Part shown: piece by piece, positions 1-64,000 of the stretch
How the letters are laid out: every line of letters starts with the position of its first letter
How positions within the stretch are numbered: the first letter of the stretch is position 1
Translations under genes and position numbers: made by a program
Assembly: GCF_015291745.1 (NCBI RefSeq)
Contig: NZ_CP030059.1
Coordinates: 2,073,501 to 2,137,500, forward strand
Direction: 5' to 3'
From: Bradyrhizobium sp. CCBAU 53351
GTDB lineage: Bacteria > Pseudomonadota > Alphaproteobacteria > Rhizobiales > Xanthobacteraceae
Length of the DNA stretch: 64,000 bases
The notes under the pieces: model-generated
Seen by the model: the letters and a program-made list of their open reading frames with translations, nothing else
Databases searched by the model: none
Told to the model about the DNA's origin: nothing

Positions 1-2
1 AT

Positions 3-89
3 GCCGCTATCAATGTCGGCTTGATCATCTATGGTGGCGGCACTGCGCTGGCCTTCGGGCTCGGCTCTTGGCGCTGTCGAACGGCATGA
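3..89 (+). CDS. C-terminal fragment of an unidentified hydrophobic protein (partial)
   Basis: An open frame enters from the left edge and stops at TGA 87-89. Its 28 residues are mostly Gly, Ala, Leu and Ile and would fit the last membrane segment of an integral membrane protein. The fragment is too short to name a family, and another frame stays open to about 129, so the frame choice rests only on hydrophobic character. It lies just upstream of the DGPF gene on the same strand. Confidence 0.25.
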   Translation, partial: AAINVGLIIYGGGTALAFGLGSWRCRTA

Positions 90-187
90 CGAACGAGGAC
101 ATCGCGAAATATCCGACTCGGAGAGGTTGAATCGACTGTCGTGTGAAGGAGCACGCCGTCGCTTCGCTAAGGAAAGAGGAGAAAACC

Positions 188-535
188 ATGCAATACGCTT
201 TCTTGATCTATCGAGACGAAGCCGCTTTTGACGCCGAGCGCGGCAATGCCGCCGCGATGCAGCACCTCGGCGCCAGGCACATTGCATTCAGTCAGGAGGT
301 CGGTAACGCGAGGATCGCCGGCGCAGGCCTCAAGAGCGTCGCTCTTGCAACAACCGTTCGCACGGCCGCCGACGGCGTTCAGGTCGTTCACGATGGCCCG
401 TTTGCCGACGCCAAGGAACAGCTCGGCGGATTCTACGTCATCGATGCGCCCGACCTCGACGCCGCCATCATGATCGCCAAGAAGATTCCGTTTCTGAAAG
501 ACGGCGCCGTCGAGATCCGGCCCGTATTGGGCTAG
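188..535 (+). CDS. YCII-related DGPF-domain protein, partner of an ECF42 sigma factor
   Basis: A 115-residue single-domain protein of the YCII/DGPF family (PF03795 type). The name-giving DGPF motif is visible near residue 60, followed by the family pattern K-E-Q-L-G-G-F-Y and a region rich in D-L-D-A-A. The start at 188 has a purine-rich ribosome site (AGGAAAGAGGAG) upstream; an earlier in-frame start at 143 would add a non-conserved leader. The biochemical role of DGPF proteins is unknown. They are established genomic partners and targets of ECF42 sigma factors, and such a factor (661-1896) faces this gene from the other strand 125 nt away. Confidence 0.85.
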   Translation: MQYAFLIYRDEAAFDAERGNAAAMQHLGARHIAFSQEVGNARIAGAGLKSVALATTVRTAADGVQVVHDGPFADAKEQLGGFYVIDAPDLDAAIMIAKKIPFLKDGAVEIRPVLG

Positions 536-660
536 TGATGGTATGGCGGGGCGTGCCAACCGTCGCTTCCCGATGGTCGGCCCGCCGACGGGGCGTCCGT
601 GGCGTAAGCGGGTCTTGCGCCGGATCGATTGGTTGGAATTCCTCGCGGGGGCCAATCGCG

Positions 661-1896
661 CTATTTGCCGAGGCTTGCGAGGCGCTGCTCCATCCAGAGC
701 TGCTCCGCCGACGGCAAGCCCAGCGCGAGCGCCGCTGCGTAGGCCTCGCACGCCGCTTCCTTCTGCCCATTCCGTCCCAGCAGATCGGCGCGAACCGCGT
801 GATAGGGTGGGAATTTCGCGAAGGCCGCGCCGTCGAGCGTCTCCACCTCCGCCAGGGCTGTGGCGACGCCGGCAACTTCGGCAAGGACGACCGCCCGATT
901 CAATCGCACGATCGGATCGTCTCGAACGGAGAGCAGGGCGTCATAGAGCTGCAGCACCTCCGGCCATGGTGGAGGTTCGGCGAGGCTGCGGCGGGCACAC
1001 CAGGCCCCGTGAATGGCCGCCTGCAGCACGCGCGGGCGTTGCGACCCGAGGCTCGTGGCGCGGGCAAGATAGCGCTCGCCATCCTCGATCAGCAGCCGTT
1101 GCCATAACATGGGGTCCTGCTCGGACAGCGGCACCATGGCGCCATGCGCATCGAGGCGTGCGGGACGGCGCGCTTCGGCAAAGTTGACCAGAGCGGCCAA
1201 GGCGATCACGTCCGGCTCGTGCGGCAGAAGCTCCGCCAATATCCGCGTCAGGCCCAGCATCTCGGCCGCATAGCCGGCATGAGGTCCTGCGCCGGCCGCA
1301 TCCTCATGCGCCTTGGCATAGGCGACCTCGAGGGTCGACAACACCGAGTTCAGTCGCTCCGGCCACGCCTCGGGTCCCGGCACCTGGAACGGCACGCCGG
1401 CTTCGGCGATCTTGCGCTTGGCGCGCACCAGCCGCTGCGCCATCGTCGTCTCGGCGACCAGGAACGCACGCGCAATCTCGGGGACGGAAAGACCACAGAC
1501 AAGCCGCAAGGTCAGCGCCGCGCGGGCGTCGGGCGTCACCGCAGGGTGGCAGCAGATGAAAATGAGCCTCAGCCTTTCATCGGGAATGAGATTGGCGTCG
1601 TCCGCAAGCGCATCTTCGATCGTCGGCGTTGGCGGTGGCGGCTCGGGGGCCAGTTGCGCGCGGACACGCCGTTGGCGTAGCAGGTCGAGTGCGTGGCGAT
1701 CGGCCACGCGATAGAGCCAAGCCGCCGGATCGCTTGGTGCGCTGGGACTGGGCCACGCCTCGATCGCGCGCGTGCAGGCCTCCGAAAAGGCCTCCTCTGC
1801 AAGATCGAGATCGCGGTAGCGTGCGGTCAGAGCGGCGACAATCCGCGCACCCGATTCCCGGAAAACCTGATCGAAGGGCGATGCATTCACCGGCAT
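661..1896 (-). CDS. ECF42-type RNA polymerase sigma factor with C-terminal helical-repeat extension
   Basis: A 411-residue sigma-70-family protein. Sigma region 2 lies in the first ~90 residues (helical L-A-E-E-A-F-S-E-A pattern, then D-P-A-A-W-L-Y-R-V-A-D-R). Region 4 is near 130-170 (recognition helix S-V-P-E-I-A-R-A-F-L-V-A-E-T-T-M-A-Q-R-L). About 220 residues of alpha-helical TPR-like extension follow, which is the hallmark of the ECF42 group and replaces an anti-sigma factor. A TTG at 1944 is open upstream, but ATG 1896 matches the family N-terminus. Known ECF42 genes usually run co-directionally with DGPF genes; here the two converge. The inducing signal is not evident. Confidence 0.88.
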   Translation of the reverse strand: MPVNASPFDQVFRESGARIVAALTARYRDLDLAEEAFSEACTRAIEAWPSPSAPSDPAAWLYRVADRHALDLLRQRRVRAQLAPEPPPPTPTIEDALADDANLIPDERLRLIFICCHPAVTPDARAALTLRLVCGLSVPEIARAFLVAETTMAQRLVRAKRKIAEAGVPFQVPGPEAWPERLNSVLSTLEVAYAKAHEDAAGAGPHAGYAAEMLGLTRILAELLPHEPDVIALAALVNFAEARRPARLDAHGAMVPLSEQDPMLWQRLLIEDGERYLARATSLGSQRPRVLQAAIHGAWCARRSLAEPPPWPEVLQLYDALLSVRDDPIVRLNRAVVLAEVAGVATALAEVETLDGAAFAKFPPYHAVRADLLGRNGQKEAACEAYAAALALGLPSAEQLWMEQRLASLGK

Positions 1897-2100
1897 ACGA
1901 ATGGCGACCAACTCTCGGCTACGACCCTGGCGCTCGAATTCCAAGCTCGCATCGCATAGCGGCCCGATCAGGCGCGACTTTCTCGATCGAGACGGGCACC
2001 ATCTGCTGGAATTTTCCGGGCGAAATTCCCAGCGCTCTACCTTAGCATGTAGAGCGAGTTCTAGGCAAGGCAGCCCGCTGCTCCGGGCTCTTTATCGGGA

Positions 2101-2448
2101 ATGCTCCGGCATGGCGTGCTTATGGCGCTTTCAGTCGTGAGCCTGATGCTCGACTGGCTTCTCCATGGCGGACACGTCAAGCGGTGGGAGCCGAGACCGA
2201 TACGGCTCGTCAAGGCGGCGCTGTGGCCGATCCTCTGTCTGCCTGCCTTGGCACTGTCGTTGTCCTCCGTGCCGCCGCGGTGGAGCGGAGCGGGTCAACT
2301 GGCTTTCGCAATAATCGGCGCCGTCGCAGCGAGCCTGGTGGACCTGCGCTATTGCCCGTCGATCGCAGGCCCGCGCCTGCCGGGACGATCTCGCCGCCGC
2401 ACTGAACAGCGCTACGGCGATCAGGCTCGTCTCGTCAGAGGCACGTGA
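2101..2448 (+). CDS. Possible small membrane protein, unknown function
   Basis: A 115-codon open frame whose first ~80 residues contain two or three hydrophobic stretches (around 4-18, 40-58 and 66-80), so it could encode a small inner-membrane protein. The C-terminal 35 residues are rich in Arg and look non-coding. There is no clear ribosome-binding site and no family is recognised. The tail overlaps the end of the better supported minus-strand gene 2435-2776 by 14 nt. This may be spurious. Confidence 0.3.
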   Translation: MLRHGVLMALSVVSLMLDWLLHGGHVKRWEPRPIRLVKAALWPILCLPALALSLSSVPPRWSGAGQLAFAIIGAVAASLVDLRYCPSIAGPRLPGRSRRRTEQRYGDQARLVRGT

Positions 2449-2776
2449 CAGGAATGCGCCGCGCAGCCCTCGATTCGAGATCGAGCTCATAGGGGGTCCC
2501 GAACAGGTTGTTCATCAGCGCGCGCGCGATACGATCGCGCGCCTGCCCGATCGATTCACAGTCGACGTCGTTGAGCTCGATCAGGATGGAGGTAAAGAGT
2601 TCGTCGCTCACCGTCGCGCGCAGGTGATCCTGGAATTCGTTGAAGTCCTTGAACTCCATACTCGCGAGACGGGCGAGGTCGCCGTGATTGTAGTTTCGAG
2701 CGGCCGCCTGCTGGTAGGCATTGAGCCTGAAGGGCGCGTGCTCGTCGGACGGCTGTGGGTTCGCAGTGGCGATCAT
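2435..2776 (-). CDS. Hypothetical protein, 113 aa
   Basis: A soluble, acidic 113-residue protein with regular amphipathic helices (for example D-F-N-E-F-Q-D-H-L and S-I-L-I-E-L-N-D-V-D). No signal peptide or membrane segment is visible. ATG 2776 is preceded by a good Shine-Dalgarno sequence (GGGAGAA) at suitable spacing, which supports it as real. I do not recognise the family. It stands alone, transcribed away from the secreted-protein gene at 3111. Confidence 0.65.
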   Translation of the reverse strand: MIATANPQPSDEHAPFRLNAYQQAAARNYNHGDLARLASMEFKDFNEFQDHLRATVSDELFTSILIELNDVDCESIGQARDRIARALMNNLFGTPYELDLESRAARRIPVTCL

Positions 2777-3110
2777 CGCTATTCTCCCGGCGAAGTGTCG
2801 GTCCCGCGCCCCGAGGTTAAATCCGCCGGGCCGGGATGTCCTATGGCCATTGGCACAGCCGGCTGGCCAATCGAACAGGCGGCGGTCTTCGCGGCGCGAC
2901 AGGGCCGATTGGTCCGGTCACTGACGACGCGCGAGGGCGCCGGACGGCCGGCACGCCATTGCCCGCCGAAAAAATGTTGGCCTTCTGTCGATTCCGCGCC
3001 GGCTCGAACGTCTAGAGGGCACGACGTCGATCTCGCGCCCGAGCTGGCTCGGCCCGCCGGGCCCTCGGCGGTTCTCGTCCGGCATCAAGCCAAAACCAGG
3101 AGAACATCTC
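2777..3110. other. Intergenic region between divergent genes, no gene seen
   Basis: This 334-nt stretch separates the starts of divergent genes 2435-2776 (minus) and 3111-3785 (plus), so it must hold both promoters. The last bases contain the ribosome site CCAGGAGAA of the plus-strand gene. I see no convincing coding frame, RNA hairpin or repeat. Confidence 0.5.
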
Positions 3111-3785
3111 ATGACAAGCCGACATCACGGGATCATCCCGTCGTTGGACGCCATCTGCTTGTTGGGGCTGCTCGCGCCGATGGTGGCCAGTACGGCGATG
3201 GCTCAGCCAGCGTCTGCTCCGAGCGGGATGCCGCGGCTGATGGATCGGGAAACAGAGGTTGCCATGGCGCTCAGCGCTTGCCCGCCGGCGGTGGCGAGCA
3301 AGGCGGCAGTCTATGTTCTCGAGAAGTCTGGCTACGTCAAAATACGAGATAGCGAGAATGGTTTCACGGCCCTGGTCCAGCATTCGATGACCACCAGCCA
3401 GGAGCCCGAATGCCTGGATGCAGAAGGGGCGCGCTCGCATCTGCCGCGCATGCTGAAGGTCGCCGAACTGCGCGGCCAGGGAAAGAGCCCCGAAGAGATC
3501 AGGCGTTTCATGGCCGATGGGCTCATCAAGGGCTTGTTCCGGCCGCCGACCCGCCCGGGCATCATCTACATGCTGTCGAAGGAGAATATCGTGCCTGACT
3601 CAAAGGGAGGCACCGAAAGCTTCCCGCCTCATGTGATGTTCTACGCCCCCTACCTGACCAACGCCGATCTCGGCTCGGGCGGCGAAGCGGAGGGCGGAGC
3701 GGCCTTCGTTGCCGGCGAAGGTTCGCCCTTTGCTCTCATCATCGTGCCCGTCCCGGCGCAGACGGGTTCAGGTCACCCGCATTGA
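3111..3785 (+). CDS. Putative secreted protein of unknown function, 224 aa
   Basis: The N-terminus carries a plausible Sec signal peptide: basic start, a hydrophobic run about residues 12-30, then an A-M-A cleavage motif near residue 32. The mature part is polar, with a conserved-looking stretch C-P-P-A-V-A-S-K-A-A-V-Y-V-L near residue 58 and a low-complexity glycine-rich C-terminus. ATG 3111 follows a strong ribosome site (AGGAGAA). No catalytic motif or family is recognised. Its location is probably periplasmic. Confidence 0.7.
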   Translation: MTSRHHGIIPSLDAICLLGLLAPMVASTAMAQPASAPSGMPRLMDRETEVAMALSACPPAVASKAAVYVLEKSGYVKIRDSENGFTALVQHSMTTSQEPECLDAEGARSHLPRMLKVAELRGQGKSPEEIRRFMADGLIKGLFRPPTRPGIIYMLSKENIVPDSKGGTESFPPHVMFYAPYLTNADLGSGGEAEGGAAFVAGEGSPFALIIVPVPAQTGSGHPH

Positions 3786-4163
3786 ACGGCGGACCAACCC
3801 CTTACGGCTTGTGGGAGGAGGTCGTTCGCGGCCCGCCCAGGCAGATCGGCGTTTGAGGGGGAGTTCGAGAAACTCCCCGCTTCTATCAAACTGTTCTTAT
3901 GCCGGCATTCGGAGGTTCGCTGCTCCGGCCCAGCCGGCAAGCTGCTGACCCCCGAATTGCCGACGGCGCTGGCCTGGATCTGAGGCGGCTGCGCCAGGAC
4001 CGCGCCTGCAAGTGCGTCGACGTCCGTCGCTTCGCTCGATGCAAGCGCAACATTCCCTCCATCCGGAATTGATCCGATTGGGATTTCCCGACGACATCGG
4101 GAAGATCCGGGCGTTCGGTCGTGGAACCTCTCGAGCCAGGTTCGCGCTCGGGGCGCGAAAGCG
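3786..4163. other. Intergenic region upstream of hpaE, no gene seen
   Basis: Open frames exist on both strands here, including one on the minus strand over 3773-4171. They lack ribosome sites, recognisable domains or convincing composition. I see no RNA gene or repeat. The promoter and operator of the hpa genes begin just downstream at 4165. Confidence 0.45.
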
Positions 4164-4164
4164 C

Positions 4165-4198
4165 TTGACACGGGTCGTAATACTTAACATGTTAAATA
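4165..4198 (+). promoter_or_regulatory. Candidate hpaE promoter with overlapping palindromic operator
   Basis: A consensus -35 hexamer TTGACA lies at 4165-4170. About 17 nt downstream, over the expected -10 region, is the perfect 12-nt palindrome TTAACATGTTAA (4184-4195). The local AT-richness contrasts with the surrounding GC-rich DNA. A repressor dimer bound here would block RNA polymerase, as MarR/HpaR-type regulators do in other hpa clusters. Which regulator binds is inference; the MarR gene at 9929 is a candidate. Confidence 0.55.
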
Positions 4199-4318
4199 TA
4201 TTGAATGACGCCCCGGCTTGATGCGTCGACAGGGGCGATGCCGTTCGTCACTGGCTTTGCGAAAACAAACAGCGGGTCGCTGCCCACATGCGGTCCGGCA
4301 CAAGGGGAGTGAACCGTC

Positions 4319-5836
<1,518 letters not shown>

Positions 5837-5865
5837 GCGGTCCGCAGCAGATCAAGGAGGACATC

Positions 5866-6846
5866 ATGGCATTGCCGACGCCTAACCTTTATCCGCCGTT
5901 CAATATCGTACGTCTCAGTCATGTCGAATTTGGCGTGAGCGATCTCGCCAAGTCCCGCGCGTTCTATGTCGACACGCTCGGTCTGCAGGTGACCGACGAG
6001 AGCTCCGATGCGATCTACCTTCGCGCGATGGAAGAGCGCGGGCACCATTGCATCGTGCTGAGGAAGTCCGACAAGATCGAGGCCCGCGATCTCGGCTTCA
6101 AATTGTTCGGCGAGGAAGACCTCGACAAGGCCGTCCACTTCTTCAAGAGCAAGGATTTGCCGGTCGAATGGGTGGAGCGTCCCTATCAATCGCGCACGTT
6201 CCGCACCCGCGATCCCCACGGCATTCCGCTCGAGTTCTATTCCAAGATGGACAGGCTGCCGCCCATCCACCAGAAATACGCTCTCTACAAGGGCGTGAAG
6301 CCGCTCCGCATCGACCACTTCAATTGCTTCTCGCCGAACGTCGATGAATCCGTCGCCTTCTACAACGAGATCGGCTTCCGCGTGACGGAGTACACGGCGG
6401 ATGAGGAGACCGGACGCTTATGGGCCGCCTGGACCCACCGCAAAGGCGGCGTTCACGATCTCGCCTTCACCAATGGCCGCGGCCCGCGCCTGCACCACAC
6501 GGCATTCTGGGTGCCGACCCCGCTCAACATCATCGATCTGCTCGACCTCATGGCAACGACGGGGTGGGTCTCCAACATCGAACGTGGTCCAGGTCGCCAC
6601 GGCATCTCGAATGCCTTCTTCCTCTACATCCTCGATCCCGATGGCCACCGCATCGAAATCTACTGCTCGGACTACCAGACGGTCGATCCCGATCTCGAGC
6701 CGATCAAATGGGACCTGAAGGATCCGCAGCGTCAGACGCTGTGGGGAGCGCCCGCGCCGAAATCCTGGTTCGAGCACGGCAGCCTCTTCGCCGGAGTTGC
6801 GCCGCGCGACGCCGAGCTGGCGGCCCAGCCGATCATCGCTCCCTGA
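5866..6846 (+). CDS. hpaD: 3,4-dihydroxyphenylacetate 2,3-dioxygenase (homoprotocatechuate extradiol dioxygenase)
   Basis: A 326-residue type I (VOC-fold) extradiol dioxygenase with two domains. It closely follows the homoprotocatechuate dioxygenase pattern. The metal ligands are His in R-I-D-H-F-N (~150), His in R-L-H-H-T-A-F (~210) and Glu in H-R-I-E-I-Y (~263). The second-shell A-A-W-T-H-R-K and E-R-G-P-G-R-H-G motifs are present. The reaction is meta ring cleavage of 3,4-dihydroxyphenylacetate using Fe(II) or Mn(II) and O2. It starts 29 nt after hpaE with AAGGAGG upstream. The Q-R-Q near 293 differs from the Q-R-R I recall in characterised enzymes. Confidence 0.9.
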   Translation: MALPTPNLYPPFNIVRLSHVEFGVSDLAKSRAFYVDTLGLQVTDESSDAIYLRAMEERGHHCIVLRKSDKIEARDLGFKLFGEEDLDKAVHFFKSKDLPVEWVERPYQSRTFRTRDPHGIPLEFYSKMDRLPPIHQKYALYKGVKPLRIDHFNCFSPNVDESVAFYNEIGFRVTEYTADEETGRLWAAWTHRKGGVHDLAFTNGRGPRLHHTAFWVPTPLNIIDLLDLMATTGWVSNIERGPGRHGISNAFFLYILDPDGHRIEIYCSDYQTVDPDLEPIKWDLKDPQRQTLWGAPAPKSWFEHGSLFAGVAPRDAELAAQPIIAP

Positions 6847-6880
6847 TCGGGCCGAGAACACAGTAGAAGAAAGGCCACGC

Positions 6881-7750
6881 ATGTCTCGTCCGAGGTTCAT
6901 CAGCTTCACCCGCAACGGCTCGCTCGGCTATGGCTTGCTGGTGGATCGCGGTGTCATCGATCTGTCCCGGCGTCACGGCAAGCGCTGGTCCTCTTTGCGT
7001 GAAGTGATCGAAGACGGCGCGTTGCAGTCCCTGGCCGAAGAGAGCGCCGCGCTGTCGGCGGATTTTCCGGTCGAGGACATCCGCTATGAAATTCCGGTGC
7101 CGGCACCGGAAAAGATCATCTGCGTCGGCGTCAACTTTCCCGACCGCAACGAGGAATACAAAGACGGGCAGGCGGCCCCCTCCAATCCCTCGCTCTTCAT
7201 CCGCTTTCCGCGCTCGTTCACGGGCCATGAACAAGCCCTGCTGCGTCCCCCCGAGAGCCCGCAGCTCGATTACGAAGGCGAGATCGTCATCGTGATCGGC
7301 AAGGGCGGTCGCCGCATTGCGCAAGCCGCGGCGCTCGACCATATCGCCGCGCTGTCGCTATGCAACGAAGGCACGATCCGCGATTGGGTCCGGCACGCCA
7401 AGTTCAACGTGACGCAGGGCAAGAATTTTGACGGTACCGGTTCGATCGGACCCTGGCTTGTCCCCTATACCGATGAGAGCCAGCTTGCCGACATCAGGCT
7501 GGAAACCCGGGTCAACGGTGAAGTCCGCCAGCAGGACCGCACCAGCCGGATGATCTTCTCCTTCCGCAAGATCATCAACTACATCTCCACGTTCACGACC
7601 CTGGTTCCCGGCGATGTCATCGTGACGGGTACGCCGACGGGTGCGGGCGCGCGTTTCGATCCGCCGATCTGGCTCAAGCCCGGCGACGTCGTCGAGGTGG
7701 AGGCGGAGGGCATCGGCGTGCTCCGCAACACGGTCGCGGATGAGGCGTGA
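6881..7750 (+). CDS. Fumarylacetoacetate-hydrolase-family protein (HpaG-like isomerase/decarboxylase)
   Basis: A 289-residue FAH-superfamily protein: short N-terminal region, then the metal-binding core with Y-E-G-E-I-V-I-V-I-G, a D-W-V-R segment, Q-G-K-N-F-D, and the late V-T-G-T-P-T-G-A-G motif. In hpa pathways this fold supplies 5-oxopent-3-ene-1,2,5-tricarboxylate decarboxylase and 2-hydroxyhepta-2,4-diene-1,7-dioate isomerase. Enteric HpaG has two such domains, while this gene has one, so it may do only one step. ATG 6881 has AGAAGAAAGG upstream; the longer frame from 6797 overlaps hpaD. It is the last gene of the operon and converges on the Rieske gene with 7 nt between stops. Confidence 0.82.
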   Translation: MSRPRFISFTRNGSLGYGLLVDRGVIDLSRRHGKRWSSLREVIEDGALQSLAEESAALSADFPVEDIRYEIPVPAPEKIICVGVNFPDRNEEYKDGQAAPSNPSLFIRFPRSFTGHEQALLRPPESPQLDYEGEIVIVIGKGGRRIAQAAALDHIAALSLCNEGTIRDWVRHAKFNVTQGKNFDGTGSIGPWLVPYTDESQLADIRLETRVNGEVRQQDRTSRMIFSFRKIINYISTFTTLVPGDVIVTGTPTGAGARFDPPIWLKPGDVVEVEAEGIGVLRNTVADEA

Positions 7751-7757
7751 TCTCCGA

Positions 7758-8138
7758 TCACGTCGGCAAGGCGGCACGCACGCGAATGCGGCCCTCGTCG
7801 TCCACGACGATCGGAATGGCATCGAGCACGCAGTCCTGGCCGAGTCCTTCGACGCCAACGCCGTCCCGAACGCGGAATCCGGCGCTGTGATTGGTGCACC
7901 GAAGCACCGCACCGTCCGCGCTCAGCACGTTGGAGCCGCGATGATCGAGCGGCAGGTACTGGTGGGGACATGCGTTGACATAGGCCACCAAAGTGCCCGC
8001 CGACCTCACGATCAGGACCGGAAAATCAGCCGGGCCGAACTTGATGGATTTGAGGCTTCCTTCGCCGATGTCAACGGCCTCGCACAGGATTGCGCCTTCG
8101 GCTGGAGCGCCGCGATAGCTCTTCCATGCGTCAGATAT
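7758..8138 (-). CDS. Rieske [2Fe-2S] protein, apparent ATA start codon
   Basis: A compact Rieske ferredoxin-like domain, 126 codons if read from 8138. Cluster ligands are visible as C-P-H and, about 20 residues later, C-T-N-H. The conserved N-terminal strand (S-D-A-W-K-S-Y-R-G-A) is in frame only upstream of the first canonical start, GTG 8009. Reading from GTG would delete about 43 residues. A strong ribosome site (AGGGAGGC, 8143-8150) sits just before an ATA codon at 8136-8138, exactly where an ATG is expected. The gene lies 11 nt after hppD and is presumably co-transcribed, perhaps supplying electrons to a cluster oxygenase. It may be poorly translated. Confidence 0.75.
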   Translation of the reverse strand: MSDAWKSYRGAPAEGAILCEAVDIGEGSLKSIKFGPADFPVLIVRSAGTLVAYVNACPHQYLPLDHRGSNVLSADGAVLRCTNHSAGFRVRDGVGVEGLGQDCVLDAIPIVVDDEGRIRVRAALPT

Positions 8139-8142
8139 GGCT

Positions 8143-8150
8143 GCCTCCCT
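8143..8150 (-). promoter_or_regulatory. Ribosome-binding site that fixes the Rieske start at an ATA codon
   Basis: On the minus strand AGGGAGGC lies 4-5 nt before ATA 8138-8136. No ATG, GTG or TTG occurs in frame between the upstream TAA and this ATA. The site therefore argues that translation was designed to start here and that the third base of the start codon has changed. Confidence 0.6.
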
Positions 8151-9253
8151 CAGGACGCCTTAAGCACGCCGCGCTGAATCTGGTCGGCCTCGATGCTCTC
8201 GAACAGGGCCTTGAAATTGCCCTCGCCAAAACCGTCGTCGCCCTTCCTCTGGATGAACTCGAAGAAGATCGGGCCGATCACGGTCTTGGAGAAGATCTGG
8301 AGCAGGATGCGGGTCGCCCCGCCATTGACGACACCTTCACCGTCGATCAGGATTCCGTGCTTGCGCATGCGATCGAGCGGCTCGGTGTGGCCCTTCACGC
8401 GGTCGAACGATTTGTCGTAATAGATCGAGGGCGGGCCCGGCATGAATTCGAGCCCGCGGCCGGCGATGGCGTCGGTCGCCGCATAGATGTCGTCGGTGCC
8501 GACGGCGATGTGCTGGATGCCTTCGCCCTTGTACTGGCGCAGATATTCTTCGATCTGGCTCTTGTCGTCGGCGCTTTCGTTGATCGGGATTCGGATCTTG
8601 CCGCAGGGTGACGTCAGGGCGCGCGAGGTCAGGCCGGTCAGCTTGCCCGAAATGTCGAAGTAGCGGATCTCGCGGAAATTGAACGTCTGGCTGTAGAACT
8701 TGTACCAGGTGTCCATGTTTCCGCGCATGACGTTGTGCGTGAGGTGATCGAGATAGTAGAACCCCACGCCCTTCGGAGCCGGATCGACCTCACCGATCCA
8801 GTCATACTCGGCGGAATAGGGCGAGCCTTTCGCGCCGTAGGTCTCGACCAGGTACAGCAGGGATCCGCCGATGCCGACGACGGCCGGCACGTCGAGCGAC
8901 TTGTCGTTGCCGGTATATTCGGTGCCGCCGAGCTCGAGGACGCGCTTCAGCGCGTGTTTGGCGTCGACGACGCGCCAGGCCATCGCCGGCGCGCAAGGCC
9001 CGTGCTCGGCGACGAAGCGCGCGGCATGGGAGTTCGGCTCCCGGTTCAGGACGTAATTGATCTTTCCCTGGCGCCAAAGGGAGATGTCCTTGGTCTTGTG
9101 CCGGGCGACCTCCGTGTAGCCCATCTGCTCGAAGAGCTTGGCGAGCTTCTGCGGCTCCGGATGGGCGAACTCGACGAACTCGAAGCCATCGGTGCCGGCC
9201 GGGTTGATTGCCGAAATGGTGGCGGGTGGGGCATCGTGAGGGAAGGGGCCCAA
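8150..9253 (-). CDS. hppD: 4-hydroxyphenylpyruvate dioxygenase
   Basis: A 367-residue two-domain VOC-fold oxygenase converting 4-hydroxyphenylpyruvate to homogentisate with Fe(II) and O2 in tyrosine catabolism. Iron ligands are recognisable: His in L-D-H-L-T-H-N-V, His in G-I-Q-H-I-A-V, and Glu in F-F-E-F-I-Q-R-K-G. The C-terminal lid G-F-G-E-G-N-F-K-A-L is typical of HPPD rather than hydroxymandelate synthase. A longer frame to 9412 has an unlike N-terminus; TTG 9253 matches the family start (G-P-F-P-H-D-A-P) and follows AGGAGCG. It is divergent from an Lrp-type regulator, which probably controls it. No homogentisate dioxygenase gene lies in the window. Confidence 0.92.
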   Translation of the reverse strand: MGPFPHDAPPATISAINPAGTDGFEFVEFAHPEPQKLAKLFEQMGYTEVARHKTKDISLWRQGKINYVLNREPNSHAARFVAEHGPCAPAMAWRVVDAKHALKRVLELGGTEYTGNDKSLDVPAVVGIGGSLLYLVETYGAKGSPYSAEYDWIGEVDPAPKGVGFYYLDHLTHNVMRGNMDTWYKFYSQTFNFREIRYFDISGKLTGLTSRALTSPCGKIRIPINESADDKSQIEEYLRQYKGEGIQHIAVGTDDIYAATDAIAGRGLEFMPGPPSIYYDKSFDRVKGHTEPLDRMRKHGILIDGEGVVNGGATRILLQIFSKTVIGPIFFEFIQRKGDDGFGEGNFKALFESIEADQIQRGVLKAS

Positions 9254-9347
9254 TGTCGCGCTCCTGGAATGGGATCTGCTCCGACACGAAATATACTGCC
9301 GCCCGGCTGCACGATCTCCGCAAAATCCGCTCGACAAAGCCCAGCTA

Positions 9348-9382
9348 TGCGTGAAACATGCGAATATCTGCAGTTTCGCGCA
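9348..9382. promoter_or_regulatory. Inverted repeat between hppD and lrp, candidate operator
   Basis: TGCGTGAAAC (9348-9357) and GTTTCGCGCA (9373-9382) form an inverted repeat matching at 9 of 10 positions around a 15-nt AT-richer centre. It lies in the 139-nt gap between the divergent hppD and lrp starts, ending 10 nt before the regulator's ATG. Lrp/AsnC-type proteins often bind such dyads in the shared promoter of their target and own gene. Binding by this regulator is inference. Confidence 0.45.
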
Positions 9383-9392
9383 AGGATCACGC

Positions 9393-9932
9393 ATGGACCA
9401 GTTCGACGTCAAATTGCTGCAGGCGCTTCAATCCGATGGACGTCTGTCGAATTTCGAGCTGGCCGACATCGTGGGTTTGTCGGCATCGCAATGCTCACGC
9501 CGCCGCGCCGCGCTCGAAGATGCCGGCGCGATTGCGAGCTACCACGCCCATCTCGACCGAGAAGCGCTCGGACTCGGCATCGTCGTCTTCGTGCAGGTGA
9601 CGCTTGCGACCCACTCGCCGGACAATTCGCGGCGCTTCCTCAAGCTGATCGAGAGCCTGGAGGAGGTGCAGGAAGCCTATGCGCTCACGGGCGAAGCGGA
9701 CTACCTCGTCAAGGCGACGATCACCGATCTGAAGGCGCTCTCGCGGCTGCTCAACGAGGTGTTTCTGCCGCACGACAGCGTCGCGCATGTGCGCTCGTCC
9801 ATCGTTCTCGACCGCTTGAAGCAGACCTCGCAATTGCCGCTTGGGCACCTCATCCCTGCCGAGACGCGTGCTGCGGAGGGCTCCAGGTCGCGAAGGAAAG
9901 GTTCATCACAGCGATCTAGACAGTCCAGCTAG
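9393..9932 (+). CDS. Lrp/AsnC-family transcriptional regulator
   Basis: A 179-residue regulator. An N-terminal winged helix-turn-helix covers residues ~4-55 (L-Q-S-D-G-R-L-S-N-F-E-L-A, then V-G-L-S-A-S-Q-C-S-R-R). A RAM effector-binding domain covers ~70-145, with the family G-E-A-D-Y-L-V-K pattern. About 25 basic, serine-rich residues trail at the end. ATG 9393 has AAGGA upstream. The gene is divergent from hppD, the usual arrangement for an Lrp-type activator of tyrosine or aromatic amino-acid breakdown, so the effector is probably an aromatic amino or keto acid. It overlaps the end of the convergent marR gene by 4 nt. Confidence 0.88.
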   Translation: MDQFDVKLLQALQSDGRLSNFELADIVGLSASQCSRRRAALEDAGAIASYHAHLDREALGLGIVVFVQVTLATHSPDNSRRFLKLIESLEEVQEAYALTGEADYLVKATITDLKALSRLLNEVFLPHDSVAHVRSSIVLDRLKQTSQLPLGHLIPAETRAAEGSRSRRKGSSQRSRQSS

Positions 9933-10426
9933 CTGAGCGCTGCCGACAGCTTGTGCATCACCCGGTCGAGCACCTTCACTTCTTCGGCGGTGAGCACGCT
10001 CAGCAGCTCCGTCTCCCGCGCCAGCGCGAAGGGCACGATCTTGCGATAGAGCGTGCGGCCGGCCGAGGTCAGTGAGACGATCAGCTCACGCCGATCGTCC
10101 GGATGATGCTTGCGGCTGGCGACGCCGCGCGCTTCCAGGGCCTGCACGGCGCGGCTGACCTGCATCTTGTCGAGCGTCGTCAGCGGACCGATCTCCTTGG
10201 TCGCAATCTCCGCCCGTCCGCCGAGGATCGCAAGCACGCGCCATTCCTGCCGCGTCAGCGCAAAACGCTCGGAATAGACCTCGGCAACGGCGAGCGACAC
10301 CTGCTCGGCGAGGCGCGCCAGCCGGTACGGAAAATATCGCTGCAGGTCGAGCCCGCCGCCATCCTGCGCCGTGACACGGTCGGCGGCTGCGGCCCGGCCT
10401 CGTGCTTCACCCGAACATCCCATCAC
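9929..10426 (-). CDS. MarR-family transcriptional regulator
   Basis: A 165-residue MarR/SlyA-type regulator. A winged-helix core is visible: W-R-V-L-A-I-L-G near residue 60, the recognition helix T-L-D-K-M-Q-V-S-R-A-V-Q-A-L-E-A-R-G, then the wing with D-D-R-R-E-L. C-terminal helices form the dimer interface. MarR proteins in aromatic clusters usually repress and respond to phenolic or CoA ligands. The gene diverges from the VOC/FAD hydroxylase operon across a 119-nt gap that contains a FixK-type box. It may also act at the palindrome before hpaE; that is inference. Confidence 0.85.
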   Translation of the reverse strand: MMGCSGEARGRAAAADRVTAQDGGGLDLQRYFPYRLARLAEQVSLAVAEVYSERFALTRQEWRVLAILGGRAEIATKEIGPLTTLDKMQVSRAVQALEARGVASRKHHPDDRRELIVSLTSAGRTLYRKIVPFALARETELLSVLTAEEVKVLDRVMHKLSAALS

Positions 10427-10472
10427 GCCGTTTCCGCGCCTTTAGGTCCACAGCCAGATTCTTCCGGGCCGA

Positions 10473-10486
10473 TTGATTCAGATCAA
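10473..10486. promoter_or_regulatory. FixK/FNR-type box upstream of the VOC/FAD hydroxylase operon
   Basis: TTGATTCAGATCAA is a perfect TTGAT-N4-ATCAA palindrome, the consensus for FNR/FixK/FnrN binding. Its centre (10479.5) is 66.5 nt before ATG 10546, suiting class II activation with transcription starting near 10521. The same kind of box at almost the same distance precedes 13152 and 16641. The divergent marR gene could share it. Confidence 0.7.
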
Positions 10487-10545
10487 ATCCAGGAAATAGT
10501 AACATCTGATACGAATTTCGCAACCGCAATCCAGGGAGCGAAATC

Positions 10546-11088
10546 ATGAAGATCGAGAAGATCCATCACGTCGCCTATCGCTGCGTCGACGCCAAGGCCA
10601 CCGTCGCGTTCTACAAGAAGGTCATGAACATGGATCTGCTCGGCGCCATAGCCGAGGACCGCGTGCCTTCGACCAAGGCGCCCGATCCCTACATGCACAT
10701 CTTCCTCGATGCCGGGAACGGCAACATCCTCGCCTTCTTTGAGCTGCCGAACTCGCCGCCGATGGGCCGCGATCCCAACACGCCGGAGTGGACCCAGCAC
10801 ATCGCCTTCCAGGTCAAGGACCTCGCCGAGCTCGAAGAGGCCAAAGCGCACGCGGAGGCCGCCGGCCTCGACGTCGTCGGCGTCACCGACCACACCATCT
10901 TCAAATCGATCTATTTCCGCGATCCCAGCGGCCATCGCCTGGAGATCGCGGCCTGGACGGCCACGCCCGATCAGATCGACCGCATGAAGTCGGTCGCGCA
11001 TGAGATGGTCGAGGAATGGTCGCGCACCAAGCGTCCGCCGCGCCACACCGCCTGGATGCACGAGAAGGAATTCGCGGACGCGCATTGA
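10546..11088 (+). CDS. VOC-superfamily (glyoxalase/dioxygenase-fold) protein
   Basis: A 180-residue VOC protein. It opens with the typical I-E-K-I-H-H-V-A-Y-R-C-V-D strand carrying the first metal-ligand His. A second half has Q-H-I-A-F-Q-V, and the closing motif is F-R-D-P-S-G-H-R-L-E-I with the Glu ligand. This set of His, His and Glu resembles a metal-dependent dioxygenase or lyase rather than a bleomycin-resistance protein. ATG 10546 follows CAGGGAG. It is the first gene of an operon with an FAD hydroxylase (27 nt gap) and a DUF2783 protein. It may process the hydroxylase's product; the substrate is unknown. Confidence 0.78.
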   Translation: MKIEKIHHVAYRCVDAKATVAFYKKVMNMDLLGAIAEDRVPSTKAPDPYMHIFLDAGNGNILAFFELPNSPPMGRDPNTPEWTQHIAFQVKDLAELEEAKAHAEAAGLDVVGVTDHTIFKSIYFRDPSGHRLEIAAWTATPDQIDRMKSVAHEMVEEWSRTKRPPRHTAWMHEKEFADAH

Positions 11089-11115
11089 TCTCCGGCCGTG
11101 CATCAGGAAGCGAAC

Positions 11116-12753
11116 ATGACGAGCTACATCTATCCGAAGTTCGGCTATCGACGTTCCCAGGAGCAGGCCGAGGGGATCGTGAAGCGGCATCCGATCGTGG
11201 TGATCGGTGCAGGTCCCATCGGCCTCACCGCGGCGCTGGACTGCGCGGCACGTGGCCAGCCGGTCGTGGTGCTCGACGACAACGACACGGTCTCGATCGG
11301 CTCGCGCGCGGTCTGCTACGCCAAGCGTCCGCTCGAGATATGGGACCGCCTCGGTTGCGCCGCGCCCATGGTCGAGCGCGGCGTCAGCTGGAACGTCGGC
11401 AAGGTGTTCTTCCGGGACGAGCTGTCCTACCAGTTCGATCTGCTGCCCGAGGCCGACCATCAATGGCCGGCCATGATCAATCTGCAGCAATATCATCTGG
11501 AAGAGATGCTGGTGGCCAAATGCAAGGCCAATCCGCTGGTCGAGCTGCGCTGGAAGCACCGTCTCATCAGCCTCAAGCAGGCCGCCGACCATGCGACCTT
11601 GGCGGTGGAAACGCCCGACGGCATCTTCACCATGGAGGCGCAATGGGTCATCGCCTGCGACGGCGCCAATTCCGACGTGCGCAAGATGGTGGGCGCCGAG
11701 TTCACCGGTCAGTTCTTCCAGGACCGCTTCCTGATCGCCGACGTCGCGATGAAAGCGGATTTCCCGACCGAGCGCTGGTTCTGGTTCGATCCGCCGTTCC
11801 ATCCCGGCCAGTCCGTCCTGCTGCACCGGCAGGCCGGCAACATCTGGCGGATCGACTTCCAGCTCGGCTGGGAGGCCGATCCCGATGAGGAAAAGCGGCC
11901 GGAGCGGGTGATCCCGCGCATCCGCGCGATGCTCGGCGAGGACACCGAATTCACGCTCGAATGGATCTCGATCTATCAGTTCGCCTGCCGTCGCATCGAC
12001 AATTTCCGGCAGGGCAGGGTGCTGTTCGCCGGCGACGCCGCGCATCAGGTCTCGCCGTTCGGCGCGCGCGGCGCCAATACCGGCGTCCAGGATGTCGACA
12101 ATCTCGCCTGGAAGCTCGCGATGGTGCTGCGCGGCGAAGCCTCGGAAGCCCTCCTCGACAGCTATCACGAGGAGCGTGCCTATGCCGCGGACGACAACAT
12201 CCTGAACTCGACGCGGGCCACCGACTTCATCACCCCGAAGACGAAATCGAGCCGCTATTTCCGCGACGCCGTGCTGGAGCTCGCCCGGCATCACGGTTTT
12301 GCGCGACCGCTGGTCAACAGCGGCCGGCTTTCGACGCCGACCCCTTATGTGACATCAGTGCTCAAGACTCCCGACCACGATGCGTTGCCGGGCAGCATGC
12401 GGCCCGGCACGAATGCGGCGGATGCGCCGATTGCGGTGGACGGCAAGCCCGCCTGGTTCCTGCATTGTCTCGGCGACGGCTTCACGGTTGTGGCCTTCGG
12501 GAAGGTGAGCGACAAGACCGAAATCACGGTGGGGCCGTTCGCGGCAAAACTCATTCTCGTCGGCCGTGACATCGAGGACCCCACAGGTCTCCTTGCGCAG
12601 CGCTACGGCGCTTCGCCCGGAACCACCTATCTGTTCCGCCCGGATCAATATGTTGCCGCGCGCTGGAGCGGATTCGACGAGGCGGAGATCACCCAGGCGC
12701 TGTTGCGTGCCGCCGGCCACGACACCGCCGACCGGACGGAGCTTGCCGCATGA
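11116..12753 (+). CDS. FAD-dependent aromatic hydroxylase (MhpA-like, class A flavin monooxygenase)
   Basis: A 545-residue flavoprotein monooxygenase. The N-terminal dinucleotide-binding motif G-A-G-P-I-G-L is near residue 35, the D-G motif with C-D-G-A-N-S near 190, and the FAD ribityl-binding G-D-A-A-H-Q-V-S-P-F-G-A-R-G near 310. A thioredoxin-like C-terminal domain follows from about 430. Relatives include 3-(3-hydroxyphenyl)propionate and related phenol hydroxylases using NAD(P)H and O2. ATG 11116 follows AGGAAG; a GTG at 11098 is also in frame but less likely. The downstream DUF2783 gene overlaps by 4 nt. The true substrate is not visible from sequence; a tyrosine-derived phenolic acid is plausible from context. 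Confidence 0.85.
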   Translation: MTSYIYPKFGYRRSQEQAEGIVKRHPIVVIGAGPIGLTAALDCAARGQPVVVLDDNDTVSIGSRAVCYAKRPLEIWDRLGCAAPMVERGVSWNVGKVFFRDELSYQFDLLPEADHQWPAMINLQQYHLEEMLVAKCKANPLVELRWKHRLISLKQAADHATLAVETPDGIFTMEAQWVIACDGANSDVRKMVGAEFTGQFFQDRFLIADVAMKADFPTERWFWFDPPFHPGQSVLLHRQAGNIWRIDFQLGWEADPDEEKRPERVIPRIRAMLGEDTEFTLEWISIYQFACRRIDNFRQGRVLFAGDAAHQVSPFGARGANTGVQDVDNLAWKLAMVLRGEASEALLDSYHEERAYAADDNILNSTRATDFITPKTKSSRYFRDAVLELARHHGFARPLVNSGRLSTPTPYVTSVLKTPDHDALPGSMRPGTNAADAPIAVDGKPAWFLHCLGDGFTVVAFGKVSDKTEITVGPFAAKLILVGRDIEDPTGLLAQRYGASPGTTYLFRPDQYVAARWSGFDEAEITQALLRAAGHDTADRTELAA

Positions 12754-12944
12754 CGCTGAATCTGTCGCCGAACATCGCCGACCCCGACGATTTCTACGCC
12801 GAACTGATCAACAGCCAGCGCGATCTCGACGAGGAGCAGGCCCTGCGCATGAACGCCCGCCTGGTCCTGTTGCTCGCCAATCACATCGGCGACCGCAAGG
12901 TGCTGACGGAGGCGATCGGCTGCGCCCGCAGAGGCGGCGGCTAG
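12750..12944 (+). CDS. DUF2783 small protein, partner of an FAD hydroxylase
   Basis: A 64-residue acidic helical protein with the DUF2783 pattern: P-D-D-F-Y-A-E-L-I, then M-N-A-R-L-V-L-L-L-A-N-H-I-G-D. Its ATG overlaps the hydroxylase TGA (ATGA), indicating translational coupling. DUF2783 proteins commonly sit directly after class A flavin hydroxylases and may be accessory subunits; their function is not established. It is the last gene of the operon starting at 10546. Confidence 0.8.
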   Translation: MTLNLSPNIADPDDFYAELINSQRDLDEEQALRMNARLVLLLANHIGDRKVLTEAIGCARRGGG

Positions 12945-13079
12945 GTCGCGGACGCCGGCCGCATCGAGGCAAGAGGTCGTATGAAGCCGCAGGCGGCGCC
13001 GGGTTCCTGTCGCGCGATCTCGCCGGCTGAATGCGGCGCCGAGGTCGCTCGCGTCGAAAAGCCACGGGGGCACCTCTTC

Positions 13080-13093
13080 TTGACTTGGCTCAA
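13080..13093. promoter_or_regulatory. FixK/FNR-type box upstream of the EF-hand/nia operon
   Basis: TTGACTTGGCTCAA matches TTGA-N6-TCAA perfectly, and the flanking C and G extend the dyad (CTTGA...TCAAG). Its centre is 65.5 nt before ATG 13152. This also favours 13152 over the longer frame from 12981, which would bury the box inside the gene. Low-oxygen activation by FixK or FnrN is the expected outcome. Confidence 0.7.
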
Positions 13094-13151
13094 GGTGAGC
13101 TCGGCGAAGTTCGCCATCCTCTCAGGCCACACCAGGATCGGAGGAAGCCCC

Positions 13152-13592
13152 ATGGTAGGCCGAACCGTTGCCGCAGCGTTGCTGTTCACCGTCCTGAGCC
13201 CGCCAGCTTTGGCTCAATCGCCAGCGGACCATCAGAGCCATCATCCAGGACAGGACCAGGCGCCGGCGTCGCCGCAGTCGAGTTCTCCTGCAAATCCGTC
13301 CGCCGAGCGGCAAGGCTCGATGCGCGGTGGAGATATGATGGGAATGATGGGACAAGGAATGAAGGGGCATGGCGCGACAGGCGGTGATGCCGTGCAGTCG
13401 CCGGTCGTCTTCCGCATCATCTTCGCGCTGATGGATGCCGATGGCGACGGAACCGTCTCGTTGCCGGAGTTTCAGGTCGCTCACGAGCGAATTTTCAAGG
13501 CAATGGATCGCGACAAGGACGGAAAGCTCACCTTTGAGGAGATGATGGCGTTCATGCACAGGAACAAGAGCCACGTCGCGCCACAGCAGTGA
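13152..13592 (+). CDS. Secreted EF-hand protein
   Basis: A 146-residue protein: signal peptide (cleavage after A-L-A near residue 25), a His/Pro/Gln-rich linker, and a Met/Gly/His-rich stretch (M-M-G-M-M-G-Q-G-M-K-G-H-G) that could bind metal. Two EF-hand loops follow: D-A-D-G-D-G-T-V-S near residue 95 and D-R-D-K-D-G-K-L-T near 120. Calcium or other metal binding in the periplasm is likely. ATG 13152 follows GGAGGAAG. The stop overlaps the start of the metal ATPase gene (GTGA), so the two are translationally coupled. A periplasmic metal-handling role with that pump is inference. Confidence 0.8.
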   Translation: MVGRTVAAALLFTVLSPPALAQSPADHQSHHPGQDQAPASPQSSSPANPSAERQGSMRGGDMMGMMGQGMKGHGATGGDAVQSPVVFRIIFALMDADGDGTVSLPEFQVAHERIFKAMDRDKDGKLTFEEMMAFMHRNKSHVAPQQ

Positions 13593-15907
13593 GCCGAACC
13601 GAAGGGCAGGCGCGCCAGGCCATATCGTTTGATCGGGTCCTGCGATGGGCTCTGGTTGCGATCGCAATCGCCGGGTTGACTGCCGGCATTCTCGCGCGGG
13701 CCGCGGGCCGACCTGATCTGGCCGAGGTCGCGTGGTCGCTCGGCACGGCGCCTGTGATTGCAGGATTGGCGGTCTCGATCATCCAGGATCTGCTGACAGG
13801 CCGCGTCGGAGTGGACGCGATCGCTCTGCTCTCGATGAGCGCGGCGTTGGCGCTCGGACAGCCGCTCGCAGGCGCCGTGGTCGCGCTGATGTATTCCGGC
13901 GGCAACGTGCTGGAGGAGATCGCGGTCGCACGGGCGGAGCATGATCTCAGGTCCCTGGTCGATCGCGCGCCGCGGCAGGTCCATCGCAAGTCCGGCGAGC
14001 GCATCGAGGATGTCGCGATCGAGGACGTCACGACCGGCGAAGAGCTTCTGGTCAAGGCGGGCGAGATCATACCGGTCGACGGAGTGGTCGCCTCGGCCTT
14101 CGTGGTGATCGACGAGTCCGCGGTGACCGGCGAGCCGATCCCGGTGGAGAAGACACGCGGAAGCGCCGTTCTGTCCGGGTCTCTGAATGCGGGCGAGACC
14201 TTCCAATTGACCGTGACCGCGGCGGCCAGCGAGAGCACCTACGCGGGGATCGTACGCATGGTGACGGCAGCGCAAACTGCGAGAGCTCCCTTTGTGCGGC
14301 TCGCCGACCGGTACGCGCTGATCTTCCTGCCGGTGACTCTCGTCATCGCCTTTGTGGCCTGGTACATCTCCGGTGACGTGACCCGCAGTCTTGCCGTGTT
14401 GGTGGCGGCGACGCCGTGCCCCTTGATCCTGGCCGCGCCCGTCGCCTTCATCGCCGGGGTGGCGCGAGCCGCTCGCCGCGGCATTCTGGTCAAGGGCGGG
14501 AAGGCGCTGGAGGCGTTGGCCCGTGCGCACACCGTGCTGTTCGACAAGACCGGGACCTTGACGGTCGGCGGAGCGCGATTGCTGTCCGTCGAAGTTGCGC
14601 CGGGAGAGGATCCGGATGAGGTCCTCAGGCTCGGGGCGTCGCTCGAACAAGCTTCGCATCACGTGCTTGCCAAAGCCGTCGTCGGTGCGGCGCTCGCCCG
14701 CGGGCTCGCGCTGAAGCCGCCGGATCACGTCAAGGAGACCATGGGGTCCGGCCTCAGCGGCCGGATCGACGGACGCCAGGTGGTGGCGGGCTCGCGGGAG
14801 ATGCTTCTTTCGCACGCCGAGATGTCGCCGTGGGAGTTGCGGGCAATTCGTCGTGCGTCGTGGCGCTCGGCGCTGATCGTCTTTGTCGCGGTGGACGGCC
14901 GTCTCGTCGGCGCGTTGCTGCTGGCAGACGAATTGCGCGCCGACACGCCACGGGCGATCCGGCTGCTGCGCGATGCAGGCATCGCGCGGATGGTGATGGT
15001 CACGGGTGATCGTGCCGCGGCGGCGCAGGCCATCGGAGCGGCGCTCGATCTCGATGCCGTGCTGGCCGATCGCGTTCCCTCGGACAAGGTCGAGGCGGTG
15101 CGGAGCGAACAGCGTCTGCATCCGACCATCATGGTCGGGGACGGCATCAATGACGCCCCTGCGCTGGCCGTGGCCGATACCGGCGTCGCGCTCGGCGCGC
15201 GGGGTGCAAGCGCCTCCTCCGAGGCGGCGGACGTGGTGATTCTCACGGACCGGCTGGATCGGGTCGGCGAAGCGATCGTCATCGCGCAGCGGGCGCGGCG
15301 CATTGCCCTGCAAAGCATTTTCGTCGGGATGGGATTGTCATTTGCGGCAATGGCTGCCGCCAGCCTCGGCTGGCTCGATCCCGTGCCCGCCGCGATCGTT
15401 CAGGAGGTGATCGACGTCGCCGTCATCCTGAACGCGCTGCGGGCACTCAATCCGCCCCTGCTCAGGAATGGTCCGCGCCTCACCGCAGAGCAGGGACTGA
15501 CGTTGCATCACGATCATCAGGCGCTGCTCAAAGACCTCGATCGCTTGCGCCAGATCGTCGATGCGCTTGACGATGCGGAGCCCGAATCCACGGCCGCCTT
15601 GATTGGTGAGGCGCACCGACTGGTCCAGAGCAGCGTCGTGCTGCACGAACGCGAGGATGAAGACAGCGTCTATCCGAAGCTCACGCAAGTGCTGCGCGAC
15701 CGCCACGGGCTCTCTGCCATGAGCCGTGCGCATCGCGAGATCCTGCATCTCGCGCGGCTGCTCGCCCGGATCGCGGAGGATCTGCCGTCAGAGAAGATCG
15801 ACCGCTACCTCATTCGAGACGCCCAACGCGTGATCGAGGCGATCGAGACGCTGGTGCGCATGCACACGGCCCAGGAGGAGGACATCTACGAGGCCGTGGC
15901 GGCATAG
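13589..15907 (+). CDS. nia: P1B-5-type metal ATPase with C-terminal hemerythrin domain (Nia-like)
   Basis: A 772-residue P-type ATPase pump. Visible parts: no N-terminal heavy-metal domain; actuator motif T-G-E near 180; metal-path motif T-P-C-P-L near 275; phosphorylation site D-K-T-G-T near 318; hinge G-D-G-I-N-D near 517. From about residue 638 comes a hemerythrin-like four-helix domain (H-H-D-H, then H-E-R-E-D-E, A-H-R-E-I-L-H, M-H-T-A-Q-E-E-D). TPCP plus a hemerythrin tail defines the P1B-5 group, whose characterised member Nia of Sinorhizobium meliloti moves Ni and Fe and is expressed in nodules. A GTG start overlaps the EF-hand gene; the FixK-type box fits micro-oxic expression. Confidence 0.88.
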   Translation: MSRTEGQARQAISFDRVLRWALVAIAIAGLTAGILARAAGRPDLAEVAWSLGTAPVIAGLAVSIIQDLLTGRVGVDAIALLSMSAALALGQPLAGAVVALMYSGGNVLEEIAVARAEHDLRSLVDRAPRQVHRKSGERIEDVAIEDVTTGEELLVKAGEIIPVDGVVASAFVVIDESAVTGEPIPVEKTRGSAVLSGSLNAGETFQLTVTAAASESTYAGIVRMVTAAQTARAPFVRLADRYALIFLPVTLVIAFVAWYISGDVTRSLAVLVAATPCPLILAAPVAFIAGVARAARRGILVKGGKALEALARAHTVLFDKTGTLTVGGARLLSVEVAPGEDPDEVLRLGASLEQASHHVLAKAVVGAALARGLALKPPDHVKETMGSGLSGRIDGRQVVAGSREMLLSHAEMSPWELRAIRRASWRSALIVFVAVDGRLVGALLLADELRADTPRAIRLLRDAGIARMVMVTGDRAAAAQAIGAALDLDAVLADRVPSDKVEAVRSEQRLHPTIMVGDGINDAPALAVADTGVALGARGASASSEAADVVILTDRLDRVGEAIVIAQRARRIALQSIFVGMGLSFAAMAAASLGWLDPVPAAIVQEVIDVAVILNALRALNPPLLRNGPRLTAEQGLTLHHDHQALLKDLDRLRQIVDALDDAEPESTAALIGEAHRLVQSSVVLHEREDEDSVYPKLTQVLRDRHGLSAMSRAHREILHLARLLARIAEDLPSEKIDRYLIRDAQRVIEAIETLVRMHTAQEEDIYEAVAA

Positions 15908-15920
15908 GCGGCAATCGACC

Positions 15921-16397
15921 TCAGTGTTTCAGCGGTTGCCAGCCGGCGTGGTCAAAGTATTCGCCATATTGAGCGAGCGCCCGCACGATCTTGATGGCTC
16001 CCTCGTCGCGGCCGGTGCCGCTCTTCATCCTGGCTGCACCGTCGATGATCTGCTCGAGAACGAGGTGGAGCTGCTGGTCGGCCTGCTCGGGCAGCTTGCA
16101 GTTGCCCACGACGTCATCGACCTGCGCCTGGATTCGCGCGGCCAGAGCCTCGTACCGCGCGGACGTAAACACATTGCTGTGAATGGGTCCCAGCGATTGC
16201 CTCATCGCAAGGCTGATGTCGTTCATGCCGCGGCGCAAGACATCATCGGTCGGCCACTTCTTGCCATGGTCGAGCTGCGGCCGGGTGGTCGCGGTCGGCC
16301 CTTCATGCGCGTGTGGTCCGGCAGCGAGAGCAGGCTGTCCGAGGACAAGACAAAGTGCAAGGGCCGTCAGCGCAAACGATTTGGTCGGGATCATCAC
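15921..16397 (-). CDS. Putative periplasmic helical protein, 158 aa
   Basis: A Sec signal peptide is clear (K-S-F, hydrophobic core, cleavage after A-L-A-A near residue 26). The mature part has a His-rich start (G-P-H-A-H-E-G) and then long amphipathic helices suggesting a four-helix bundle, with a single Cys in G-N-C-K-L-P. There is no CXXCH, so it is not a cytochrome c-prime as such. It converges on nia (14-nt gap) and diverges from the ferric-reductase gene. A role in metal or redox handling is suggested only by neighbours. Confidence 0.7.
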   Translation of the reverse strand: MMIPTKSFALTALALCLVLGQPALAAGPHAHEGPTATTRPQLDHGKKWPTDDVLRRGMNDISLAMRQSLGPIHSNVFTSARYEALAARIQAQVDDVVGNCKLPEQADQQLHLVLEQIIDGAARMKSGTGRDEGAIKIVRALAQYGEYFDHAGWQPLKH

Positions 16398-16570
16398 GGA
16401 ATTCCTCCGAAAGCTTCTTTGCTTTCAGGTGGGGGATCGCGACGGGCAGGAGTTTGTGCTGGAGCAAAGTCTCGAGCGGAACGAGCTGCGGCCCGGCGAC
16501 GCAGGATGCCCGGACAGGCATCAGACTGTCGTCGGCCAATGCACGGAATGCGGCTCATCACGAACGGGGT

Positions 16571-16584
16571 TGAGTCAGCTCAAT
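16571..16584. promoter_or_regulatory. FixK/FNR-type box upstream of the ferric-reductase-like gene
   Basis: TTGAGTCAGCTCAA is a perfect TTGA-N6-TCAA dyad, and its central six bases are nearly self-complementary. Its centre lies 63.5 nt before ATG 16641, matching the spacing of the boxes at 10473 and 13080. It is 174 nt from the divergent periplasmic-protein gene, which might be co-regulated. Confidence 0.7.
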
Positions 16585-16640
16585 GCAACGCAGCCCGATC
16601 GGTTCAAGCTTGCGCGGCAACCTCGTGAGAGAAGGACGGC

Positions 16641-17990
16641 ATGCACAAGCTAAAACGGGTATTTTGGGGCAGTCTGGTGGTTCTCGTCCTGCTGTGGCTG
16701 GTTGCGGAGCCGCAGCCGTTCGGCCCGGGCTCCTTCTTCCCGCTTCGCGAACGAATGGTGCAGTTGAGCGGCGTGCTGGCAATCGGTTGCATGAGCATGG
16801 CGATGATCCTCGCGCTACGACCGCGCTGGCCGGAGGCTTGGTTGAGCGGTCTCGACAAGATGTACCGCTTGCACAAATGGTTCGGTATCGCCGCCCTGGT
16901 GACTGCCGCTATCCATTGGCTATGGGCCAACGGTCCGAAATGGGCGGTCGGCTGAGGGGTGCTGACTCGACCACAGCGTGGACCAAGGCCCGTCATCGAA
17001 AATCCGATCGAGGCGTTCTTTGGCAGCCTTCGTGAGCCAGCGGAGGGGCTGGGCGAATGGGCCTTCTACGGCGCCGTGGTGCTGATTGCTTTGGCGCTCA
17101 TTCAAATGTTTCCCTATCGGCTCTTCTACAAGACGCATCGGCTGCTTGCGATCGCGTATCTGGTTCTGGTCTTTCATGCGGTCAGTCTGATCAAGTTCAG
17201 CTACTGGATGTCGCCGCTCGGCTGGATCGTCGCGGTGCTGCTCGCCTTCGGCACGTGGGCTGCGGCTGTCGCGCTGCTGCGGCGCATCGGGGCTCGGCGG
17301 CAGGCGCAAGGCAGGATCACATCGCTCAAATATTATCCCGGCGTCAGAGCCATCGAGACCGAGATCGAGGTGCCTCACGGCTGGCCGGGGCATCGGCCGG
17401 GCCAGTTCGCATTCGCCACGTCCGATGTCTCCGAGGGTGCGCATCCCTATACGATCGCCTCCGGCTGGAACGCAGCAGACCCCAGGATCGTCTTCATCGC
17501 CAAGGAGCTCGGGGACCACACCAGCCGGCTGCGGGAGAAGCTCCGCGTCGGGCAGGAGGTGAAGGTGGAAGGCCCCTATGGGTGTTTCACTTTCGACGAT
17601 GATTGCGCGCATCAGATCTGGATCGGCGGCGGTATCGGCATCACGCCCTTCGTTGCCCGCATGAAGCAGGCGGCCATGAAGGATATTCCCGGTTGCTCTG
17701 TCGCGCAGGCGGTTGACCTCTTTCACACCACCGCTGACGTGGATGAGGAAGCGCTCGGCAAGCTTGCCGCAGACGCGCACCCGGCAGATGTCCGTCTCCA
17801 CGTCCTCATCGACGCCCGCGATGGACGACTGACCGGCGAGCGGATTCGCCAAGCCGTCCCGCAATGGCGCGAGGCGAGCATCTGGTTCTGTGGCCCGGCG
17901 GCGTTCGGGGAGGCACTCAGACGAGACTTCGGTGCGCAAGGCTTCCCTGTCGGACGGCGGTTTCATCAGGAGCTGTTCGCGATGCGATGA
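16641..17990 (+). pseudogene. Ferric-reductase-like transmembrane flavoprotein interrupted by in-frame TGA
   Basis: Two open frames (16641-16955 and 16959-17990) are in the same frame and together make one 450-codon gene of the ferric reductase/ferredoxin-reductase type. The first holds membrane helices with heme-ligand His candidates (Y-R-L-H-K-W-F, A-A-I-H-W). The second holds further helices (K-T-H-R-L-L-A, V-F-H-A-V), then an FAD domain (H-P-Y-T-I-A-S) and an NAD domain (G-G-G-I-G-I-T-P-F). The break is TGA 16953-16955 in K-W-A-V-G-stop-G; a Trp (TGG) would fit. ATG 16641 follows AAGGA. Unless read through, no complete reductase is made. Confidence 0.8.
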
Positions 17991-18074
17991 CCAAAAGCAC
18001 TTATGCGAGCCGCTTCGCAGCTTGCCCTGGCAGCCTTTCCCTGTAATCTGCTACCAACAACAGGGAAGGGATCG

Positions 18075-19262
18075 ATGGGAGGAGTTTTGGAGGGCGTGCG
18101 CGTCCTCGATTTCGGACGCTATATCGCAGGCCCCTATTGTGCGACCTTGCTGGCCGAATTCGGTGCCGAGGTCATCCGCGTCGAGAAGCGCGACGGCAGC
18201 GAGGACCGCTTCGTGGCGCCGGTCGGCGAAAATGGCGAGGGCGCGCTGTTTCTCCAGGTCAACCGCAACAAGAAGTGCATCACGCTCGATCCGATGAAGC
18301 CGGAAGGGCAGGAGGTGATGCGCCGCCTGATCGCGACCGCGGACGTCGTCGTCACCAATCTGCCGCCGCAGACCCTGCGCGCGATGAAGCTGGATTACGA
18401 CTCGCTGAAGGCGATCAAGCCCGACATCATCCTGACGACGGCAACCGCGTTCGGTGGGCCGGGGCCCTGGTCCGACCGCGTCGGCTTCGACGGCGTCGGG
18501 CAGGTCATGTCGGGATCGGTGTACATGACGGGCGCAGGCGATCCGCCGTTTCGCGCCGCGGTGAACTGGGTCGATTTCGGCACCGCGCTGCATTGTGCGT
18601 TCGGCACGCTCGCCGCGCTGATCGAGCGCGGCAAATCCGGACGCGGGCAGATCGTCGAGGGCGCGCTGCTCGCAACCGCTTTGTCCTTCACCAATGCGAC
18701 GCTGATCGAGCAGGCCGTCATCAACGTCAATCGCGTGCCCACGGGCAATCTCGGCCAGACCGCGGCGCCCGCCGACATCTACCGCACGAAGGACGGCTGG
18801 GTGCTATGCCAGGTCACCGGACATCCGTTGTTCAAGCGCTGGGCGCGGCTGATGGGCGAGGAGGAGGTGTGGCTGAACGATCCGCGCTTTGCCGACGATA
18901 TCAGCCGTGGCAACAACGGCGCGGTCATCAGCGAGCGGATGGCGCGCTGGTGCGCCGAGCGCACCACGCAGGAGGCCGTCGATACGCTCGGCCAGGCCAT
19001 GATTCCGACCGGACCCGTGCTCTCGCCGCAACAGGCACTGGATCATCCGCACATCCGCGCCGCCGGGTTCATGCAGGATGTCGGCTATCCCGGCCTCCCG
19101 AAGCCCGCACCGGTGACGCGTGCTGCGGTCCGGCTCTCGGAAACGCCGGGCGAAATCGCGCACCGTCCACCGACGCTCGGCGAGCACACCGATCTCGTCC
19201 TCGCAGAGCTCGGCTACGACGACGCCGAGATCGCGGCGCTTCGGCAGGGCGGGATCATCTAG
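18075..19262 (+). CDS. CaiB/BaiF-family CoA-transferase
   Basis: A 395-residue family III CoA-transferase. The N-terminus shows L-E-G-V-R-V-L-D-F-G-R-Y-I-A-G-P and A-E-V-I-R-V-E-K, followed by N-R-N-K-K-C-I-T-L-D and the catalytic-aspartate region N-W-V-D-F-G-T-A near 165. Later conserved parts include G-Q-T-A-A-P-A-D-I-Y and the domain-closing P-T-L-G-E-H-T. Such enzymes move CoA between carboxylic acids, for example oxalyl-, carnitinyl- or aryl-succinyl-CoA; the acid cannot be told from sequence. The start at 18075 follows AGGGA; a longer frame from 18003 has an unlike leader. It stands alone, with no acyl-CoA dehydrogenase next to it. Confidence 0.85.
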   Translation: MGGVLEGVRVLDFGRYIAGPYCATLLAEFGAEVIRVEKRDGSEDRFVAPVGENGEGALFLQVNRNKKCITLDPMKPEGQEVMRRLIATADVVVTNLPPQTLRAMKLDYDSLKAIKPDIILTTATAFGGPGPWSDRVGFDGVGQVMSGSVYMTGAGDPPFRAAVNWVDFGTALHCAFGTLAALIERGKSGRGQIVEGALLATALSFTNATLIEQAVINVNRVPTGNLGQTAAPADIYRTKDGWVLCQVTGHPLFKRWARLMGEEEVWLNDPRFADDISRGNNGAVISERMARWCAERTTQEAVDTLGQAMIPTGPVLSPQQALDHPHIRAAGFMQDVGYPGLPKPAPVTRAAVRLSETPGEIAHRPPTLGEHTDLVLAELGYDDAEIAALRQGGII

Positions 19263-19286
19263 CGCTCGACGCACCAGGCCGCGCCG

Positions 19287-20444
19287 TCAGTCCGCGCTAC
19301 GCTTCCAGGCACCGGTGCCGAGCTTGCCCGTGATCGTCGCCAGCGCGTCGTGGACCTCGTAGGCGCCGCCATCGCTGTAACCTGACAAGCCTCTGAGTGC
19401 TTGCAGGCTCCAGCGGCCATTCGCGGCGGTGATCCTCCCCTCGTGCGAACGCGCAGAACGTGGAGGCTCGGCGTGGAACTTGTAGGTGCCGTCGATCATG
19501 ATCTGCCAGATCCAGCGGGATTGTCCGCGGCGGCTCGGCACCATGATTTCCCAGGTGCCGACCAGCGCCGGATCGATCGTCGGTGACGTCGGCGCGTGCG
19601 CTGGAACCGGGGAGATGGCGGCCGGAAGCGGACTGACCGGCGCCGTGTCCCCCGCGCCGTCAGGCGGTCGACCGGCGAGATAGATCGCCTTGCGCGACAG
19701 CGAGCCGTAGACGAAGGGCTGCTGCTCGTTGCGGGTCGCCTCCATCACGTCGTCGCGGACGTTGCGGAACATGAATGTGATCTCGACACCCGGAGTCTCG
19801 ATGTTGCGCAGTAGCGCGGTTGCGAACGGGCTGTTGCGCGCGTCGCCATCGAGCGCGGTGGTACCGTCTCTTGCGGCATACGCCACGAGAACATTGCCGG
19901 CCGGCTCGACGCGGCTGAGCCCGGCGTTCGGGGTTGCCCGCGTCGCGAGCGAGCGGTTCATCCTGGCGGCAAACGGATTGTTGCGGCAGGCGTCGAGGAT
20001 GACGAGGCCAAGGCTCGTGGTGTTGGACACCTGCAACATCACGCTTCTGAGGCTGATGGCTTCGTTGGCCGCGTCGGTGTCCCGCTTCAGCTCTGCGTCG
20101 ATCGGGATCAGCCAGTTCTCGCCATTGATTTCCATGCCATGACCAGCGAAATACGCGGCCGCCATGTCGGCGCCCGCGGCCTCACGCCCGAATGCGAGCA
20201 GGGCGCGGCGCATGTCATCGAAACCTGCGTTGGTGATCAGGGAGGCCGTGAAGCCGAGCCGCTTTAGCGCCGCGGCGATGTCGCTGGCGTCGTTCGGCGG
20301 ATTGAGCAGGGAGGGCACGTTCCGGTAGGCGCCGTTGCCGATCACCAGCGCGACACGCTTGCCATCCGCCGCGGCGCCGGTCGGTACCAGGCCCGCAAAC
20401 GCGGTTGCGAGGGTCACTCCCGAAACAAACTCGCGTCGGTTCAT
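19287..20444 (-). CDS. Caspase-family (C14) protein with twin-arginine-like signal
   Basis: A 385-residue bacterial caspase-like peptidase. The N-terminus M-N-R-R-E-F with a hydrophobic run and A-A-A cleavage site looks like a Tat signal, so export is likely. The p20-type domain (residues ~30-260) has K-R-V-A-L-V-I-G-N-G-A-Y, the catalytic His in Y-F-A-G-H-G-M and the catalytic Cys in L-D-A-C-R-N-N-P-F. After a Pro-rich linker, the C-terminal ~90 residues form a beta-rich domain beginning V-G-T-W-E-I. ATG 20444 was chosen because the signal begins there. The substrate and role (signalling, stress or processing) are unknown. Confidence 0.85.
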   Translation of the reverse strand: MNRREFVSGVTLATAFAGLVPTGAAADGKRVALVIGNGAYRNVPSLLNPPNDASDIAAALKRLGFTASLITNAGFDDMRRALLAFGREAAGADMAAAYFAGHGMEINGENWLIPIDAELKRDTDAANEAISLRSVMLQVSNTTSLGLVILDACRNNPFAARMNRSLATRATPNAGLSRVEPAGNVLVAYAARDGTTALDGDARNSPFATALLRNIETPGVEITFMFRNVRDDVMEATRNEQQPFVYGSLSRKAIYLAGRPPDGAGDTAPVSPLPAAISPVPAHAPTSPTIDPALVGTWEIMVPSRRGQSRWIWQIMIDGTYKFHAEPPRSARSHEGRITAANGRWSLQALRGLSGYSDGGAYEVHDALATITGKLGTGAWKRSAD

Positions 20445-20534
20445 TGGATCTCGCCTGCTCGAGCGAGATCCATGGTACAGCAACCGGTCCAGAGTGGCCA
20501 AGGGCCAGGCGCCGCTCGAGCTGGCGTCTTTGCG

Positions 20535-21257
20535 CTACAGCAGCCGCTTCAGCGCCCGCGCGTCGGCCGGCGCCGCGCTCTTCTGGTCGTTGTCGAAATA
20601 GACGTAGACGTCGCAGCCCTGCCGCTTCCAGGACTTGATGCGCTTGGCCCATTGTGCCAGCGCGGCCTTGCTATAGTGCCCGTGATAACGCCCGCTCGGC
20701 CCGTGCCCGCGCACATAGACGAAATCCGCCGTGCGCTTCCATGGCGCGGGCGCGTCGGCATGGTCGGACAGGCAGAGCGAGATGTTCTCGTCTGCCAGCA
20801 TGCGCAGGATGCGCGGCTGGTACCAGCTCGGATGACGGAACTCGAAGCTGTAGCGCCGCTTGCGCGACAGCAGCTTGAAAAAAGACGCGAGGCGGTCGGC
20901 GTTCGCCTCGAATTGCGGCGGCAGCTGGAACAGGATCGGGCCGGCCTTGCCGCCGAGCCTGGAGATGCGGTCCTCCAGCAGCGCGAGGCTGTTGACGGAG
21001 CGCTCCGAGAGGCGCTTCCAGTGCGTGATGAATTTCGACGCCTTCCAGGCGAAGACGAAATCGCGCCCGGTCTGCTCGCGCCATCCCGTCACGGCTTCGG
21101 GCGTCGGCGTGCGATAGAACACCCCGTTCAGCTCGGTCGTGTCGAACTGTCCGGCGTAATAGCTGAGCTGCTGCTTCAGCGTCACGCCTTCAGGGAAGAA
21201 CGGGCCGCGCCAGGAATCGTAGTGCCAGCCCGAAGTTCCGATCAGTACGCGCGCCAT
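20535..21257 (-). CDS. DUF72-domain protein
   Basis: A 240-residue TIM-barrel-like DUF72 protein with the family opening V-L-I-G-T-S-G-W-H-Y, then F-D-T-T-E-L-N-G-V-F-Y, F-A-W-K-A-S-K-F-I-T-H, Q-L-P-P, the F-E-F-R-H-P-S-W motif, and the late Y-V-Y-F-D-N-D motif. The enzymatic role of the family is not established. ATG 21257 matches the family start; the frame open to 21527 is an artefact. It runs in the same direction as its minus-strand neighbours but is separated by about 90-100 nt on each side. Confidence 0.88.
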   Translation of the reverse strand: MARVLIGTSGWHYDSWRGPFFPEGVTLKQQLSYYAGQFDTTELNGVFYRTPTPEAVTGWREQTGRDFVFAWKASKFITHWKRLSERSVNSLALLEDRISRLGGKAGPILFQLPPQFEANADRLASFFKLLSRKRRYSFEFRHPSWYQPRILRMLADENISLCLSDHADAPAPWKRTADFVYVRGHGPSGRYHGHYSKAALAQWAKRIKSWKRQGCDVYVYFDNDQKSAAPADARALKRLL

Positions 21258-21357
21258 CGATCCGTCATCCCTCGGACGCGGCGGCAGGCCGCGCCTTGTC
21301 CGGGGCAACGTTCGTGCACGAAATATGTTGCTGTCGGCGTGGCGGCGTGCGGCTGGA

Positions 21358-22506
21358 TCAGTTCGACGCCAGCGCCGCCTTGGCCACTTCCGCCATCCAG
21401 CTCGACGCCACCGGCAGGATCGCGTCGTTGAAATCGTAGCGCGGGCCGTGCAGCTCCGCGCCGTCGCGCAACTCGCCGTTGCCGATCCAGACGAAGGCGC
21501 CGGGCCGCTGCTGCAGGTAATGGGCAAAATCCTCGCCGGCCATGCTGGGCGCGAGGTCGCGCCGCACGGGCGCCTTCACCTTCTGCGCGGCGATGCGCGC
21601 GAGGTCCGCCTCGTCGGGCGTGTTGACCACCACACCCACACCCCAGACGATGTCGGGCGTGACCTTGACGCCGAAGGTGGTCGCAATGCCGGCGCAGGTC
21701 CGTTCGATGCCGGCGAGGATGACGTCCTTGACCGCCTCGCGGTGGTAGCGCAGCGTGCCGCGAATCGTCACGCGTCCGGCGATCTGGTTCGGCGCGGTGC
21801 CGCCGTCGATGGTGCAGAGCGAGAGCACGGCCGTGTCGAGCGGATCGACGCCGCGCGCCACGATCGATTGCAGCGCCACGATGAGATGGCCGGCCGCCAT
21901 CACCGGATCGCGCGTCAGATGCGGCATGCCGGCGTGGCCGGCATGACCCTCGATGGTGATGGTGATGCGCCCGCCGGAGGCCATGACGACGCCGTCATGC
22001 ACGGCGATGGTGCCGGCGGTGAGGCCCGGCCAATTGTGAAAGCCGAACACGCGCTCCATCGGGAAGCGGTCGAACAGCCCGGCCGCGACCATCGCGCGCG
22101 AGCCGCCAAAGCCTTCCTCCGCCGGCTGGAAGATGAAATCGACCGTACCGCTCCAGCTGGGATCGGCGGCGAGCAGCGCGGCGGCGCCGAGCAGCGAGGC
22201 GGTGTGTCCGTCATGGCCGCAGGCATGCATCACGCCCGATGTCCTGGAGGCGTAAGGCAGGCCGGTGTCCTCGGTGATCGGCAGCGCGTCCATGTCGGCG
22301 CGCAGGCCGACCCGCCTTTGGGCATGCCCGCGGGTCAAGGTCGCGACGACGCCGTGGCCGCCGACGCCCGCCTCGAACGGAATGCCGAGTTCGGTGAGCC
22401 TCGCTCGCACGAAGGCGGAGGTCTCCTTCTCCTGGAGCGACAGCTCGGGGTGCGCATGAAGATGCCGGCGCCAATTGGTCAGTTTCTGATGCAGCTCGGG
22501 TGTCAA
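21358..22506 (-). CDS. M20-family amidohydrolase (hippurate/IAA-amino-acid hydrolase type)
   Basis: A 382-residue zinc-type M20D peptidase. Motifs: R-R-H-L-H-A-H-P-E-L-S near residue 14, L-R-A-D-M-D-A-L-P, the metal Cys-His in M-H-A-C-G-H-D-G-H-T (~95-103), and Q-P-A-E-E-G-F-G-G (~127). The bacterial dimerisation domain follows, then S-M-A-G-E-D-F-A-H-Y near 325. Members hydrolyse N-acyl or N-aroyl amino acids; the substrate is unresolved. It is preceded by a palindromic repeat at 22615-22720 that separates it from the dehydratase gene. Confidence 0.88.
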   Translation of the reverse strand: MTPELHQKLTNWRRHLHAHPELSLQEKETSAFVRARLTELGIPFEAGVGGHGVVATLTRGHAQRRVGLRADMDALPITEDTGLPYASRTSGVMHACGHDGHTASLLGAAALLAADPSWSGTVDFIFQPAEEGFGGSRAMVAAGLFDRFPMERVFGFHNWPGLTAGTIAVHDGVVMASGGRITITIEGHAGHAGMPHLTRDPVMAAGHLIVALQSIVARGVDPLDTAVLSLCTIDGGTAPNQIAGRVTIRGTLRYHREAVKDVILAGIERTCAGIATTFGVKVTPDIVWGVGVVVNTPDEADLARIAAQKVKAPVRRDLAPSMAGEDFAHYLQQRPGAFVWIGNGELRDGAELHGPRYDFNDAILPVASSWMAEVAKAALASN

Positions 22507-22614
22507 GGCAGGGTCTCTCGCAAAATGTTGCTACCACCATAACGGATTATTGGGCTGACGCATCCTGCGCCAGCGAATGGCTTGCGTGCAGGCACGCGCG
22601 CCGCATTTTTTCGG

Positions 22615-22720
22615 GTCATTCCGGGGCGCGCCTCTTGGCGCGAGCCCGGAATCCATCGCGCAGCAAGCTCCGTGGCCCAATGGATTCCGGGTTCGCGACT
22701 TCGTCGCGCCCCGGAATGAC
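22615..22720. repeat. Palindromic intergenic repeat, family A
   Basis: The 106-nt element has perfect 16-nt terminal arms: GTCATTCCGGGGCGCG at 22615-22630 and its exact complement at 22705-22720. Inner arms (CCCGGAATCCAT and ATGGATTCCGGG) allow either one long hairpin or two smaller ones. It lies between two co-directional minus-strand genes. Elements of this look are common in Bradyrhizobium intergenic DNA and resemble non-autonomous mobile repeats. Confidence 0.75.
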
Positions 22721-22732
22721 AAGCATTGGGCA

Positions 22733-23818
22733 TCACGCCAGCTTCGCCAGCCCCGCCCAGTCGAAGCTGATCCCATGCCCAGGCCGATCCGGCGCCAGCG
22801 CCTTGCCACCCTTAAGCACCAGCGGATGCTCGATATATGTGTCGAGCCCAAACCCGTGCGCCTCCAGGAAAGAGCGGTTCGGGCACGCCGCGAGCAGATG
22901 CACGGTGATGTCGTGGGCGCCGTGGCTGGTGACGGGCAGGTTGAACGCTTCCGCCAGCCGCGCGATCTTCATGAAGGTGGAAACGCCGCCGCAATTGGTG
23001 ACATCGGGCTCGGGATAGGACACTGCGCCTGATGCGATGTAGCTCTTGAACTCCCACAGCGAGCGCAAATTCTCGCCCGCCGCGATGGGGACACCGCCCT
23101 CCTGCATGATGCGAGCGTGGCCCGCCACGTCGTCGGGAATGATCGGCTCCTCGAGCCAGGTGAGGTCATAAGGAACGAACGCGCGCGCCGCGCGGATCGC
23201 TTCCTCCACGGCCCACTTCATGTTGGCATCCACCATCAGCGGAAAGCCGTCGCCGAGATGCTGCCGCATCGCGGCGACTTTTGCGACGTCGGATTTCAGG
23301 TCGGGCCGGCCGACCTTCATCTTGATGGCCCGAAAGCCTTTCGCGAGATTGCCGTCGGTCTGCGCGAGCAGCTCGTCCACGGAGAGATCGAGGTCGATGC
23401 CGCCGGCATAGCACGGCACGCGGGCATCGAAGCCGCCGAGCAATTGGTACAGCGGCAGCTTCGCCCGCCGCGCCTTCAAATCCCACAGCGCGATGTCGAG
23501 CGCGGAGAGCGCCAGCACCACCGGCCCGCCGCGCCCGCCATAATGCAGCGCCCACCAGACGTGATGCCAGATCGCTTCGGTATCGTCGGCCTCGCGGCCC
23601 TCGACCAGCGGCGGGATCTCGCGCCTGAGGATGTCCGCGACAGCGCCGCCATTGCGGCCGACGGTGTAGGTGTAGCCGACGCCTTCGGCGCCATCGGCAT
23701 CACGGATGCGGCAGGTGATCAGCTCGAACGCCGTGATCTCGCCATGGGTGGAGTCGGACAGCGTGACGGGAAGGGGGATCCGGTAGAGTCCGGATTCGAT
23801 GTGAGCGATGCGCGGCAT
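22733..23818 (-). CDS. Enolase-superfamily (mandelate racemase/muconate lactonising) sugar-acid dehydratase-like protein
   Basis: A 361-residue enolase-superfamily protein with capping domain then barrel. Catalytic elements: K-M-K-V-G (~166), metal ligands in V-D-A-N (~195), L-E-E-P (~222) and A-G-E-N (~248), and the general acid/base His in S-H-G-A-H-D (~300). This K/D/E/E/H set is that of the mandelate racemase subgroup. The N-terminus (L-S-D-S-T-H-G-E-I) resembles L-talarate/galactarate dehydratases, so an acid-sugar substrate is my preferred guess. No sugar-acid operon surrounds it, which leaves the substrate open. Confidence 0.82.
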   Translation of the reverse strand: MPRIAHIESGLYRIPLPVTLSDSTHGEITAFELITCRIRDADGAEGVGYTYTVGRNGGAVADILRREIPPLVEGREADDTEAIWHHVWWALHYGGRGGPVVLALSALDIALWDLKARRAKLPLYQLLGGFDARVPCYAGGIDLDLSVDELLAQTDGNLAKGFRAIKMKVGRPDLKSDVAKVAAMRQHLGDGFPLMVDANMKWAVEEAIRAARAFVPYDLTWLEEPIIPDDVAGHARIMQEGGVPIAAGENLRSLWEFKSYIASGAVSYPEPDVTNCGGVSTFMKIARLAEAFNLPVTSHGAHDITVHLLAACPNRSFLEAHGFGLDTYIEHPLVLKGGKALAPDRPGHGISFDWAGLAKLA

Positions 23819-23948
23819 GGTGCCTCCCTTTTTGTTGTTCTTGTTGCGTCGGGTGGGTTAGCCGAACAGATGCGCAAAGCGCATGTGCTTGGCGTAACTC
23901 ACCACTTTGATCTCCGCGGCGGCAGAAGCGGTCGGTTGCGCCCTTGCC

Positions 23949-25154
23949 TCACCGCATCGTCGCAAGCTGCACCGCCAGTGCGCACGCCCGGTCGTATTCG
24001 TCGAGATTGATCCATTCGTCGATCGTGTGCGCCTCGTTCTGGCCGGCGCCGAAGGTCACGGTCGGGATGCCGTGGCGGACCATCCAGTTGGCATCCAGCC
24101 CGCCATTGGCGGTGCGGACGTTCGGCGTGCCGCCGACCGCCGATACGGCCTCGACCGCGCGCTTGATGACGGGCTGGCTGTCCTTCATGCGGAACGGATA
24201 ATAGTCGGTCTCGGCCTTGAACTTCACCTTGCCGGACTTTCCTTGCGCGTTCGTCACCGTCTTGGCCGCCTTCTCGAATGCGGCCTTGTAGGCTTTCGTG
24301 ATCTCCTTGAAGAACTTTCCGTCATGGCTGCGGCATTCGCCGCGCACATGCACGTAATCGGTGACGACGTTGGTGGCATCGCCCGCCGGGCGCCCTTCGC
24401 CGCCGGTGACGGGGCCGACATTGCTGGTGCCCATCCGCGCGCTCGCGCCCTTGCCCTTCACCACCTTGCCGAACCAGCCGCCGGCTTTCACGTCCGCAAG
24501 TGCGAGCGCCATGATCATGGTCGAGGAGATGCCGCGCTCCGGCGCGACGCCGGCATGCGAGGCGCGGCCGAAGATCTCGACGGTCCAGCGGTCCGCGCCG
24601 ACGGCGCCGATGACGACATTGGAGGCCGAGCCGCCGTCATAGTTGAAGGCCATCACCGGCGAGCCCAGCTCGTCCAGCTTGACGTGGCGCGCACCGTAGA
24701 GTCCGCTCTCCTCGCGCACGCAGAACAGCAGCGTGATCGGGGGATGGTCGAGCTTCTGCTTTTCGAGCTCGGCGGCCAGCGTCACCAGCACGCCGCAGCC
24801 GCAGCGGTTGTCGCCGCCCAGCGCGGTCTTGGCCTCGTTGACGATCTTGCGCCCCGATTTCTTCGGCTTGGCGCCGGCGCAGAGCGGCACGGTGTCCATG
24901 TGGGTCATGAACATGATGCGCGGCTGGTTGTGCAGCGCGCCGCGGCCGGGCAGGTCGACGATGAGATTGCCGGTCTCGGTCGGTACGGGAATCCGCGTGT
25001 TGGCATCGTCGAGGCGGATCGCCTTCGCCGGCACGCCGCTCTCCTTCAGCGCGGCCATGAGCTCACGCCCGATCGCCGCCTCCTGTCCGGTGACGCCCTC
25101 GACCGCGAGAAAGCGCATGAGACGATCGGTGGCGGCTTTGGTGTCGACAGGCAT
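23949..25154 (-). CDS. M20/M25 metallopeptidase, peptidase T-like
   Basis: A 401-residue dinuclear zinc peptidase. Visible motifs are M-T-H-M-D-T-V-P-L (first metal His/Asp), G-G-D-N-R-C-G-C-G (bridging Asp), F-C-V-R-E-E-S-G (catalytic Glu pair), a dimerisation lid with A-S-H-A-G-V-A-P-E, and the late G-G-L-D-A-N-W and A-H-T-I-D-E-W metal motifs. Relatives are tripeptidase PepT and related aminopeptidases acting in the cytoplasm. The sequence has a lysine-rich middle (K-G-K-G-A-S-A-R-M). ATG 25154 was chosen as the only start matching the family length. Confidence 0.85.
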   Translation of the reverse strand: MPVDTKAATDRLMRFLAVEGVTGQEAAIGRELMAALKESGVPAKAIRLDDANTRIPVPTETGNLIVDLPGRGALHNQPRIMFMTHMDTVPLCAGAKPKKSGRKIVNEAKTALGGDNRCGCGVLVTLAAELEKQKLDHPPITLLFCVREESGLYGARHVKLDELGSPVMAFNYDGGSASNVVIGAVGADRWTVEIFGRASHAGVAPERGISSTMIMALALADVKAGGWFGKVVKGKGASARMGTSNVGPVTGGEGRPAGDATNVVTDYVHVRGECRSHDGKFFKEITKAYKAAFEKAAKTVTNAQGKSGKVKFKAETDYYPFRMKDSQPVIKRAVEAVSAVGGTPNVRTANGGLDANWMVRHGIPTVTFGAGQNEAHTIDEWINLDEYDRACALAVQLATMR

Positions 25155-25457
25155 GATTCATTCCCTTGATGCACGATGCCTGTCAGCATCCCCTGCGGTA
25201 CTCGGTTGTGCAAGGCGGCCTCGACGCATGAGCCACGCCCTTGCGTTGCTAGGCGCGCATGGTCCCGAAAGCGGCCTCGGCTACCGCCCATGGCCGGGCC
25301 GTATGGGCGCGGGCATCGCGTCGCACAAATATCTCGCGCGAACATAATGTGTCCGGATGTTGCTGCCCGGTGACAGCTTTGGCGGCGATTCGCTCCTAAC
25401 TTAAAGGTGTTTTCCGGCGCCGCGGCACGCCGACTCTGCCGAGAGATATTGGGGGCA
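25155..25457. other. Intergenic region between divergent genes, no gene seen
   Basis: The 303-nt gap lies between the start of the peptidase gene (minus) and the start of the outer-membrane barrel gene (plus), so it holds their promoters. I find no ORF with a ribosome site, no palindromic repeat and no RNA-like terminator. Confidence 0.4.
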
Positions 25458-26336
25458 ATGATGCGGATCGCGGCAATTGCGGGAAGTGCCTTGTTGTTCG
25501 GTGTCGTCGCGGCTGACGCTGCGGATATGGCGGTCAAGGCGAGGCCGCTGCCGGTCGCCGCCTAGGTCTTCAGCTGGACCGGATTCTACGTCGGCGCCAA
25601 TGTCGGCGGCGCCTGGACTCCCAGCACCGGCAGCAGCGATGGCGGCGTGCTGTTCCCCGGTTTTATCGTCCTGCCCCCGGTCTCAGGCATCATCACGCTC
25701 GTTCCGGGACAGACCGGCACCCTTGCAGGTGACGGCCGCCGCAGCGGCGTCATCGGCGGCGGCCAGGTCGGCTACAATTGGCAGGTCCAGCAATTCGTGC
25801 TCGGCGTGGAAGCCGACGCGGTCGGCACCGGTTTGAACGGGTCCAGCGCCAGCGCTTCGCGCACCTTCGGCGCCCCGCTGTTTGCGCCCGCGGTGACGCA
25901 GACGGTGACGGTCGATTTCGGTCATGTCGACTGGATGGCCAGCTTCCGCGGCCGCGCCGGCGTCACGGTGGACCGCGCGTTGTTCTATGTCACCGGCGGC
26001 GCTGCCGTCGCCGAGATCGGCGGTTCCAGGACCACCGTCGTCAACGGTCCCGGCATTGCCATCCCCGCGGGGTCGTTCTCGGCAGCGAACGGCGGCTCGA
26101 CCACGCGCTGGGGCTGGACCGTCGGCGGCGGCATCGAATGGGCCTTCAACCCGAATTGGAGCCTGGCCGGCGAATATCGCTACACCGACTTCGGCAGCCG
26201 CAGTGTCGCCTTCACAGTTCCCGACGGGTTGGGCGGCGTGCTGGCAACGGGCACCTCGAGCTCCCGGCTGACCGTCGAGCAGGCGACGCTCAGGGTCAAT
26301 TACCGCTTCGGCGGACCGGTGATCGCGAAGTACTGA
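25458..26336 (+). pseudogene. Outer-membrane beta-barrel (Omp25/OmpA-like) gene with in-frame TAG
   Basis: Reading from ATG 25458 gives a signal peptide (M-R-I-A-A-I-A-G, hydrophobic core, A-A-D-A-A-D), a short linker, then TAG 25563-25565. The same frame continues to 26336 with the family start F-S-W-T-G-F-Y-V-G-A-N-V-G-G. Alternating beta strands follow, including G-G-G-Q-V-G-Y-N-W-Q, the G-W-T-V-G-G-G-I-E-W motif and a closing strand ending Y-R-F. This is the rhizobial Omp25/RopB-like eight-stranded barrel. The stop removes the whole barrel; a CAG (Gln) codon there would restore it. The nearest internal start (GTG 25647) would have no signal peptide. Confidence 0.8.
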
Positions 26337-26390
26337 TCTTCGGGCCCCATGACGGTCTGGAAGCACGCGCGGGCGGCGTGAGCGAAACGC

Positions 26391-27647
26391 TCAGCCCGTC
26401 CCGCGAAGCGGAGACGTGTAGGCCAGGAAGACCCGCACGCCGAGCGCCAGCATCGCGGCCATGAACAGCAGCACCGCCGGCAGCCCGGCGAACGCCGCCA
26501 CAGCGCCGGTCACCGACTGCATCAGGGCCGCACCGAGAAAGAAGGCGAGGTTCACGGCCGCAAGCGCCTTGCCGGCGACTTGCGCCTCGACCAGCTGGCG
26601 GGACATGCCAAAGATCAGCGGCTGGGCGGAGGTCGCAAGGCCGATCAGCACGAACAGCACCAGGTCGTATTCCGGCGGCATCACGGGAACGCCTGACAGC
26701 ACGGACACCGCGTAACGCGGCGCCCCGAGCGCCATCAGCGCCACCAGCAGCGCCCCCGCCATATGCGTGCCCGCCACGAGATCGCGACGGCGGCCGAGCC
26801 TGCGGTCGATCATGCCGATGAGAAGCGGACCTGCGATCATCGCCAGCGTGAACGCGCCGAGCTGGTTGCCGGCCTCGACCCGCGACAGTCCCTTGACCTG
26901 CATCAGCCACGGCCCGCCCCACAAGCCGCGCAGCACCAGTGAAGTCGCGAGCGACACCAGCGCCAGAGCGATCAGGCCGCGCAGGGGACGCGAGAGGCCG
27001 AGCCTGAGCACCTCGATCATCTGCGACAGCGGAGAGGATTCGTCCTTGTGCTCGGCCGGCTGGTGCGGCACCAGCGCGAACACGGCGAGCGCGACCGCAA
27101 CGCCGCCAGCTGCGGAGATCCAGAACCCGGCGCGCCAGCCCCAATTGTCGACCACGAAGGCAAGCGGGCTCGATGACAACAGCATGCCGATATTGCCGAT
27201 CGAGAGGATCGCGCCCGACCACAGCCCGAAGCGGCTTGCCGACAATTGCTTGGCCGCCAGCGTCATCGGGCACATCAGCATGCCCGAGGTGGCGACGCCC
27301 AGCATGAACTGCCCGACCGCGAAGCTCGCTGCGCCGGTGGCAAATGCCGACGCCACCGCGCCGAGCACGGTGCCTGCGAGCAGGCTCAGCGACACCGGGC
27401 GCACGCCGAAGCGATCCATGGCCGCCCCGACTGGAATCTGCGCCGCGGCGAAAGCGAAAGGATAGATCGAGGTGAGGCTGGCGAGGGCTTGCGGCTCGAT
27501 GCGGAAGTCCGCCGCCATCAGATCGAGACTGACCGCCGGAATGGTGCGCAGCAAGGTCGAGAGCATGTGGCCGCAGGCGAGCGCGAGCAGCGCAAAGACC
27601 AGCGCGCGGGTGCCGTCTCCCGCCTCGTTCGTGGCAGCCGTCGTCAT
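26391..27647 (-). CDS. MFS transporter
   Basis: A 418-residue major-facilitator protein with about twelve hydrophobic helices. The loop 2-3 signature appears as G-A-A-M-D-R-F-G-V-R-P. There is a proline/glycine-rich helix 5 (G-N-I-G-M-L-L-S-S-S-P), a charged central loop (P-A-E-H-K-D-E-S-S-P), and an R-R-L-G-R-R-R-D loop before helix 9. The substrate cannot be read from sequence; drug/metabolite exporters and sugar-acid carriers share this look. ATG 27647 is preceded by a weak ribosome site; the frame upstream to 27725 lacks family similarity. It converges on the broken barrel gene, 54 nt away. Confidence 0.82.
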   Translation of the reverse strand: MTTAATNEAGDGTRALVFALLALACGHMLSTLLRTIPAVSLDLMAADFRIEPQALASLTSIYPFAFAAAQIPVGAAMDRFGVRPVSLSLLAGTVLGAVASAFATGAASFAVGQFMLGVATSGMLMCPMTLAAKQLSASRFGLWSGAILSIGNIGMLLSSSPLAFVVDNWGWRAGFWISAAGGVAVALAVFALVPHQPAEHKDESSPLSQMIEVLRLGLSRPLRGLIALALVSLATSLVLRGLWGGPWLMQVKGLSRVEAGNQLGAFTLAMIAGPLLIGMIDRRLGRRRDLVAGTHMAGALLVALMALGAPRYAVSVLSGVPVMPPEYDLVLFVLIGLATSAQPLIFGMSRQLVEAQVAGKALAAVNLAFFLGAALMQSVTGAVAAFAGLPAVLLFMAAMLALGVRVFLAYTSPLRGTG

Positions 27648-27906
27648 GAGCGTTCGTCCCAGAGAGATTTCGGATTGGCGTACATGATTGGGGGGCGGGC
27701 GCCAATGGCGGCAGCGGGACCCCATTATTCCGGAATGTGGCTTCTCCGCATTACTGGCAGCGGTTGCCTGCCGGCCGTCGAGACGAAGCTTAACGGGTGT
27801 TCAGGCTTCGGACCGTGATGAACCAGGGCGATCGCCCGGACGTTATGATCGGGAAACGTGGCATCCTGGAAAGCGGGAAGCCCTGATCTGTGGTTGGGCA
27901 GCGGCA

Positions 27907-29340
27907 ATGTCTTCCTCCGAGAGTACAGGTCAGACGACCAGTGAGGCGGCCCGCAGGGAGCGGAGGAGAGGCAATTCCTTGCTGGCGGCTTTCGCGGTCG
28001 GGTTTCTCGTTTTTAGTGCCGCGGCCGGCGCACTCTATTATGCGTTGCGGCCCGAGATCCTCCGGATCGCCGTTGGACCAGTCGGCAGCGACGATCATAA
28101 AGTCATTCAGGCGATGGCCGATGTCTTTGGCGGCGAAAGCCGGGCTCTCCGGCTGCGCCCGATCAAGACCGACGGGGCGGTGGAGGCTCTTGCTTTGCTT
28201 CGGGCCGGCAAGGCCGACCTCGCCGTCGGCCGCGGAGATCTGGACATGCCTGCGGAGGCGCAGACCGTCGCCGTCGTCCGTAAGAACTTCGTCGTGCTGT
28301 GGGCTCCGTCCGGCCCCGCTGGCAAGGGTTCGAAAAGCAAGGGCTCGAAACAAAAGGCTTCGCCGAAAATCAAGGAGGTCGCCGATCTCGCAGGTCGCCG
28401 CGTCGGCGTGATCGGCCGGACGCCTGCGAATGCGGCGTTGCTGCGCGTCATCCTGAGCGCCTCCGGCGTGGAGGCAGACAAGGTCGTCGTGACACACTTC
28501 GGTACCGACCAGATCGAGGATCTGGCGCGCGATCCGGCCATCGATGCATTCATGGCGGTCGGGCCGCTCGACAGCAAGATCACATCCGATGCCGTGGCCG
28601 CGACCGCGCGGACGCGTGGCGCGCCGAAGTTTCTTGCCATCGAGACGTCGGAAGCCATCGCCCTGAAGCACCCCCGGTATGAAGCGGAGGAAATTCCACC
28701 CGGCGTCTTCAACGCGGATCCGGCCTGGCCCGATGACAAGGTTGAAACGGTCAGCGTCAGCCACCTCATCGTCGCGAGAAAGTCACTGCCGGAAACGACG
28801 GTCGCCGCCTTTTTCCGTCAGCTCTTCGCAGTTCGCCAGGCGATTGCACGGCAGGTGCCGGGTGCAGCGCACATTACCAAGCCGGACGTCGACAAGGATA
28901 CCGAACTGCCTGTGCACCGGGGCGCGGCGGCTGTTATCGACGGCAACGAGCGGACCTTCCTCGACCGGTACGGCGATTACTTCTGGTTCGGGCTGCTGCT
29001 TCTGTCAGGGATCGGTTCGGCCGCCGCCTGGCTGCGTCGCTATCTGAATCGCGACGAAAGAGAGGAAACCAACAGCCACCGCAACAGAATCCTGGCCATG
29101 GTGTCCAGCGCACGAACCGCGGGATCGAGCCAGGAGCTTCTGGCTTTGCAGCGCGAAGCCGACACCATCATCGGCGAAACGCTCGCGTGCTACGACGACG
29201 GCGCCATCGAGGAAGATGAGCTCGCGGCATTTGGTCTGGTGCTCGGTCTGTTGAGCAGTGCCATCGCGGAGAGACGGACCGCGCTGCAGCGGACCAACCT
29301 CGAGCCCGTGCGGGGCGCGGTGGCCGCACCGCGAGGCTGA
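27907..29340 (+). CDS. TAXI-family TRAP-type solute-binding protein, membrane anchored
   Basis: A 477-residue protein. An N-terminal membrane helix (~25-48) follows a basic start. A periplasmic-binding fold comes next (I-A-V-G-P-V-G-S-D-D-H-K, then K-A-D-L-A-V-G-R-G-D, V-G-V-I-G-R-T-P). A Lys/Ser-rich insertion (K-G-S-K-S-K-G-S-K-Q-K) interrupts the fold. Near 360-385 is a second membrane helix (Y-F-W-F-G-L-L-L-L-S-G-I), followed by a cytoplasmic helical tail. The C-terminal anchor and tail are not typical of free TRAP binding proteins, and no TRAP permease gene is nearby. A sensing role is possible. Confidence 0.78.
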   Translation: MSSSESTGQTTSEAARRERRRGNSLLAAFAVGFLVFSAAAGALYYALRPEILRIAVGPVGSDDHKVIQAMADVFGGESRALRLRPIKTDGAVEALALLRAGKADLAVGRGDLDMPAEAQTVAVVRKNFVVLWAPSGPAGKGSKSKGSKQKASPKIKEVADLAGRRVGVIGRTPANAALLRVILSASGVEADKVVVTHFGTDQIEDLARDPAIDAFMAVGPLDSKITSDAVAATARTRGAPKFLAIETSEAIALKHPRYEAEEIPPGVFNADPAWPDDKVETVSVSHLIVARKSLPETTVAAFFRQLFAVRQAIARQVPGAAHITKPDVDKDTELPVHRGAAAVIDGNERTFLDRYGDYFWFGLLLLSGIGSAAAWLRRYLNRDEREETNSHRNRILAMVSSARTAGSSQELLALQREADTIIGETLACYDDGAIEEDELAAFGLVLGLLSSAIAERRTALQRTNLEPVRGAVAAPRG

Positions 29341-29601
29341 GGCGGTCCGAAAATGCGGCTGCTGAAACGTGGCGCAATTGGCCGCAATGTCGACGGATTG
29401 AGGGTAGAGCCCAGCGGATCAACTTATGCTTGTGCGCGCCGCCTTCCGACGCGGACGAAGCCTTCGTGCCGCCACGCATCCTGCTGTCGATCGCGACGCT
29501 TTCGTCGCCTCTCGCTTTTACCGTCGTTCATCGCCGGTTGATTCGGGAAAAATCGGAACAAAGGGACGAGATCGCTCTTACCCCAGTCAGGAAACCTGCT
29601 C

Positions 29602-29826
29602 ATGCTGTGCTCAAAACCATCACGCGTCATTCGCACAACGCTTGATCTTGCAAACGCAAGGCAGGTCAAGTCCGTTCGAAGGCGCCTCAAGATCTCCGAT
29701 GCCGATCTGATCAGGATCGTCGACAAGATCGGAAACTCTCTGCACGACATAGAGAAGGAAGTGCAGCTCGAAAAGCTCGCGCTCGATGAGCAGGCCAGCA
29801 ACAAAGGCGGGCTCACGGCCCCCTGA
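29602..29826 (+). CDS. DUF3606-like small protein
   Basis: A 74-residue protein whose core (V-R-R-R-L-K-I-S-D-A-D-L-I-R-I-V-D-K-I-G-N-S) resembles the DUF3606 pattern of a short helix-turn-helix-like unit found in many small rhizobial and other proteobacterial proteins of unknown function. ATG 29602 has AGGAAA upstream. It is followed 34 nt later by a tiny membrane-peptide ORF. Confidence 0.6.
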   Translation: MLCSKPSRVIRTTLDLANARQVKSVRRRLKISDADLIRIVDKIGNSLHDIEKEVQLEKLALDEQASNKGGLTAP

Positions 29827-29860
29827 TAGATCCAGTCACCAAACGGAAAGGAGCACTTCC

Positions 29861-29935
29861 ATGAACGGCTTGATTTACCTCGTAGGACTAGTCGTCGTGA
29901 TCGCGGCCATTCTGTCATTCTTTGGCTTGCGTTGA
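29861..29935 (+). CDS. Tiny single-helix membrane peptide, 24 aa
   Basis: ATG 29861 opens a 24-codon frame ending at TGA 29933-29935. The product is almost entirely hydrophobic (Y-L-V-G-L-V-V-V-I-A-A-I-L-S-F-F) with a terminal arginine, a typical small inner-membrane peptide. A strong ribosome site (GGAAAGGAG) lies 7 nt upstream, which is the main argument that it is translated. Similar mini-proteins occur in rhizobia as I recall; the function is unknown. Confidence 0.6.
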   Translation: MNGLIYLVGLVVVIAAILSFFGLR

Positions 29936-29997
29936 CGGTTCTTCTCTGCCGGGCCGCCGCGTCACCCCATCCGGGGTGAAGCAGTCGGCAAGTTCGG

Positions 29998-30189
29998 GTG
30001 CATCAAATGGACGATTTGCACCAGGTGAATACCATCATCGCCACGACCATTTGCGCGTTCTTCAAGGGACATCCCGACGCGCAGATCGGGACCGAAGAGG
30101 CGAAGCTGCTGGCGAAGCAGATTGCCCAGGCGCTGGATGAGGCAGGGCTGCAGATTGCCGCCGTCAATCCAGCGCACGCGCCGCACTAA
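29998..30189 (+). CDS. Small hypothetical protein, 63 aa
   Basis: A 63-residue helical protein (T-T-I-C-A-F-F-K-G-H, then E-E-A-K-L-L-A-K-Q-I-A-Q-A-L-D-E-A-G) with no signal or membrane segment. The start is GTG 29998 or ATG 30007; neither has a good ribosome site. Its stop codon coincides with the left end of a dispersed repeat (30186-30291), so the C-terminus may be altered by the repeat. Confidence 0.4.
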   Translation: MHQMDDLHQVNTIIATTICAFFKGHPDAQIGTEEAKLLAKQIAQALDEAGLQIAAVNPAHAPH

Positions 30190-30291
30190 AGCATGATCCG
30201 GAAAAATGCGAAGCGGTTTTCCGAGAAGATTATGCGCGAACAAGAACCTAAAGCGCGACGGCGATTCAATCCAAATCTCATCGGGCTTTAG
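30186..30291. repeat. Dispersed intergenic repeat, family E (AAAGC...GCTTTA type)
   Basis: The stretch opens CTAAAGCATGATCCGG and closes ATCGGGCTTTAG, giving inverted TAAAGC/GCTTTA ends, with an internal CCTAAAGCGCGACGGCG. This sequence type is widely dispersed in rhizobial intergenic DNA. A second, split copy is seen at 31735-31950. Confidence 0.6.
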
Positions 30292-30314
30292 GACGCGGAC
30301 GCGCTAGCGCGAAG

Positions 30315-30552
30315 CTATAATTTGATGGAAGTGAGTTGAACGAAGGCGCGGGAGTTGGCGGCAAGCCTGTCGGACCCGCAGACATCGCTATCGACCAGGG
30401 CGTGAATTTTTCTCGTCAGACCGCCACGATCGCAAAACCCAGAAGATATCACTAAGTACACGGCGGTTGTTCACCCCAGGAACGCCGCGGGGCTTGCTTG
30501 GCAGCGTCGGCCTGATGGCAGCCCATTCATCATCGGCGAGTTCGTCGCGCAT
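30315..30552 (-). pseudogene. Degenerate IS5-family transposase remnant
   Basis: From ATG 30552 the frame reads M-R-D-E-L-A-D-D-E-W-A-A-I-R, then P-S-K-P-R-G-V-P-G-V-N-N-R-R-V-L and I-F-W-V-L, the standard N-terminus of IS5-type transposases. It then shifts frame and jumps to D-R-G-G-L-T-R-K-I-H-A-L-V-D, a region normally ~90 residues further on. It finally joins a C-terminal-like A-N-S-R-A-F-V-Q-L-T-S-I stop (TAG 30317-30315). Two internal deletions and a frameshift leave no active enzyme. Terminal inverted repeats were not found. Confidence 0.75.
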
Positions 30553-30812
30553 GAAGACTTCTACGTCGTGTCTTTTCGAAAGACGTAGCTGTGTTCTTCC
30601 GCCATCATCATGATGAGGTTTGGAGTCGCGACCTTGCTTCGACAAGGTGATCCCGACTTTGCAAGCCGGCGGTCGGGTGGTGCCAAGGCAATGGCTCACC
30701 GGGGCCGCAATTCCAGAACTCTACCCGTGAAGTTGAGTAACGCGTGGCTCAATGGATCAATCAATCGCTGTCCTTTCAATGAAATGCCTGACAGCGCAGA
30801 TGGAGCGACTCG
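30553..30812. other. Intergenic region upstream of the haloperoxidase-like gene
   Basis: The 260 nt between the IS5 remnant and ATG 30813 hold no credible gene. They must contain the promoter of the hydrolase gene. The frame open through here on the minus strand is an artefact extending the transposase remnant. Confidence 0.4.
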
Positions 30813-31631
30813 ATGTCCACGATCACGACTAGCGACGGTGTAAACATCTTCTACAAGGATTGGGGATCAGGTCAGCCGATCGTCTTCAGCCACGGTTGGC
30901 CGCTGACAGCGGACGACTGGGATGCCCAGATGACGTTCTTCCTTCATCACGGGTATCGGGTGATCGCCCACGACCGGCGCGGCCACGGCCGGTCCGACCA
31001 GCCCAGCACCGGCAACGACATGGACCATTGGGTTGACGACCTCGCGGCCCTGACAGAACACCTCAACCTGCGCGAGGCGATCCACATTGGGCACTCGACA
31101 GGCGGCGGTGAGGTGGCTCGTTATGTCGCTCGCCACCAGAAGCGCGTTGCGAAGGCGGTTCTGGTCGCTTCACTGACGCCGAACATGTACCGGAGCGAGA
31201 ACAACGTGTCCGGTCAACCGCCGGAGTGGTTCGAAGCGATCCGGGCAGGCGTGCTGGGCAACCGGTCGGAATTTTACCGTTTCGTCCCCGAGAATCCGTT
31301 CTACGGGTACAACCTCGATGGGGCCAAGCCTTCGGAGGCAATCATTGCGAACTGGTGGCGCCAAGGCATGGCCGGCGGTGCTCTCGCTCACTACGCGACT
31401 GTCGCCTCTTGGCTCGAAGATTATACTGAAGACCTCAAGAAGATCACCGTGCCGGTGCTGGTGATGCATGGCGAGGCGGATCAAGTCGTCCCATTCGCTA
31501 GTTCTGTGCCGCGTGCGGTCGACTTGCTCAGGAACGGGTCGCTGAAGACCTATCCCGGCTACCCCCATGGCATGCTGACCACGCATGCGGATGTCCTCAA
31601 CCCCGACCTGTTGTCGTTCATCAGATCCTGA
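30813..31631 (+). CDS. Alpha/beta hydrolase, cofactor-free haloperoxidase/arylesterase type
   Basis: A 272-residue alpha/beta hydrolase. Motifs: oxyanion H-G-W-P-L near residue 28, D-R-R-G-H-G-R-S-D near 55, nucleophile elbow G-H-S-T-G-G-G (Ser ~95), acid D in G-E-A-D-Q-V (~222), and catalytic His in P-H-G-M (~251). These match perhydrolase/non-heme chloroperoxidase proteins, which in vivo are probably esterases. Both sides are occupied by repeats and an IS remnant, so the gene sits in plastic DNA. Confidence 0.87.
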   Translation: MSTITTSDGVNIFYKDWGSGQPIVFSHGWPLTADDWDAQMTFFLHHGYRVIAHDRRGHGRSDQPSTGNDMDHWVDDLAALTEHLNLREAIHIGHSTGGGEVARYVARHQKRVAKAVLVASLTPNMYRSENNVSGQPPEWFEAIRAGVLGNRSEFYRFVPENPFYGYNLDGAKPSEAIIANWWRQGMAGGALAHYATVASWLEDYTEDLKKITVPVLVMHGEADQVVPFASSVPRAVDLLRNGSLKTYPGYPHGMLTTHADVLNPDLLSFIRS

Positions 31632-31734
31632 CGACATCTCTCATCCATCATCGCCTGCGCACGAAGGAGATGCCGTTTGCAAGGCGGCCGCTCCTTCCAA
31701 TTCAAGCGACGGTCCACGACAGCCGCTTTTGGCC

Positions 31735-31950
31735 CTAAAGCGTGATGAGATCGGGTTTGATAGCGACAGCGGAGGTGCGCTCCCTCGCCCGCTTGCGAGA
31801 GAGGGGTGGGCAGAGGGTGTTTCCGCAATGGGAGAGGATACAGCTCTTAGTCGGCGCGCGGGACGATGCTTCGCATCGTCCGGAGACGCCGACCTCTTCC
31901 GCAAGCGGGAGAGGTTTTCCCTCGCGGCAACCGATTCAATCCAAACCCAT
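31735..31950. repeat. Composite repeat: family D element inside a split family E element
   Basis: CTAAAGCGTGATGAGATCGGG at 31735 and GATTCAATCCAAACCCATC near 31933 look like the two ends of the repeat at 30186. Between them lies a Bradyrhizobium-type CTCTCCCGC-rich element with arms CTCGCCCGCTTGCGAGAG (31786 on) and CTCTTCCGCAAGCGGGAGAG (near 31895). It also holds a perfect hairpin at 31861-31881 (GGACGATGC, loop TTC, GCATCGTCC). It fills the gap between convergent genes ending at 31631 and 31989. Confidence 0.6.
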
Positions 31951-31988
31951 CCCACCCTGGTCTTTCTGCTGGTGAGCCGGTGGCGCCG

Positions 31989-32291
31989 TTAAGCCTCGAT
32001 GTTGCTTTGTGAACACGAGTCCGAGTCCAGCTCCCTCAGCAGCTTTCCTGCATCGTCCAGCAGCTCCCGGATCGCCCGTCGCTCCGCGATCCGCGCTTGC
32101 GTGAAAGTGCCATGCTTGCGCGCGTTGTGGTTTCCCCATGGCGCGCCCGATCCGGGCGCGCCGCCGTGCATGCGGCAGCGGAGCTTGCCGCACACGGCTG
32201 GAGCGCGGCAGGCGAAACCTCTGCGGGTCGCGGCGCCGCAGCGCGGGCTTGCGGCCATCGCGCGCGTGTTGCGGATGTGACCGGCGCTCAT
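31989..32291 (-). CDS. Small HGG/GNxNAxKHG-motif protein, unknown function
   Basis: A 100-residue basic protein. The N-terminal half has four Cys (C-G-A, F-A-C, V-C-G, R-C-R-M-H) that could bind zinc. They are followed by M-H-G-G-A-P-G-S-G-A-P-W-G-N-H-N-A-R-K-H-G, a motif recurrent in small alphaproteobacterial proteins. The tail is an acidic helix. The ATG overlaps the stop of the upstream 218-residue gene (ATGA), so they form a coupled pair. The function is unknown; nucleic-acid binding is a guess from the Cys/basic content. Confidence 0.65.
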   Translation of the reverse strand: MSAGHIRNTRAMAASPRCGAATRRGFACRAPAVCGKLRCRMHGGAPGSGAPWGNHNARKHGTFTQARIAERRAIRELLDDAGKLLRELDSDSCSQSNIEA

Positions 32292-32944
32292 GCGGTGGCG
32301 CCTTGCATGGCTGCGGCCCGGTCGTTTTCGCGCTTGCCGGCTTCGCGCGACGGGACCGGTCCCGCGTTGATCGAGGCGCCGGGCTCGCCGACGGCCAGGT
32401 GCGCATGCTGCGCGACGTTCCCCACGATCGCGCTGCCGCCGTCCTGCACCGAGAGATTCTGCACCGTGATCGGACGCTCGCCATTGCCGCGATGACGGTT
32501 GAGCGCCTCCAACTGGGCTGCGAAGGTGCGGGCGAGCCGGGTCAATGTGCGCGTGATGCCTTCCTGCTGCGCGAGGTCTTCGGTGAAGGCGAGGCGGCAG
32601 GCCGAGCGCATCGTGGCGACGTGAACGGACACCATCTGCGCCGTCAGCATGGCCTCGAGCGAATCCCTGGGCGCGATGCCCTTCATCATCGAGACCATGA
32701 AGGCGAGATTGGCCTCGTCAGGCTTTTGCAGGATCACGCTGGCCTTCATCAATTGCTTGAGGATGCCATGCAGCGCGTCGCGGTCGACGGCGCCGAGCGC
32801 CTCGGCCATCAGCCGTTCGCCGGCCTGCGCGTCGGGATGCTTGATCACGATGCTTCGTCGGGTGAGCTTGATCCGCGGGGTCGGCCTGCTGCCGTCATAT
32901 TTGGTGGCGGGCGTCGTGCTGTTGCAAGTCAGGGCTGTCGTCAT
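32288..32944 (-). CDS. Hypothetical protein, 218 aa, paired with HGG-motif protein
   Basis: A soluble mostly helical protein. The N-terminal ~25 residues are polar; a helical core covers ~35-150 (A-L-H-G-I-L-K-Q-L-M-K-A, F-M-V-S-M-M-K-G-I). Then comes a beta-like motif I-T-V-Q-N-L-S-V-Q-D-G-G-S-A-I-V-G-N-V and a basic tail. ATG 32944 has a strong ribosome site (GAGGAGAT). I believe this pair is recurrent in Bradyrhizobium but cannot check here. No function is recognised. Confidence 0.65.
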   Translation of the reverse strand: MTTALTCNSTTPATKYDGSRPTPRIKLTRRSIVIKHPDAQAGERLMAEALGAVDRDALHGILKQLMKASVILQKPDEANLAFMVSMMKGIAPRDSLEAMLTAQMVSVHVATMRSACRLAFTEDLAQQEGITRTLTRLARTFAAQLEALNRHRGNGERPITVQNLSVQDGGSAIVGNVAQHAHLAVGEPGASINAGPVPSREAGKRENDRAAAMQGATA

Positions 32945-33395
32945 GTCGATATCTCCTCAGGCCCGCGGCAGGCGTGCGGAGGCTCGCCGGGCGAGACCAA
33001 TCCGCGCAACTGCCGCGCAGCGGGTTCGATTTTCAGATGTCGATGAAGGGCTTATGCGCGATCGCACGAGGCAGCCCTGGCCCAGCGGGCCGTGGAGCTC
33101 ACGGTTGTCGCGACGATGCCAATATGCCCCTGATTTGCCCGACGAGTCAAAATCGATTTCGCCACATCCGAAGATTGGCGCCCCCCGCCTAAGCCCTTGT
33201 TTCGACTAAGGCCGTCTACTGTGCATGGGGTTGTTTTCGCATTTTTTGTTTGCAGGGGGTGCCGACCTGCCGCGTGGCGGAATGCCGGTGCCCGGACGCG
33301 ATTGCGAAATCCCGCGTGGCCGCTATTCATGATTTCCGGAGGCGTCGCGCCAACAAGCCTGCACAAGCGGCGCCGTGAGGTCTGGGGAGAAACCA
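32945..33395. other. Intergenic region between divergent genes, no gene seen
   Basis: These 451 nt separate the 218-residue hypothetical gene (minus) from the Bug protein gene (plus). Short frames exist on both strands but none has a ribosome site and family features together. A T-rich tract (GCATTTTTTGTTTGCAGG near 33239) stands out against the GC-rich background and may belong to a promoter. Confidence 0.4.
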
Positions 33396-34379
33396 ATGCA
33401 ACGAACCATCCGCCTGCTGGCCGTCGTCGCCGGAATGTGCGCCTGTGCGCTGTCGACGCAGGCCCTGGCGCAGAAATATCCGGTGCGGCCGGTCAAGGTC
33501 ATGGTCGGCTTCAGCGCCGGCGGTCCGGTCGACGTCGCCGCGCGCATCATCGGCGATCGCTTGAGCAATAGGCTGGGGCAGCCCTTCGTGGTCGAGAACC
33601 GCGCCGGCGCCAACGGCATGATCGCCGCCGAAGGCGTCGCGCGCGCGGACGGCGACGGCTACACCATGCTCGCCTGCAACTCCTCCACCATCACGCTCAA
33701 CAAGACGCTGTTCAAGGATATCCGCTACGATCCGGAAAAGGATTTTGCACCACTCACCACCGTGGTGTCGGCGCCGCTCGTGCTGGTGGTCAATCCGGAG
33801 AATCCCAAGACGGCCGATATCAAGACCGTGGCCGATCTCGTCGCCGCGGCGAAGGCTGCGCCCGGCGCGCTGGCTTACGGTTCGGGCGGCAACGGCAACC
33901 TTGCCCATCTCGCCATGGAGCTGCTCAGCCAGAAGGCCGGCATCAAGCTGATCCATGTGCCCTATCGCGGCGGTTCGGCCGCGGAGGTCGGCATCCTCGC
34001 GCAGGAGGTGCTGGCTGTGTTCGATCCGCTCTCCGCCGTGCCGCTGGTCAAGGCCGGCAAGCTGCGCGCGCTCGCGGTGTCGTCGGCCGAACGATTGCCG
34101 TCGCTGCCTGATGTGCCGACCGTTGCGGAAGCAGGCTATCCCGGCTTCGACATCTCGTTCTGGGTCGGCTTCTTCTTGCCGAAGTCGACGCCCGCGCCGA
34201 TCCTCGAAACGCTGCACCGGGAGATCGTCGCGGCGGCCAAGGACCCGGCGGTCGCGGAGAAGCTCGGCTCGCAGGGCGTCGTGAGCGTGCTCAGCCCCGC
34301 CGACTACGCCGCCAAGATCGCCAAGGAGACCAAAGACCTCGCCGAGGTCGTGGCGGCCGCGAACATCAAGGCGGAGTAG
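33396..34379 (+). CDS. Tripartite tricarboxylate transporter substrate-binding protein (Bug family)
   Basis: A 327-residue periplasmic binding protein. It has a signal peptide (Q-R-T-I-R-L-L, cleavage after A-L-A near 22), then the Bug signature Y-P-V-R-P-V-K-V-M-V-G-F-S-A-G-G-P-V-D, R-L-G-Q-P-F-V-V-E-N-R-A-G-A-N-G, and H-V-P-Y-R-G-G near 190. Bug proteins bind carboxylates or amides for TctAB-type permeases, but no permease gene is adjacent, as is usual for the expanded Bug families. ATG 33396 follows GGGGAG; the 33375 start is upstream of that site and unlikely. Confidence 0.88.
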   Translation: MQRTIRLLAVVAGMCACALSTQALAQKYPVRPVKVMVGFSAGGPVDVAARIIGDRLSNRLGQPFVVENRAGANGMIAAEGVARADGDGYTMLACNSSTITLNKTLFKDIRYDPEKDFAPLTTVVSAPLVLVVNPENPKTADIKTVADLVAAAKAAPGALAYGSGGNGNLAHLAMELLSQKAGIKLIHVPYRGGSAAEVGILAQEVLAVFDPLSAVPLVKAGKLRALAVSSAERLPSLPDVPTVAEAGYPGFDISFWVGFFLPKSTPAPILETLHREIVAAAKDPAVAEKLGSQGVVSVLSPADYAAKIAKETKDLAEVVAAANIKAE

Positions 34380-34402
34380 GGGCCGGTTGGCTGCGGCGAT
34401 CT

Positions 34403-34864
34403 CTACTCGCCGCCAGCCAGTTGCGCCAGGCGGTCGAGCAGCGGGCGTTGTCCCGCATTGATCTTCTCCCGCGCTTCTTCGAGCGTGAACCATTCGGCAC
34501 GATCGACCTCCGGGAAGACTTGCCGTTTGCCGCTCCGGGGCGGCCATTCCATCTCGAAGCTGTTGCTGCGAACGCTGCGTGGGTCGAAATCGAGCTCGAC
34601 CGCGAAGCCGGTGACGAGCTTGCCGCCGCGCTGCTTGACCTGACCAAGCGCGGTCAGCGGCTCGGACAGCTCAAGCCCGAGCTCTTCGGCGAACTCGCGC
34701 CGCGCGGCGACGTCCGCAGCTTCTTCGTCCGCGTATTCTCCCTTGGGAATCGACCATGCGCCGAGATCCTTGTTCCGCCAGAAGGGGCCACCGGGATGAA
34801 CCAGAAGCACCTCGAGCGTCCGGCGCTTGCGATAGGCGATGATCCCGGCACTCTTCGATGGCAT
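34403..34864 (-). CDS. Nudix hydrolase
   Basis: A 153-residue protein with a canonical Nudix box G-x5-E-x7-R-E-x2-E-E-x-G, starting at the glycine near residue 42 (after W-S-I-P-K). The N-terminus S-A-G-I-I-A-Y-R and L-E-V-L-L-V-H-P-G-G-P-F-W is typical of NUDIX proteins related to diadenosine-polyphosphate or NTP hydrolases. The specific nucleotide is unknown. ATG 34864 has GGAAC upstream; the long frame open to 35254 is unrelated read-through over the next gene. It ends 23 nt from the stop of the convergent Bug gene. Confidence 0.87.
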   Translation of the reverse strand: MPSKSAGIIAYRKRRTLEVLLVHPGGPFWRNKDLGAWSIPKGEYADEEAADVAARREFAEELGLELSEPLTALGQVKQRGGKLVTGFAVELDFDPRSVRSNSFEMEWPPRSGKRQVFPEVDRAEWFTLEEAREKINAGQRPLLDRLAQLAGGE

Positions 34865-34983
34865 CGCTGGTTCCGTGCAGAAGGGGGCAGCCGTTCTCCC
34901 GGCACGGTCTATCGAGATGCGCCGGATCGAGGAGATCGAGGAGCAAGCAAAATCGGAGCCACTCGTGCGAGTGGCTCCGAACA

Positions 34984-35946
34984 CTAGCCCGAAGGCCGTT
35001 CGCGCGATGCGAAGCGAATGGCGCGGGCTTTCGCGCTCTTTCCGGCCGCGCGTGCTGCAATCATGCTGCGTGCCTTGCCGTGGGCTGAAGCGCCTTTCCG
35101 CAGCAGGGTTGCGAACCGCTTGCGGGCGCGGCTCGTCGACAGCCGCGCGGCGAGCTGTTCCGCCTTGCGAATGAAAGCAATGGCGGAAGGTGTCAGGTTG
35201 ACTGGAACCCAGGCCACGTCCTTGGCCTTCGAGAGACTGCCCACACCTTCGCAAGGCGCCTCGCGCGGCAGGTCGATCCGGATCGCAAGCGCCTCCGACC
35301 GTTCGGTCCAGTCCTCGGCCTTGGTGCCGGTGATGATGCGGACATAGTCGCGCGTCTCGCGTGGCAGCTCACTTTGTTTGGCAAGCCATTTCTGAATGCG
35401 GCCCGGGCCTGCATTGTAGGCGGCTGCGGCAAGGCCGAGATTGCCGAAATCATCGCGCAGCTTGCGCAGGAACCTGGCCGATGCCGGCAGCGCCTTCATC
35501 GGATCGAAGGGATCATCGAGCCCGACTTCGGCGGCCGTCTCCGGCATGAACTGCGCGACGCCCTGGGCGCCGGCCTGGCTGACCTCGTTGGACTTGAAGC
35601 GGCTCTCCTGCCAGAGCAGGCGGGCAAAGAACGGCACGGGAATGCCGCTGGCCTCGGCGGCTTCGCGAAGCGCATGGCAGAACCGATCTGTCGGTGAAAC
35701 CGGCTCCTCGGCGACCGGTTCGCTCGCGCGCGGCGGCTCGATCGTTTCCTCATGCGCCGCGCGCGCGTTGGCGAGCTCAATGGCCTGCACGCTGGCGAGG
35801 AAGAGTTCGACCACCGGAACCAGTGGGGAGGCATGATTGTTCTGAAGAATGGCGGTGTCGAAAGTTGATGTTTGCCGCGACGCCGATGGATCGAGGTCGC
35901 ACATCAGAACCAGAAACGCGGCGCAAGCCGCGACGACAAATCGCAT
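34984..35946 (-). CDS. Lytic transglycosylase (SLT domain)
   Basis: A 320-residue exported muramidase-like protein. A signal or anchor helix lies at residues ~3-18, followed by a low-complexity linker. The SLT domain (~95-200) shows L-W-Q-E-S-R-F (catalytic Glu), S-Q-A-G-A-Q-G-V-A-Q-F-M-P, and L-A-A-A-A-Y-N-A-G-P-G-R. The C-terminal ~100 residues are basic and Ala/Arg/Lys-rich. It cleaves peptidoglycan glycan strands. ATG 35946 was chosen because GAGG lies upstream of it; a TTG at 35958 would sit directly on that site. It diverges from an L,D-transpeptidase gene, so both flank a shared cell-wall promoter region. Confidence 0.85.
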   Translation of the reverse strand: MRFVVAACAAFLVLMCDLDPSASRQTSTFDTAILQNNHASPLVPVVELFLASVQAIELANARAAHEETIEPPRASEPVAEEPVSPTDRFCHALREAAEASGIPVPFFARLLWQESRFKSNEVSQAGAQGVAQFMPETAAEVGLDDPFDPMKALPASARFLRKLRDDFGNLGLAAAAYNAGPGRIQKWLAKQSELPRETRDYVRIITGTKAEDWTERSEALAIRIDLPREAPCEGVGSLSKAKDVAWVPVNLTPSAIAFIRKAEQLAARLSTSRARKRFATLLRKGASAHGKARSMIAARAAGKSAKARAIRFASRERPSG

Positions 35947-36128
35947 TTGCTGAGACAACCTCGAACTGTGGGATGAACGGCCAGCGATGCGCCGGCGATA
36001 GGGAGTTCTTAACCTTCCGATTGCGGCAAAGCTGCGGTCTCGTCGGTTCCTTCGGTGTTACTACGGTGTTCCCAAAGAGAAACTGCCCGCGATTTTGCGG
36101 ATCATTGTTTTCAAAGGAACGAGCGGTC

Positions 36129-37169
36129 ATGGTGCGATGGATGCTTGGCGCGGCGATGTTGCTGGGGCTCGTCTGCCCGGCGCTCGCAGGCAATCTCGAC
36201 GCAAAGGTAGTGAACGATGCAGCGCGTCCGGAAAAGCCGCCGGCTGCGGACAAGGTCAACGCGCCGGTGACGAAGCTTCAGATCTTGCTCGATCGCGCGC
36301 AATTCTCTCCCGGCCAGATCGACGGCAAGCTCGGCGAGAACGCGCAGAAGGCGCTGAAGGCGTTCGCCGAGCAGAACGGTCTCGGCTTCGACAAGATCAT
36401 TGCCCCGGAACTATGGGACAAGCTGAACGCAGCGAGCGAGGGTCCTGTCGTCGTCGACTACAAGATCACCGACGCGGATGTGAAAGGGCCTTTCCTCAAA
36501 AAGCTGCCGGCCAAGCTCGAGGACATGAAGTCGCTGGAGGCGGTGGGCTACACCAGTCCGCTCGAAGGCCTCGCCGAGAAATTCCACATGAGCGAAGAGC
36601 TGTTGAAGGCACTCAATCCGGGAAAGTCCTTCGACAAGGCCGGCGAGACGATTGTGGTGGCGAGCGTGCCGGCGCGGCGTGAGCTTCCGCGCATCGCCAG
36701 GATCGAGATCGACAAGGCGGGCGCGACGCTGAAGGCTTACGAGGGCTCCGGGCGTCTGGTCGCGTTCTATCCGGCGTCAATCGGCAGTCCGGATCGGCCG
36801 ACGCCGACGGGGACGCTGAAGGTCACCGGCACCAACGAGCTGCCGACCTATCACTACAATCCCGAGTACAAGTTCAAGAGCGTGAAATCCAACAAGCCCT
36901 TCGAGATCAAGTCGGGCCCCAACAACCCGGTCGGATCGTACTGGATCGGGCTGTCGGCGCAGGGCTATGGCATCCACGGGACGGCGGAGCCTGACAGGGT
37001 CAGCAAGTCCGCCTCTCACGGCTGCGTCAGGCTCACCAATTGGGACGCGCGCGCGCTCGGCGAGAACGTCAAACGCGGCACGCCCGTCGTCTTTCTCGAT
37101 GCGCCGACGGACTCCTCCTCGAAGCAGCAGGGCAAGACCACCGGCAAGCGCGCTGCCAATACGCGTTAG
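36129..37169 (+). CDS. L,D-transpeptidase (YkuD) with peptidoglycan-binding domain
   Basis: A 346-residue exported enzyme. It has a signal peptide (cleavage after A-L-A near 20), then a peptidoglycan-binding-like repeat (L-L-D-R-A-Q-F-S-P-G-Q-I-D-G-K-L-G-E-N). A LysM-like stretch (Y-T-S-P-L-E-G-L-A-E-K-F-H-M) follows, then the YkuD catalytic domain with G-I-H-G-T and the active site S-H-G-C-V-R-L-T-N (Cys ~298). It forms 3-3 crosslinks or attaches proteins to peptidoglycan in the periplasm. ATG 36129 follows AAGGAACGAG. It converges on a VOC gene with 14 nt between stops. Confidence 0.88.
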   Translation: MVRWMLGAAMLLGLVCPALAGNLDAKVVNDAARPEKPPAADKVNAPVTKLQILLDRAQFSPGQIDGKLGENAQKALKAFAEQNGLGFDKIIAPELWDKLNAASEGPVVVDYKITDADVKGPFLKKLPAKLEDMKSLEAVGYTSPLEGLAEKFHMSEELLKALNPGKSFDKAGETIVVASVPARRELPRIARIEIDKAGATLKAYEGSGRLVAFYPASIGSPDRPTPTGTLKVTGTNELPTYHYNPEYKFKSVKSNKPFEIKSGPNNPVGSYWIGLSAQGYGIHGTAEPDRVSKSASHGCVRLTNWDARALGENVKRGTPVVFLDAPTDSSSKQQGKTTGKRAANTR

Positions 37170-37183
37170 AGAATTCGTTCAAG

Positions 37184-38041
37184 TCAGCCGTCAATGAAGG
37201 CGAGCAGGGTGCCGTTGGCTTTGGCTGGCGGCACGCAGATCGCGGGCCCGCTGCGCACGGCAGCCGAACCCAGCGCCTTCGCCGTCGCGGCGAAGTCATC
37301 GCTGACGAGCACCAGCGCAGCGCCGCCGCGCTCGGCGAGGCCGGCGAGCGGCACGCCGGGATAACGCTTTCCGAGCTGCTCCAGCGTGAGATAGACGAAG
37401 TCGGCGCGATCGCCGCCGGAGGGCACTGTCACGGCGCCGTCGGTCTCGGCCTTCGGCTCGCGGTCGATCAGCCGGCCGAGATGCGCCGCGTCCTGCGCCG
37501 GCTCGGGCGTTGCGATCAGAATCTGCTTGATTCGCTTCGCCGCGTTGGCGTGCTTCATCAACTCGGGAATCCACACGGTCTCGCGCGTCTTGTGCTGACA
37601 GGCGAAAATGCGCACGCCGCCGGGCGCTTCGGCGGTCGGCCACATGAAGGTGCGGAATTTTGCCGCCGAGACCGTGCCGTCAGGCAGCGTCACCGGCCGC
37701 TCGAAATCGGTTGGGCCGATCGGCGTCAGGCCGCGGGCGCGGATCTCCTCCGCGCCGGCGGCGGAATCGACCGCGGTGAAGGCGATGCGCTCGATGCCTT
37801 CGCCGCGCTTGTCGAGGAAGGCGCGTGCCGGGGCATTGTGCTCGGTTGCGGCAAGCACGCCGAGTAGCTCCATGTAATCGGGGTCGAACATGATGGTGTA
37901 ATTGCCGGTGCCCATATGCGCGCTGTGGGTGCCGCGCGGGGAGATTGTGAAGCCGAGCCGCCGGTAGTTCTCGGCGGCCTTGTCGAGGTCCTTCACCATG
38001 ACGACGGCGTGGTCGATACCGATGACGTTCTTGAGGGCCAC
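37184..38041 (-). CDS. VOC-family protein with two glyoxalase-like halves
   Basis: A 285-residue protein. The N-terminal half opens I-G-I-D-H-A-V-V-M-V-K-D-L-D, with L-G-F-T-I-S-P-R-G, T-H-S-A-H-M-G-T-G-N-Y and D-Y-M-E-L-L-G, a glyoxalase-like domain with His and Glu candidates. A second domain, F-A-C-Q-H-K-T-R-E-T-V-W, follows. It resembles Glyoxalase_3-type VOC proteins of unknown substrate. GTG 38041 is preceded by GAGGAAG at good spacing. It is downstream of and co-directional with puuD, but 138 nt away. Confidence 0.75.
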   Translation of the reverse strand: MALKNVIGIDHAVVMVKDLDKAAENYRRLGFTISPRGTHSAHMGTGNYTIMFDPDYMELLGVLAATEHNAPARAFLDKRGEGIERIAFTAVDSAAGAEEIRARGLTPIGPTDFERPVTLPDGTVSAAKFRTFMWPTAEAPGGVRIFACQHKTRETVWIPELMKHANAAKRIKQILIATPEPAQDAAHLGRLIDREPKAETDGAVTVPSGGDRADFVYLTLEQLGKRYPGVPLAGLAERGGAALVLVSDDFAATAKALGSAAVRSGPAICVPPAKANGTLLAFIDG

Positions 38042-38179
38042 TGTTCTTCCTCGATTGCAAACTGAAGTGAGCCGCGCCGGCGGCCGCTGGTTCTGTCTAC
38101 GCCGGATAGGCCGTCAAGTCATTTTCAATTCAGTGCGAGATGCGGAATTTCATTTCACGAAATGATTGGCGCGACGGCG

Positions 38180-39376
38180 TCAAGGGCGCTGCTCGAGATA
38201 GGCAGCAAGGACGGCGCGCTCCTGGCTGGTCATTTCGGTGACGTTGCCCGGCGGCATCGCGCTGGACCAGGCCGCGACACGGCCGATCAGGCGGATGTTG
38301 CGATGGATGTGCGCGGGCGTATCGAGCACAATGCCCTTCGGTGCGGTCACGATCCCGGCCCAGACCGGCTCGGCCGCGTGGCACATGCTGCACCGGGACA
38401 TCACGATCTCCTCGACAGCGGCGAGGCTCGGCTGCGCCGGCAGCGCGGCCGTCTTCGCCTCGCGCGGGCCGGCGGCGGAGAGGAAGAGGATCGCAATCAC
38501 CCCGATGGCCGCCACGCCCCACACCCACCATGGCGACTTTCGCCCGGCATGCCGCTCGTTGAAGAAATGACGGATCACTGGGCCGAGCGCCAGGATGATC
38601 GCGACGATGATCCAGTTGAAGCGGGTGGCGTAGAGCAGGGGATAGTGGTTGCTGATCATCAGCACGACGACGGGGAGCGTCAGATAATTGTTGTGAAGCG
38701 AGCGCTCCTTGCTGGCCTTGCCGAGCTTCGGATCGGGCGCCTGTCCCGCGATCAGGCTGGCGACGATCTTCTTCTGGTTCGGGATGATCAGCGCGAAGAC
38801 GTTGGCGACCATGATGGTGCCGATGATCGCGCCGATCTGGTTGAAGGCGCCACGGCCGCTCAGCACATGGGTGAAGGCGTAGGTCAGCGCGACCAGGAAC
38901 AGATAGCCGCCGATAGTGAAGGGCAATTCGCGCTGCGCAAGCCCGCTCCGACAGGCACCTTCATAGAGCAGCCACGCCAGCGCGAGGCTGAAGAGGCTGA
39001 ACAGGCCGGCCTGGAACGGCGTGAGATCGAGGATCGACTTGTCGACCAGGAACAGATCGGCCTCGAGATAATACACCACCACCATCAGCGCGAAGCCGGA
39101 CAGCCAGGTGGTGTAGGCCTCCCATTTGAACCAGGTCAGCTCGTCCGGCATCTGGCTGGGCGCGACCAGATATTTCATGATCCGGTAGAAGCCGCCGCCG
39201 TGGACCTGCCAGGCCTCGCCCTGGACGCCATTCGGCAGGTCGCTGTTGGGCCTGAGGCTGAGGTCGAGGGCGATGAAATAGAAGGAACTGCCGATCCAGG
39301 CGATCGCAGCGACCACGTGCAGCCAGCGGAGCAGCAGGCTCGCCCATTCCGATATGATGGATCCCCACATGATCAT
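38180..39376 (-). CDS. puuD: Membrane-bound urate hydroxylase with cytochrome c domain (PuuD)
   Basis: A 398-residue protein. About eight transmembrane helices come first, including W-A-S-L-L-L-R-W-L-H-V-V-A-A-I-A-W-I-G and H-N-N-Y-L-T-L-P-V near 230. A C-terminal cytochrome c domain has heme motif C-S-M-C-H near residue 328, and a Met ligand is likely in A-M-P-P-G-N-V-T-E-M. Established PuuD oxidises urate to 5-hydroxyisourate and passes electrons to the respiratory chain instead of making peroxide. ATG 39376 was chosen over the frame to 39490. A quinol oxidase operon lies 3 kb away, but no link is shown. No other purine genes are adjacent. Confidence 0.88.
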   Translation of the reverse strand: MIMWGSIISEWASLLLRWLHVVAAIAWIGSSFYFIALDLSLRPNSDLPNGVQGEAWQVHGGGFYRIMKYLVAPSQMPDELTWFKWEAYTTWLSGFALMVVVYYLEADLFLVDKSILDLTPFQAGLFSLFSLALAWLLYEGACRSGLAQRELPFTIGGYLFLVALTYAFTHVLSGRGAFNQIGAIIGTIMVANVFALIIPNQKKIVASLIAGQAPDPKLGKASKERSLHNNYLTLPVVVLMISNHYPLLYATRFNWIIVAIILALGPVIRHFFNERHAGRKSPWWVWGVAAIGVIAILFLSAAGPREAKTAALPAQPSLAAVEEIVMSRCSMCHAAEPVWAGIVTAPKGIVLDTPAHIHRNIRLIGRVAAWSSAMPPGNVTEMTSQERAVLAAYLEQRP

Positions 39377-39579
39377 CCCGTCGATTGCGACAGCGATGCC
39401 GCAGCTTTGATGACCGCAACCCCCGCTTGACCAATGTGTCGCACCTATCCGCGGGGTTTTCCAGTACGATGGCCGGCGGCTGATGCACATCGTGCATGCA
39501 CCAGCTGACGTGTGATGCGGCAGAGCTTTGATAGGCTGCGATGGTGTCGATCATCGAGATTGCAGGCCGGGAGGACAAA

Positions 39580-40914
39580 TTGAAGAGCAGAATCTTGTCC
39601 GCCGCGATATCCGCAGGGCTGCTGTTTGCGACTGGCGCGCGGGCCGATCCGGTGCTGCAGGGCAAGGAGGCCTACGGCGATTGGCAGGCCGACAAGCCCG
39701 GTACGATCAGGCTGATCCGGTCGCAGGATCTGGTCAAGCCCGGCGCGACACGGTCGGTTGCGAGCTCGTCGCGGGTGGTGCCGCGACCGCCGGAGGTCGC
39801 GCTTCAGGTGCCGGCTGGATTCAAGATCGAGCTGTTCGCCGAAGGCCTGCGCGCGCCGCGCATCATAAGGGTCGCGCCGAACGGCGATGTCTTCGTCGCG
39901 GAGACGCGGGCCGGCGCCATCCGCGTGTTGCGGGCCGGGGAGGGCGGCAAGGCCGCGACCAACGAAATGTTTGCCAGCGGCTTGCGGCAGCCTTTTGGCA
40001 TCGCCTTCTTCCCGAACGGCGACAATCCGCAATGGGTCTATGTCGCCAACACCGACAGCGTCGTCCGCTTTCCCTATCAGGCCGGCGATCTCAAGGCGCG
40101 CGGCAAAGCGGAGACGATCGTGGCAAGCTTGCCGCATGACGGCGGCCATTCCACACGCGACATCGTCTTCACGCCCGACAATAAGCGCATGCTGGTGTCG
40201 GTCGGCTCGCTCAGCAATGTCGCGGAGGGCTTGGGCACGCCGCCGGGCGGACTGGAAGCCTGGTCGAAAGCGCAACCGCTCGGCGCGGCCTGGGCCAGCG
40301 AGACGGAGCGCGCCGCCGTGCTGGCCTTCACGCCCGACGGCAAGGAGCGGAAGATCTACGCCACCGGCATCCGCAATTGCGTGGGCCTTGCCATCCAGCC
40401 ACAGACCGGGCTGCCCTGGTGCTCGACCAACGAGCGCGACGGCCTCGGTGACGATCTCGTGCCCGACTACGTCACCAGCATGAAGGAAGGCGCGTTCTAT
40501 GGCTGGCCGTGGTTCTACATCGGCAACAATGAAGATCCGCGCCATGCCGGCGCGCGGCCGGATCTCAAGGACAAGGTGACGGTGCCTGATGTGCTGATCC
40601 AGCCGCATTCGGCTTCGCTCGGCATGACCTTCTACCAGGGCACGCAGTTTCCGTCCGAGTATCAGGGCGATGCCTTTGCCGCCGAGCACGGCTCGTGGAA
40701 CAGGTCGAAGCGCACCGGCTACAAGGTGGTCCGCATCCGCATGAAGGACGGCAAGCCGACGGGGGAGTATGAGGATTTCGTCACGGGCTTCGTGGTGAGC
40801 GACATCGAAGTTTGGGGAAGGCCGGTGGGAGTTGCCGTGACGAAGGATGGATCGCTATTGATGTCGGAGGACGGCAACGGCACGATCTGGCGGGTGACAA
40901 GCGCGCGGCAGTGA
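39580..40914 (+). CDS. PQQ-type sugar/sorbosone dehydrogenase-like beta-propeller protein
   Basis: A 444-residue exported protein. TTG 39580 is the best start: GGGAGG lies 5 nt upstream and the product begins with a textbook signal peptide (K-S-R-I-L-S-A-A-I, cleavage after A-R-A). The mature part is a six-bladed propeller of the L-sorbosone/glucose dehydrogenase family: G-F-K-I-E-L-F-A-E-G-L, P-N-G-D-V-F-V-A-E-T, H-S-T-R-D-I-V-F, N-C-V-G-L-A, E-R-D-G-L-G-D-D, A-E-H-G-S-W-N-R. The substrate and PQQ use are inferred from family. It ends before a palindromic repeat that separates it from the convergent SDR gene. Confidence 0.82.
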   Translation: MKSRILSAAISAGLLFATGARADPVLQGKEAYGDWQADKPGTIRLIRSQDLVKPGATRSVASSSRVVPRPPEVALQVPAGFKIELFAEGLRAPRIIRVAPNGDVFVAETRAGAIRVLRAGEGGKAATNEMFASGLRQPFGIAFFPNGDNPQWVYVANTDSVVRFPYQAGDLKARGKAETIVASLPHDGGHSTRDIVFTPDNKRMLVSVGSLSNVAEGLGTPPGGLEAWSKAQPLGAAWASETERAAVLAFTPDGKERKIYATGIRNCVGLAIQPQTGLPWCSTNERDGLGDDLVPDYVTSMKEGAFYGWPWFYIGNNEDPRHAGARPDLKDKVTVPDVLIQPHSASLGMTFYQGTQFPSEYQGDAFAAEHGSWNRSKRTGYKVVRIRMKDGKPTGEYEDFVTGFVVSDIEVWGRPVGVAVTKDGSLLMSEDGNGTIWRVTSARQ

Positions 40915-40920
40915 CGGTGC

Positions 40921-41055
40921 ACCCTCTCCCCTTGTGGGAGAGGGTGGCTCGCGGCGAGACGGGTGAGGGGTTCTCTCCGCGAGTCCAACTTTCATTTCGG
41001 CGCGTGGAAAGAACCCCTCATCCGGCGCTTCGCGCCACCTTCTCCCACAGAGGGA
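40921..41055. repeat. Palindromic intergenic repeat, family D
   Basis: ACCCTCTCCCCTTGTGGGAG at the left and CACCTTCTCCCACAGAGGG at the right flank inner inverted arms GGGTGAGGGGTTC and GAACCCCTCATCC. The whole can fold as one long imperfect hairpin. It fills the gap between convergent genes ending at 40914 and 41073, where it could end transcription from both sides. Confidence 0.65.
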
Positions 41056-41072
41056 AGAAGGAAGAGGAGGAC

Positions 41073-41873
41073 CTACCCCCGTCTTACACTGGCCCCGCCA
41101 TCCACCGGCAGCGTCACGCCGGTGATGAAGTTCGCCTCGTCCGACGCGAGGAACAGCGCGGCGTTGGCGACGTCCCAGCCCGTGCCCATCTTCCTGCGTA
41201 GCGGCACCTTGCTGTCGCGTTCGGCTTCGACCTCGGCGCGGGTCTTGTGCCATTCGCGGGCGCGGGTATCGACGGCCATGGGTGTGTTCATCAGGCCGGG
41301 CAGGATGACGTTGGCGCGGATGCCATATTCGGCGTTCTGGTAGGCGAGCTGTTCGGTGAAGGCGATCATCGCCGACTTCGTCGCCTTGTAGGCGACGTAA
41401 GGATAGGTCGTGATCGCCGCCATCGAGGAGATGTTGATGATGGCGCCGCTGCCTTGCGCGCGCATGATCGGTATCACCTCTTTCGCGGCGAGAATGCAGC
41501 TCTTCAGATTGATGGCGACAACGCGGTCGAACGCCTCTTCGGTCAGTTGCAGCAATTCGGCATCGCCGCCCGACAGGCTGACGCCGACATTGTTGTGCAG
41601 CACGTCGATCCGGTCCCAGCGCGACTGCGCGTTCTTGACCATCGCCTCGATGTCGGCCGACTTCGTCACGTCGGCCTTGAAGGCCGCGGCGGTGCCGCCT
41701 TTGGCGGCGATCATCGCAACGGTTTCCTGCGCGGACTCCAGATGATGGTCGACGCACAACACCTTCGCGCCCTCCCGCGCAAAGGTCAGCGCGGTGGCGC
41801 GGCCGTTGCCCATGCCTTCGCCCGGGCTTTGTCCGGCTCCGACCACGATGGCGACCTTGTCCTTGAGGCGCAT
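41073..41873 (-). CDS. Short-chain dehydrogenase/reductase (SDR)
   Basis: A 266-residue classical SDR with a slightly unusual cofactor loop, V-V-G-A-G-Q-S-P-G-E-G-M-G-N-G-R, containing an insertion relative to the common T-G-x3-G-x-G. The H-N-N-V-G-V-S motif, catalytic S in I-S-S-M-A, and Y-x3-K in Y-V-A-Y-K-A-T-K are all present, as is the closing T-G-V-T-L-P-V-D-G-G. NAD(P)-linked alcohol/ketone conversion is expected; the substrate is unknown. ATG 41873 follows GGGAGAAA; the longer frame to 42089 runs into the promoter region of cyoA. Confidence 0.88.
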   Translation of the reverse strand: MRLKDKVAIVVGAGQSPGEGMGNGRATALTFAREGAKVLCVDHHLESAQETVAMIAAKGGTAAAFKADVTKSADIEAMVKNAQSRWDRIDVLHNNVGVSLSGGDAELLQLTEEAFDRVVAINLKSCILAAKEVIPIMRAQGSGAIINISSMAAITTYPYVAYKATKSAMIAFTEQLAYQNAEYGIRANVILPGLMNTPMAVDTRAREWHKTRAEVEAERDSKVPLRRKMGTGWDVANAALFLASDEANFITGVTLPVDGGASVRRG

Positions 41874-42106
41874 GACGCTTTCTCCCTGCTTTTTCATCAC
41901 GATAGCACGGACGATGCGCGGCAGAAGACCGATCGTGCCGCACGCCGTCCCGCCGGGTGCGCATGGCTGTATCGCGACGGCGAAGGCGCATGCGGGCCAG
42001 CAGCTTTCCGTTGTGTGGGAACCGACCTCACGCGATCGCGTTTGTTGCGGAGCCTGTCCCGCGCTAGGCTCTGTCCCGGGGCTTCCCAACCGCCAGTGGC
42101 TTGCCG

Positions 42107-42940
42107 ATGAATCTGCTCGATCCGCAAGGGCCCGTGGCTGCGGCCAACAGAACCATCCTGGTCGATTCCGTCTTCATCATGCTGGTGATCGTGGTGCCGA
42201 CCATTGTCGCGATCCTGGCCTTTGCGTTCTGGTTTCGCGCCTCCAACACCAAGGCGCGCTACCAGCCCGACTTCGTCTATTCCGGCCGCGTCGAGATGGT
42301 GGTGTGGTCGATCCCGGCGCTGACAGTGATCCTGCTCGGCGGCGTCGCCTGGATTGGCTCGCACCAGCTCGATCCCGCGGCACCGGTGCCGGGCACGGGC
42401 AGTCCGGTGCGCATCCAGGCCGTCTCGCTCGACTGGAAATGGCTGTTCATCTATCCCGACCAGCGCATTGCCACCGTCAACACGCTGACGGTGCCGGCCG
42501 GCGCTGAGCTGAATTTCCAGCTGACCTCGTCGAGCGTGATGAACACGTTCTTCATCCCGCAGCTCGGCAGCATGATCTACACCATGAACGGCATGGTGAC
42601 GAAGCTGAACCTGCGCGCCGACAACGAAGGCAAGCTGCAAGGGCTGTCGGCGCATTTTTCCGGCGACGGCTTTCCCGACATGATGTTCGACGTCAACGTG
42701 GTATCGCCGCTGGCTTTTCCCGAGTGGGTGGCGGGCACGGCGAAGACCGACGCGGTGCTGAACGAGGACAGCTACAGGAAGCTGATGCAGCAGGGCATCG
42801 AAAAGGGCAGGCCGGCCTACCGCCTCGAAGATCCGCGCCTGTTCGACCTGATCGCGACCCAGCACATTCCGCCGGGACCGGGGCCGGAGCTGATCTCCGA
42901 GGCCGGCCGTCCGCACAGTGGAGGCGTTGATGCTCGGTAA
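42107..42940 (+). CDS. cyoA: Cytochrome o ubiquinol oxidase subunit II
   Basis: A 277-residue subunit with two membrane helices (~18-42 and ~60-85) and a periplasmic cupredoxin domain. The Cu-A ligands (Cys-x3-Cys and His) are absent at [12 protein letters not shown], so this is a quinol and not a cytochrome c oxidase subunit. The family W-S-I-P-A and W-K-W-L-F-I-Y-P-D motifs are present. ATG 42107 gives N-L-L-D-P-Q-G-P; enteric CyoA has a lipoprotein signal with a Cys before this point, which is missing here (an upstream TAG at 42065 closes the frame). It is the first gene of cyoABCD, with an 11-nt overlap into cyoB. Confidence 0.9.
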
Positions 42941-44930
42941 GCTCGACTGGTCCGCTATCCCGTTCGATCAGCCAATTCCGCTCGTCGCAGGCGCGATCGT
43001 GCTGGTCGCGATCCTCGGCGTGCTGGCCTGGGTCGTGGTGAAGGGGCATCTGCCATACCTCTGGCACGAATGGATCACCAGCGTCGATCACAAGCGGATC
43101 GGCGTGATGTACATTCTGCTGGCCTCGGTGATGCTGCTGCGCGGCGGCAGCGACGCCATCATGATGCGGATCCAGCAGGCGGTCGCCTATCAGTCGCAGG
43201 GCTACTTGCCGCCGGAGCATTACAACCAGATCTTCTCGGCCCACGGCACCATCATGATCTTTTTCGTGGCGATGCCGTTCGTGATCGGATTGATGAATCT
43301 CGTCGTGCCCCTCCAGCTCGGCGTGCGCGACGTCGCGTTCCCGACGCTCAATTCGGTCGGCTTCTGGCTGACCGCGACCGGCGCGTTGCTGGTCAACATG
43401 TCGCTCGTGATCGGTGAGTTCGCGCGCACCGGCTGGCTCGCCTTTCCGCCGCTGTCGGAATTGTCTTATTCACCGGGCGTCGGCGTCGATTATTACGCCT
43501 GGTCGCTGCAGATCTCCGGCGTCGGCACGCTGGTCGCCGGCATCAACCTCGTCACGACAGTGCTGAAGCTGCGCACCAAGGGCATGAACTATCTGCGCAT
43601 GCCGATGTTCTGCTGGACCACGCTCGCTTCGAACCTCCTCATCGTCGCGGCCTTTCCGATCCTCACGGCGACGCTCGCGATGCTGCTGCTCGACCGTTAC
43701 CTCGGCTTCCACTTTTTCACCAACGAAGCCGGCGGCAACGTCATGATGTTCATGAATTTGATCTGGGCCTGGGGACATCCCGAGGTCTACATCCTGGTGC
43801 TGCCCGCGTTCGGCATCTTCTCCGAGGTGGTCTCGACCTTCTCCGGCAAGGCGCTGTTCGGCTATCGTTCCATGGTGCTCGCGACCATGGCGATCTGCGT
43901 CATCTCCTTCATGGTCTGGCTGCACCATTTCTTCACGATGGGGGCGGGTCCCGACGTCAACGCCATCTTCGGCATCGCCAGCATGATCATCGCGATCCCG
44001 ACGGGGGTGAAGATCTACAATTGGCTGTTCACGATGTATGGCGGCCGCATCCGTTTCGCGACACCGATGCTGTGGTCGGTCGGCTTCATGGTCACCTTCA
44101 TCATCGGCGGATTGACGGGCGTCCTGCTGGCGGTGCCCCCGGCCGATTTCGTGCTTCACAACAGCATGTTCCTGGTGGCGCACTTCCACAACGTCATCAT
44201 CGGTGGCGTGCTGTTCGGGGCCTTCGCCGGCTTCGAATACTGGTTTCCGAAGGCGTTCGGTTTCCGCCTCGACGAGCGCTGGGGCAAGGCTGCGTTCTGG
44301 TTCACCTTCGTCGGCTTCTTCGTCACCTTCATGCCGCTTTACATCGTAGGCATGCTCGGCATGACCAGACGAATGCAGCATTACGACGTCGCGGCGTGGC
44401 GGCCCTGGATGATCGTTGCTGCAATCGGCATGGCGGTGCTGACGATCGGCGTGATCTGCCAGATCGTGCAGCTCGTGGTCAGCATCCGCAATCGCGAGGC
44501 GCTGCGCGACCGGACCGGCGATCCCTGGGACGGCCGCTCGCTGGAATGGGCGACCTCGTCGCCGCCGCCGGTGTTCAATTTCGCCTTCAATCCCGACGTG
44601 CGCGGCGAAGACGCCTATTGGGACATGAAAGCCCGCGCGCAGCAGCAATCGCTCGAGCATGACAAGCGCGAATATCGCGACATCGAAATGCCCCGGAATT
44701 CCCCAACCGGCTTTGTCTGCGCGTTCTTCGCCACTATCATGGGGTTTGCGCTGATCTGGCACATCTGGTGGATGGTGATCCTGGGAGGCCTCGGCGCATG
44801 GGCGACCTTCGTGGTGTTCGCCTGGCGGGACCATGACGAATACGTCATTCCGGCCGAGGAAGTCGCTGCGGTCGACCGCGTCAATCTCGAGGAGCGGCGC
44901 AGCCTCGTCAGCATGGCGGGGACGGTCTGA
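42930..44930 (+). CDS. cyoB: Cytochrome o ubiquinol oxidase subunit I
   Basis: A 666-residue heme-copper oxidase catalytic subunit with about 14-15 membrane helices. Key sites: heme ligand His in F-S-A-H-G-T, Cu-B/Tyr crosslink motif W-A-W-G-H-P-E-V-Y, paired His in W-L-H-H-F-F, K-channel region, and low-spin/high-spin heme His pair in A-H-F-H-N-V. It reduces O2 to water and pumps protons at the inner membrane. The start is ATG 42930 with GGAGGC upstream; a GTG at 42918 is also in frame. It is translationally coupled to cyoA and cyoC. Confidence 0.93.
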
Positions 44931-45571
44931 TGGCGATGATCGCGACCGCCGGCCACGCGCAGGCCGATCCCCATCACATCGGTGTGGTGATCGAGCATCC
45001 CGGTCCTGCGCCGAAGCGGATCGTGACCGCCTACGGCTTCTGGATCTTCCTGCTCTCGGACATCGTGATGTTCTCCTGCTTCTTCGCGGCCTATGCGGTG
45101 CTGGCTGGCCAGACCGCCGGCGGCCCCAAGGGCTCGGAGATTTTCGAGCAGAGGAACGTCGCGATCGAGACGGTCTGCCTGCTGCTGTCGAGCTTCACCT
45201 GCGGCATGGCCAGCATCGCGGCCGATATGCGCAACCGGTTCTGGTTCTATCTCGGCATGAGCGTGACCTGCGCGCTCGGGCTGATCTTCCTCGCCATCGA
45301 GTTCCGCGAATTCGCCGACCTCGTCGCGCGCGGCTTCGGTCCGTCGCGCAGCGCGTTCCTGACCGCGTTCTTCTCGCTGGTCGGCTGCCACGGCCTGCAC
45401 GTCTCCGCCGGCGTCTTGTGGCTGCTCACCATGATGGCCCAGGTCTTCGCAAAAGGCTTTCGCGCCGATGTCCTGCGCCGGGTGATGTGCTTTGCGTTGT
45501 TCTGGCACGCGCTCGATATCGTCTGGGTCGGGGTGTTCTCGGTCGTCTATTTGCTCGGGAGTGGCGCATGA
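44930..45571 (+). CDS. cyoC: Cytochrome o ubiquinol oxidase subunit III
   Basis: A 213-residue subunit with five predicted membrane helices, beginning after a soluble N-terminus (A-D-P-H-H-I-G-V-V-I-E-H). The family features G-F-W-I-F-L-L-S-D-I-V-M-F and F-F-S-L-V-G-C-H-G-L-H-V are clear. The start shares one base with the cyoB stop (TGATG). It stabilises the oxidase core. Confidence 0.9.
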   Translation: MAMIATAGHAQADPHHIGVVIEHPGPAPKRIVTAYGFWIFLLSDIVMFSCFFAAYAVLAGQTAGGPKGSEIFEQRNVAIETVCLLLSSFTCGMASIAADMRNRFWFYLGMSVTCALGLIFLAIEFREFADLVARGFGPSRSAFLTAFFSLVGCHGLHVSAGVLWLLTMMAQVFAKGFRADVLRRVMCFALFWHALDIVWVGVFSVVYLLGSGA

Positions 45572-45948
45572 GCGATCAATCGCACATCGGACACGACCTC
45601 GCGCCGGGTGAGGAAGAGCAACACAGTGTCGGGACCCGAATCCTCGGTTACGTCATCGGGCTCGTACTTGCGCTGCTGCTCACGGCGACATCGTTCTTCA
45701 TCGCGGGCACTGATCTGGTCTGGCAGCCCTCGATTCCCGTTGCGCTCATCGTGCTGGCGATCGCGCAGATGGGCGTGCATCTGGTGTTCTTCCTGCACAT
45801 CACGACCGGCCCCGACAACACCAACAACGTGCTGGCGCTGGCCTTCGGATTGCTGGTGGTCTTCCTCGTGGTCGGGGGCACGGTCTGGATCATGGCGCAT
45901 CTGAACGCCAACATGCCGCCGATGGACCAGATCATGATGCGGCACTAG
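45568..45948 (+). CDS. cyoD: Cytochrome o ubiquinol oxidase subunit IV
   Basis: A 126-residue protein with three membrane helices and the CyoD pattern R-I-L-G-Y-V-I-G-L-V-L and M-G-V-H-L-V-F-F-L-H-I. ATG 45568 overlaps the cyoC stop (ATGA). It is an assembly/stability subunit and the last gene of the operon; no cyoE heme O synthase follows in this window. Confidence 0.9.
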   Translation: MSDQSHIGHDLAPGEEEQHSVGTRILGYVIGLVLALLLTATSFFIAGTDLVWQPSIPVALIVLAIAQMGVHLVFFLHITTGPDNTNNVLALAFGLLVVFLVVGGTVWIMAHLNANMPPMDQIMMRH

Positions 45949-45971
45949 CGCGCGAGGACGTAAGGCCGCCC

Positions 45972-46040
45972 AAAAAGAAGAGCCGCTTGTTGTGACAAGC
46001 GGCCCAAGTCTAGGGAGGAAACGCCCAAGCAAAGACAATC
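45972..46040 (-). ncRNA. Candidate trans-acting small RNA, MmgR/alpha-r8-like, with intrinsic terminator
   Basis: Read on the minus strand, the region gives a 5' single-stranded part and a weak stem presenting the anti-Shine-Dalgarno-like segment TTTCCTCCC. A strong hairpin follows, GCCGCTTGT-loop-ACAAGCGGC (46003 down to 45982), directly followed by TCTTCTTTTTG, an intrinsic terminator. This order resembles the MmgR/alpha-r8 small RNA family that tunes polyhydroxybutyrate storage in Sinorhizobium. Family membership is from memory of the motif, not from a model search. Alternatively the hairpin only terminates the minus-strand nuclease gene 175 nt upstream. Confidence 0.5.
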
Positions 46041-46066
46041 CAATGAGGATCGTCCGCCAAGGAAAC

Positions 46067-46088
46067 GCATGCGCAAGCGCTTGCGTAT
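46067..46088. promoter_or_regulatory. Long palindrome upstream of the small-RNA candidate
   Basis: The core CGCAAGCGCTTGCG (46071-46084) is perfectly self-complementary, and near-symmetric flanks (CATG...TATG) extend it. It lies about 30-45 nt upstream of the estimated 5' end of the minus-strand RNA and downstream of the nuclease gene. It could be a regulator site for the RNA promoter; no factor is identified. Confidence 0.35.
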
Positions 46089-46176
46089 GTTCATAAGTGC
46101 AGCAACTCGCGAAGGAGTTCAATTCCGGATCAATACGGTCCCGGACTACCACTCACGGATGCGTGAGCGGGTTTGT

Positions 46177-46965
46177 TCACTTCGGCCGGCGGCAATTATA
46201 GGCCTTGCGGAAGCCGGCCGCCTGGGCGTCGTCCTCCGAGCAGAACCAGCGGTCCGGTTTGGTGGTCGCCGGGTAGCTCGGGCAACCCCGCAAATGATAG
46301 ATGCCGATATTGCCGGTAACGCGCGCGCGCACCGCAAGCTTGCCCTTGATGCTGCAGCTCGGCGGCATCGTCAGCTCCTCCGGGAACAGCGCGGCGCGAA
46401 TCTCCTTGTCGCGGTCCTGGCGGCAGGCCGCGCCCAGCAGTGCGCCGTCCTTCTTGCCGGCGCGGAAGTCTTGCGGTGCAACAAAGCAGCCTTTCCAGAT
46501 TCCGGCCGAGGCCGTCCTGGCTTCGCCTGCCGCCGGCTTGACGTTCGCCTTGATCGGCTCCCGCGCGATGGCAAAGCCGAGCTTGATCAGATGCTCGTTC
46601 AGCGTCGACTTGTCGCCCTCGGCCGTGCAGATCGCCCGGTGCCGCTTGCCGAAGCTTTTCTCCGGCCCGACATCGTCACAGCGCACGGGCCGCTTGTTGA
46701 TCAGCTTGGCCAGCTGGTCCCGCGCATCGATGCCGCAGGTCCAGGGATCGGCATGATCGTCGATGCAGACCTGGTCCAACTCGGGCGCGTCGACGCCGTC
46801 GAGCCGGTAGGTGACGTCGCCGAGCTGGATCGAGTTGCCGTCGCGCACCGTCGCGGCGGCGGTCAGCGCGGAGGCCGGCTGGGACGACGCCAGGAATCCG
46901 GACAAGGCGAAGAAACAAAGAAGCGCAAACGCGCGGGCGGCGGCAAAGACATTTCGGAAGGACAT
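46177..46965 (-). CDS. Exported thermonuclease-like (SNase-fold) protein
   Basis: A 262-residue protein with a signal peptide (cleavage after A-S-A near 33). A staphylococcal-nuclease-like domain (~35-150) opens [26 protein letters not shown], with R-H-R-A-I-C and [12 protein letters not shown]-terminal part with [26 protein letters not shown] resembles the short cysteine-containing domain of other thermonuclease-type proteins. Nuclease activity is not certain because not all catalytic residues can be assigned. Confidence 0.78.
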
Positions 46966-47166
46966 AAGGTCTCGCTATCGATGGCTCGGACCGCCTGTTC
47001 CTAGCATCCAGATGTGGCGATACCAATGGTCTGCGCCCTGCGAAGTGCGACATTCCGGCCTCGCGGCTTTACTCCCCGGCCGCTCTGATCCTATCGTTCG
47101 CGGAGCTTGCGAACCGTGCAGGCCGAATCGCCCGGTAAGCGGCGAGGGCGGGAGGACAAGGTTGCG

Positions 47167-48765
47167 ATGAAAGACCCCGTGGACGTCCTGATCATCGGCG
47201 CCGGCGCTTCGGGCGCGGCGGTGGCGTGGTCGCTGGCCGAGACCAAGATGCACATTCTCTGCCTGGAGCAGGGCGGCTGGATGAACCCGGCTGAATATCC
47301 GAGCACGGGCCGGGACTGGGAGGCCAAATTCTACGGCGAATGGTCGTCGAGCCCGAACGTGCGTGGCCGGCCCGAGGACTATCCCATCAACGACGACAAT
47401 TCGCCCATCAAGGTCGTCAACTACAATGCGGTTGGCGGTTCGACCGTGATGTACACCGCGCATTGGCCGCGGCTGCATCCCTCCGATTTCAAGGTGAAGA
47501 CGCTGGACGGCGTCGCCGACGACTGGCCGATCGACTACGACGCCCTGACCCCGTTCTTCGAGGAGAACGATCGCATGATGGGCACGTCAGGCCTCTCGGG
47601 CGATCCGCTCTCGCCGCTGACGCATCCGCCGATGCCGCCACAGCCGATGGGATTGTCCGGCGCCATCATCGGCAAGACCATGAACCAGCTCGGCTGGCAC
47701 TGGTGGCCGTCGGACACGACGGTCGCGACGATGGACTATGAGGGGCGGGCGCGTTGTATCAATCTCGGCCATTGCACGCCGGCCTGCGCGCAAGGCGCGA
47801 AGTCGTCCACCGACATCACCTATTGGCCGCATGCGATCCGCGCCGGCGTCGAGTTGCGCACCCATTGCCGGGTGCGCGAGATCACCACCGACGAGAACGG
47901 CATGGCCTCGGGCGTGGTCTATTACGACAAGGATGGCGTCGAGCAGTTCCAGCCCGCGCATGTCGTCATCATCGCCTGCAACGGCGTCGGCACGCCCCGC
48001 CTGCTGCTCAACTCGAAATCAAACCGCTTCCCGAACGGCCTTGCCAATTCATCCGGCCTCGTCGGCAAGAATCTGATGTTCCATCCCTACGCGCAGATCT
48101 ACGGCTATGTGAAGGAGCCGACCGATAGCAACCGCGCGCCGCCGACCTGCCTCTGGAGCAAGGAATGGTACGACACCGACCTGTCGCGCGGCTTCGTGCG
48201 CGGCTACGGCGTGCAGTTCGTGCGCGGCGCCGGGCCGGTGTTTGAGGCCGTCGTCAGCGAGCAGAAGGGCATTTTGCCGTGGGGCGAGGATCATCACCGC
48301 GTTTTCCGCAAGCTCAACGGCCATCGTCTCGGTTTCTCCGCGATCTGCGAGGATTTGCCGGAGGAGCACAACCAGGTCACGCTCGATCCGGTCCTGAAGG
48401 ACAGCCACGGCATCCCGGCGCCGAAGATCGACTACACGATCAGTGAGAACAGCCGGAAGATGATGGAGCACGCACTCACCCGCGGGCGGGAGGTGCTCGA
48501 GGCCGCTGGTGCGACCGATATCTGCATCAACTCGCCGATCCCGTGGGGCGGATGGCATCTGCTCGGCACCGCGCGGATGGGCACCGACCCGGAGCGCTCC
48601 GTGGTCAACGAATGGGGCCGCTCGCACGACGTCAAGAACCTCTTCATCGTCGACGGCAGCATCTTCGTAACATCGGGCGGGGTGAACCCGACCTCCACCA
48701 TCCAGGCTCTCGCGCTGTACATTGCCGACCAGATGAAGCAGCGCCTGACCAATTTGTTCGATTGA
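47167..48765 (+). CDS. GMC-family FAD oxidoreductase, large subunit
   Basis: A 532-residue GMC oxidoreductase. An N-terminal FAD motif I-I-G-A-G-A-S-G-A-A-V is near residue 12, followed by V-G-G-S-T-V-M-Y and a Cys-rich C-I-N-L-G-H-C-T-P-A-C segment near 200. The C-terminal H-L-L-G-T-A-R-M-G-T-D-P and V-D-G-S-I-F-V-T-S-G-G-V-N-P-T-S-T-I-Q-A carry the catalytic His/Asn region. Together with the next gene it resembles gluconate/2-keto-gluconate or polyol dehydrogenase complexes that feed electrons to cytochromes. No cytochrome subunit follows. ATG 47167 was chosen after AAGG. Confidence 0.85.
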   Translation: MKDPVDVLIIGAGASGAAVAWSLAETKMHILCLEQGGWMNPAEYPSTGRDWEAKFYGEWSSSPNVRGRPEDYPINDDNSPIKVVNYNAVGGSTVMYTAHWPRLHPSDFKVKTLDGVADDWPIDYDALTPFFEENDRMMGTSGLSGDPLSPLTHPPMPPQPMGLSGAIIGKTMNQLGWHWWPSDTTVATMDYEGRARCINLGHCTPACAQGAKSSTDITYWPHAIRAGVELRTHCRVREITTDENGMASGVVYYDKDGVEQFQPAHVVIIACNGVGTPRLLLNSKSNRFPNGLANSSGLVGKNLMFHPYAQIYGYVKEPTDSNRAPPTCLWSKEWYDTDLSRGFVRGYGVQFVRGAGPVFEAVVSEQKGILPWGEDHHRVFRKLNGHRLGFSAICEDLPEEHNQVTLDPVLKDSHGIPAPKIDYTISENSRKMMEHALTRGREVLEAAGATDICINSPIPWGGWHLLGTARMGTDPERSVVNEWGRSHDVKNLFIVDGSIFVTSGGVNPTSTIQALALYIADQMKQRLTNLFD

Positions 48766-48772
48766 GGCCGTC

Positions 48773-49222
48773 ATGTCCGCAGATAATCAACTGACGCCGC
48801 GGCAGCGCGATGACCTCCGTATCATCGCCGCGATGATCATTCCCGCCAGCGATGAATACAAGGTGCCCGGCGCCGACGATGCGGCAATCCAGGCCGACAT
48901 TCTGGCAACGCTCGGCCGTGACACCGGGCTGGTGGCCGCAGCGCTCGATCACCTGGCGCGGCTCGCGGGGATGCCATTTGCCGACCTCGAGCCCACCGCG
49001 CGCGACGGCGTCGCGCAGGAGTTCCGTAAGCACGGCGGCGCTGCTGCGGCGACGCTCGTCCGCGTCGTCCTGCAATGCTATTACCGCGACGACCGCGTGC
49101 TGCGCTCGCTCGGGCTCGAGCTGCGTGCGCCGTTCCCCAAGGGCTATGTGCTGCCTGACGGTGACTGGTCGCTGCTCGATCCGGTCAAGGCAAGAGGCGG
49201 CTCGCTAAGGCGGGCGCCCTAG
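48773..49222 (+). CDS. Gluconate 2-dehydrogenase subunit 3-like small subunit
   Basis: A 149-residue helical protein, L-T-P-R-Q-R-D-D-L-R-I-I-A-A-M-I-I-P-A-S, with L-L-x-R-V-V-L-Q-C-Y-Y-R-D-D near 95 and G-Y-V-L-P-D-G-D-W near the end, as in small subunits of GMC dehydrogenases. It starts 7 nt after the large subunit. Typical members carry a twin-arginine signal to export the complex; none is visible here, suggesting cytoplasmic location or another route. Confidence 0.72.
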   Translation: MSADNQLTPRQRDDLRIIAAMIIPASDEYKVPGADDAAIQADILATLGRDTGLVAAALDHLARLAGMPFADLEPTARDGVAQEFRKHGGAAAATLVRVVLQCYYRDDRVLRSLGLELRAPFPKGYVLPDGDWSLLDPVKARGGSLRRAP

Positions 49223-49303
49223 CCATCTGGGCAGTCCAGCCCTGCGCACCTTGCGCGGCAGGGAACAGGCCACCATCTGTGTGAGCCTTCAAGGACTCTT
49301 GCC

Positions 49304-50323
49304 ATGCTGGATTTCACCTCAGATATCGTCGATGACGCACCGTCATCGCGAACGGCGGCGGCTGCTCCGGTCGATGACGGAACGCTGCTGGACGCCTATT
49401 CCAATGCCGTGATCGACGTGACCGACCGCGTCGGCCCTGCGGTCGTGCGGGTCGAGACCGGGCCCAAGGTGCCTGATAGACGCGAGCGCGGCGGGCTCGG
49501 CTCGGGCATCGTGATCTCGCCTGATGGCCTCGTGCTCACCAACAGCCACGTGGTCGGCACGTCCAAGGAGATCCGGCTGCGCGATGTCGAGGGCCATGTC
49601 GGCGAGGCCCAGGTGCTCGGTGTCGATCCCGATACCGACCTTGCGCTGCTGCGCGCCAACGGCGCGCGCCATCTGCCCTATGCCTCGCTCGGCAATTCCA
49701 AGAGCTTGCGGCGCGGCCAGCTGGTGATCGCCATCGGCAATCCGCTCGGCTTCGAATCGACCGTCACCGCCGGCGTGGTGTCCGCGCTCGGTCGCTCGAT
49801 CCGCTCGGTGAGCGGCCGCACCATCGAGGACGTGATCCAGACCGACGCCGCGCTCAATCCCGGCAATTCCGGCGGACCGCTGGTGTCGTCGCATGCCGAG
49901 GTGATCGGCATCAACACCGCCATCATCAACGGGGCGCAGGGCATCTGCTTCGCTGTCGCCAGCAACACCGCGCAATTCGTGCTGTCGGAGATCATCCGCC
50001 ACGGCTATGTCCGCCGCGCCTATATCGGCGTCGCCGGGCAGACCGCGCCGGTGCCGCGGCGGCACGCGGTCGCGGCCGGCGTCGAGAACAAGATGGGCGC
50101 GCTTCTGATGCAGATCGAGCCGGATGGACCTGCGGCAAAGGCGGGCCTGCTGCCCGGCGACGTCGTGATCAGGCTCGACGGCGTCGAGATCAACGGCGTC
50201 GACGATCTGATCCGCGTGCTCGACCGCGACCGGATCGGCCGGCGGCTCGCCATGGACGTGCTGCGGCTCGGCCGACTGCGGGCGATCGATATCGATCCCG
50301 TAGAGCGGAAGCCCGCCCGCTAG
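49304..50323 (+). CDS. HtrA/DegP-like serine protease with one PDZ domain, no signal peptide
   Basis: A 339-residue S1C protease. The catalytic triad is visible: His in T-N-S-H-V-V (~81), Asp in D-P-D-T-D-L-A-L-L (~109) and Ser in N-P-G-N-S-G-G-P-L (~187). One PDZ domain follows (~235-325) with P-A-A-K-A-G-L-L-P-G-D-V-V. The N-terminus is acidic and hydrophilic with no export signal or membrane helix, unlike DegP, DegQ and DegS. Either the protease is cytoplasmic or a short upstream extension is missing; I see none in frame with a ribosome site. Confidence 0.85.
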   Translation: MLDFTSDIVDDAPSSRTAAAAPVDDGTLLDAYSNAVIDVTDRVGPAVVRVETGPKVPDRRERGGLGSGIVISPDGLVLTNSHVVGTSKEIRLRDVEGHVGEAQVLGVDPDTDLALLRANGARHLPYASLGNSKSLRRGQLVIAIGNPLGFESTVTAGVVSALGRSIRSVSGRTIEDVIQTDAALNPGNSGGPLVSSHAEVIGINTAIINGAQGICFAVASNTAQFVLSEIIRHGYVRRAYIGVAGQTAPVPRRHAVAAGVENKMGALLMQIEPDGPAAKAGLLPGDVVIRLDGVEINGVDDLIRVLDRDRIGRRLAMDVLRLGRLRAIDIDPVERKPAR

Positions 50324-50338
50324 CGTCCGACGGGCGAG

Positions 50339-50365
50339 GCGAGGTATGACTTTGTCATGCCTCGC
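50339..50365 (+). terminator. Hairpin after the HtrA-like gene
   Basis: GCGAGGTATGAC, loop TTT, then GTCATGCCTCGC form a 12-bp stem with one wobble pair. It starts 16 nt after the protease stop and is followed only by TTTCGG. It fits a weak terminator or mRNA 3'-end stabiliser ahead of the next gene at 50383. Confidence 0.5.
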
Positions 50366-50382
50366 TTTCGGACACCCGCCGC

Positions 50383-52116
50383 ATGATGCCGACACATGAG
50401 ACCTACGATGTCATCGTCATCGGCGCCGGTGCCGGTGGCATGACGGCGGCGGCCGTTGCCGCGGCCGAAGGTCTGCACGTGCTGGTGATCGAGAAGACCG
50501 CCTTTGTCGGCGGCACCACGGCCTGGTCCGAGGGCATGGTCTGGATCCCCGCCAACGCCAAGATGAAGGAGGCGGGGCTCTCGGACACGATCGCCGATGC
50601 CGTCCAATATCTGTCGAGCACGGTGCCTGAAACCGCCAATGCCGGCCTGCGCGCCGCCTTCCTCACGCGCGGGGCCGAGGCGATCGCCTGGCTCGAAGCC
50701 AACACGGAAGTTCGTCTCCAGTCGGTGAAGGCCTGTCCGGACTATTATCCGGAACGCCTGGGCGCCACATCAGGCGGCCGCGTGCTGGAGCCGGCTGCGT
50801 TCGACGGAACGGGGCTGGGCAGAGCTTTTGCGCGATTGCGGCCACCGCTGCCGGAGTTCACGCTGTTCGGTGGCATGATGGTCAATCGCCCCGATAGTCA
50901 GCATTTGCACAGGGTTGGAAGATCGCTGCGCTCGACCATGCGCGCGGCGCGGCTCGTCTCGGCCTATGCACTGCAGCGGCTGCGAAGCCGGCGTGGCACG
51001 ACGCTGCATCTCGGCAACGCGCTTGCCGCCCAGTTATACGCCTCGCTGCTGGCGCGGCAGGTTGAAGTTCTCTTCAGCGCCGACGTCGAGGCTCTCTCGA
51101 TGCAGGGTGATCGCGTCAGCGGCGTGGTGATCCGCCATGGCTCCCGCGACCGGCCGATCGCGGCGCGCCGCGGCGTGGTGCTGGCGACCGGCGGCTTTTC
51201 GCACGACGCCGTGTTGCGCAAGCGTTATTTTCCGGCGGCGGCTGGATTTGTCTCGGTGGCCCACACCTCCAGCACCGGCGACGGGCTGCGGCTTGCGGCA
51301 GCGACAGGTGCGGCGCTCAATACGGACGCGACCAGCCCGGCCCATTGGGTGCCGGCCTCGCTGTTTCGCCGCGCCGACGGCAGCCGCGGCGTGTTCCCGC
51401 ACACCGTAGCCGACCGCGCCAAGCCGGGGGTGATCGCCGTCAACGCCGCGGGCCGGCGCTTCGTCAACGAGGCGCTGTCGTACCATGAATTCGTGCTCGG
51501 CATGCTGCGTGATGGCAATGGCGAGCCGGACCGGCCGTTCCATTTGATCTGCGACCGCGCGTTCCTCTGGACCTATGGCCTTGGCCGCATCAAGCCGTTC
51601 ACGCGCAGCTATCGGCGTTATGTGGCGAGCGGCGAGTTGATCGAGGCGCCTGATATCGCACAGCTCGCAGGCAAGATCGGCGTCAAGCCCTCCGTGCTCG
51701 CGGCGACGCTGGCGAGCTACAACGAAGGGGCAAAGGAGGGCCGTGACCCCGAGTTCGGCCGCGGCAGCACCATCTATCAACGCCACCTCGGCGACATCAG
51801 CCACAAGCCCAATCCCTGCGTCGCGCCGATCACGCGGGGGCCGTTCTTCGCGATGCGGATCTATCCGGCCGATCTCGGCACGGCGATCGGCCTGAAGGTA
51901 GACGCGCAGGCCCGCGTGCTGCGCGCGGACGGCACGCCGATCGCCGGCCTCTATGCCTGCGGCAACGACATGGGCTCGATCATGAACGGGAATTGTCCGG
52001 GGCCGGGGATCACGCTCGGGCCGGCGCTGACGTTCGGGTACATCGCTGGGCGGCATCTGGCGGAGGGGGCGATGACGTTTGCGACAACGCCCGCCGTCGC
52101 CACGACTTCAGTCTAG
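50383..52116 (+). CDS. FAD-binding dehydrogenase of the 3-ketosteroid dehydrogenase/fumarate reductase flavoprotein family
   Basis: A 577-residue flavoprotein with N-terminal V-I-V-I-G-A-G-A-G-G-M-T-A-A, the G-G-T-T-A-W-S-E-G-M-V-W-I-P segment typical of KstD-like proteins, and A-T-G-G-F-S-H-D. C-terminal G-L-Y-A-C-G-N-D-M-G-S-I-M-N-G-N-C-P-G-P-G-I-T-L-G-P-A closes the FAD fold. Substrates in the family include ketosteroids and short unsaturated acids; which applies here is unknown and no steroid genes are nearby. ATG 50383 or 50386 both fit. Confidence 0.83.
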   Translation: MMPTHETYDVIVIGAGAGGMTAAAVAAAEGLHVLVIEKTAFVGGTTAWSEGMVWIPANAKMKEAGLSDTIADAVQYLSSTVPETANAGLRAAFLTRGAEAIAWLEANTEVRLQSVKACPDYYPERLGATSGGRVLEPAAFDGTGLGRAFARLRPPLPEFTLFGGMMVNRPDSQHLHRVGRSLRSTMRAARLVSAYALQRLRSRRGTTLHLGNALAAQLYASLLARQVEVLFSADVEALSMQGDRVSGVVIRHGSRDRPIAARRGVVLATGGFSHDAVLRKRYFPAAAGFVSVAHTSSTGDGLRLAAATGAALNTDATSPAHWVPASLFRRADGSRGVFPHTVADRAKPGVIAVNAAGRRFVNEALSYHEFVLGMLRDGNGEPDRPFHLICDRAFLWTYGLGRIKPFTRSYRRYVASGELIEAPDIAQLAGKIGVKPSVLAATLASYNEGAKEGRDPEFGRGSTIYQRHLGDISHKPNPCVAPITRGPFFAMRIYPADLGTAIGLKVDAQARVLRADGTPIAGLYACGNDMGSIMNGNCPGPGITLGPALTFGYIAGRHLAEGAMTFATTPAVATTSV

Positions 52117-52130
52117 CCATCCCCACCGCT

Positions 52131-52230
52131 GTCATGCCTCGCGAAAGCGGGGCATCCAGTACGCCGCGGCCTATCGGTCAAATCACAACCGTCTCGGAGT
52201 ACTGGATCGCCCGCCTTCGCGGGCGATGAC
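52131..52230. repeat. Palindromic intergenic repeat, family B
   Basis: Imperfect 32-nt inverted arms begin GTCATGCCTCGCGAAAGCGG on the left and complement GCGGGCGATGAC at the right end; the inner ATCCAGTAC/GTACTGGAT match is perfect. With the adjacent family C element it fills the gap between convergent genes ending at 52116 and 52376. Confidence 0.65.
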
Positions 52231-52263
52231 ACTGAGTGTGTGACGAGCGCGTCCTACGACCCC

Positions 52264-52351
52264 CGTCATTGCGAGCGCAGCGAAGCAATCCAGGAATCTC
52301 TCCGCGGAGGCAGTCTGGATTGCTTCGTCGCAAGGGCTCCTCGCAATGACG
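52264..52351. repeat. Palindromic intergenic repeat, family C (CGTCATTGCGAGC type)
   Basis: CGTCATTGCGAGCGCAGCGA with AAGCAATCCAG faces CTGGATTGCTTCGTCG and CTCGCAATGACG, giving an 88-nt imperfect hairpin. This repeat type is familiar from many alphaproteobacterial genomes. It lies 33 nt from family B, so two unrelated palindromes share one convergent gap. Confidence 0.7.
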
Positions 52352-52375
52352 CGGAGGGAGCGCGGGCTCTGAAGG

Positions 52376-55300
52376 TTACTCCGCCGCCGCGGCAAAGCGG
52401 CTGTTCTCCAGCTCCGCTTCCAGGCGCGCCGTCTCGGCCGCCGCCAGTTTGACGTTGGCTTCCTTGACGTGGCCAAAGCCGCGGATCGTCTCGGGCACGC
52501 GCGAAAGCCGCGTCAGCAGCGGGATCTGCCCGGCCTTCAGCCCGACGATCCGCCGGTCGATCATCGCCAGATAATCTTCGACCAGCTTGCGCTCGGTCCG
52601 GCGCTCGTCGGTGCGGCCGAACGGATCGAACGCGCTGCCGCGCAGGAATTTCAGGCTGGCGAGAACGCGGAAGGCGTGGAGCATCCAGCCGCCGAACTCC
52701 TGCTTCTGAAGCCGGCCCGTCACCTTGTCGCGCTTGGCAAAGATCGGCGGTGCGAGATGGTATTTCAGCGTGAAATCGCCATCGAACTTTTCCGACACCT
52801 TCTTCGCGAAGCTGCCGTCGGTGTAGAGCCGCGCGACCTCGTACTCGTCCTTGTAGGACATCAGCTTGAACAGGTTCTTGGCGACCGCCTCGGTCAGCTC
52901 CGTGGACGCCGGCGAGGCGGCATTCTCAGCCTTGCGCACCCTGGCGACCTCAGCGAGATAGCGGTCGGCATAGGCCTTGTCCTGATAGGAGGTCAGGAAT
53001 TCGGCGCGCGTCGCGATGATGTCGTCGAGCGACTTGGTCGGCGCGGCGGCGCGGTTCTTGAACTGCAGCACGCTGCGCACCCGCGACATGTCATGGGCTG
53101 CGAGACGGCCCCAGGTGAAGGCGAGCTTGTTCATCTCGATCGCGGCGCCATTGATCTCGATGGCGCGCAGCAGGGCCTCCAACGACAGCGGGATCGCGCC
53201 CTTCTGGAAGGCGAAGCCGAGCATGAAGGGGTTGGTCGCGATGCTGTCGCCCATCAGCGCCGCGGCGATGCCTGTCGCATCGATGATGTCGAGGTTCGTG
53301 TCGCCGACGGCGTCACGCAGCACGGTCTGCATCGTGCCCATCTCGAAATCGAGGTCGGGGTTTTGCACGAAGCTCGCGGTCGGCTGCAGATCGGCGTTGA
53401 CAAAGGCCTTGGTCACGCCGCGTTCGGCGCGGCTGAGCGCGGCGGGACCTGCCGAGACGATCATGTCGCAGCCGAGGATGACGTCGGCACCGCCCGTGGT
53501 GATGCGGACTGCCGAAATATCTTCCGGCTTCGGGGCGATGCGAACATGGCTCATCACCGCGCCGTTCTTCTGCGACAGGCCCGTGAAATCGAGCGCCGAG
53601 CAGCCGCGGCCATCGACATGGGCGGCCATGCCGAGCACTGCGCCGATGGTGATGACGCCGGTGCCGCCGATGCCGGTGACGAGGATGTTGTAGGGGCCGT
53701 CGAGCTCGCGCGCCGGCGGCAGCGGCAAATCGGCGAACAGCTGGCCGGAATCCACCGCCGACGTCTTCATGCGCTTCAGGCTGCCGCCATGCACGGTCAC
53801 GAAGCTGGGGCAAAAGCCTTCGACGCAGGAGAAGTCCTTGTTGCAATTCGACTGGTCGATCTGGCGCTTGCGGCCGAACTCGGTCTCCAGCGGTTGCACC
53901 GAGACGCAGTTGGAGGCCTGCGAGCAATCGCCGCAGCCTTCGCAGACCAGTTCGTTGATGAAGGCGCGTTTGGCAGGATCCGGATAGAGCCCGCGCTTGC
54001 GGCGGCGGCGCTTCTCGGCGGCGCAGGTCTGGTCGTAGATCAGGACCGTGAGGCCCTTGATGTCGCGCAGCTCGCGCTGCACGGCATCGAGCTCGCGGCG
54101 ATGATGGATGGTCGCGCCTTGCGGGAAGTAATTGCCTTGCGGATACTTGGCGGGATCGTCGGAGACGATCGCGAGCCGCTTGACGCCTTCGGCCCAGACC
54201 TGGTGTGCGATCTGCGCGACATTGAAGGCGCCTTCCGCCGGCTGACCGCCGGTCATGGCAACGGCGTCGTTGTAGAGGATCTTGTAGGTGATGTTGATGC
54301 CGGCGGCCGATGCCGCGCGCAACGCCAGCAAGCCCGAATGGGTGTAGGTGCCGTCGCCCAGGTTCTGGAAGATGTGCGTCTCGCTGGTGAAGGGCGACTG
54401 GCCGATCCAGTTCACGCCCTCGGCGCCCATATGCGAGATCAGATCGGTGCGGCGGGTCGGCATGCTCAGCGCCATGCCGTGGCAGCCGATGCCGGCCATG
54501 GCGCGGCTGCCTTCGGGCACGCGCGTCGAGGTGTTGTGCGGGCAGCCCGAGCAGAAGAACGGCGTGCGGGCGAGCTTGATCTGCGTGCTTGCGGCGACCG
54601 GATTGTCGAAGGCCTCGAGCCGGGCAAGGCGCTGCTCCAGCACCGGGCTGTGATGGCCGAGCTTGCGCAGGCGCGCCACCAATGCGCCCGCGACGATGGT
54701 CGGCGTCAGCTCGCCCTCACTCGGCAGCAGCGGCGCGCCGCGCTCGTCGCGCTTGCCTGTGACGGTCGGGCGCTTTGAGGCGTCGATATTGTAGAGTATT
54801 CGCATCAGCTGGTCTTCGATGAAGCCGCGCTTCTCCTCGACCACGAGCACGTCCTGCAGGCCTTCCGCAAAACGCTTGGCGCCGCTTTCCTCCAAGGGCC
54901 AGGTCAGCGCGACCTTGTAGATGCGAAGGCCGAGATCCTGCGCGTCCTTGTCGGTGATGCCCAAATCGGCCAGCGCCTGCCGCAGATCGAGATAGGCCTT
55001 GCCGGTCGCGACGATACCGAGCCGCGCGGGTTTGGAATCGAGCACGATGCGGTCGAGCTGGTTGGCGCGGGCAAAGGCCTGCACGGCCGCCATCTTCGGC
55101 CCGAACAGGCGCTTCTCCGCTTCGAGCGGCGGATCGGGCCAGCGGATGTTGAGGCCGCCGGGCGGCATTTCGAAATCATCAGGAAGGACAATTTTGATAC
55201 GCTCGGGATCGCTGTCGATCGACGCAGAGCTCTCGACGGTCTCGCTGATCGCCTTGAAGCCAACCCAGCAGCCGGAGAAGCGCGACAGCGCAAAACCGTA

Positions 55301-55852
55301 CAGGCCGAGATCGAGATAGTCCTGCAGCGTTGCGGGATTGATCACGGGGATCATTGCCGCCGCGAACACCTGCTCGCTCTGATGCGCCAGCGTCGAGGAC
55401 TGGCAGCCATGGTCGTCACCGGCGAGCGCGAGCACGCCGCCGTTGAGCGCGGTGCCGGCCGCATTGGCGTGCTTGAGCGCATCGACCGAGCGGTCCACAC
55501 CCGGGCCTTTGCCGTACCAGATGCCGAACACGCCATCGACCTTGGCGCCGGGAAACAGGCCGACCTGCTGGCTGCCCCAGACCGCGGTTGCCGCCAGGTC
55601 CTCGTTCAGTCCGGGGACGAAGGCGATGTCGTGCTGCTGGAGATGCGACTTCGCGCGCCACAGCGCGTGGTCGTACATGCCGAGCGGGGAGCCGCGATAG
55701 CCGGAGACGAAGCCGCCAGTGCTCAGCCCCTGGAGCCGGTCGCGTTCGCGCTGCAGCATGGGCAGGCGGACCAGGGCCTGTGTGCCGGACAGGAAGATCC
55801 GCTTCGATTCGAGCCGGTATTTGTCGTCCAGCTCGACCTGCAACAGCGTCAT
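52376..55852 (-). CDS. Indolepyruvate ferredoxin oxidoreductase, fused alpha/beta form
   Basis: A 1158-residue 2-oxoacid:acceptor oxidoreductase combining both halves of the archaeal IorAB. The N-terminal part has G-F-V-S-G-Y-R-G-S-P-L-G and a thiamine-diphosphate region (M-A-G-I-G-C-H-G, N-L-G-D-G-T-Y-T-H-S-G). The central cysteine-rich segment (V-C-E-G-C-G-D-C-S, then N-C-V-S, S-N-C, F-S-C, F-C) binds an Fe-S cluster. The gamma-type domain begins V-T-G-I-G-G-T-G-V-I-T-I-G. It decarboxylates aryl pyruvates to aryl acetyl-CoA, a route parallel to the HPPD pathway elsewhere in the window. It diverges from the hotdog-protein gene. Confidence 0.9.
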   Translation of the reverse strand: MTLLQVELDDKYRLESKRIFLSGTQALVRLPMLQRERDRLQGLSTGGFVSGYRGSPLGMYDHALWRAKSHLQQHDIAFVPGLNEDLAATAVWGSQQVGLFPGAKVDGVFGIWYGKGPGVDRSVDALKHANAAGTALNGGVLALAGDDHGCQSSTLAHQSEQVFAAAMIPVINPATLQDYLDLGLYGFALSRFSGCWVGFKAISETVESSASIDSDPERIKIVLPDDFEMPPGGLNIRWPDPPLEAEKRLFGPKMAAVQAFARANQLDRIVLDSKPARLGIVATGKAYLDLRQALADLGITDKDAQDLGLRIYKVALTWPLEESGAKRFAEGLQDVLVVEEKRGFIEDQLMRILYNIDASKRPTVTGKRDERGAPLLPSEGELTPTIVAGALVARLRKLGHHSPVLEQRLARLEAFDNPVAASTQIKLARTPFFCSGCPHNTSTRVPEGSRAMAGIGCHGMALSMPTRRTDLISHMGAEGVNWIGQSPFTSETHIFQNLGDGTYTHSGLLALRAASAAGINITYKILYNDAVAMTGGQPAEGAFNVAQIAHQVWAEGVKRLAIVSDDPAKYPQGNYFPQGATIHHRRELDAVQRELRDIKGLTVLIYDQTCAAEKRRRRKRGLYPDPAKRAFINELVCEGCGDCSQASNCVSVQPLETEFGRKRQIDQSNCNKDFSCVEGFCPSFVTVHGGSLKRMKTSAVDSGQLFADLPLPPARELDGPYNILVTGIGGTGVITIGAVLGMAAHVDGRGCSALDFTGLSQKNGAVMSHVRIAPKPEDISAVRITTGGADVILGCDMIVSAGPAALSRAERGVTKAFVNADLQPTASFVQNPDLDFEMGTMQTVLRDAVGDTNLDIIDATGIAAALMGDSIATNPFMLGFAFQKGAIPLSLEALLRAIEINGAAIEMNKLAFTWGRLAAHDMSRVRSVLQFKNRAAAPTKSLDDIIATRAEFLTSYQDKAYADRYLAEVARVRKAENAASPASTELTEAVAKNLFKLMSYKDEYEVARLYTDGSFAKKVSEKFDGDFTLKYHLAPPIFAKRDKVTGRLQKQEFGGWMLHAFRVLASLKFLRGSAFDPFGRTDERRTERKLVEDYLAMIDRRIVGLKAGQIPLLTRLSRVPETIRGFGHVKEANVKLAAAETARLEAELENSRFAAAAE

Positions 55853-56017
55853 TTCAAGGTCCTTGTTGTCCTGGTCCGGGAGGGATTTTGCGCCGCGGGA
55901 GGCTTGCGGCTTTGCGAAGCGGAAGATACCCAGTCAAGAGCATGGGCCGGCGAAGTCAATATCGCTGGCCGCATCCGTGGCGCTCCTGCTCGTCATGGCT
56001 TGCTGGCGGAGGACATC

Positions 56018-56965
56018 ATGGCTGCAAACGCATTCGACACTCAAATCACCGAGACGACCGAGGCCCTGGTCGGCCCATGGCGCCAGCCGCGTCAGATGCT
56101 GCAGGCCCAAACTTACGACGCGCATGCCTCGATCCACGACGACGCCACCGCGCAGAAGCTCGGCTTCAAGGGCGGCACCATCGAGGGTCCCACGCATTTC
56201 AGCCAGTTTGCGCCGCTCGGCGCGCGTCTGTGGGGCCGCGCCTGGTTCGAGACCGGATGTCTGTCCGCGCATTATCGCAGCGTCTGCTATGAGGGCGAGG
56301 AGGTGCAGGCAATCCTGTCGAAGCCGTTGCCCGGCAACAGTCAGTGCCAGGTCCAGATGGTCAAGCACGACGGCACGGAGGTGCTGCGCGGCACGGCGTC
56401 CGTCGGTGAACCCCATGCAGCGACGGCACTGGAGGCCCGCCTTGCCGAGCTCAAACCGCTGGCCGATCCCGTGATCCTGCGCGACGTGCGGGTCGGCGTG
56501 ACCGGCAAGCGGCAGACGGTACGGATGGCGTTCGACCAGATCATGGGCGACCTCTATCCGTTCTCCCTCAGGCAGAAGCTCGCGGTCATCACCGAGAGTT
56601 CGCCTTATTATTCCGGCGCCGACAATCCGTGGGGCAGGGCCATCATCCCCATGGAGATGCTGAGCGTGCTGTTCCAGTATCGCTCCAAGGACGATCCATT
56701 GCCGGCCAAGGGACCGGCCGTCGGCCTGTTCGCCGACCAGCAGATCCGCCTGGTGAAGGGGCCGCTCTTCGAGGGCGAGGAGTACCAGGTCGAGCGCGAG
56801 GTGGTTGCGCTCTCCGGCAGCCGCCGCACCGAAAGCGCCTGGGCCAGGACCAGCGTGTTCGACAAGACGAACACGCTGGTTGCGACCATGCTGTTGAACA
56901 TGGCGACGCTGAAGGATTCTTACGCGCCGTACGAGGAAGAGTATCGGCTGCTATACGGCGCGTAG
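56018..56965 (+). CDS. Double-hotdog (MaoC-like) protein of unknown substrate
   Basis: A 315-residue protein with two hotdog-like halves. The first has G-F-K-G-G-T-I-E-G-P-T-H-F and Y-R-S-V-C-Y-E-G-E-E-V. The second begins near 165 and includes G-P-L-F-E-G-E-E-Y-Q-V-E-R-E. The pattern resembles MaoC-type enoyl-CoA hydratases, but the classical D-x4-H hydratase motif is not obvious. ATG 56018 follows GGCGGAGG at ideal spacing. It diverges from the indolepyruvate oxidoreductase; a joint role in aryl-CoA metabolism is speculation. Confidence 0.68.
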   Translation: MAANAFDTQITETTEALVGPWRQPRQMLQAQTYDAHASIHDDATAQKLGFKGGTIEGPTHFSQFAPLGARLWGRAWFETGCLSAHYRSVCYEGEEVQAILSKPLPGNSQCQVQMVKHDGTEVLRGTASVGEPHAATALEARLAELKPLADPVILRDVRVGVTGKRQTVRMAFDQIMGDLYPFSLRQKLAVITESSPYYSGADNPWGRAIIPMEMLSVLFQYRSKDDPLPAKGPAVGLFADQQIRLVKGPLFEGEEYQVEREVVALSGSRRTESAWARTSVFDKTNTLVATMLLNMATLKDSYAPYEEEYRLLYGA

Positions 56966-56976
56966 GCCAGGCGACG

Positions 56977-58257
56977 TCAGAGCTGTTCGTATGACCGCAT
57001 GCGCGCCATCCCGCCCCATTGCTCGAAGATGGGCTGTGCCGTCGCATTGATCTCCGCAATCGACATTCCTCGGCCCACGCCCGAACCGGCGAACACCGTC
57101 CAGATCACGTCTCGCGTTCCGAGGCCGCCCCGCTTGGGATCGGCATTGATGCCGAGGCTGGAAGCCAGCGCGATCGAGCCTTCGCCGATCTTGTCGGCCG
57201 GGCCCGTCTCGGCAAACTGACAGAAGCAGAGCTTGCCGTTCAGCTTGTTGTAGGCGACTCCAAGGTCGCCGAGCCGCAGCACTTTCGCCGAGGTGAAGTG
57301 CCGGAAGCGGCCGCCGGGCAGGACGACGAACGGAATGGTGCTCGCATCGATGTAGTGGCTGGGCCGATCGGCAGGGAAACCGGGGTTGGTCAGCGATGTC
57401 GTTGCGACATAATAGCCGGGCGCCGGATCCGCATTGTCCTGAACCCTGGGAACGCCGTGCGCATCGGTCACGAGCGCCCACCAGTTTCCGGGCCGTCCAG
57501 CGTTCGCGAGGAAATCGAGCGCGATGGCGTTGTTCTGGTGATAGGCCTTCGGCGCCCCGTCTGCGTCGACCGCGAAGCGGCCGCGGAAGACGGCCGCGCA
57601 GACATCGGTCGTCTCGTAGACCTGCCAACCCTCGGGAGCGCTATAGGCGAGCCGGATGGGGTCGTGCGCCGGCGCGACCCCCAGCATTTCGGCACCAAAA
57701 TTGGCGACGGCAGGCGCGCCGCCGAAGCGTTCGCGCATGGTTTGATCGATCTGCGGCCATGTCAGACCGGACGAGATCGGATTGTCGTCGGACCGTAGTT
57801 GAACATGCGGCGCATCCTTGAACCGCGGCCAGAGCAGGCCTGCGGTCAGACCGAGCCGCTTCGCTTCCTGGGCGTAGACCTGATAGCCGTTGATGCCGTT
57901 GATCTTCCTGGTCGTGGACCATTCGGCTCTTCCCTCGACCTCCCAGAAGCAGTCGACGGCCTCGCCCCATTGATGCCAGCTGTTCCCCGGAAGGACCTTG
58001 GTCACCTCGTCTCCGTTCTGGGGGCCGACCGACTGCAGCACGTCCGCAAGATACGACGCGCCGTTTTGCCGAAGCGTCGCGATCGCATTGTTGATCTCGA
58101 TGATCGAACGCGATTGCCGCCAGTAGCGCGCCTGCTGCGCCGGCGTCCTGACGCTTTCGGTCGGCACCATGGTGACGCCGTTTGCCGCACAGGCTTGAAG
58201 CAACTCGCTGACCAGCGAGCGGAATTCCGGGACGAGGTCGCCCAGTGAAATGGCCAT
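56977..58257 (-). CDS. Fusion of an M15-like peptidase domain and a GH75 chitosanase-like domain
   Basis: A 426-residue protein without a signal peptide. Residues ~1-170 resemble M15/endolysin D,D-peptidases: S-V-R-T-P-A-Q-Q-A-R-Y-W, then metal-type motif S-W-H-Q-W-G-E-A-V-D-C-F-W and a later P-H-V-Q-L. Residues ~200-425 resemble the fungal-type chitosanase family GH75: H-Q-N-N-A-I-A-L-D-F-L, P-G-Y-Y-V-A-T-T-S-L, D-L-G-V-A-Y-N, F-A-E-T-G-P-A-D-K-I-G-E-G-S-I. Two cell-wall-type activities in one chain without export signal suggest a phage-derived or secretion-system-delivered enzyme. ATG 58257 follows TGGAG. Confidence 0.7.
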   Translation of the reverse strand: MAISLGDLVPEFRSLVSELLQACAANGVTMVPTESVRTPAQQARYWRQSRSIIEINNAIATLRQNGASYLADVLQSVGPQNGDEVTKVLPGNSWHQWGEAVDCFWEVEGRAEWSTTRKINGINGYQVYAQEAKRLGLTAGLLWPRFKDAPHVQLRSDDNPISSGLTWPQIDQTMRERFGGAPAVANFGAEMLGVAPAHDPIRLAYSAPEGWQVYETTDVCAAVFRGRFAVDADGAPKAYHQNNAIALDFLANAGRPGNWWALVTDAHGVPRVQDNADPAPGYYVATTSLTNPGFPADRPSHYIDASTIPFVVLPGGRFRHFTSAKVLRLGDLGVAYNKLNGKLCFCQFAETGPADKIGEGSIALASSLGINADPKRGGLGTRDVIWTVFAGSGVGRGMSIAEINATAQPIFEQWGGMARMRSYEQL

Positions 58258-58654
58258 CGGAAAACTCCACAATCAAATGTTGCGCAATGAGAGAATGCTA
58301 CCCGATTTGTCGGCCGGTGCAAGATCGGGTGGGGACGGGACACCCGCCAAGCGGCAGGATGCGCGGCCGGGCCTCGGCTTTATCTAACGCTGACCTGCCG
58401 GGGGAGACGGCGTTGCTGCCGAGACTCGCAGGCGCAGCGTGCCTCGGAATGATGGAGACCAAAGTCGCGCCGCTCATCCTCTAGGCAAATGCACGCCGCA
58501 AAGCCGTCGCACAGGGAATAAGCAGGCACAGGCGTTCTTCCTAACCTTCTGAGCGTGCTTCGAATTCCTCCGCGGCCTGCACGCCGTCGCAATTGTACAC
58601 AATGGCACGCCGCTTGCAGAACTCCTGGCGCAGTTCTCGCGAGGGGCGGGCGTC
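58258..58654. other. Intergenic region between divergent genes, no gene seen
   Basis: The 397 nt separate the M15-GH75 fusion (minus) from the cysteine hydrolase (plus). Small frames on both strands lack ribosome sites and family features. Promoters for both genes must lie here; I cannot assign hexamers with confidence. Confidence 0.4.
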
Positions 58655-59368
58655 ATGCTGGACTTGAGCAAGCCGACATTGGGCGTCATCAGCGCCGAGC
58701 CCGAGCCGATCGCACTCGACTGGTCCGCCACCGCGCTTCTGATTATCGACATGCAGCGCGACTTCATGGAGCCCGGTGGCTTCGGCGAGACGCTGGGCAA
58801 CGACGTCAGCCAGCTGGCGCGCGCGGTGAAGCCGATCGGCGCGGTGCTGGCGGCGGCGCGCGACACCGGCATGCTGGTGATCCACACCCGCGAAGGCCAT
58901 CTGCCCGATCTCTCCGATGCGCCGCCGGCGAAGATCGAGCGCGGCGCGCCGAGTCTTCGCATCGGCGATCCCGGCCCGATGGGCCGCATCCTCATTCGCG
59001 GCGAGGCCGGCCACGACATCATTCCCGCACTTTATCCGCTCGACAGCGAGGTCGTGATCGACAAGCCCGGCAAAGGCGCGTTCTACGCCACTGAGCTCGG
59101 CGACGTCCTGGAGAGATACGGTATCGAAAACCTGCTGGTGTGCGGCGTCACCACCGAAGTGTGCGTCAACACCACGGTGCGCGAGGCTAATGACCGCGGC
59201 TACCGCTGCGTCGTCATGTCGGACGGCTGCGCGTCCTACTTTCCCGAGTTTCACGAGATGGGCCTGAAGATGATCAAGGCCCAAGGCGGCATCTTCGGCT
59301 GGGTCACGGACTCGGCCGCAGTTCTGGAGGCAATGAGGACTTCGACCACATCAGGGGGACGATCATGA
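58655..59368 (+). CDS. Isochorismatase-family cysteine hydrolase, biuret hydrolase-like
   Basis: A 237-residue amidohydrolase. The triad is visible: Asp in L-I-I-D-M-Q-R-D-F (~32), Lys in I-D-K-P-G-K-G-A-F (~142) and Cys in [11 protein letters not shown] (~174). [22 protein letters not shown] and [10 protein letters not shown] closely follow biuret hydrolase and ureidoacrylate-type enzymes rather than nicotinamidase. The coupled permease downstream (ATGA overlap) fits uptake and hydrolysis of a small ureide or heterocyclic nitrogen compound. The substrate is inferred. Confidence 0.8.
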
Positions 59369-61032
59369 GCACATTGACGGGGACGGCCGGCAAGTCTGAG
59401 ATCGATACGTCCGGTTTCAAGCCGGCACTATGGACATCTGGCGATTGGAACGCGTTTTTCGGCTTCGGCACCAACATCCTAGTCAACATGCTGGTGCTCA
59501 CGGGCCTGTTGCGCTTCGTCCTGAAGATGCCGGACAGTCTGGTGTTCGGCCGCATCCTGCCCGCGCTCGGGCTGATGATGTGCCTCTCGACGTTCTACTA
59601 CGCCTACCTTGCCTACCGTCTGGCGCAGAAGACCGGTCGCAACGATGTCTGCGCGCTGCCCTCGGGCGTCAGCGTGCCGCACATGTTCATCGTCACCTTC
59701 GTGATCATGCTGCCGATCACACTGAAGACGGGTGATCCGCTCAAGGGCTGGTCCGCCGGCCTGGTCTGGGTGTTCTTCCAGAGCTTCATTCTCATGATCG
59801 GCGGCTTCATTGCGCCGTTCATTCGCAAGATCACGCCGCGCGCGGCACTGCTCGGCACGCTCGCCGGCGTCTCCGTCACCTTCATCTCGATGCGGCCGGC
59901 GCTGGAAATGTACATGACGCCGCAGATTGGCCTGGTCTGCTTCGCCATCATCCTGGTGAGCTGGTTCGGCGGCGTGAAATATCCGCGGGGCATTCCCGCA
60001 GGCCTCGTCGCCATCGCGGTCGGCATGGTCATCGCCTGGGGCTCGAACCTGTTCGGGCTCGGTCTCGGAGGCTTGAGCATCAAGGGCGTTGGCGATGCCT
60101 TCGCGAACTTCGGCTTCTCGGTGCCGATCCCGGCAATCGGCCACGTCTTCTCCGGTTTCGAATTTCTCGGCATCATCCTCGTCACCGCCATTCCGTTCGG
60201 CATCTACGACCTCGTCGAGGCCATGGACAATGTCGAGAGCGCGGAAGCGGCCGGCGACGAATATCCGACCACGCGGGTGCTCACGGCCGACGGCGTCGTC
60301 AGCCTGATCGGCTGCCTGATGGGCAATCCCTTCATCAATGCCGTCTATATCGGCCATCCCGGCTGGAAGGCGATGGGCGGCCGCATCGGCTATTCGGCGG
60401 CAACCGGCATCATGGTAATCGTGCTGGCCTGGTTCGGCATCATCTCGGTGCTGCTGGCACTCGTGCCCGTGGTCGCGATCTCGCCGATCCTGCTCTACAT
60501 CGGCATGCTGATCGGCGCGCAGGCGTTCCAGACCACGCCGGTCAAGCACGCGCCCGCGATCGTGCTGGCGCTGACGCCGCATCTGGCCGCCTGGGCCAAG
60601 CTGCAGATCGACACGATGCTCGGTTCGACCATGAATGCGGCGGCAACCGTCGGCGGGATGGCCGCCGACAAGGCCGACGCGGTGAAGGCTGCCGCGATCG
60701 CAGCGCTGCCGCAGCAGGGCGTGTTCTACCACGGCCTCGAGGTGATGGGCGGCGGCTCCATCCTCGGTGGCCTCATCCTGGGTGCGATCGGCGTCTTCAT
60801 CATCGAGCGGGATTTCGAGAAAGCCTCGGCGTTTGCGCTGGTCGGTGCCGTGCTGACCTATTTCGGCTTCATGCATGGCGAGGCGGTCGGCATCGGCGGC
60901 GGCTTCGGCGTCACACCCGCGGTCGCGCTGGCCTATGCCGCGATGGCCGCTGGCCTGTTCGCGGCCAGCAGGCTCGGCGCCGGCGAACATTATGCCTCGC
61001 ATCCGGAGATGTCTGCCGCACCGGCGGAATAG
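59365..61032 (+). CDS. Xanthine/uracil-type (NCS2-like) permease
   Basis: A 555-residue integral membrane protein with about 12-14 helices. It resembles large NCS2/AzgA-like permeases, with [13 protein letters not shown] near residue 30, L-P-S-G-V-S-V-P near 96, and V-S-A-E-type [12 protein letters not shown] near 290. An alanine-rich cytoplasmic segment (~425-450) separates the last helices. It is translationally coupled to the cysteine hydrolase and probably imports its substrate, a purine, pyrimidine or ureide. The exact family assignment is moderate. Confidence 0.75.
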
Positions 61033-61054
61033 CAGAACAGCGCGGCCTTCCGTG

Positions 61055-61080
61055 AAGCGGCCGGCCTGTGCCGGCCGCTT
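61055..61080. terminator. Strong GC-rich hairpin between convergent permease and soxA
   Basis: AAGCGGCCGGC, loop CTGT, then GCCGGCCGCTT form a perfect 11-bp stem followed by TCGCTT. It starts 22 nt after the permease stop and ends 5 nt before the soxA stop on the other strand, so it can act in both directions. Confidence 0.75.
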
Positions 61081-61085
61081 TCGCT

Positions 61086-61865
61086 TCAGGGCCGCACTGC
61101 CGGTGTCTCCATCGGCAGGCCATGCGCCCGCGACATCAGATAGAGCTCGAGCGCGACCAGCTCGGGCGAGCCGTACTCATAAGCCTGGGCGCGCACGCCG
61201 CTCATGCAGCTGCGCAAGCGCCTCTCCAGCGATCCCAGCGTTTGCCATTCCAGGCGGTAGAGCGGATAGCCGGTCGGCTGTCCCTGCGTGATCGGCGCGC
61301 CCGCGAGGCGCTTGTCGAAATTGTCGTCGTGGCAATTGGTGCAAGCGAGATTGAGCTGACCCTCGCGCCGCATGAAGAGCTCGCGGCCTTGCTCCACGAA
61401 GGGTTTGGCCTGCGGATCGTCCCCGGCCGTGATCGCGGCCCCGCGCGATTGATGGGCGACGAAGGCGGAGAGCGCGAGGAGGTCGCGGCTCTCGTAGGGC
61501 AGCGGCGTCGCCTGCTGATGATCGGCTCTGCAGAGATTGATGCGCTGGTCGAGCGTGACGGGGCGGCCGAGCGTCGTGTCGATCGCGGGGTAGCGCGCCG
61601 CGACGCCCTTCATGCTGCCGCGCGCATCGCCATGACAATCCGCGCAGGCCTTCTCCGCGCTGCCGGTCTTCTTCGCCCACAGCTGTTCGCCGTCGAGCAC
61701 GAACAGCATGGCCGGATTGGAGGTGTCGTCGTCCTGCATCGCCCGGGTGTCGGGTCCCATGAACGAATAGCCGGACCGGCGCGCATCGGGCGGAATTTCA
61801 CCGGCGAGCAGGGCAGGGGCCACAGCGAACAAGGTCGCCGCGGCTATCGCGCGCCAAACGCTCAT
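61086..61865 (-). CDS. soxA: Diheme cytochrome c SoxA
   Basis: A 259-residue thiosulfate-oxidation subunit. It has a signal peptide (cleavage after L-L-A near 20) and heme motifs C-A-D-C-H (~80) and C-T-N-C-H (~180). The region R-I-N-L-C-R-A and the conserved active-site cysteine in R-L-R-S-C-M-S-G-V-R-A carry the persulfide-type heme ligand. With SoxX it attaches thiosulfate to the SoxY cysteine in the periplasm. ATG 61865 overlaps the soxZ stop (ATGA), so the upstream frame to 62033 is rejected. Confidence 0.92.
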   Translation of the reverse strand: MSVWRAIAAATLFAVAPALLAGEIPPDARRSGYSFMGPDTRAMQDDDTSNPAMLFVLDGEQLWAKKTGSAEKACADCHGDARGSMKGVAARYPAIDTTLGRPVTLDQRINLCRADHQQATPLPYESRDLLALSAFVAHQSRGAAITAGDDPQAKPFVEQGRELFMRREGQLNLACTNCHDDNFDKRLAGAPITQGQPTGYPLYRLEWQTLGSLERRLRSCMSGVRAQAYEYGSPELVALELYLMSRAHGLPMETPAVRP

Positions 61866-62179
61866 TCGACCGTGATCGATGCCGACGCGGTGGACGAGTA
61901 GCCGTTGTCGCCGATCCATTCGAACTCGAACTTGCCGCTCTCCTTGGCGACGGTGAAGAACGACAGATAGGGATTGGCCGCGATCGCCGGAAACAGGTCG
62001 GCGCGGAAGATCTCGGCGCCGTTGTAACGGCAAATGAAGCTCGTGATGATGTCGCGCGGCACCAGCTTGCCGTCCACAGTGTGGCGGAAGCCTGTTTCCA
62101 TGATGTGCGAGGTCAGCGTACGGATCTCGATGACGTCGCCGCGTTTGGCCTTCGCGGGAACGTTGATGAGCGCGGCCAT
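61862..62179 (-). CDS. soxZ: Sulfur-carrier partner SoxZ
   Basis: A 105-residue immunoglobulin-fold protein with A-K-R-G-D-V-I-E-I-R-T-L-T-S-H-I-M-E-T-G-F-R and E-F-E-W-I-G-D-N-G, the SoxZ signature. It pairs with SoxY to form the sulfur carrier. No signal peptide, as usual, because it is exported together with SoxY. The start overlaps the soxY stop by one base; the stop overlaps soxA by four. Confidence 0.93.
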   Translation of the reverse strand: MAALINVPAKAKRGDVIEIRTLTSHIMETGFRHTVDGKLVPRDIITSFICRYNGAEIFRADLFPAIAANPYLSFFTVAKESGKFEFEWIGDNGYSSTASASITVE

Positions 62180-62646
62180 CAGTTCATCTCCTCGGTGCAG
62201 GCCGCCAGCGTCACGACCACGTCGGCGACAACCTGCCAGAACGTGTCGTCGGACATACGCGCGATCGCCACCACTTTCTGGGTGTCGGCAAGGCGGATGC
62301 GGGTCGAGACCTGGGCCCGGCCGGAGGAGAGGCCGAGATAGAAATTGCCGATGTTCGGCTGCGGGTTCTTCTCGTTGAAGACGTGAATGCTCTTGACGTA
62401 ATCGTCAGCCGTCATCGGGCTTGCGACGCTCACCGTCATCGGCACGGTGTTGCCGTTCTCGACCAGCGGAGGAATATCGAGCTTCACCCTGCCGGTGCTG
62501 ACGGATGCTTCGCCGACGATGTTGCGGATCGCACCATTGAGCATCGCGGGCGTTGCCCGAAGCGGACGCAGGGTGACGATCGGGAGCGTTCCGGCGGCGG
62601 TGATGCCTCCGGCGAGGCTCAAGAATTGTCGTCGCGTGGTTGGCAT
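62179..62646 (-). CDS. soxY: Sulfur-carrier protein SoxY with atypical C-terminus
   Basis: A 155-residue protein with a twin-arginine signal T-T-R-R-Q-F-L-S-L-A-G-G. The domain matches SoxY (E-N-G-N-T-V-P-M-T-V, H-V-F-N-E-K-N-P-Q-P, A-R-M-S-D-D-T-F-W). Classical SoxY ends in G-G-C-G-G, where the Cys carries the sulfur intermediate on a flexible arm. Here the end is V-T-L-A-A-C-T-E-E-M-N: the Cys is aligned but the glycines are replaced and a five-residue acidic tail follows. Function may be altered or specialised. It is the third gene of the sox set. Confidence 0.88.
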   Translation of the reverse strand: MPTTRRQFLSLAGGITAAGTLPIVTLRPLRATPAMLNGAIRNIVGEASVSTGRVKLDIPPLVENGNTVPMTVSVASPMTADDYVKSIHVFNEKNPQPNIGNFYLGLSSGRAQVSTRIRLADTQKVVAIARMSDDTFWQVVADVVVTLAACTEEMN

Positions 62647-62654
62647 GAACAGTC

Positions 62655-63068
62655 CTAGTCACGAAGCGTTGCAAGAAAGGCCACGATGTCCTCGATCTCG
62701 GCGGCCGACAATATCGCCTTGCCGGCAAAATTGCGTCCGACCCGCACGAGGCCGTCGTTGCGATAGTAGGACGGCATGATGGTCTCTGCGTTGAATCGCG
62801 AGGCATCGACCAGTCGAAGCCGCAACTGGCTCGCCGTCCATCGGTTCCCGGCCCCGGTGAGGTCAGGCGCGAGGTCGCCCTGGAACCGCGTTTCCGGGAA
62901 GGGGCCGGAATGGCAGAGGATGCAGGTCGTGCTGCGTGCGAGCACCAGGGTCCGTCCGCGCGCGGCATCGCCAGGCGAGCCGGTGAGCGAGGTTGGAATG
63001 CCATCGCCGACGATGTTGTAGGAGACGAGTTCGTCCGCGTGCACAACGCTGGCAAAGGTGAGGCCCAT
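62655..63068 (-). CDS. soxX: Monoheme cytochrome c SoxX, 5' end uncertain
   Basis: The coding frame includes a short hydrophobic export segment (A-F-L-I-M-G-L-T-F-A-S-V-V-H-A), the mature start D-E-L-V-S-Y-N, heme motif C-I-L-C-H near the middle and the Met ligand in E-T-I-M-P-S-Y-Y. The only ATG near the signal is 63068, which leaves almost no basic n-region. The frame is open further upstream (R-Q-S-Q-P-S-F-P-T-S-A-I-V) but has no ATG, GTG or TTG before it enters the repeat at 63132. A start at the TGG 63128-63126 position, after GGGAGAGG, would be ideal if it were ATG. Confidence 0.75.
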   Translation of the reverse strand: MGLTFASVVHADELVSYNIVGDGIPTSLTGSPGDAARGRTLVLARSTTCILCHSGPFPETRFQGDLAPDLTGAGNRWTASQLRLRLVDASRFNAETIMPSYYRNDGLVRVGRNFAGKAILSAAEIEDIVAFLATLRD

Positions 63069-63131
63069 TATGAGGAATGCGACAATCGCAGATGTCGGGA
63101 AGGATGGCTGCGACTGCCGCGAACTCCACTT

Positions 63132-63236
63132 ACCTCTCCCGCTTGCGGGAGAGGTCGAACCGAAGGCGAGGGTGAGGGTTCTCGCTTCTTGGAGATTCTC
63201 GCGAGTGGAGACACCCCCCGCAGGCGGGGGAGGGAG
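63132..63236. repeat. Palindromic repeat, family D, between soxF and soxX
   Basis: A perfect 11-bp hairpin ACCTCTCCCGC/GCGGGAGAGGT (63132-63155) opens the element. It continues through GGCGAGGGTGAGGGTTCTCG and ends in a second C/G-rich hairpin-like end (CCCCCCGCAGGCGGGGGAGG). It sits inside an operon, immediately before the soxX coding frame, unlike the other copies, which lie between convergent genes. Confidence 0.65.
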
Positions 63237-63276
63237 CGCACCGAGGTGTTCGCGGCAAGCTTGGTCCATCATCGCT

Positions 63277-64000
63277 CTAGCCAAAGGTGTCCGCCGTGAT
63301 GGTTTGAAACCAGCGCTCCGCCTCCGCGGCTTCGCGGGCCCGCAATTCGCGTGGCGCATCGACCGGACTGGTCGCGCCGCCTTCGACCTCGGCGAAGATG
63401 TCGCCTCTTGGCTGGTAATTGCCGGCAAGGGAGAAGCCGTAGCCGGGTGCGACGGTGTTGTAGCAGACGCCTGTGAGCCGCGGCGTTTCCGGCGCGCGGC
63501 CGGCGAGGAGACGGACGATGGCGGCGGCGCAGGCCTTGCCTTGCCCGCTTGCGGCCGACGCCGATTTGGGGATGCCGCCGCCGAGGCAGGCATCGCCGAT
63601 GACATGGATGTCTTTGACGAGTTTCGACTCGAAGCTCACGGGATCGATTGGGCACCAGCCGGTCGTATCTGCAGCGCCCGCGATCTCGGCGATGCGTCCC
63701 GCACGTTGCGGCGGGATGACGTTGGCGACGTCAGGGGTGTAATTGCCGAACTCGGTGACGATGGTCATGGTCCCAGGATCGACGGAGGTGACGCGGCCGC
63801 CTTGCGACAGGCCAACGCGCTCGATCATGTCGCCGTACAGCTCCTTCCACGCCCTCTCGAACAGCCGCTGCTGGGAGAAATTGTCCTTGGCGTCGAGGAT
63901 CAGGACTTTCGAGCGTGGCTTGTTCGTCTTCAGGTAATGCGCGATCAGGCTGGCGCGCTCGTAAGGCGCAGGCGGGCAGCGCGACGGATTGGCCGGGATT
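63277..64000 (-). CDS. soxF: Flavocytochrome c sulfide dehydrogenase flavoprotein (SoxF/FccB), partial
   Basis: The C-terminal ~240 residues of an FAD protein; the 5' end lies beyond the window. The strand K-V-L-I-L-D-A-K-D-N-F-S-Q-Q-R-L-F, A-N-V-I-P-P-Q-R-A-G, V-I-G-D-A-C-L-G-G-G-I-P-K-S-A and the C-terminal G-V-C-Y-N-T-V-A-P-G-Y-G-F-S-L match the sulfide dehydrogenase flavin subunit, including the catalytic-type cysteines. It oxidises sulfide in the periplasm together with a cytochrome subunit. It is the most upstream sox gene visible. Confidence 0.88.
   Translation of the reverse strand, partial: IPANPSRCPPAPYERASLIAHYLKTNKPRSKVLILDAKDNFSQQRLFERAWKELYGDMIERVGLSQGGRVTSVDPGTMTIVTEFGNYTPDVANVIPPQRAGRIAEIAGAADTTGWCPIDPVSFESKLVKDIHVIGDACLGGGIPKSASAASGQGKACAAAIVRLLAGRAPETPRLTGVCYNTVAPGYGFSLAGNYQPRGDIFAEVEGGATSPVDAPRELRAREAAEAERWFQTITADTFG

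Follow-up and report, generated by a model that had tools for sequence, protein, structure and literature searches.

In Bradyrhizobium diazoefficiens, the FixLJ-FixK2(-NnrR) regulon works through a 14-bp site with the consensus TTGA/C-N6-T/GCAA, and the box printed for fixN lies at -70 (PMC6710368). The same source prints an operon, bll2330-bll2329-bsl2328, that encodes a VOC protein, a FAD oxidoreductase and a DUF2783 protein and carries TTGATCCAGATCAA at -73; anoxia raises the expression of its three genes 21.6-, 7.2- and 6.6-fold, and loss of nnrR lowers it 4.2-, 3.7- and 3.5-fold (PMC6710368). Further boxes are printed there for norE (TTGCGTCGGCGCAA), norC (TTGCGCCCTGACAA) and nnrR (TTGCGCTATCGCAA). 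On the metal side, Ni and Fe are the metals reported for S. meliloti Nia, an ATPase of the P1B-5 group (PMC9388753, PMC4932525). The FNR core of PMC2908626 also includes a heavy-metal P-type ATPase, RSP0690, which is tied to the cbb3 oxidase there. FixK also controls the pio iron-oxidation operon of Rhodopseudomonas palustris TIE-1 (PMC3050613).

Here we analyse a stretch of 64,000 nt from Bradyrhizobium sp. CCBAU 53351 (the window), in which a preliminary description had proposed a clustered FixK/FNR regulon joining iron reduction, Ni/Fe export and an aromatic hydroxylase (Table 1). As in R. palustris TIE-1, a FixK-type activator would stand over iron genes, although the genes and the iron process differ.

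Table 1. Boxes and genes of the locus, with positions in the window.
Feature	Position	Strand	Remarks
FixK2-type box 1, TTGATTCAGATCAA	10473..10486	+	66.5 nt from centre to ATG of VOC gene
VOC protein, first gene of operon 1	10546-11088	+	Pfam/NCBIfam
FAD monooxygenase, operon 1	from 11098 or 11116 to 12753	+	Pfam/NCBIfam
DUF2783 protein, operon 1	12750-12944	+	Pfam/NCBIfam; operon spans 10546..12944
FixK2-type box 2, TTGACTTGGCTCAA	13080..13093	+	65.5 nt from centre to ATG of EF-hand gene
EF-hand protein, first gene of operon 2	13152..13592	+	
P1B-type ATPase with C-terminal hemerythrin domain (P1B-5/Nia-like), second gene of operon 2	13589..15907	+	
158-aa protein of divergent gene	15921..16397	-	no Pfam family; signal-like start
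Fourth, degenerate box, TTGCTCCAGCACAA	16454..16467	-	66.5 nt before ATG, 63.5 nt before GTG of divergent gene
FixK2-type box 3 (feature under study), TTGAGTCAGCTCAA	16570..16583	+	64.5 nt from centre to ATG of ferric reductase gene
Ferric-reductase-like gene	16641..17990	+	in-frame stop at 16953-16955

Three boxes and the genes behind them

As had been described, three perfect TTGA-N6-TCAA dyads lie within 6.1 kb, and the spacing of 63-67 nt claimed for them holds when measured from box centre to ATG. The third had been placed one base too far along, at 16571-16584, though its sequence is present as given. The window contains four matches to the pattern, against 0.35 expected, and none of 100 shuffles reached four. 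The fourth match, at 36603, was ruled out as a promoter box, since it lies within two coding frames (491 and 195 aa) and precedes no gene start. All three main boxes fit the FixK2-regulon consensus, and they are spaced as FixK2 targets in print usually are, with the first base at -70 for fixN and -73 for the VOC gene; the 14-bp site and its position (-70 to -73) are the same as in the B. diazoefficiens regulon.

The centre of box 1 is also 56.5 nt from an ATG of a divergent MarR-type gene (9929-10426). Between this box and the VOC start lies an imperfect palindrome, GTAACATCTGATAC (10499-10512), which most VOC loci retain; an altered form of it is present in L114, a VOC locus without a perfect box. 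This palindrome could be an operator of the MarR-type gene.

Operon 1 has the same gene order as bll2330-bll2329-bsl2328, and the box starts at -73 in both. By gene order and box, it matches an operon in the published low-oxygen gene set. Its induction in anoxia would follow by analogy, the printed values being those of the matching B. diazoefficiens operon.

In operon 2, the domains recognised in the ATPase are E1-E2 ATPase, Hydrolase and, at the C terminus, Hemerythrin, and the protein is also matched as a heavy-metal P-type ATPase (Pfam/NCBIfam). Its membrane motifs include TPCP at residue 275 and QEVID at 605, and TPCP together with QExxD is typical of the P1B-5 (Nia-like) subgroup. Both this protein and S. 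meliloti Nia combine a P1B core with a C-terminal hemerythrin-like domain, and pSymA of S. meliloti 1021 carries an ATPase that is 46.6% identical to ours and that we take to be Nia. By this analogy, we infer Nia-like handling of Fe/Ni. The arrangement of the genes is different; here, unlike S. meliloti Nia, the ATPase is encoded by a second gene after that of an EF-hand protein. The S. meliloti pSymA gene has only a TTGC-N6-TCAA box, which lies inside the longest possible frame, as does the box in S. medicae.

Behind box 3, the ferric reductase frame runs for 104 aa to a stop that was absent from the preliminary description and continues in phase as a 343-aa frame. The gene is intact, with frames of 449-450 aa, in all 15 other genus loci. 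It is therefore probably broken in this strain, unless the stop is a sequencing error. Elsewhere in the genus, only the first part of a ferric reductase was found in G034 (L065). In G146, the ATPase gene is present twice, and the second copy is accompanied by a ferric reductase and a 158-aa gene of its own (C1:4057544-4064493; L213, L257). This second copy lies 2.5 Mb from the first, and its ferric reductase and 158-aa gene carry boxes.

It had further been said that such boxes are absent from the other promoters inspected. This is not quite so, as a degenerate dyad, previously overlooked, precedes the divergent gene and is conserved in homologous loci. Homologues of the 158-aa gene were found at 13 loci in 12 of the 146 genus genomes, and 12 of these 13 loci have a box headed by TTGC at 62.5-95.5 nt from the start of the gene, which was partly estimated. 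The perfect form TTGC-N6-GCAA occurs in eight of the 13, compared with 0-1 for permuted dyads. These eight loci fit the FixK2-regulon consensus, while the box in our strain (TTGC-N6-ACAA) falls outside it. In form, the box of the divergent gene resembles the TTGC-headed boxes of B. diazoefficiens norE, norC and nnrR.

Conservation of the boxes

We surveyed orthologous upstream regions from 146 drawn genomes of the genus, using as a control the eleven other permutations of the half-site, arranged as dyads and searched in the same sequences. Upstream of the VOC gene, a perfect dyad was present in 24 of 25 orthologous loci (at least 78% identity, our own included, and leaving out one copy without a locus, G034:C83), always 64.5-70.5 nt before the ATG. 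The box is kept even in loci with diverged flanks (L111-L113); the single miss, L114, has only TTGA-N6-GCAA at 98.5 nt. Five VOC paralogues, none above 46% identity, lack a perfect dyad within 300 nt, and one of them has TTGA-N6-GCAA.

For the ATPase we examined 35 loci, out of 49 matches counted as orthologues, and 34 of them have a perfect dyad within 800 nt upstream. This box lies 64.5-67.5 nt before the EF-hand start in all 14 loci headed by an EF-hand gene (our own included), 24.5-75.5 nt before the estimated ATPase start in 17 other loci, and at least 566 nt away in three (L033, L040, L249); in L031, no perfect dyad was found within 800 nt upstream of the ATPase. The ferric reductase gene has a perfect dyad 59.5-86.5 nt before its ATG in 13 of 16 loci. 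One further ferric reductase locus (L204) has the form TTGC..TCAA instead, and no box was found upstream in the other two (L211, L212). Permuted dyads, the sole control for kinship among these mutually related loci, whose counts are not independent events, gave 0 for the VOC gene, 0-1 for the ferric reductase gene and 0-3 for the ATPase gene. Judged by their conservation across the genus loci, the three boxes are real.

Some of the ATPase loci have features of their own. In L061 (G027), L062 (G021) and L069 (G007), several FixK-type boxes surround the ATPase gene, as if it were part of larger low-oxygen gene islands. The ATPase match in L070 (G016) is split, with about 19 residues missing between its two parts, and this copy may be broken.

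Outside the genus, we looked at 13 ATPase loci, namely 12 of 132 plasmid records, picked by hand, and G058. Eight of these 13 have a FixK-consensus box in the 800 nt that precede the start of the match, and three have a perfect dyad within 400 nt, with no permuted dyads in the perfect form. No FixK-consensus box was found within 800 nt at the ATPase loci of Methylocella, Methylocapsa, strain UR115, Rhizobium NLR16a and Cupriavidus.

Site density and gene order

The preliminary description took the three close boxes as pointing to a clustered regulon. The whole genome (8,343,321 bases) holds 129 TTGA-N6-TCAA sites, against 31 for a reversed-pattern control. When 129 sites were placed at random and uniformly, some triple within 6.1 kb arose in 40% of 5000 trials (P 0.40), and with fewer sites the probability was 0.33 (119 sites) or 0.20 (98 sites). 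A triple somewhere in the genome is thus nothing unusual, and we rejected the clustering of the boxes as evidence of regulation because it is weak. Local clustering says little in this case, whereas the conservation of the promoters is strong evidence. The genome count itself is inflated by a repeat; TTGACGGTCCTCAA was seen eight times among 56 sites listed of the 129, and in the four copies inspected (G000:C1:238214, 355528, 497001 and 558704; L004, L005, L008 and L010) it lies inside a repeated frame of 313-338 aa.

Among the same 56 listed sites, which reach up to 2.92 Mb, the second-tightest triple (7.4 kb) is found at the FixK2/fixNO locus. Eight sites fall within 95 kb spanning the box under study and the fix genes, with a Poisson P of 0.00015 for a stretch that was picked post hoc. 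A genome-wide scan gives P 0.057, and the 95-kb stretch was rejected as a dense region.

Random placement also raises the question of whether the three dyads are just accidental palindromes among the 129. The frequency of triples in random trials would allow this, as would the fourth match in the window, which sits inside coding frames. However, chance does not account for boxes retained in nearly all VOC and ATPase loci and in most ferric reductase loci when the controls reach 0-3, and we give this explanation next to no weight.

Gene order could speak for a true local regulon, in which selection would have kept the genes together so that iron reduction, metal export and aromatic hydroxylation respond to low oxygen as a unit. 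The VOC and ATPase genes lie within 12 kb of each other in 15 of the 21 genomes with both, and the ferric reductase and ATPase genes in 12 of the 14 with both. The latter linkage also occurs outside the clade of VOC-linked ATPases (G080, G084) and beside the second ATPase of G146. However, in a tree of 35 ATPases (leaving out the VOC-ATPase-linked genomes G016 and G089), all 13 VOC-linked rows fall into one clade of 14 rows, so shared descent can explain the linkage. The ATPase of G089 is 77% identical, and this genome may be a separate case of VOC-ATPase linkage. In two rows of the VOC clade (G137, G159) there is no EF-hand match, and the box lies 43.5 nt before the estimated ATPase start.

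The boxes also persist where the genes are apart. In G007, G014, G018, G023 and one G034 copy, the VOC and ATPase genes are on different contigs, although in draft assemblies such genes may still be near each other. The VOC loci of the separated genomes keep a perfect box, and so do the ATPase loci, with that of G007 having its box more than 600 nt away; in G155, the VOC locus alone was examined among the separated cases. With an ordinary site density, VOC-linked rows that share one clade of the tree, boxes kept by separated genes and a ferric reductase frame that is interrupted in this strain, the clustered local regulon is not supported as a unit, and we consider its selection as such unlikely.

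Candidate regulators

The genome encodes FixK2 (L265:4219-4923, minus strand; best PDB match 4i2o, E 2.9e-137), and this gene and the fix genes lie about 74 kb from box 3. Its neighbours encode a receiver-LuxR protein and a PAS histidine kinase (a FixLJ-like pair), the cbb3 oxidase (fixNO) and fixG-like and fixI-like products. The strain's own fixN has a dyad with its first base 70 nt before the ATG, and the printed fixN box is the reverse complement of this dyad.

We read 22 of 26 CRP-family hits in the genome, and four of these proteins have an E-x-x-S-R helix. Besides FixK2, they are another protein of the FixK type, a protein that carries N-terminal cysteines and a protein in which the helix reads ESLSR. 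A fifth protein has HTVSR, and the printed nnrR box, TTGCGCTATCGCAA, lies upstream of its gene. FixK2 is therefore the likeliest candidate, with the others possible. The boxes might instead serve mainly another CRP/FNR protein, either NnrR (responding to NO), FnrN (4Fe-4S) or the second FixK-type protein. The number of such proteins in the genome, including the one with N-terminal cysteines and the one with HTVSR, is consistent with this, as is the TTGC form of the divergent gene's box, shared with the printed nor and nnrR boxes. The printed VOC operon also drops 3.5- to 4.2-fold in the nnrR mutant (PMC6710368), and as these data rest on that mutant, NnrR may act too. On the other hand, the three main boxes have the form TTGA..TCAA, like the printed fixN box, while the printed boxes that depend most on NnrR (norE, norC) start with TTGC, a split that is our own reading of one table. 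Overall, we find it rather unlikely that another regulator is the main one.

The assignment of the boxes to the FixK/FNR type stands, given a conservation far above that of permuted controls, a FixK2 in the genome and a look-alike operon printed as anoxia-induced. From sequence, FixK2-type control of the three units is well supported as a prediction, and binding by FixK2 and the direction of control can be inferred. Our preferred reading, which we put at a probability of about 0.85, is that FixK2 activates the three units as part of a scattered regulon and that they are neighbours by shared descent. Following the known cascade from FixLJ to FixK2 and the known spacing of class-II activators, the three dyads would be FixK2 sites for class-II activation at about -41.5, followed by a short leader, with the second FixK-type protein, FnrN or NnrR as alternative binders. 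At low oxygen, FixLJ would make FixK2, which would switch on the VOC/flavin-monooxygenase operon, the operon for the EF-hand protein and the P1B-5 (Nia-like Fe/Ni) ATPase, and the ferric reductase gene, interrupted here, as three distinct transcription units. Nothing would set these units apart from the rest of the scattered FixK2 regulon, and their adjacency would be mainly the inherited gene order of one clade.

A possible iron/nickel module

The main text of the B. diazoefficiens paper (PMC6710368) does not mention the genes for the ATPase, the EF-hand protein or the ferric reductase. Likewise, hemerythrin and ferric reductase are both absent from the main text of PMC6515984, as are ATPase and ferric from that of PMC4999443, and SMa1163 is not mentioned in the top-listed FixK literature. 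The one paper retrieved for FixK together with Nia does not use the word Nia in its main text. Within the open-access main texts searched, we found no report of FixK2 with a ferric reductase in Bradyrhizobium, or of FixK with a hemerythrin P-type ATPase in rhizobia. FixK2-type control of a Nia-like pump and a ferric reductase, as predicted from the promoters, may be new.

A broader proposal is more tentative, and we regard it as possible rather than established. FixK2-type control of the Nia-like P1B-5 ATPase might be genus-wide and perhaps extend to other rhizobia, with some lineages adding a FixK2-controlled ferric reductase and a divergent gene at an NnrR-type (NO) site. Together, these would form an oxygen-/NO-gated iron/nickel module whose pump has its own diiron domain; no such module was found in the literature searched. 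If true, a ferric reductase and a metal pump that has a diiron domain built in would join a well-studied low-oxygen network, at strongly conserved sites that are directly testable.
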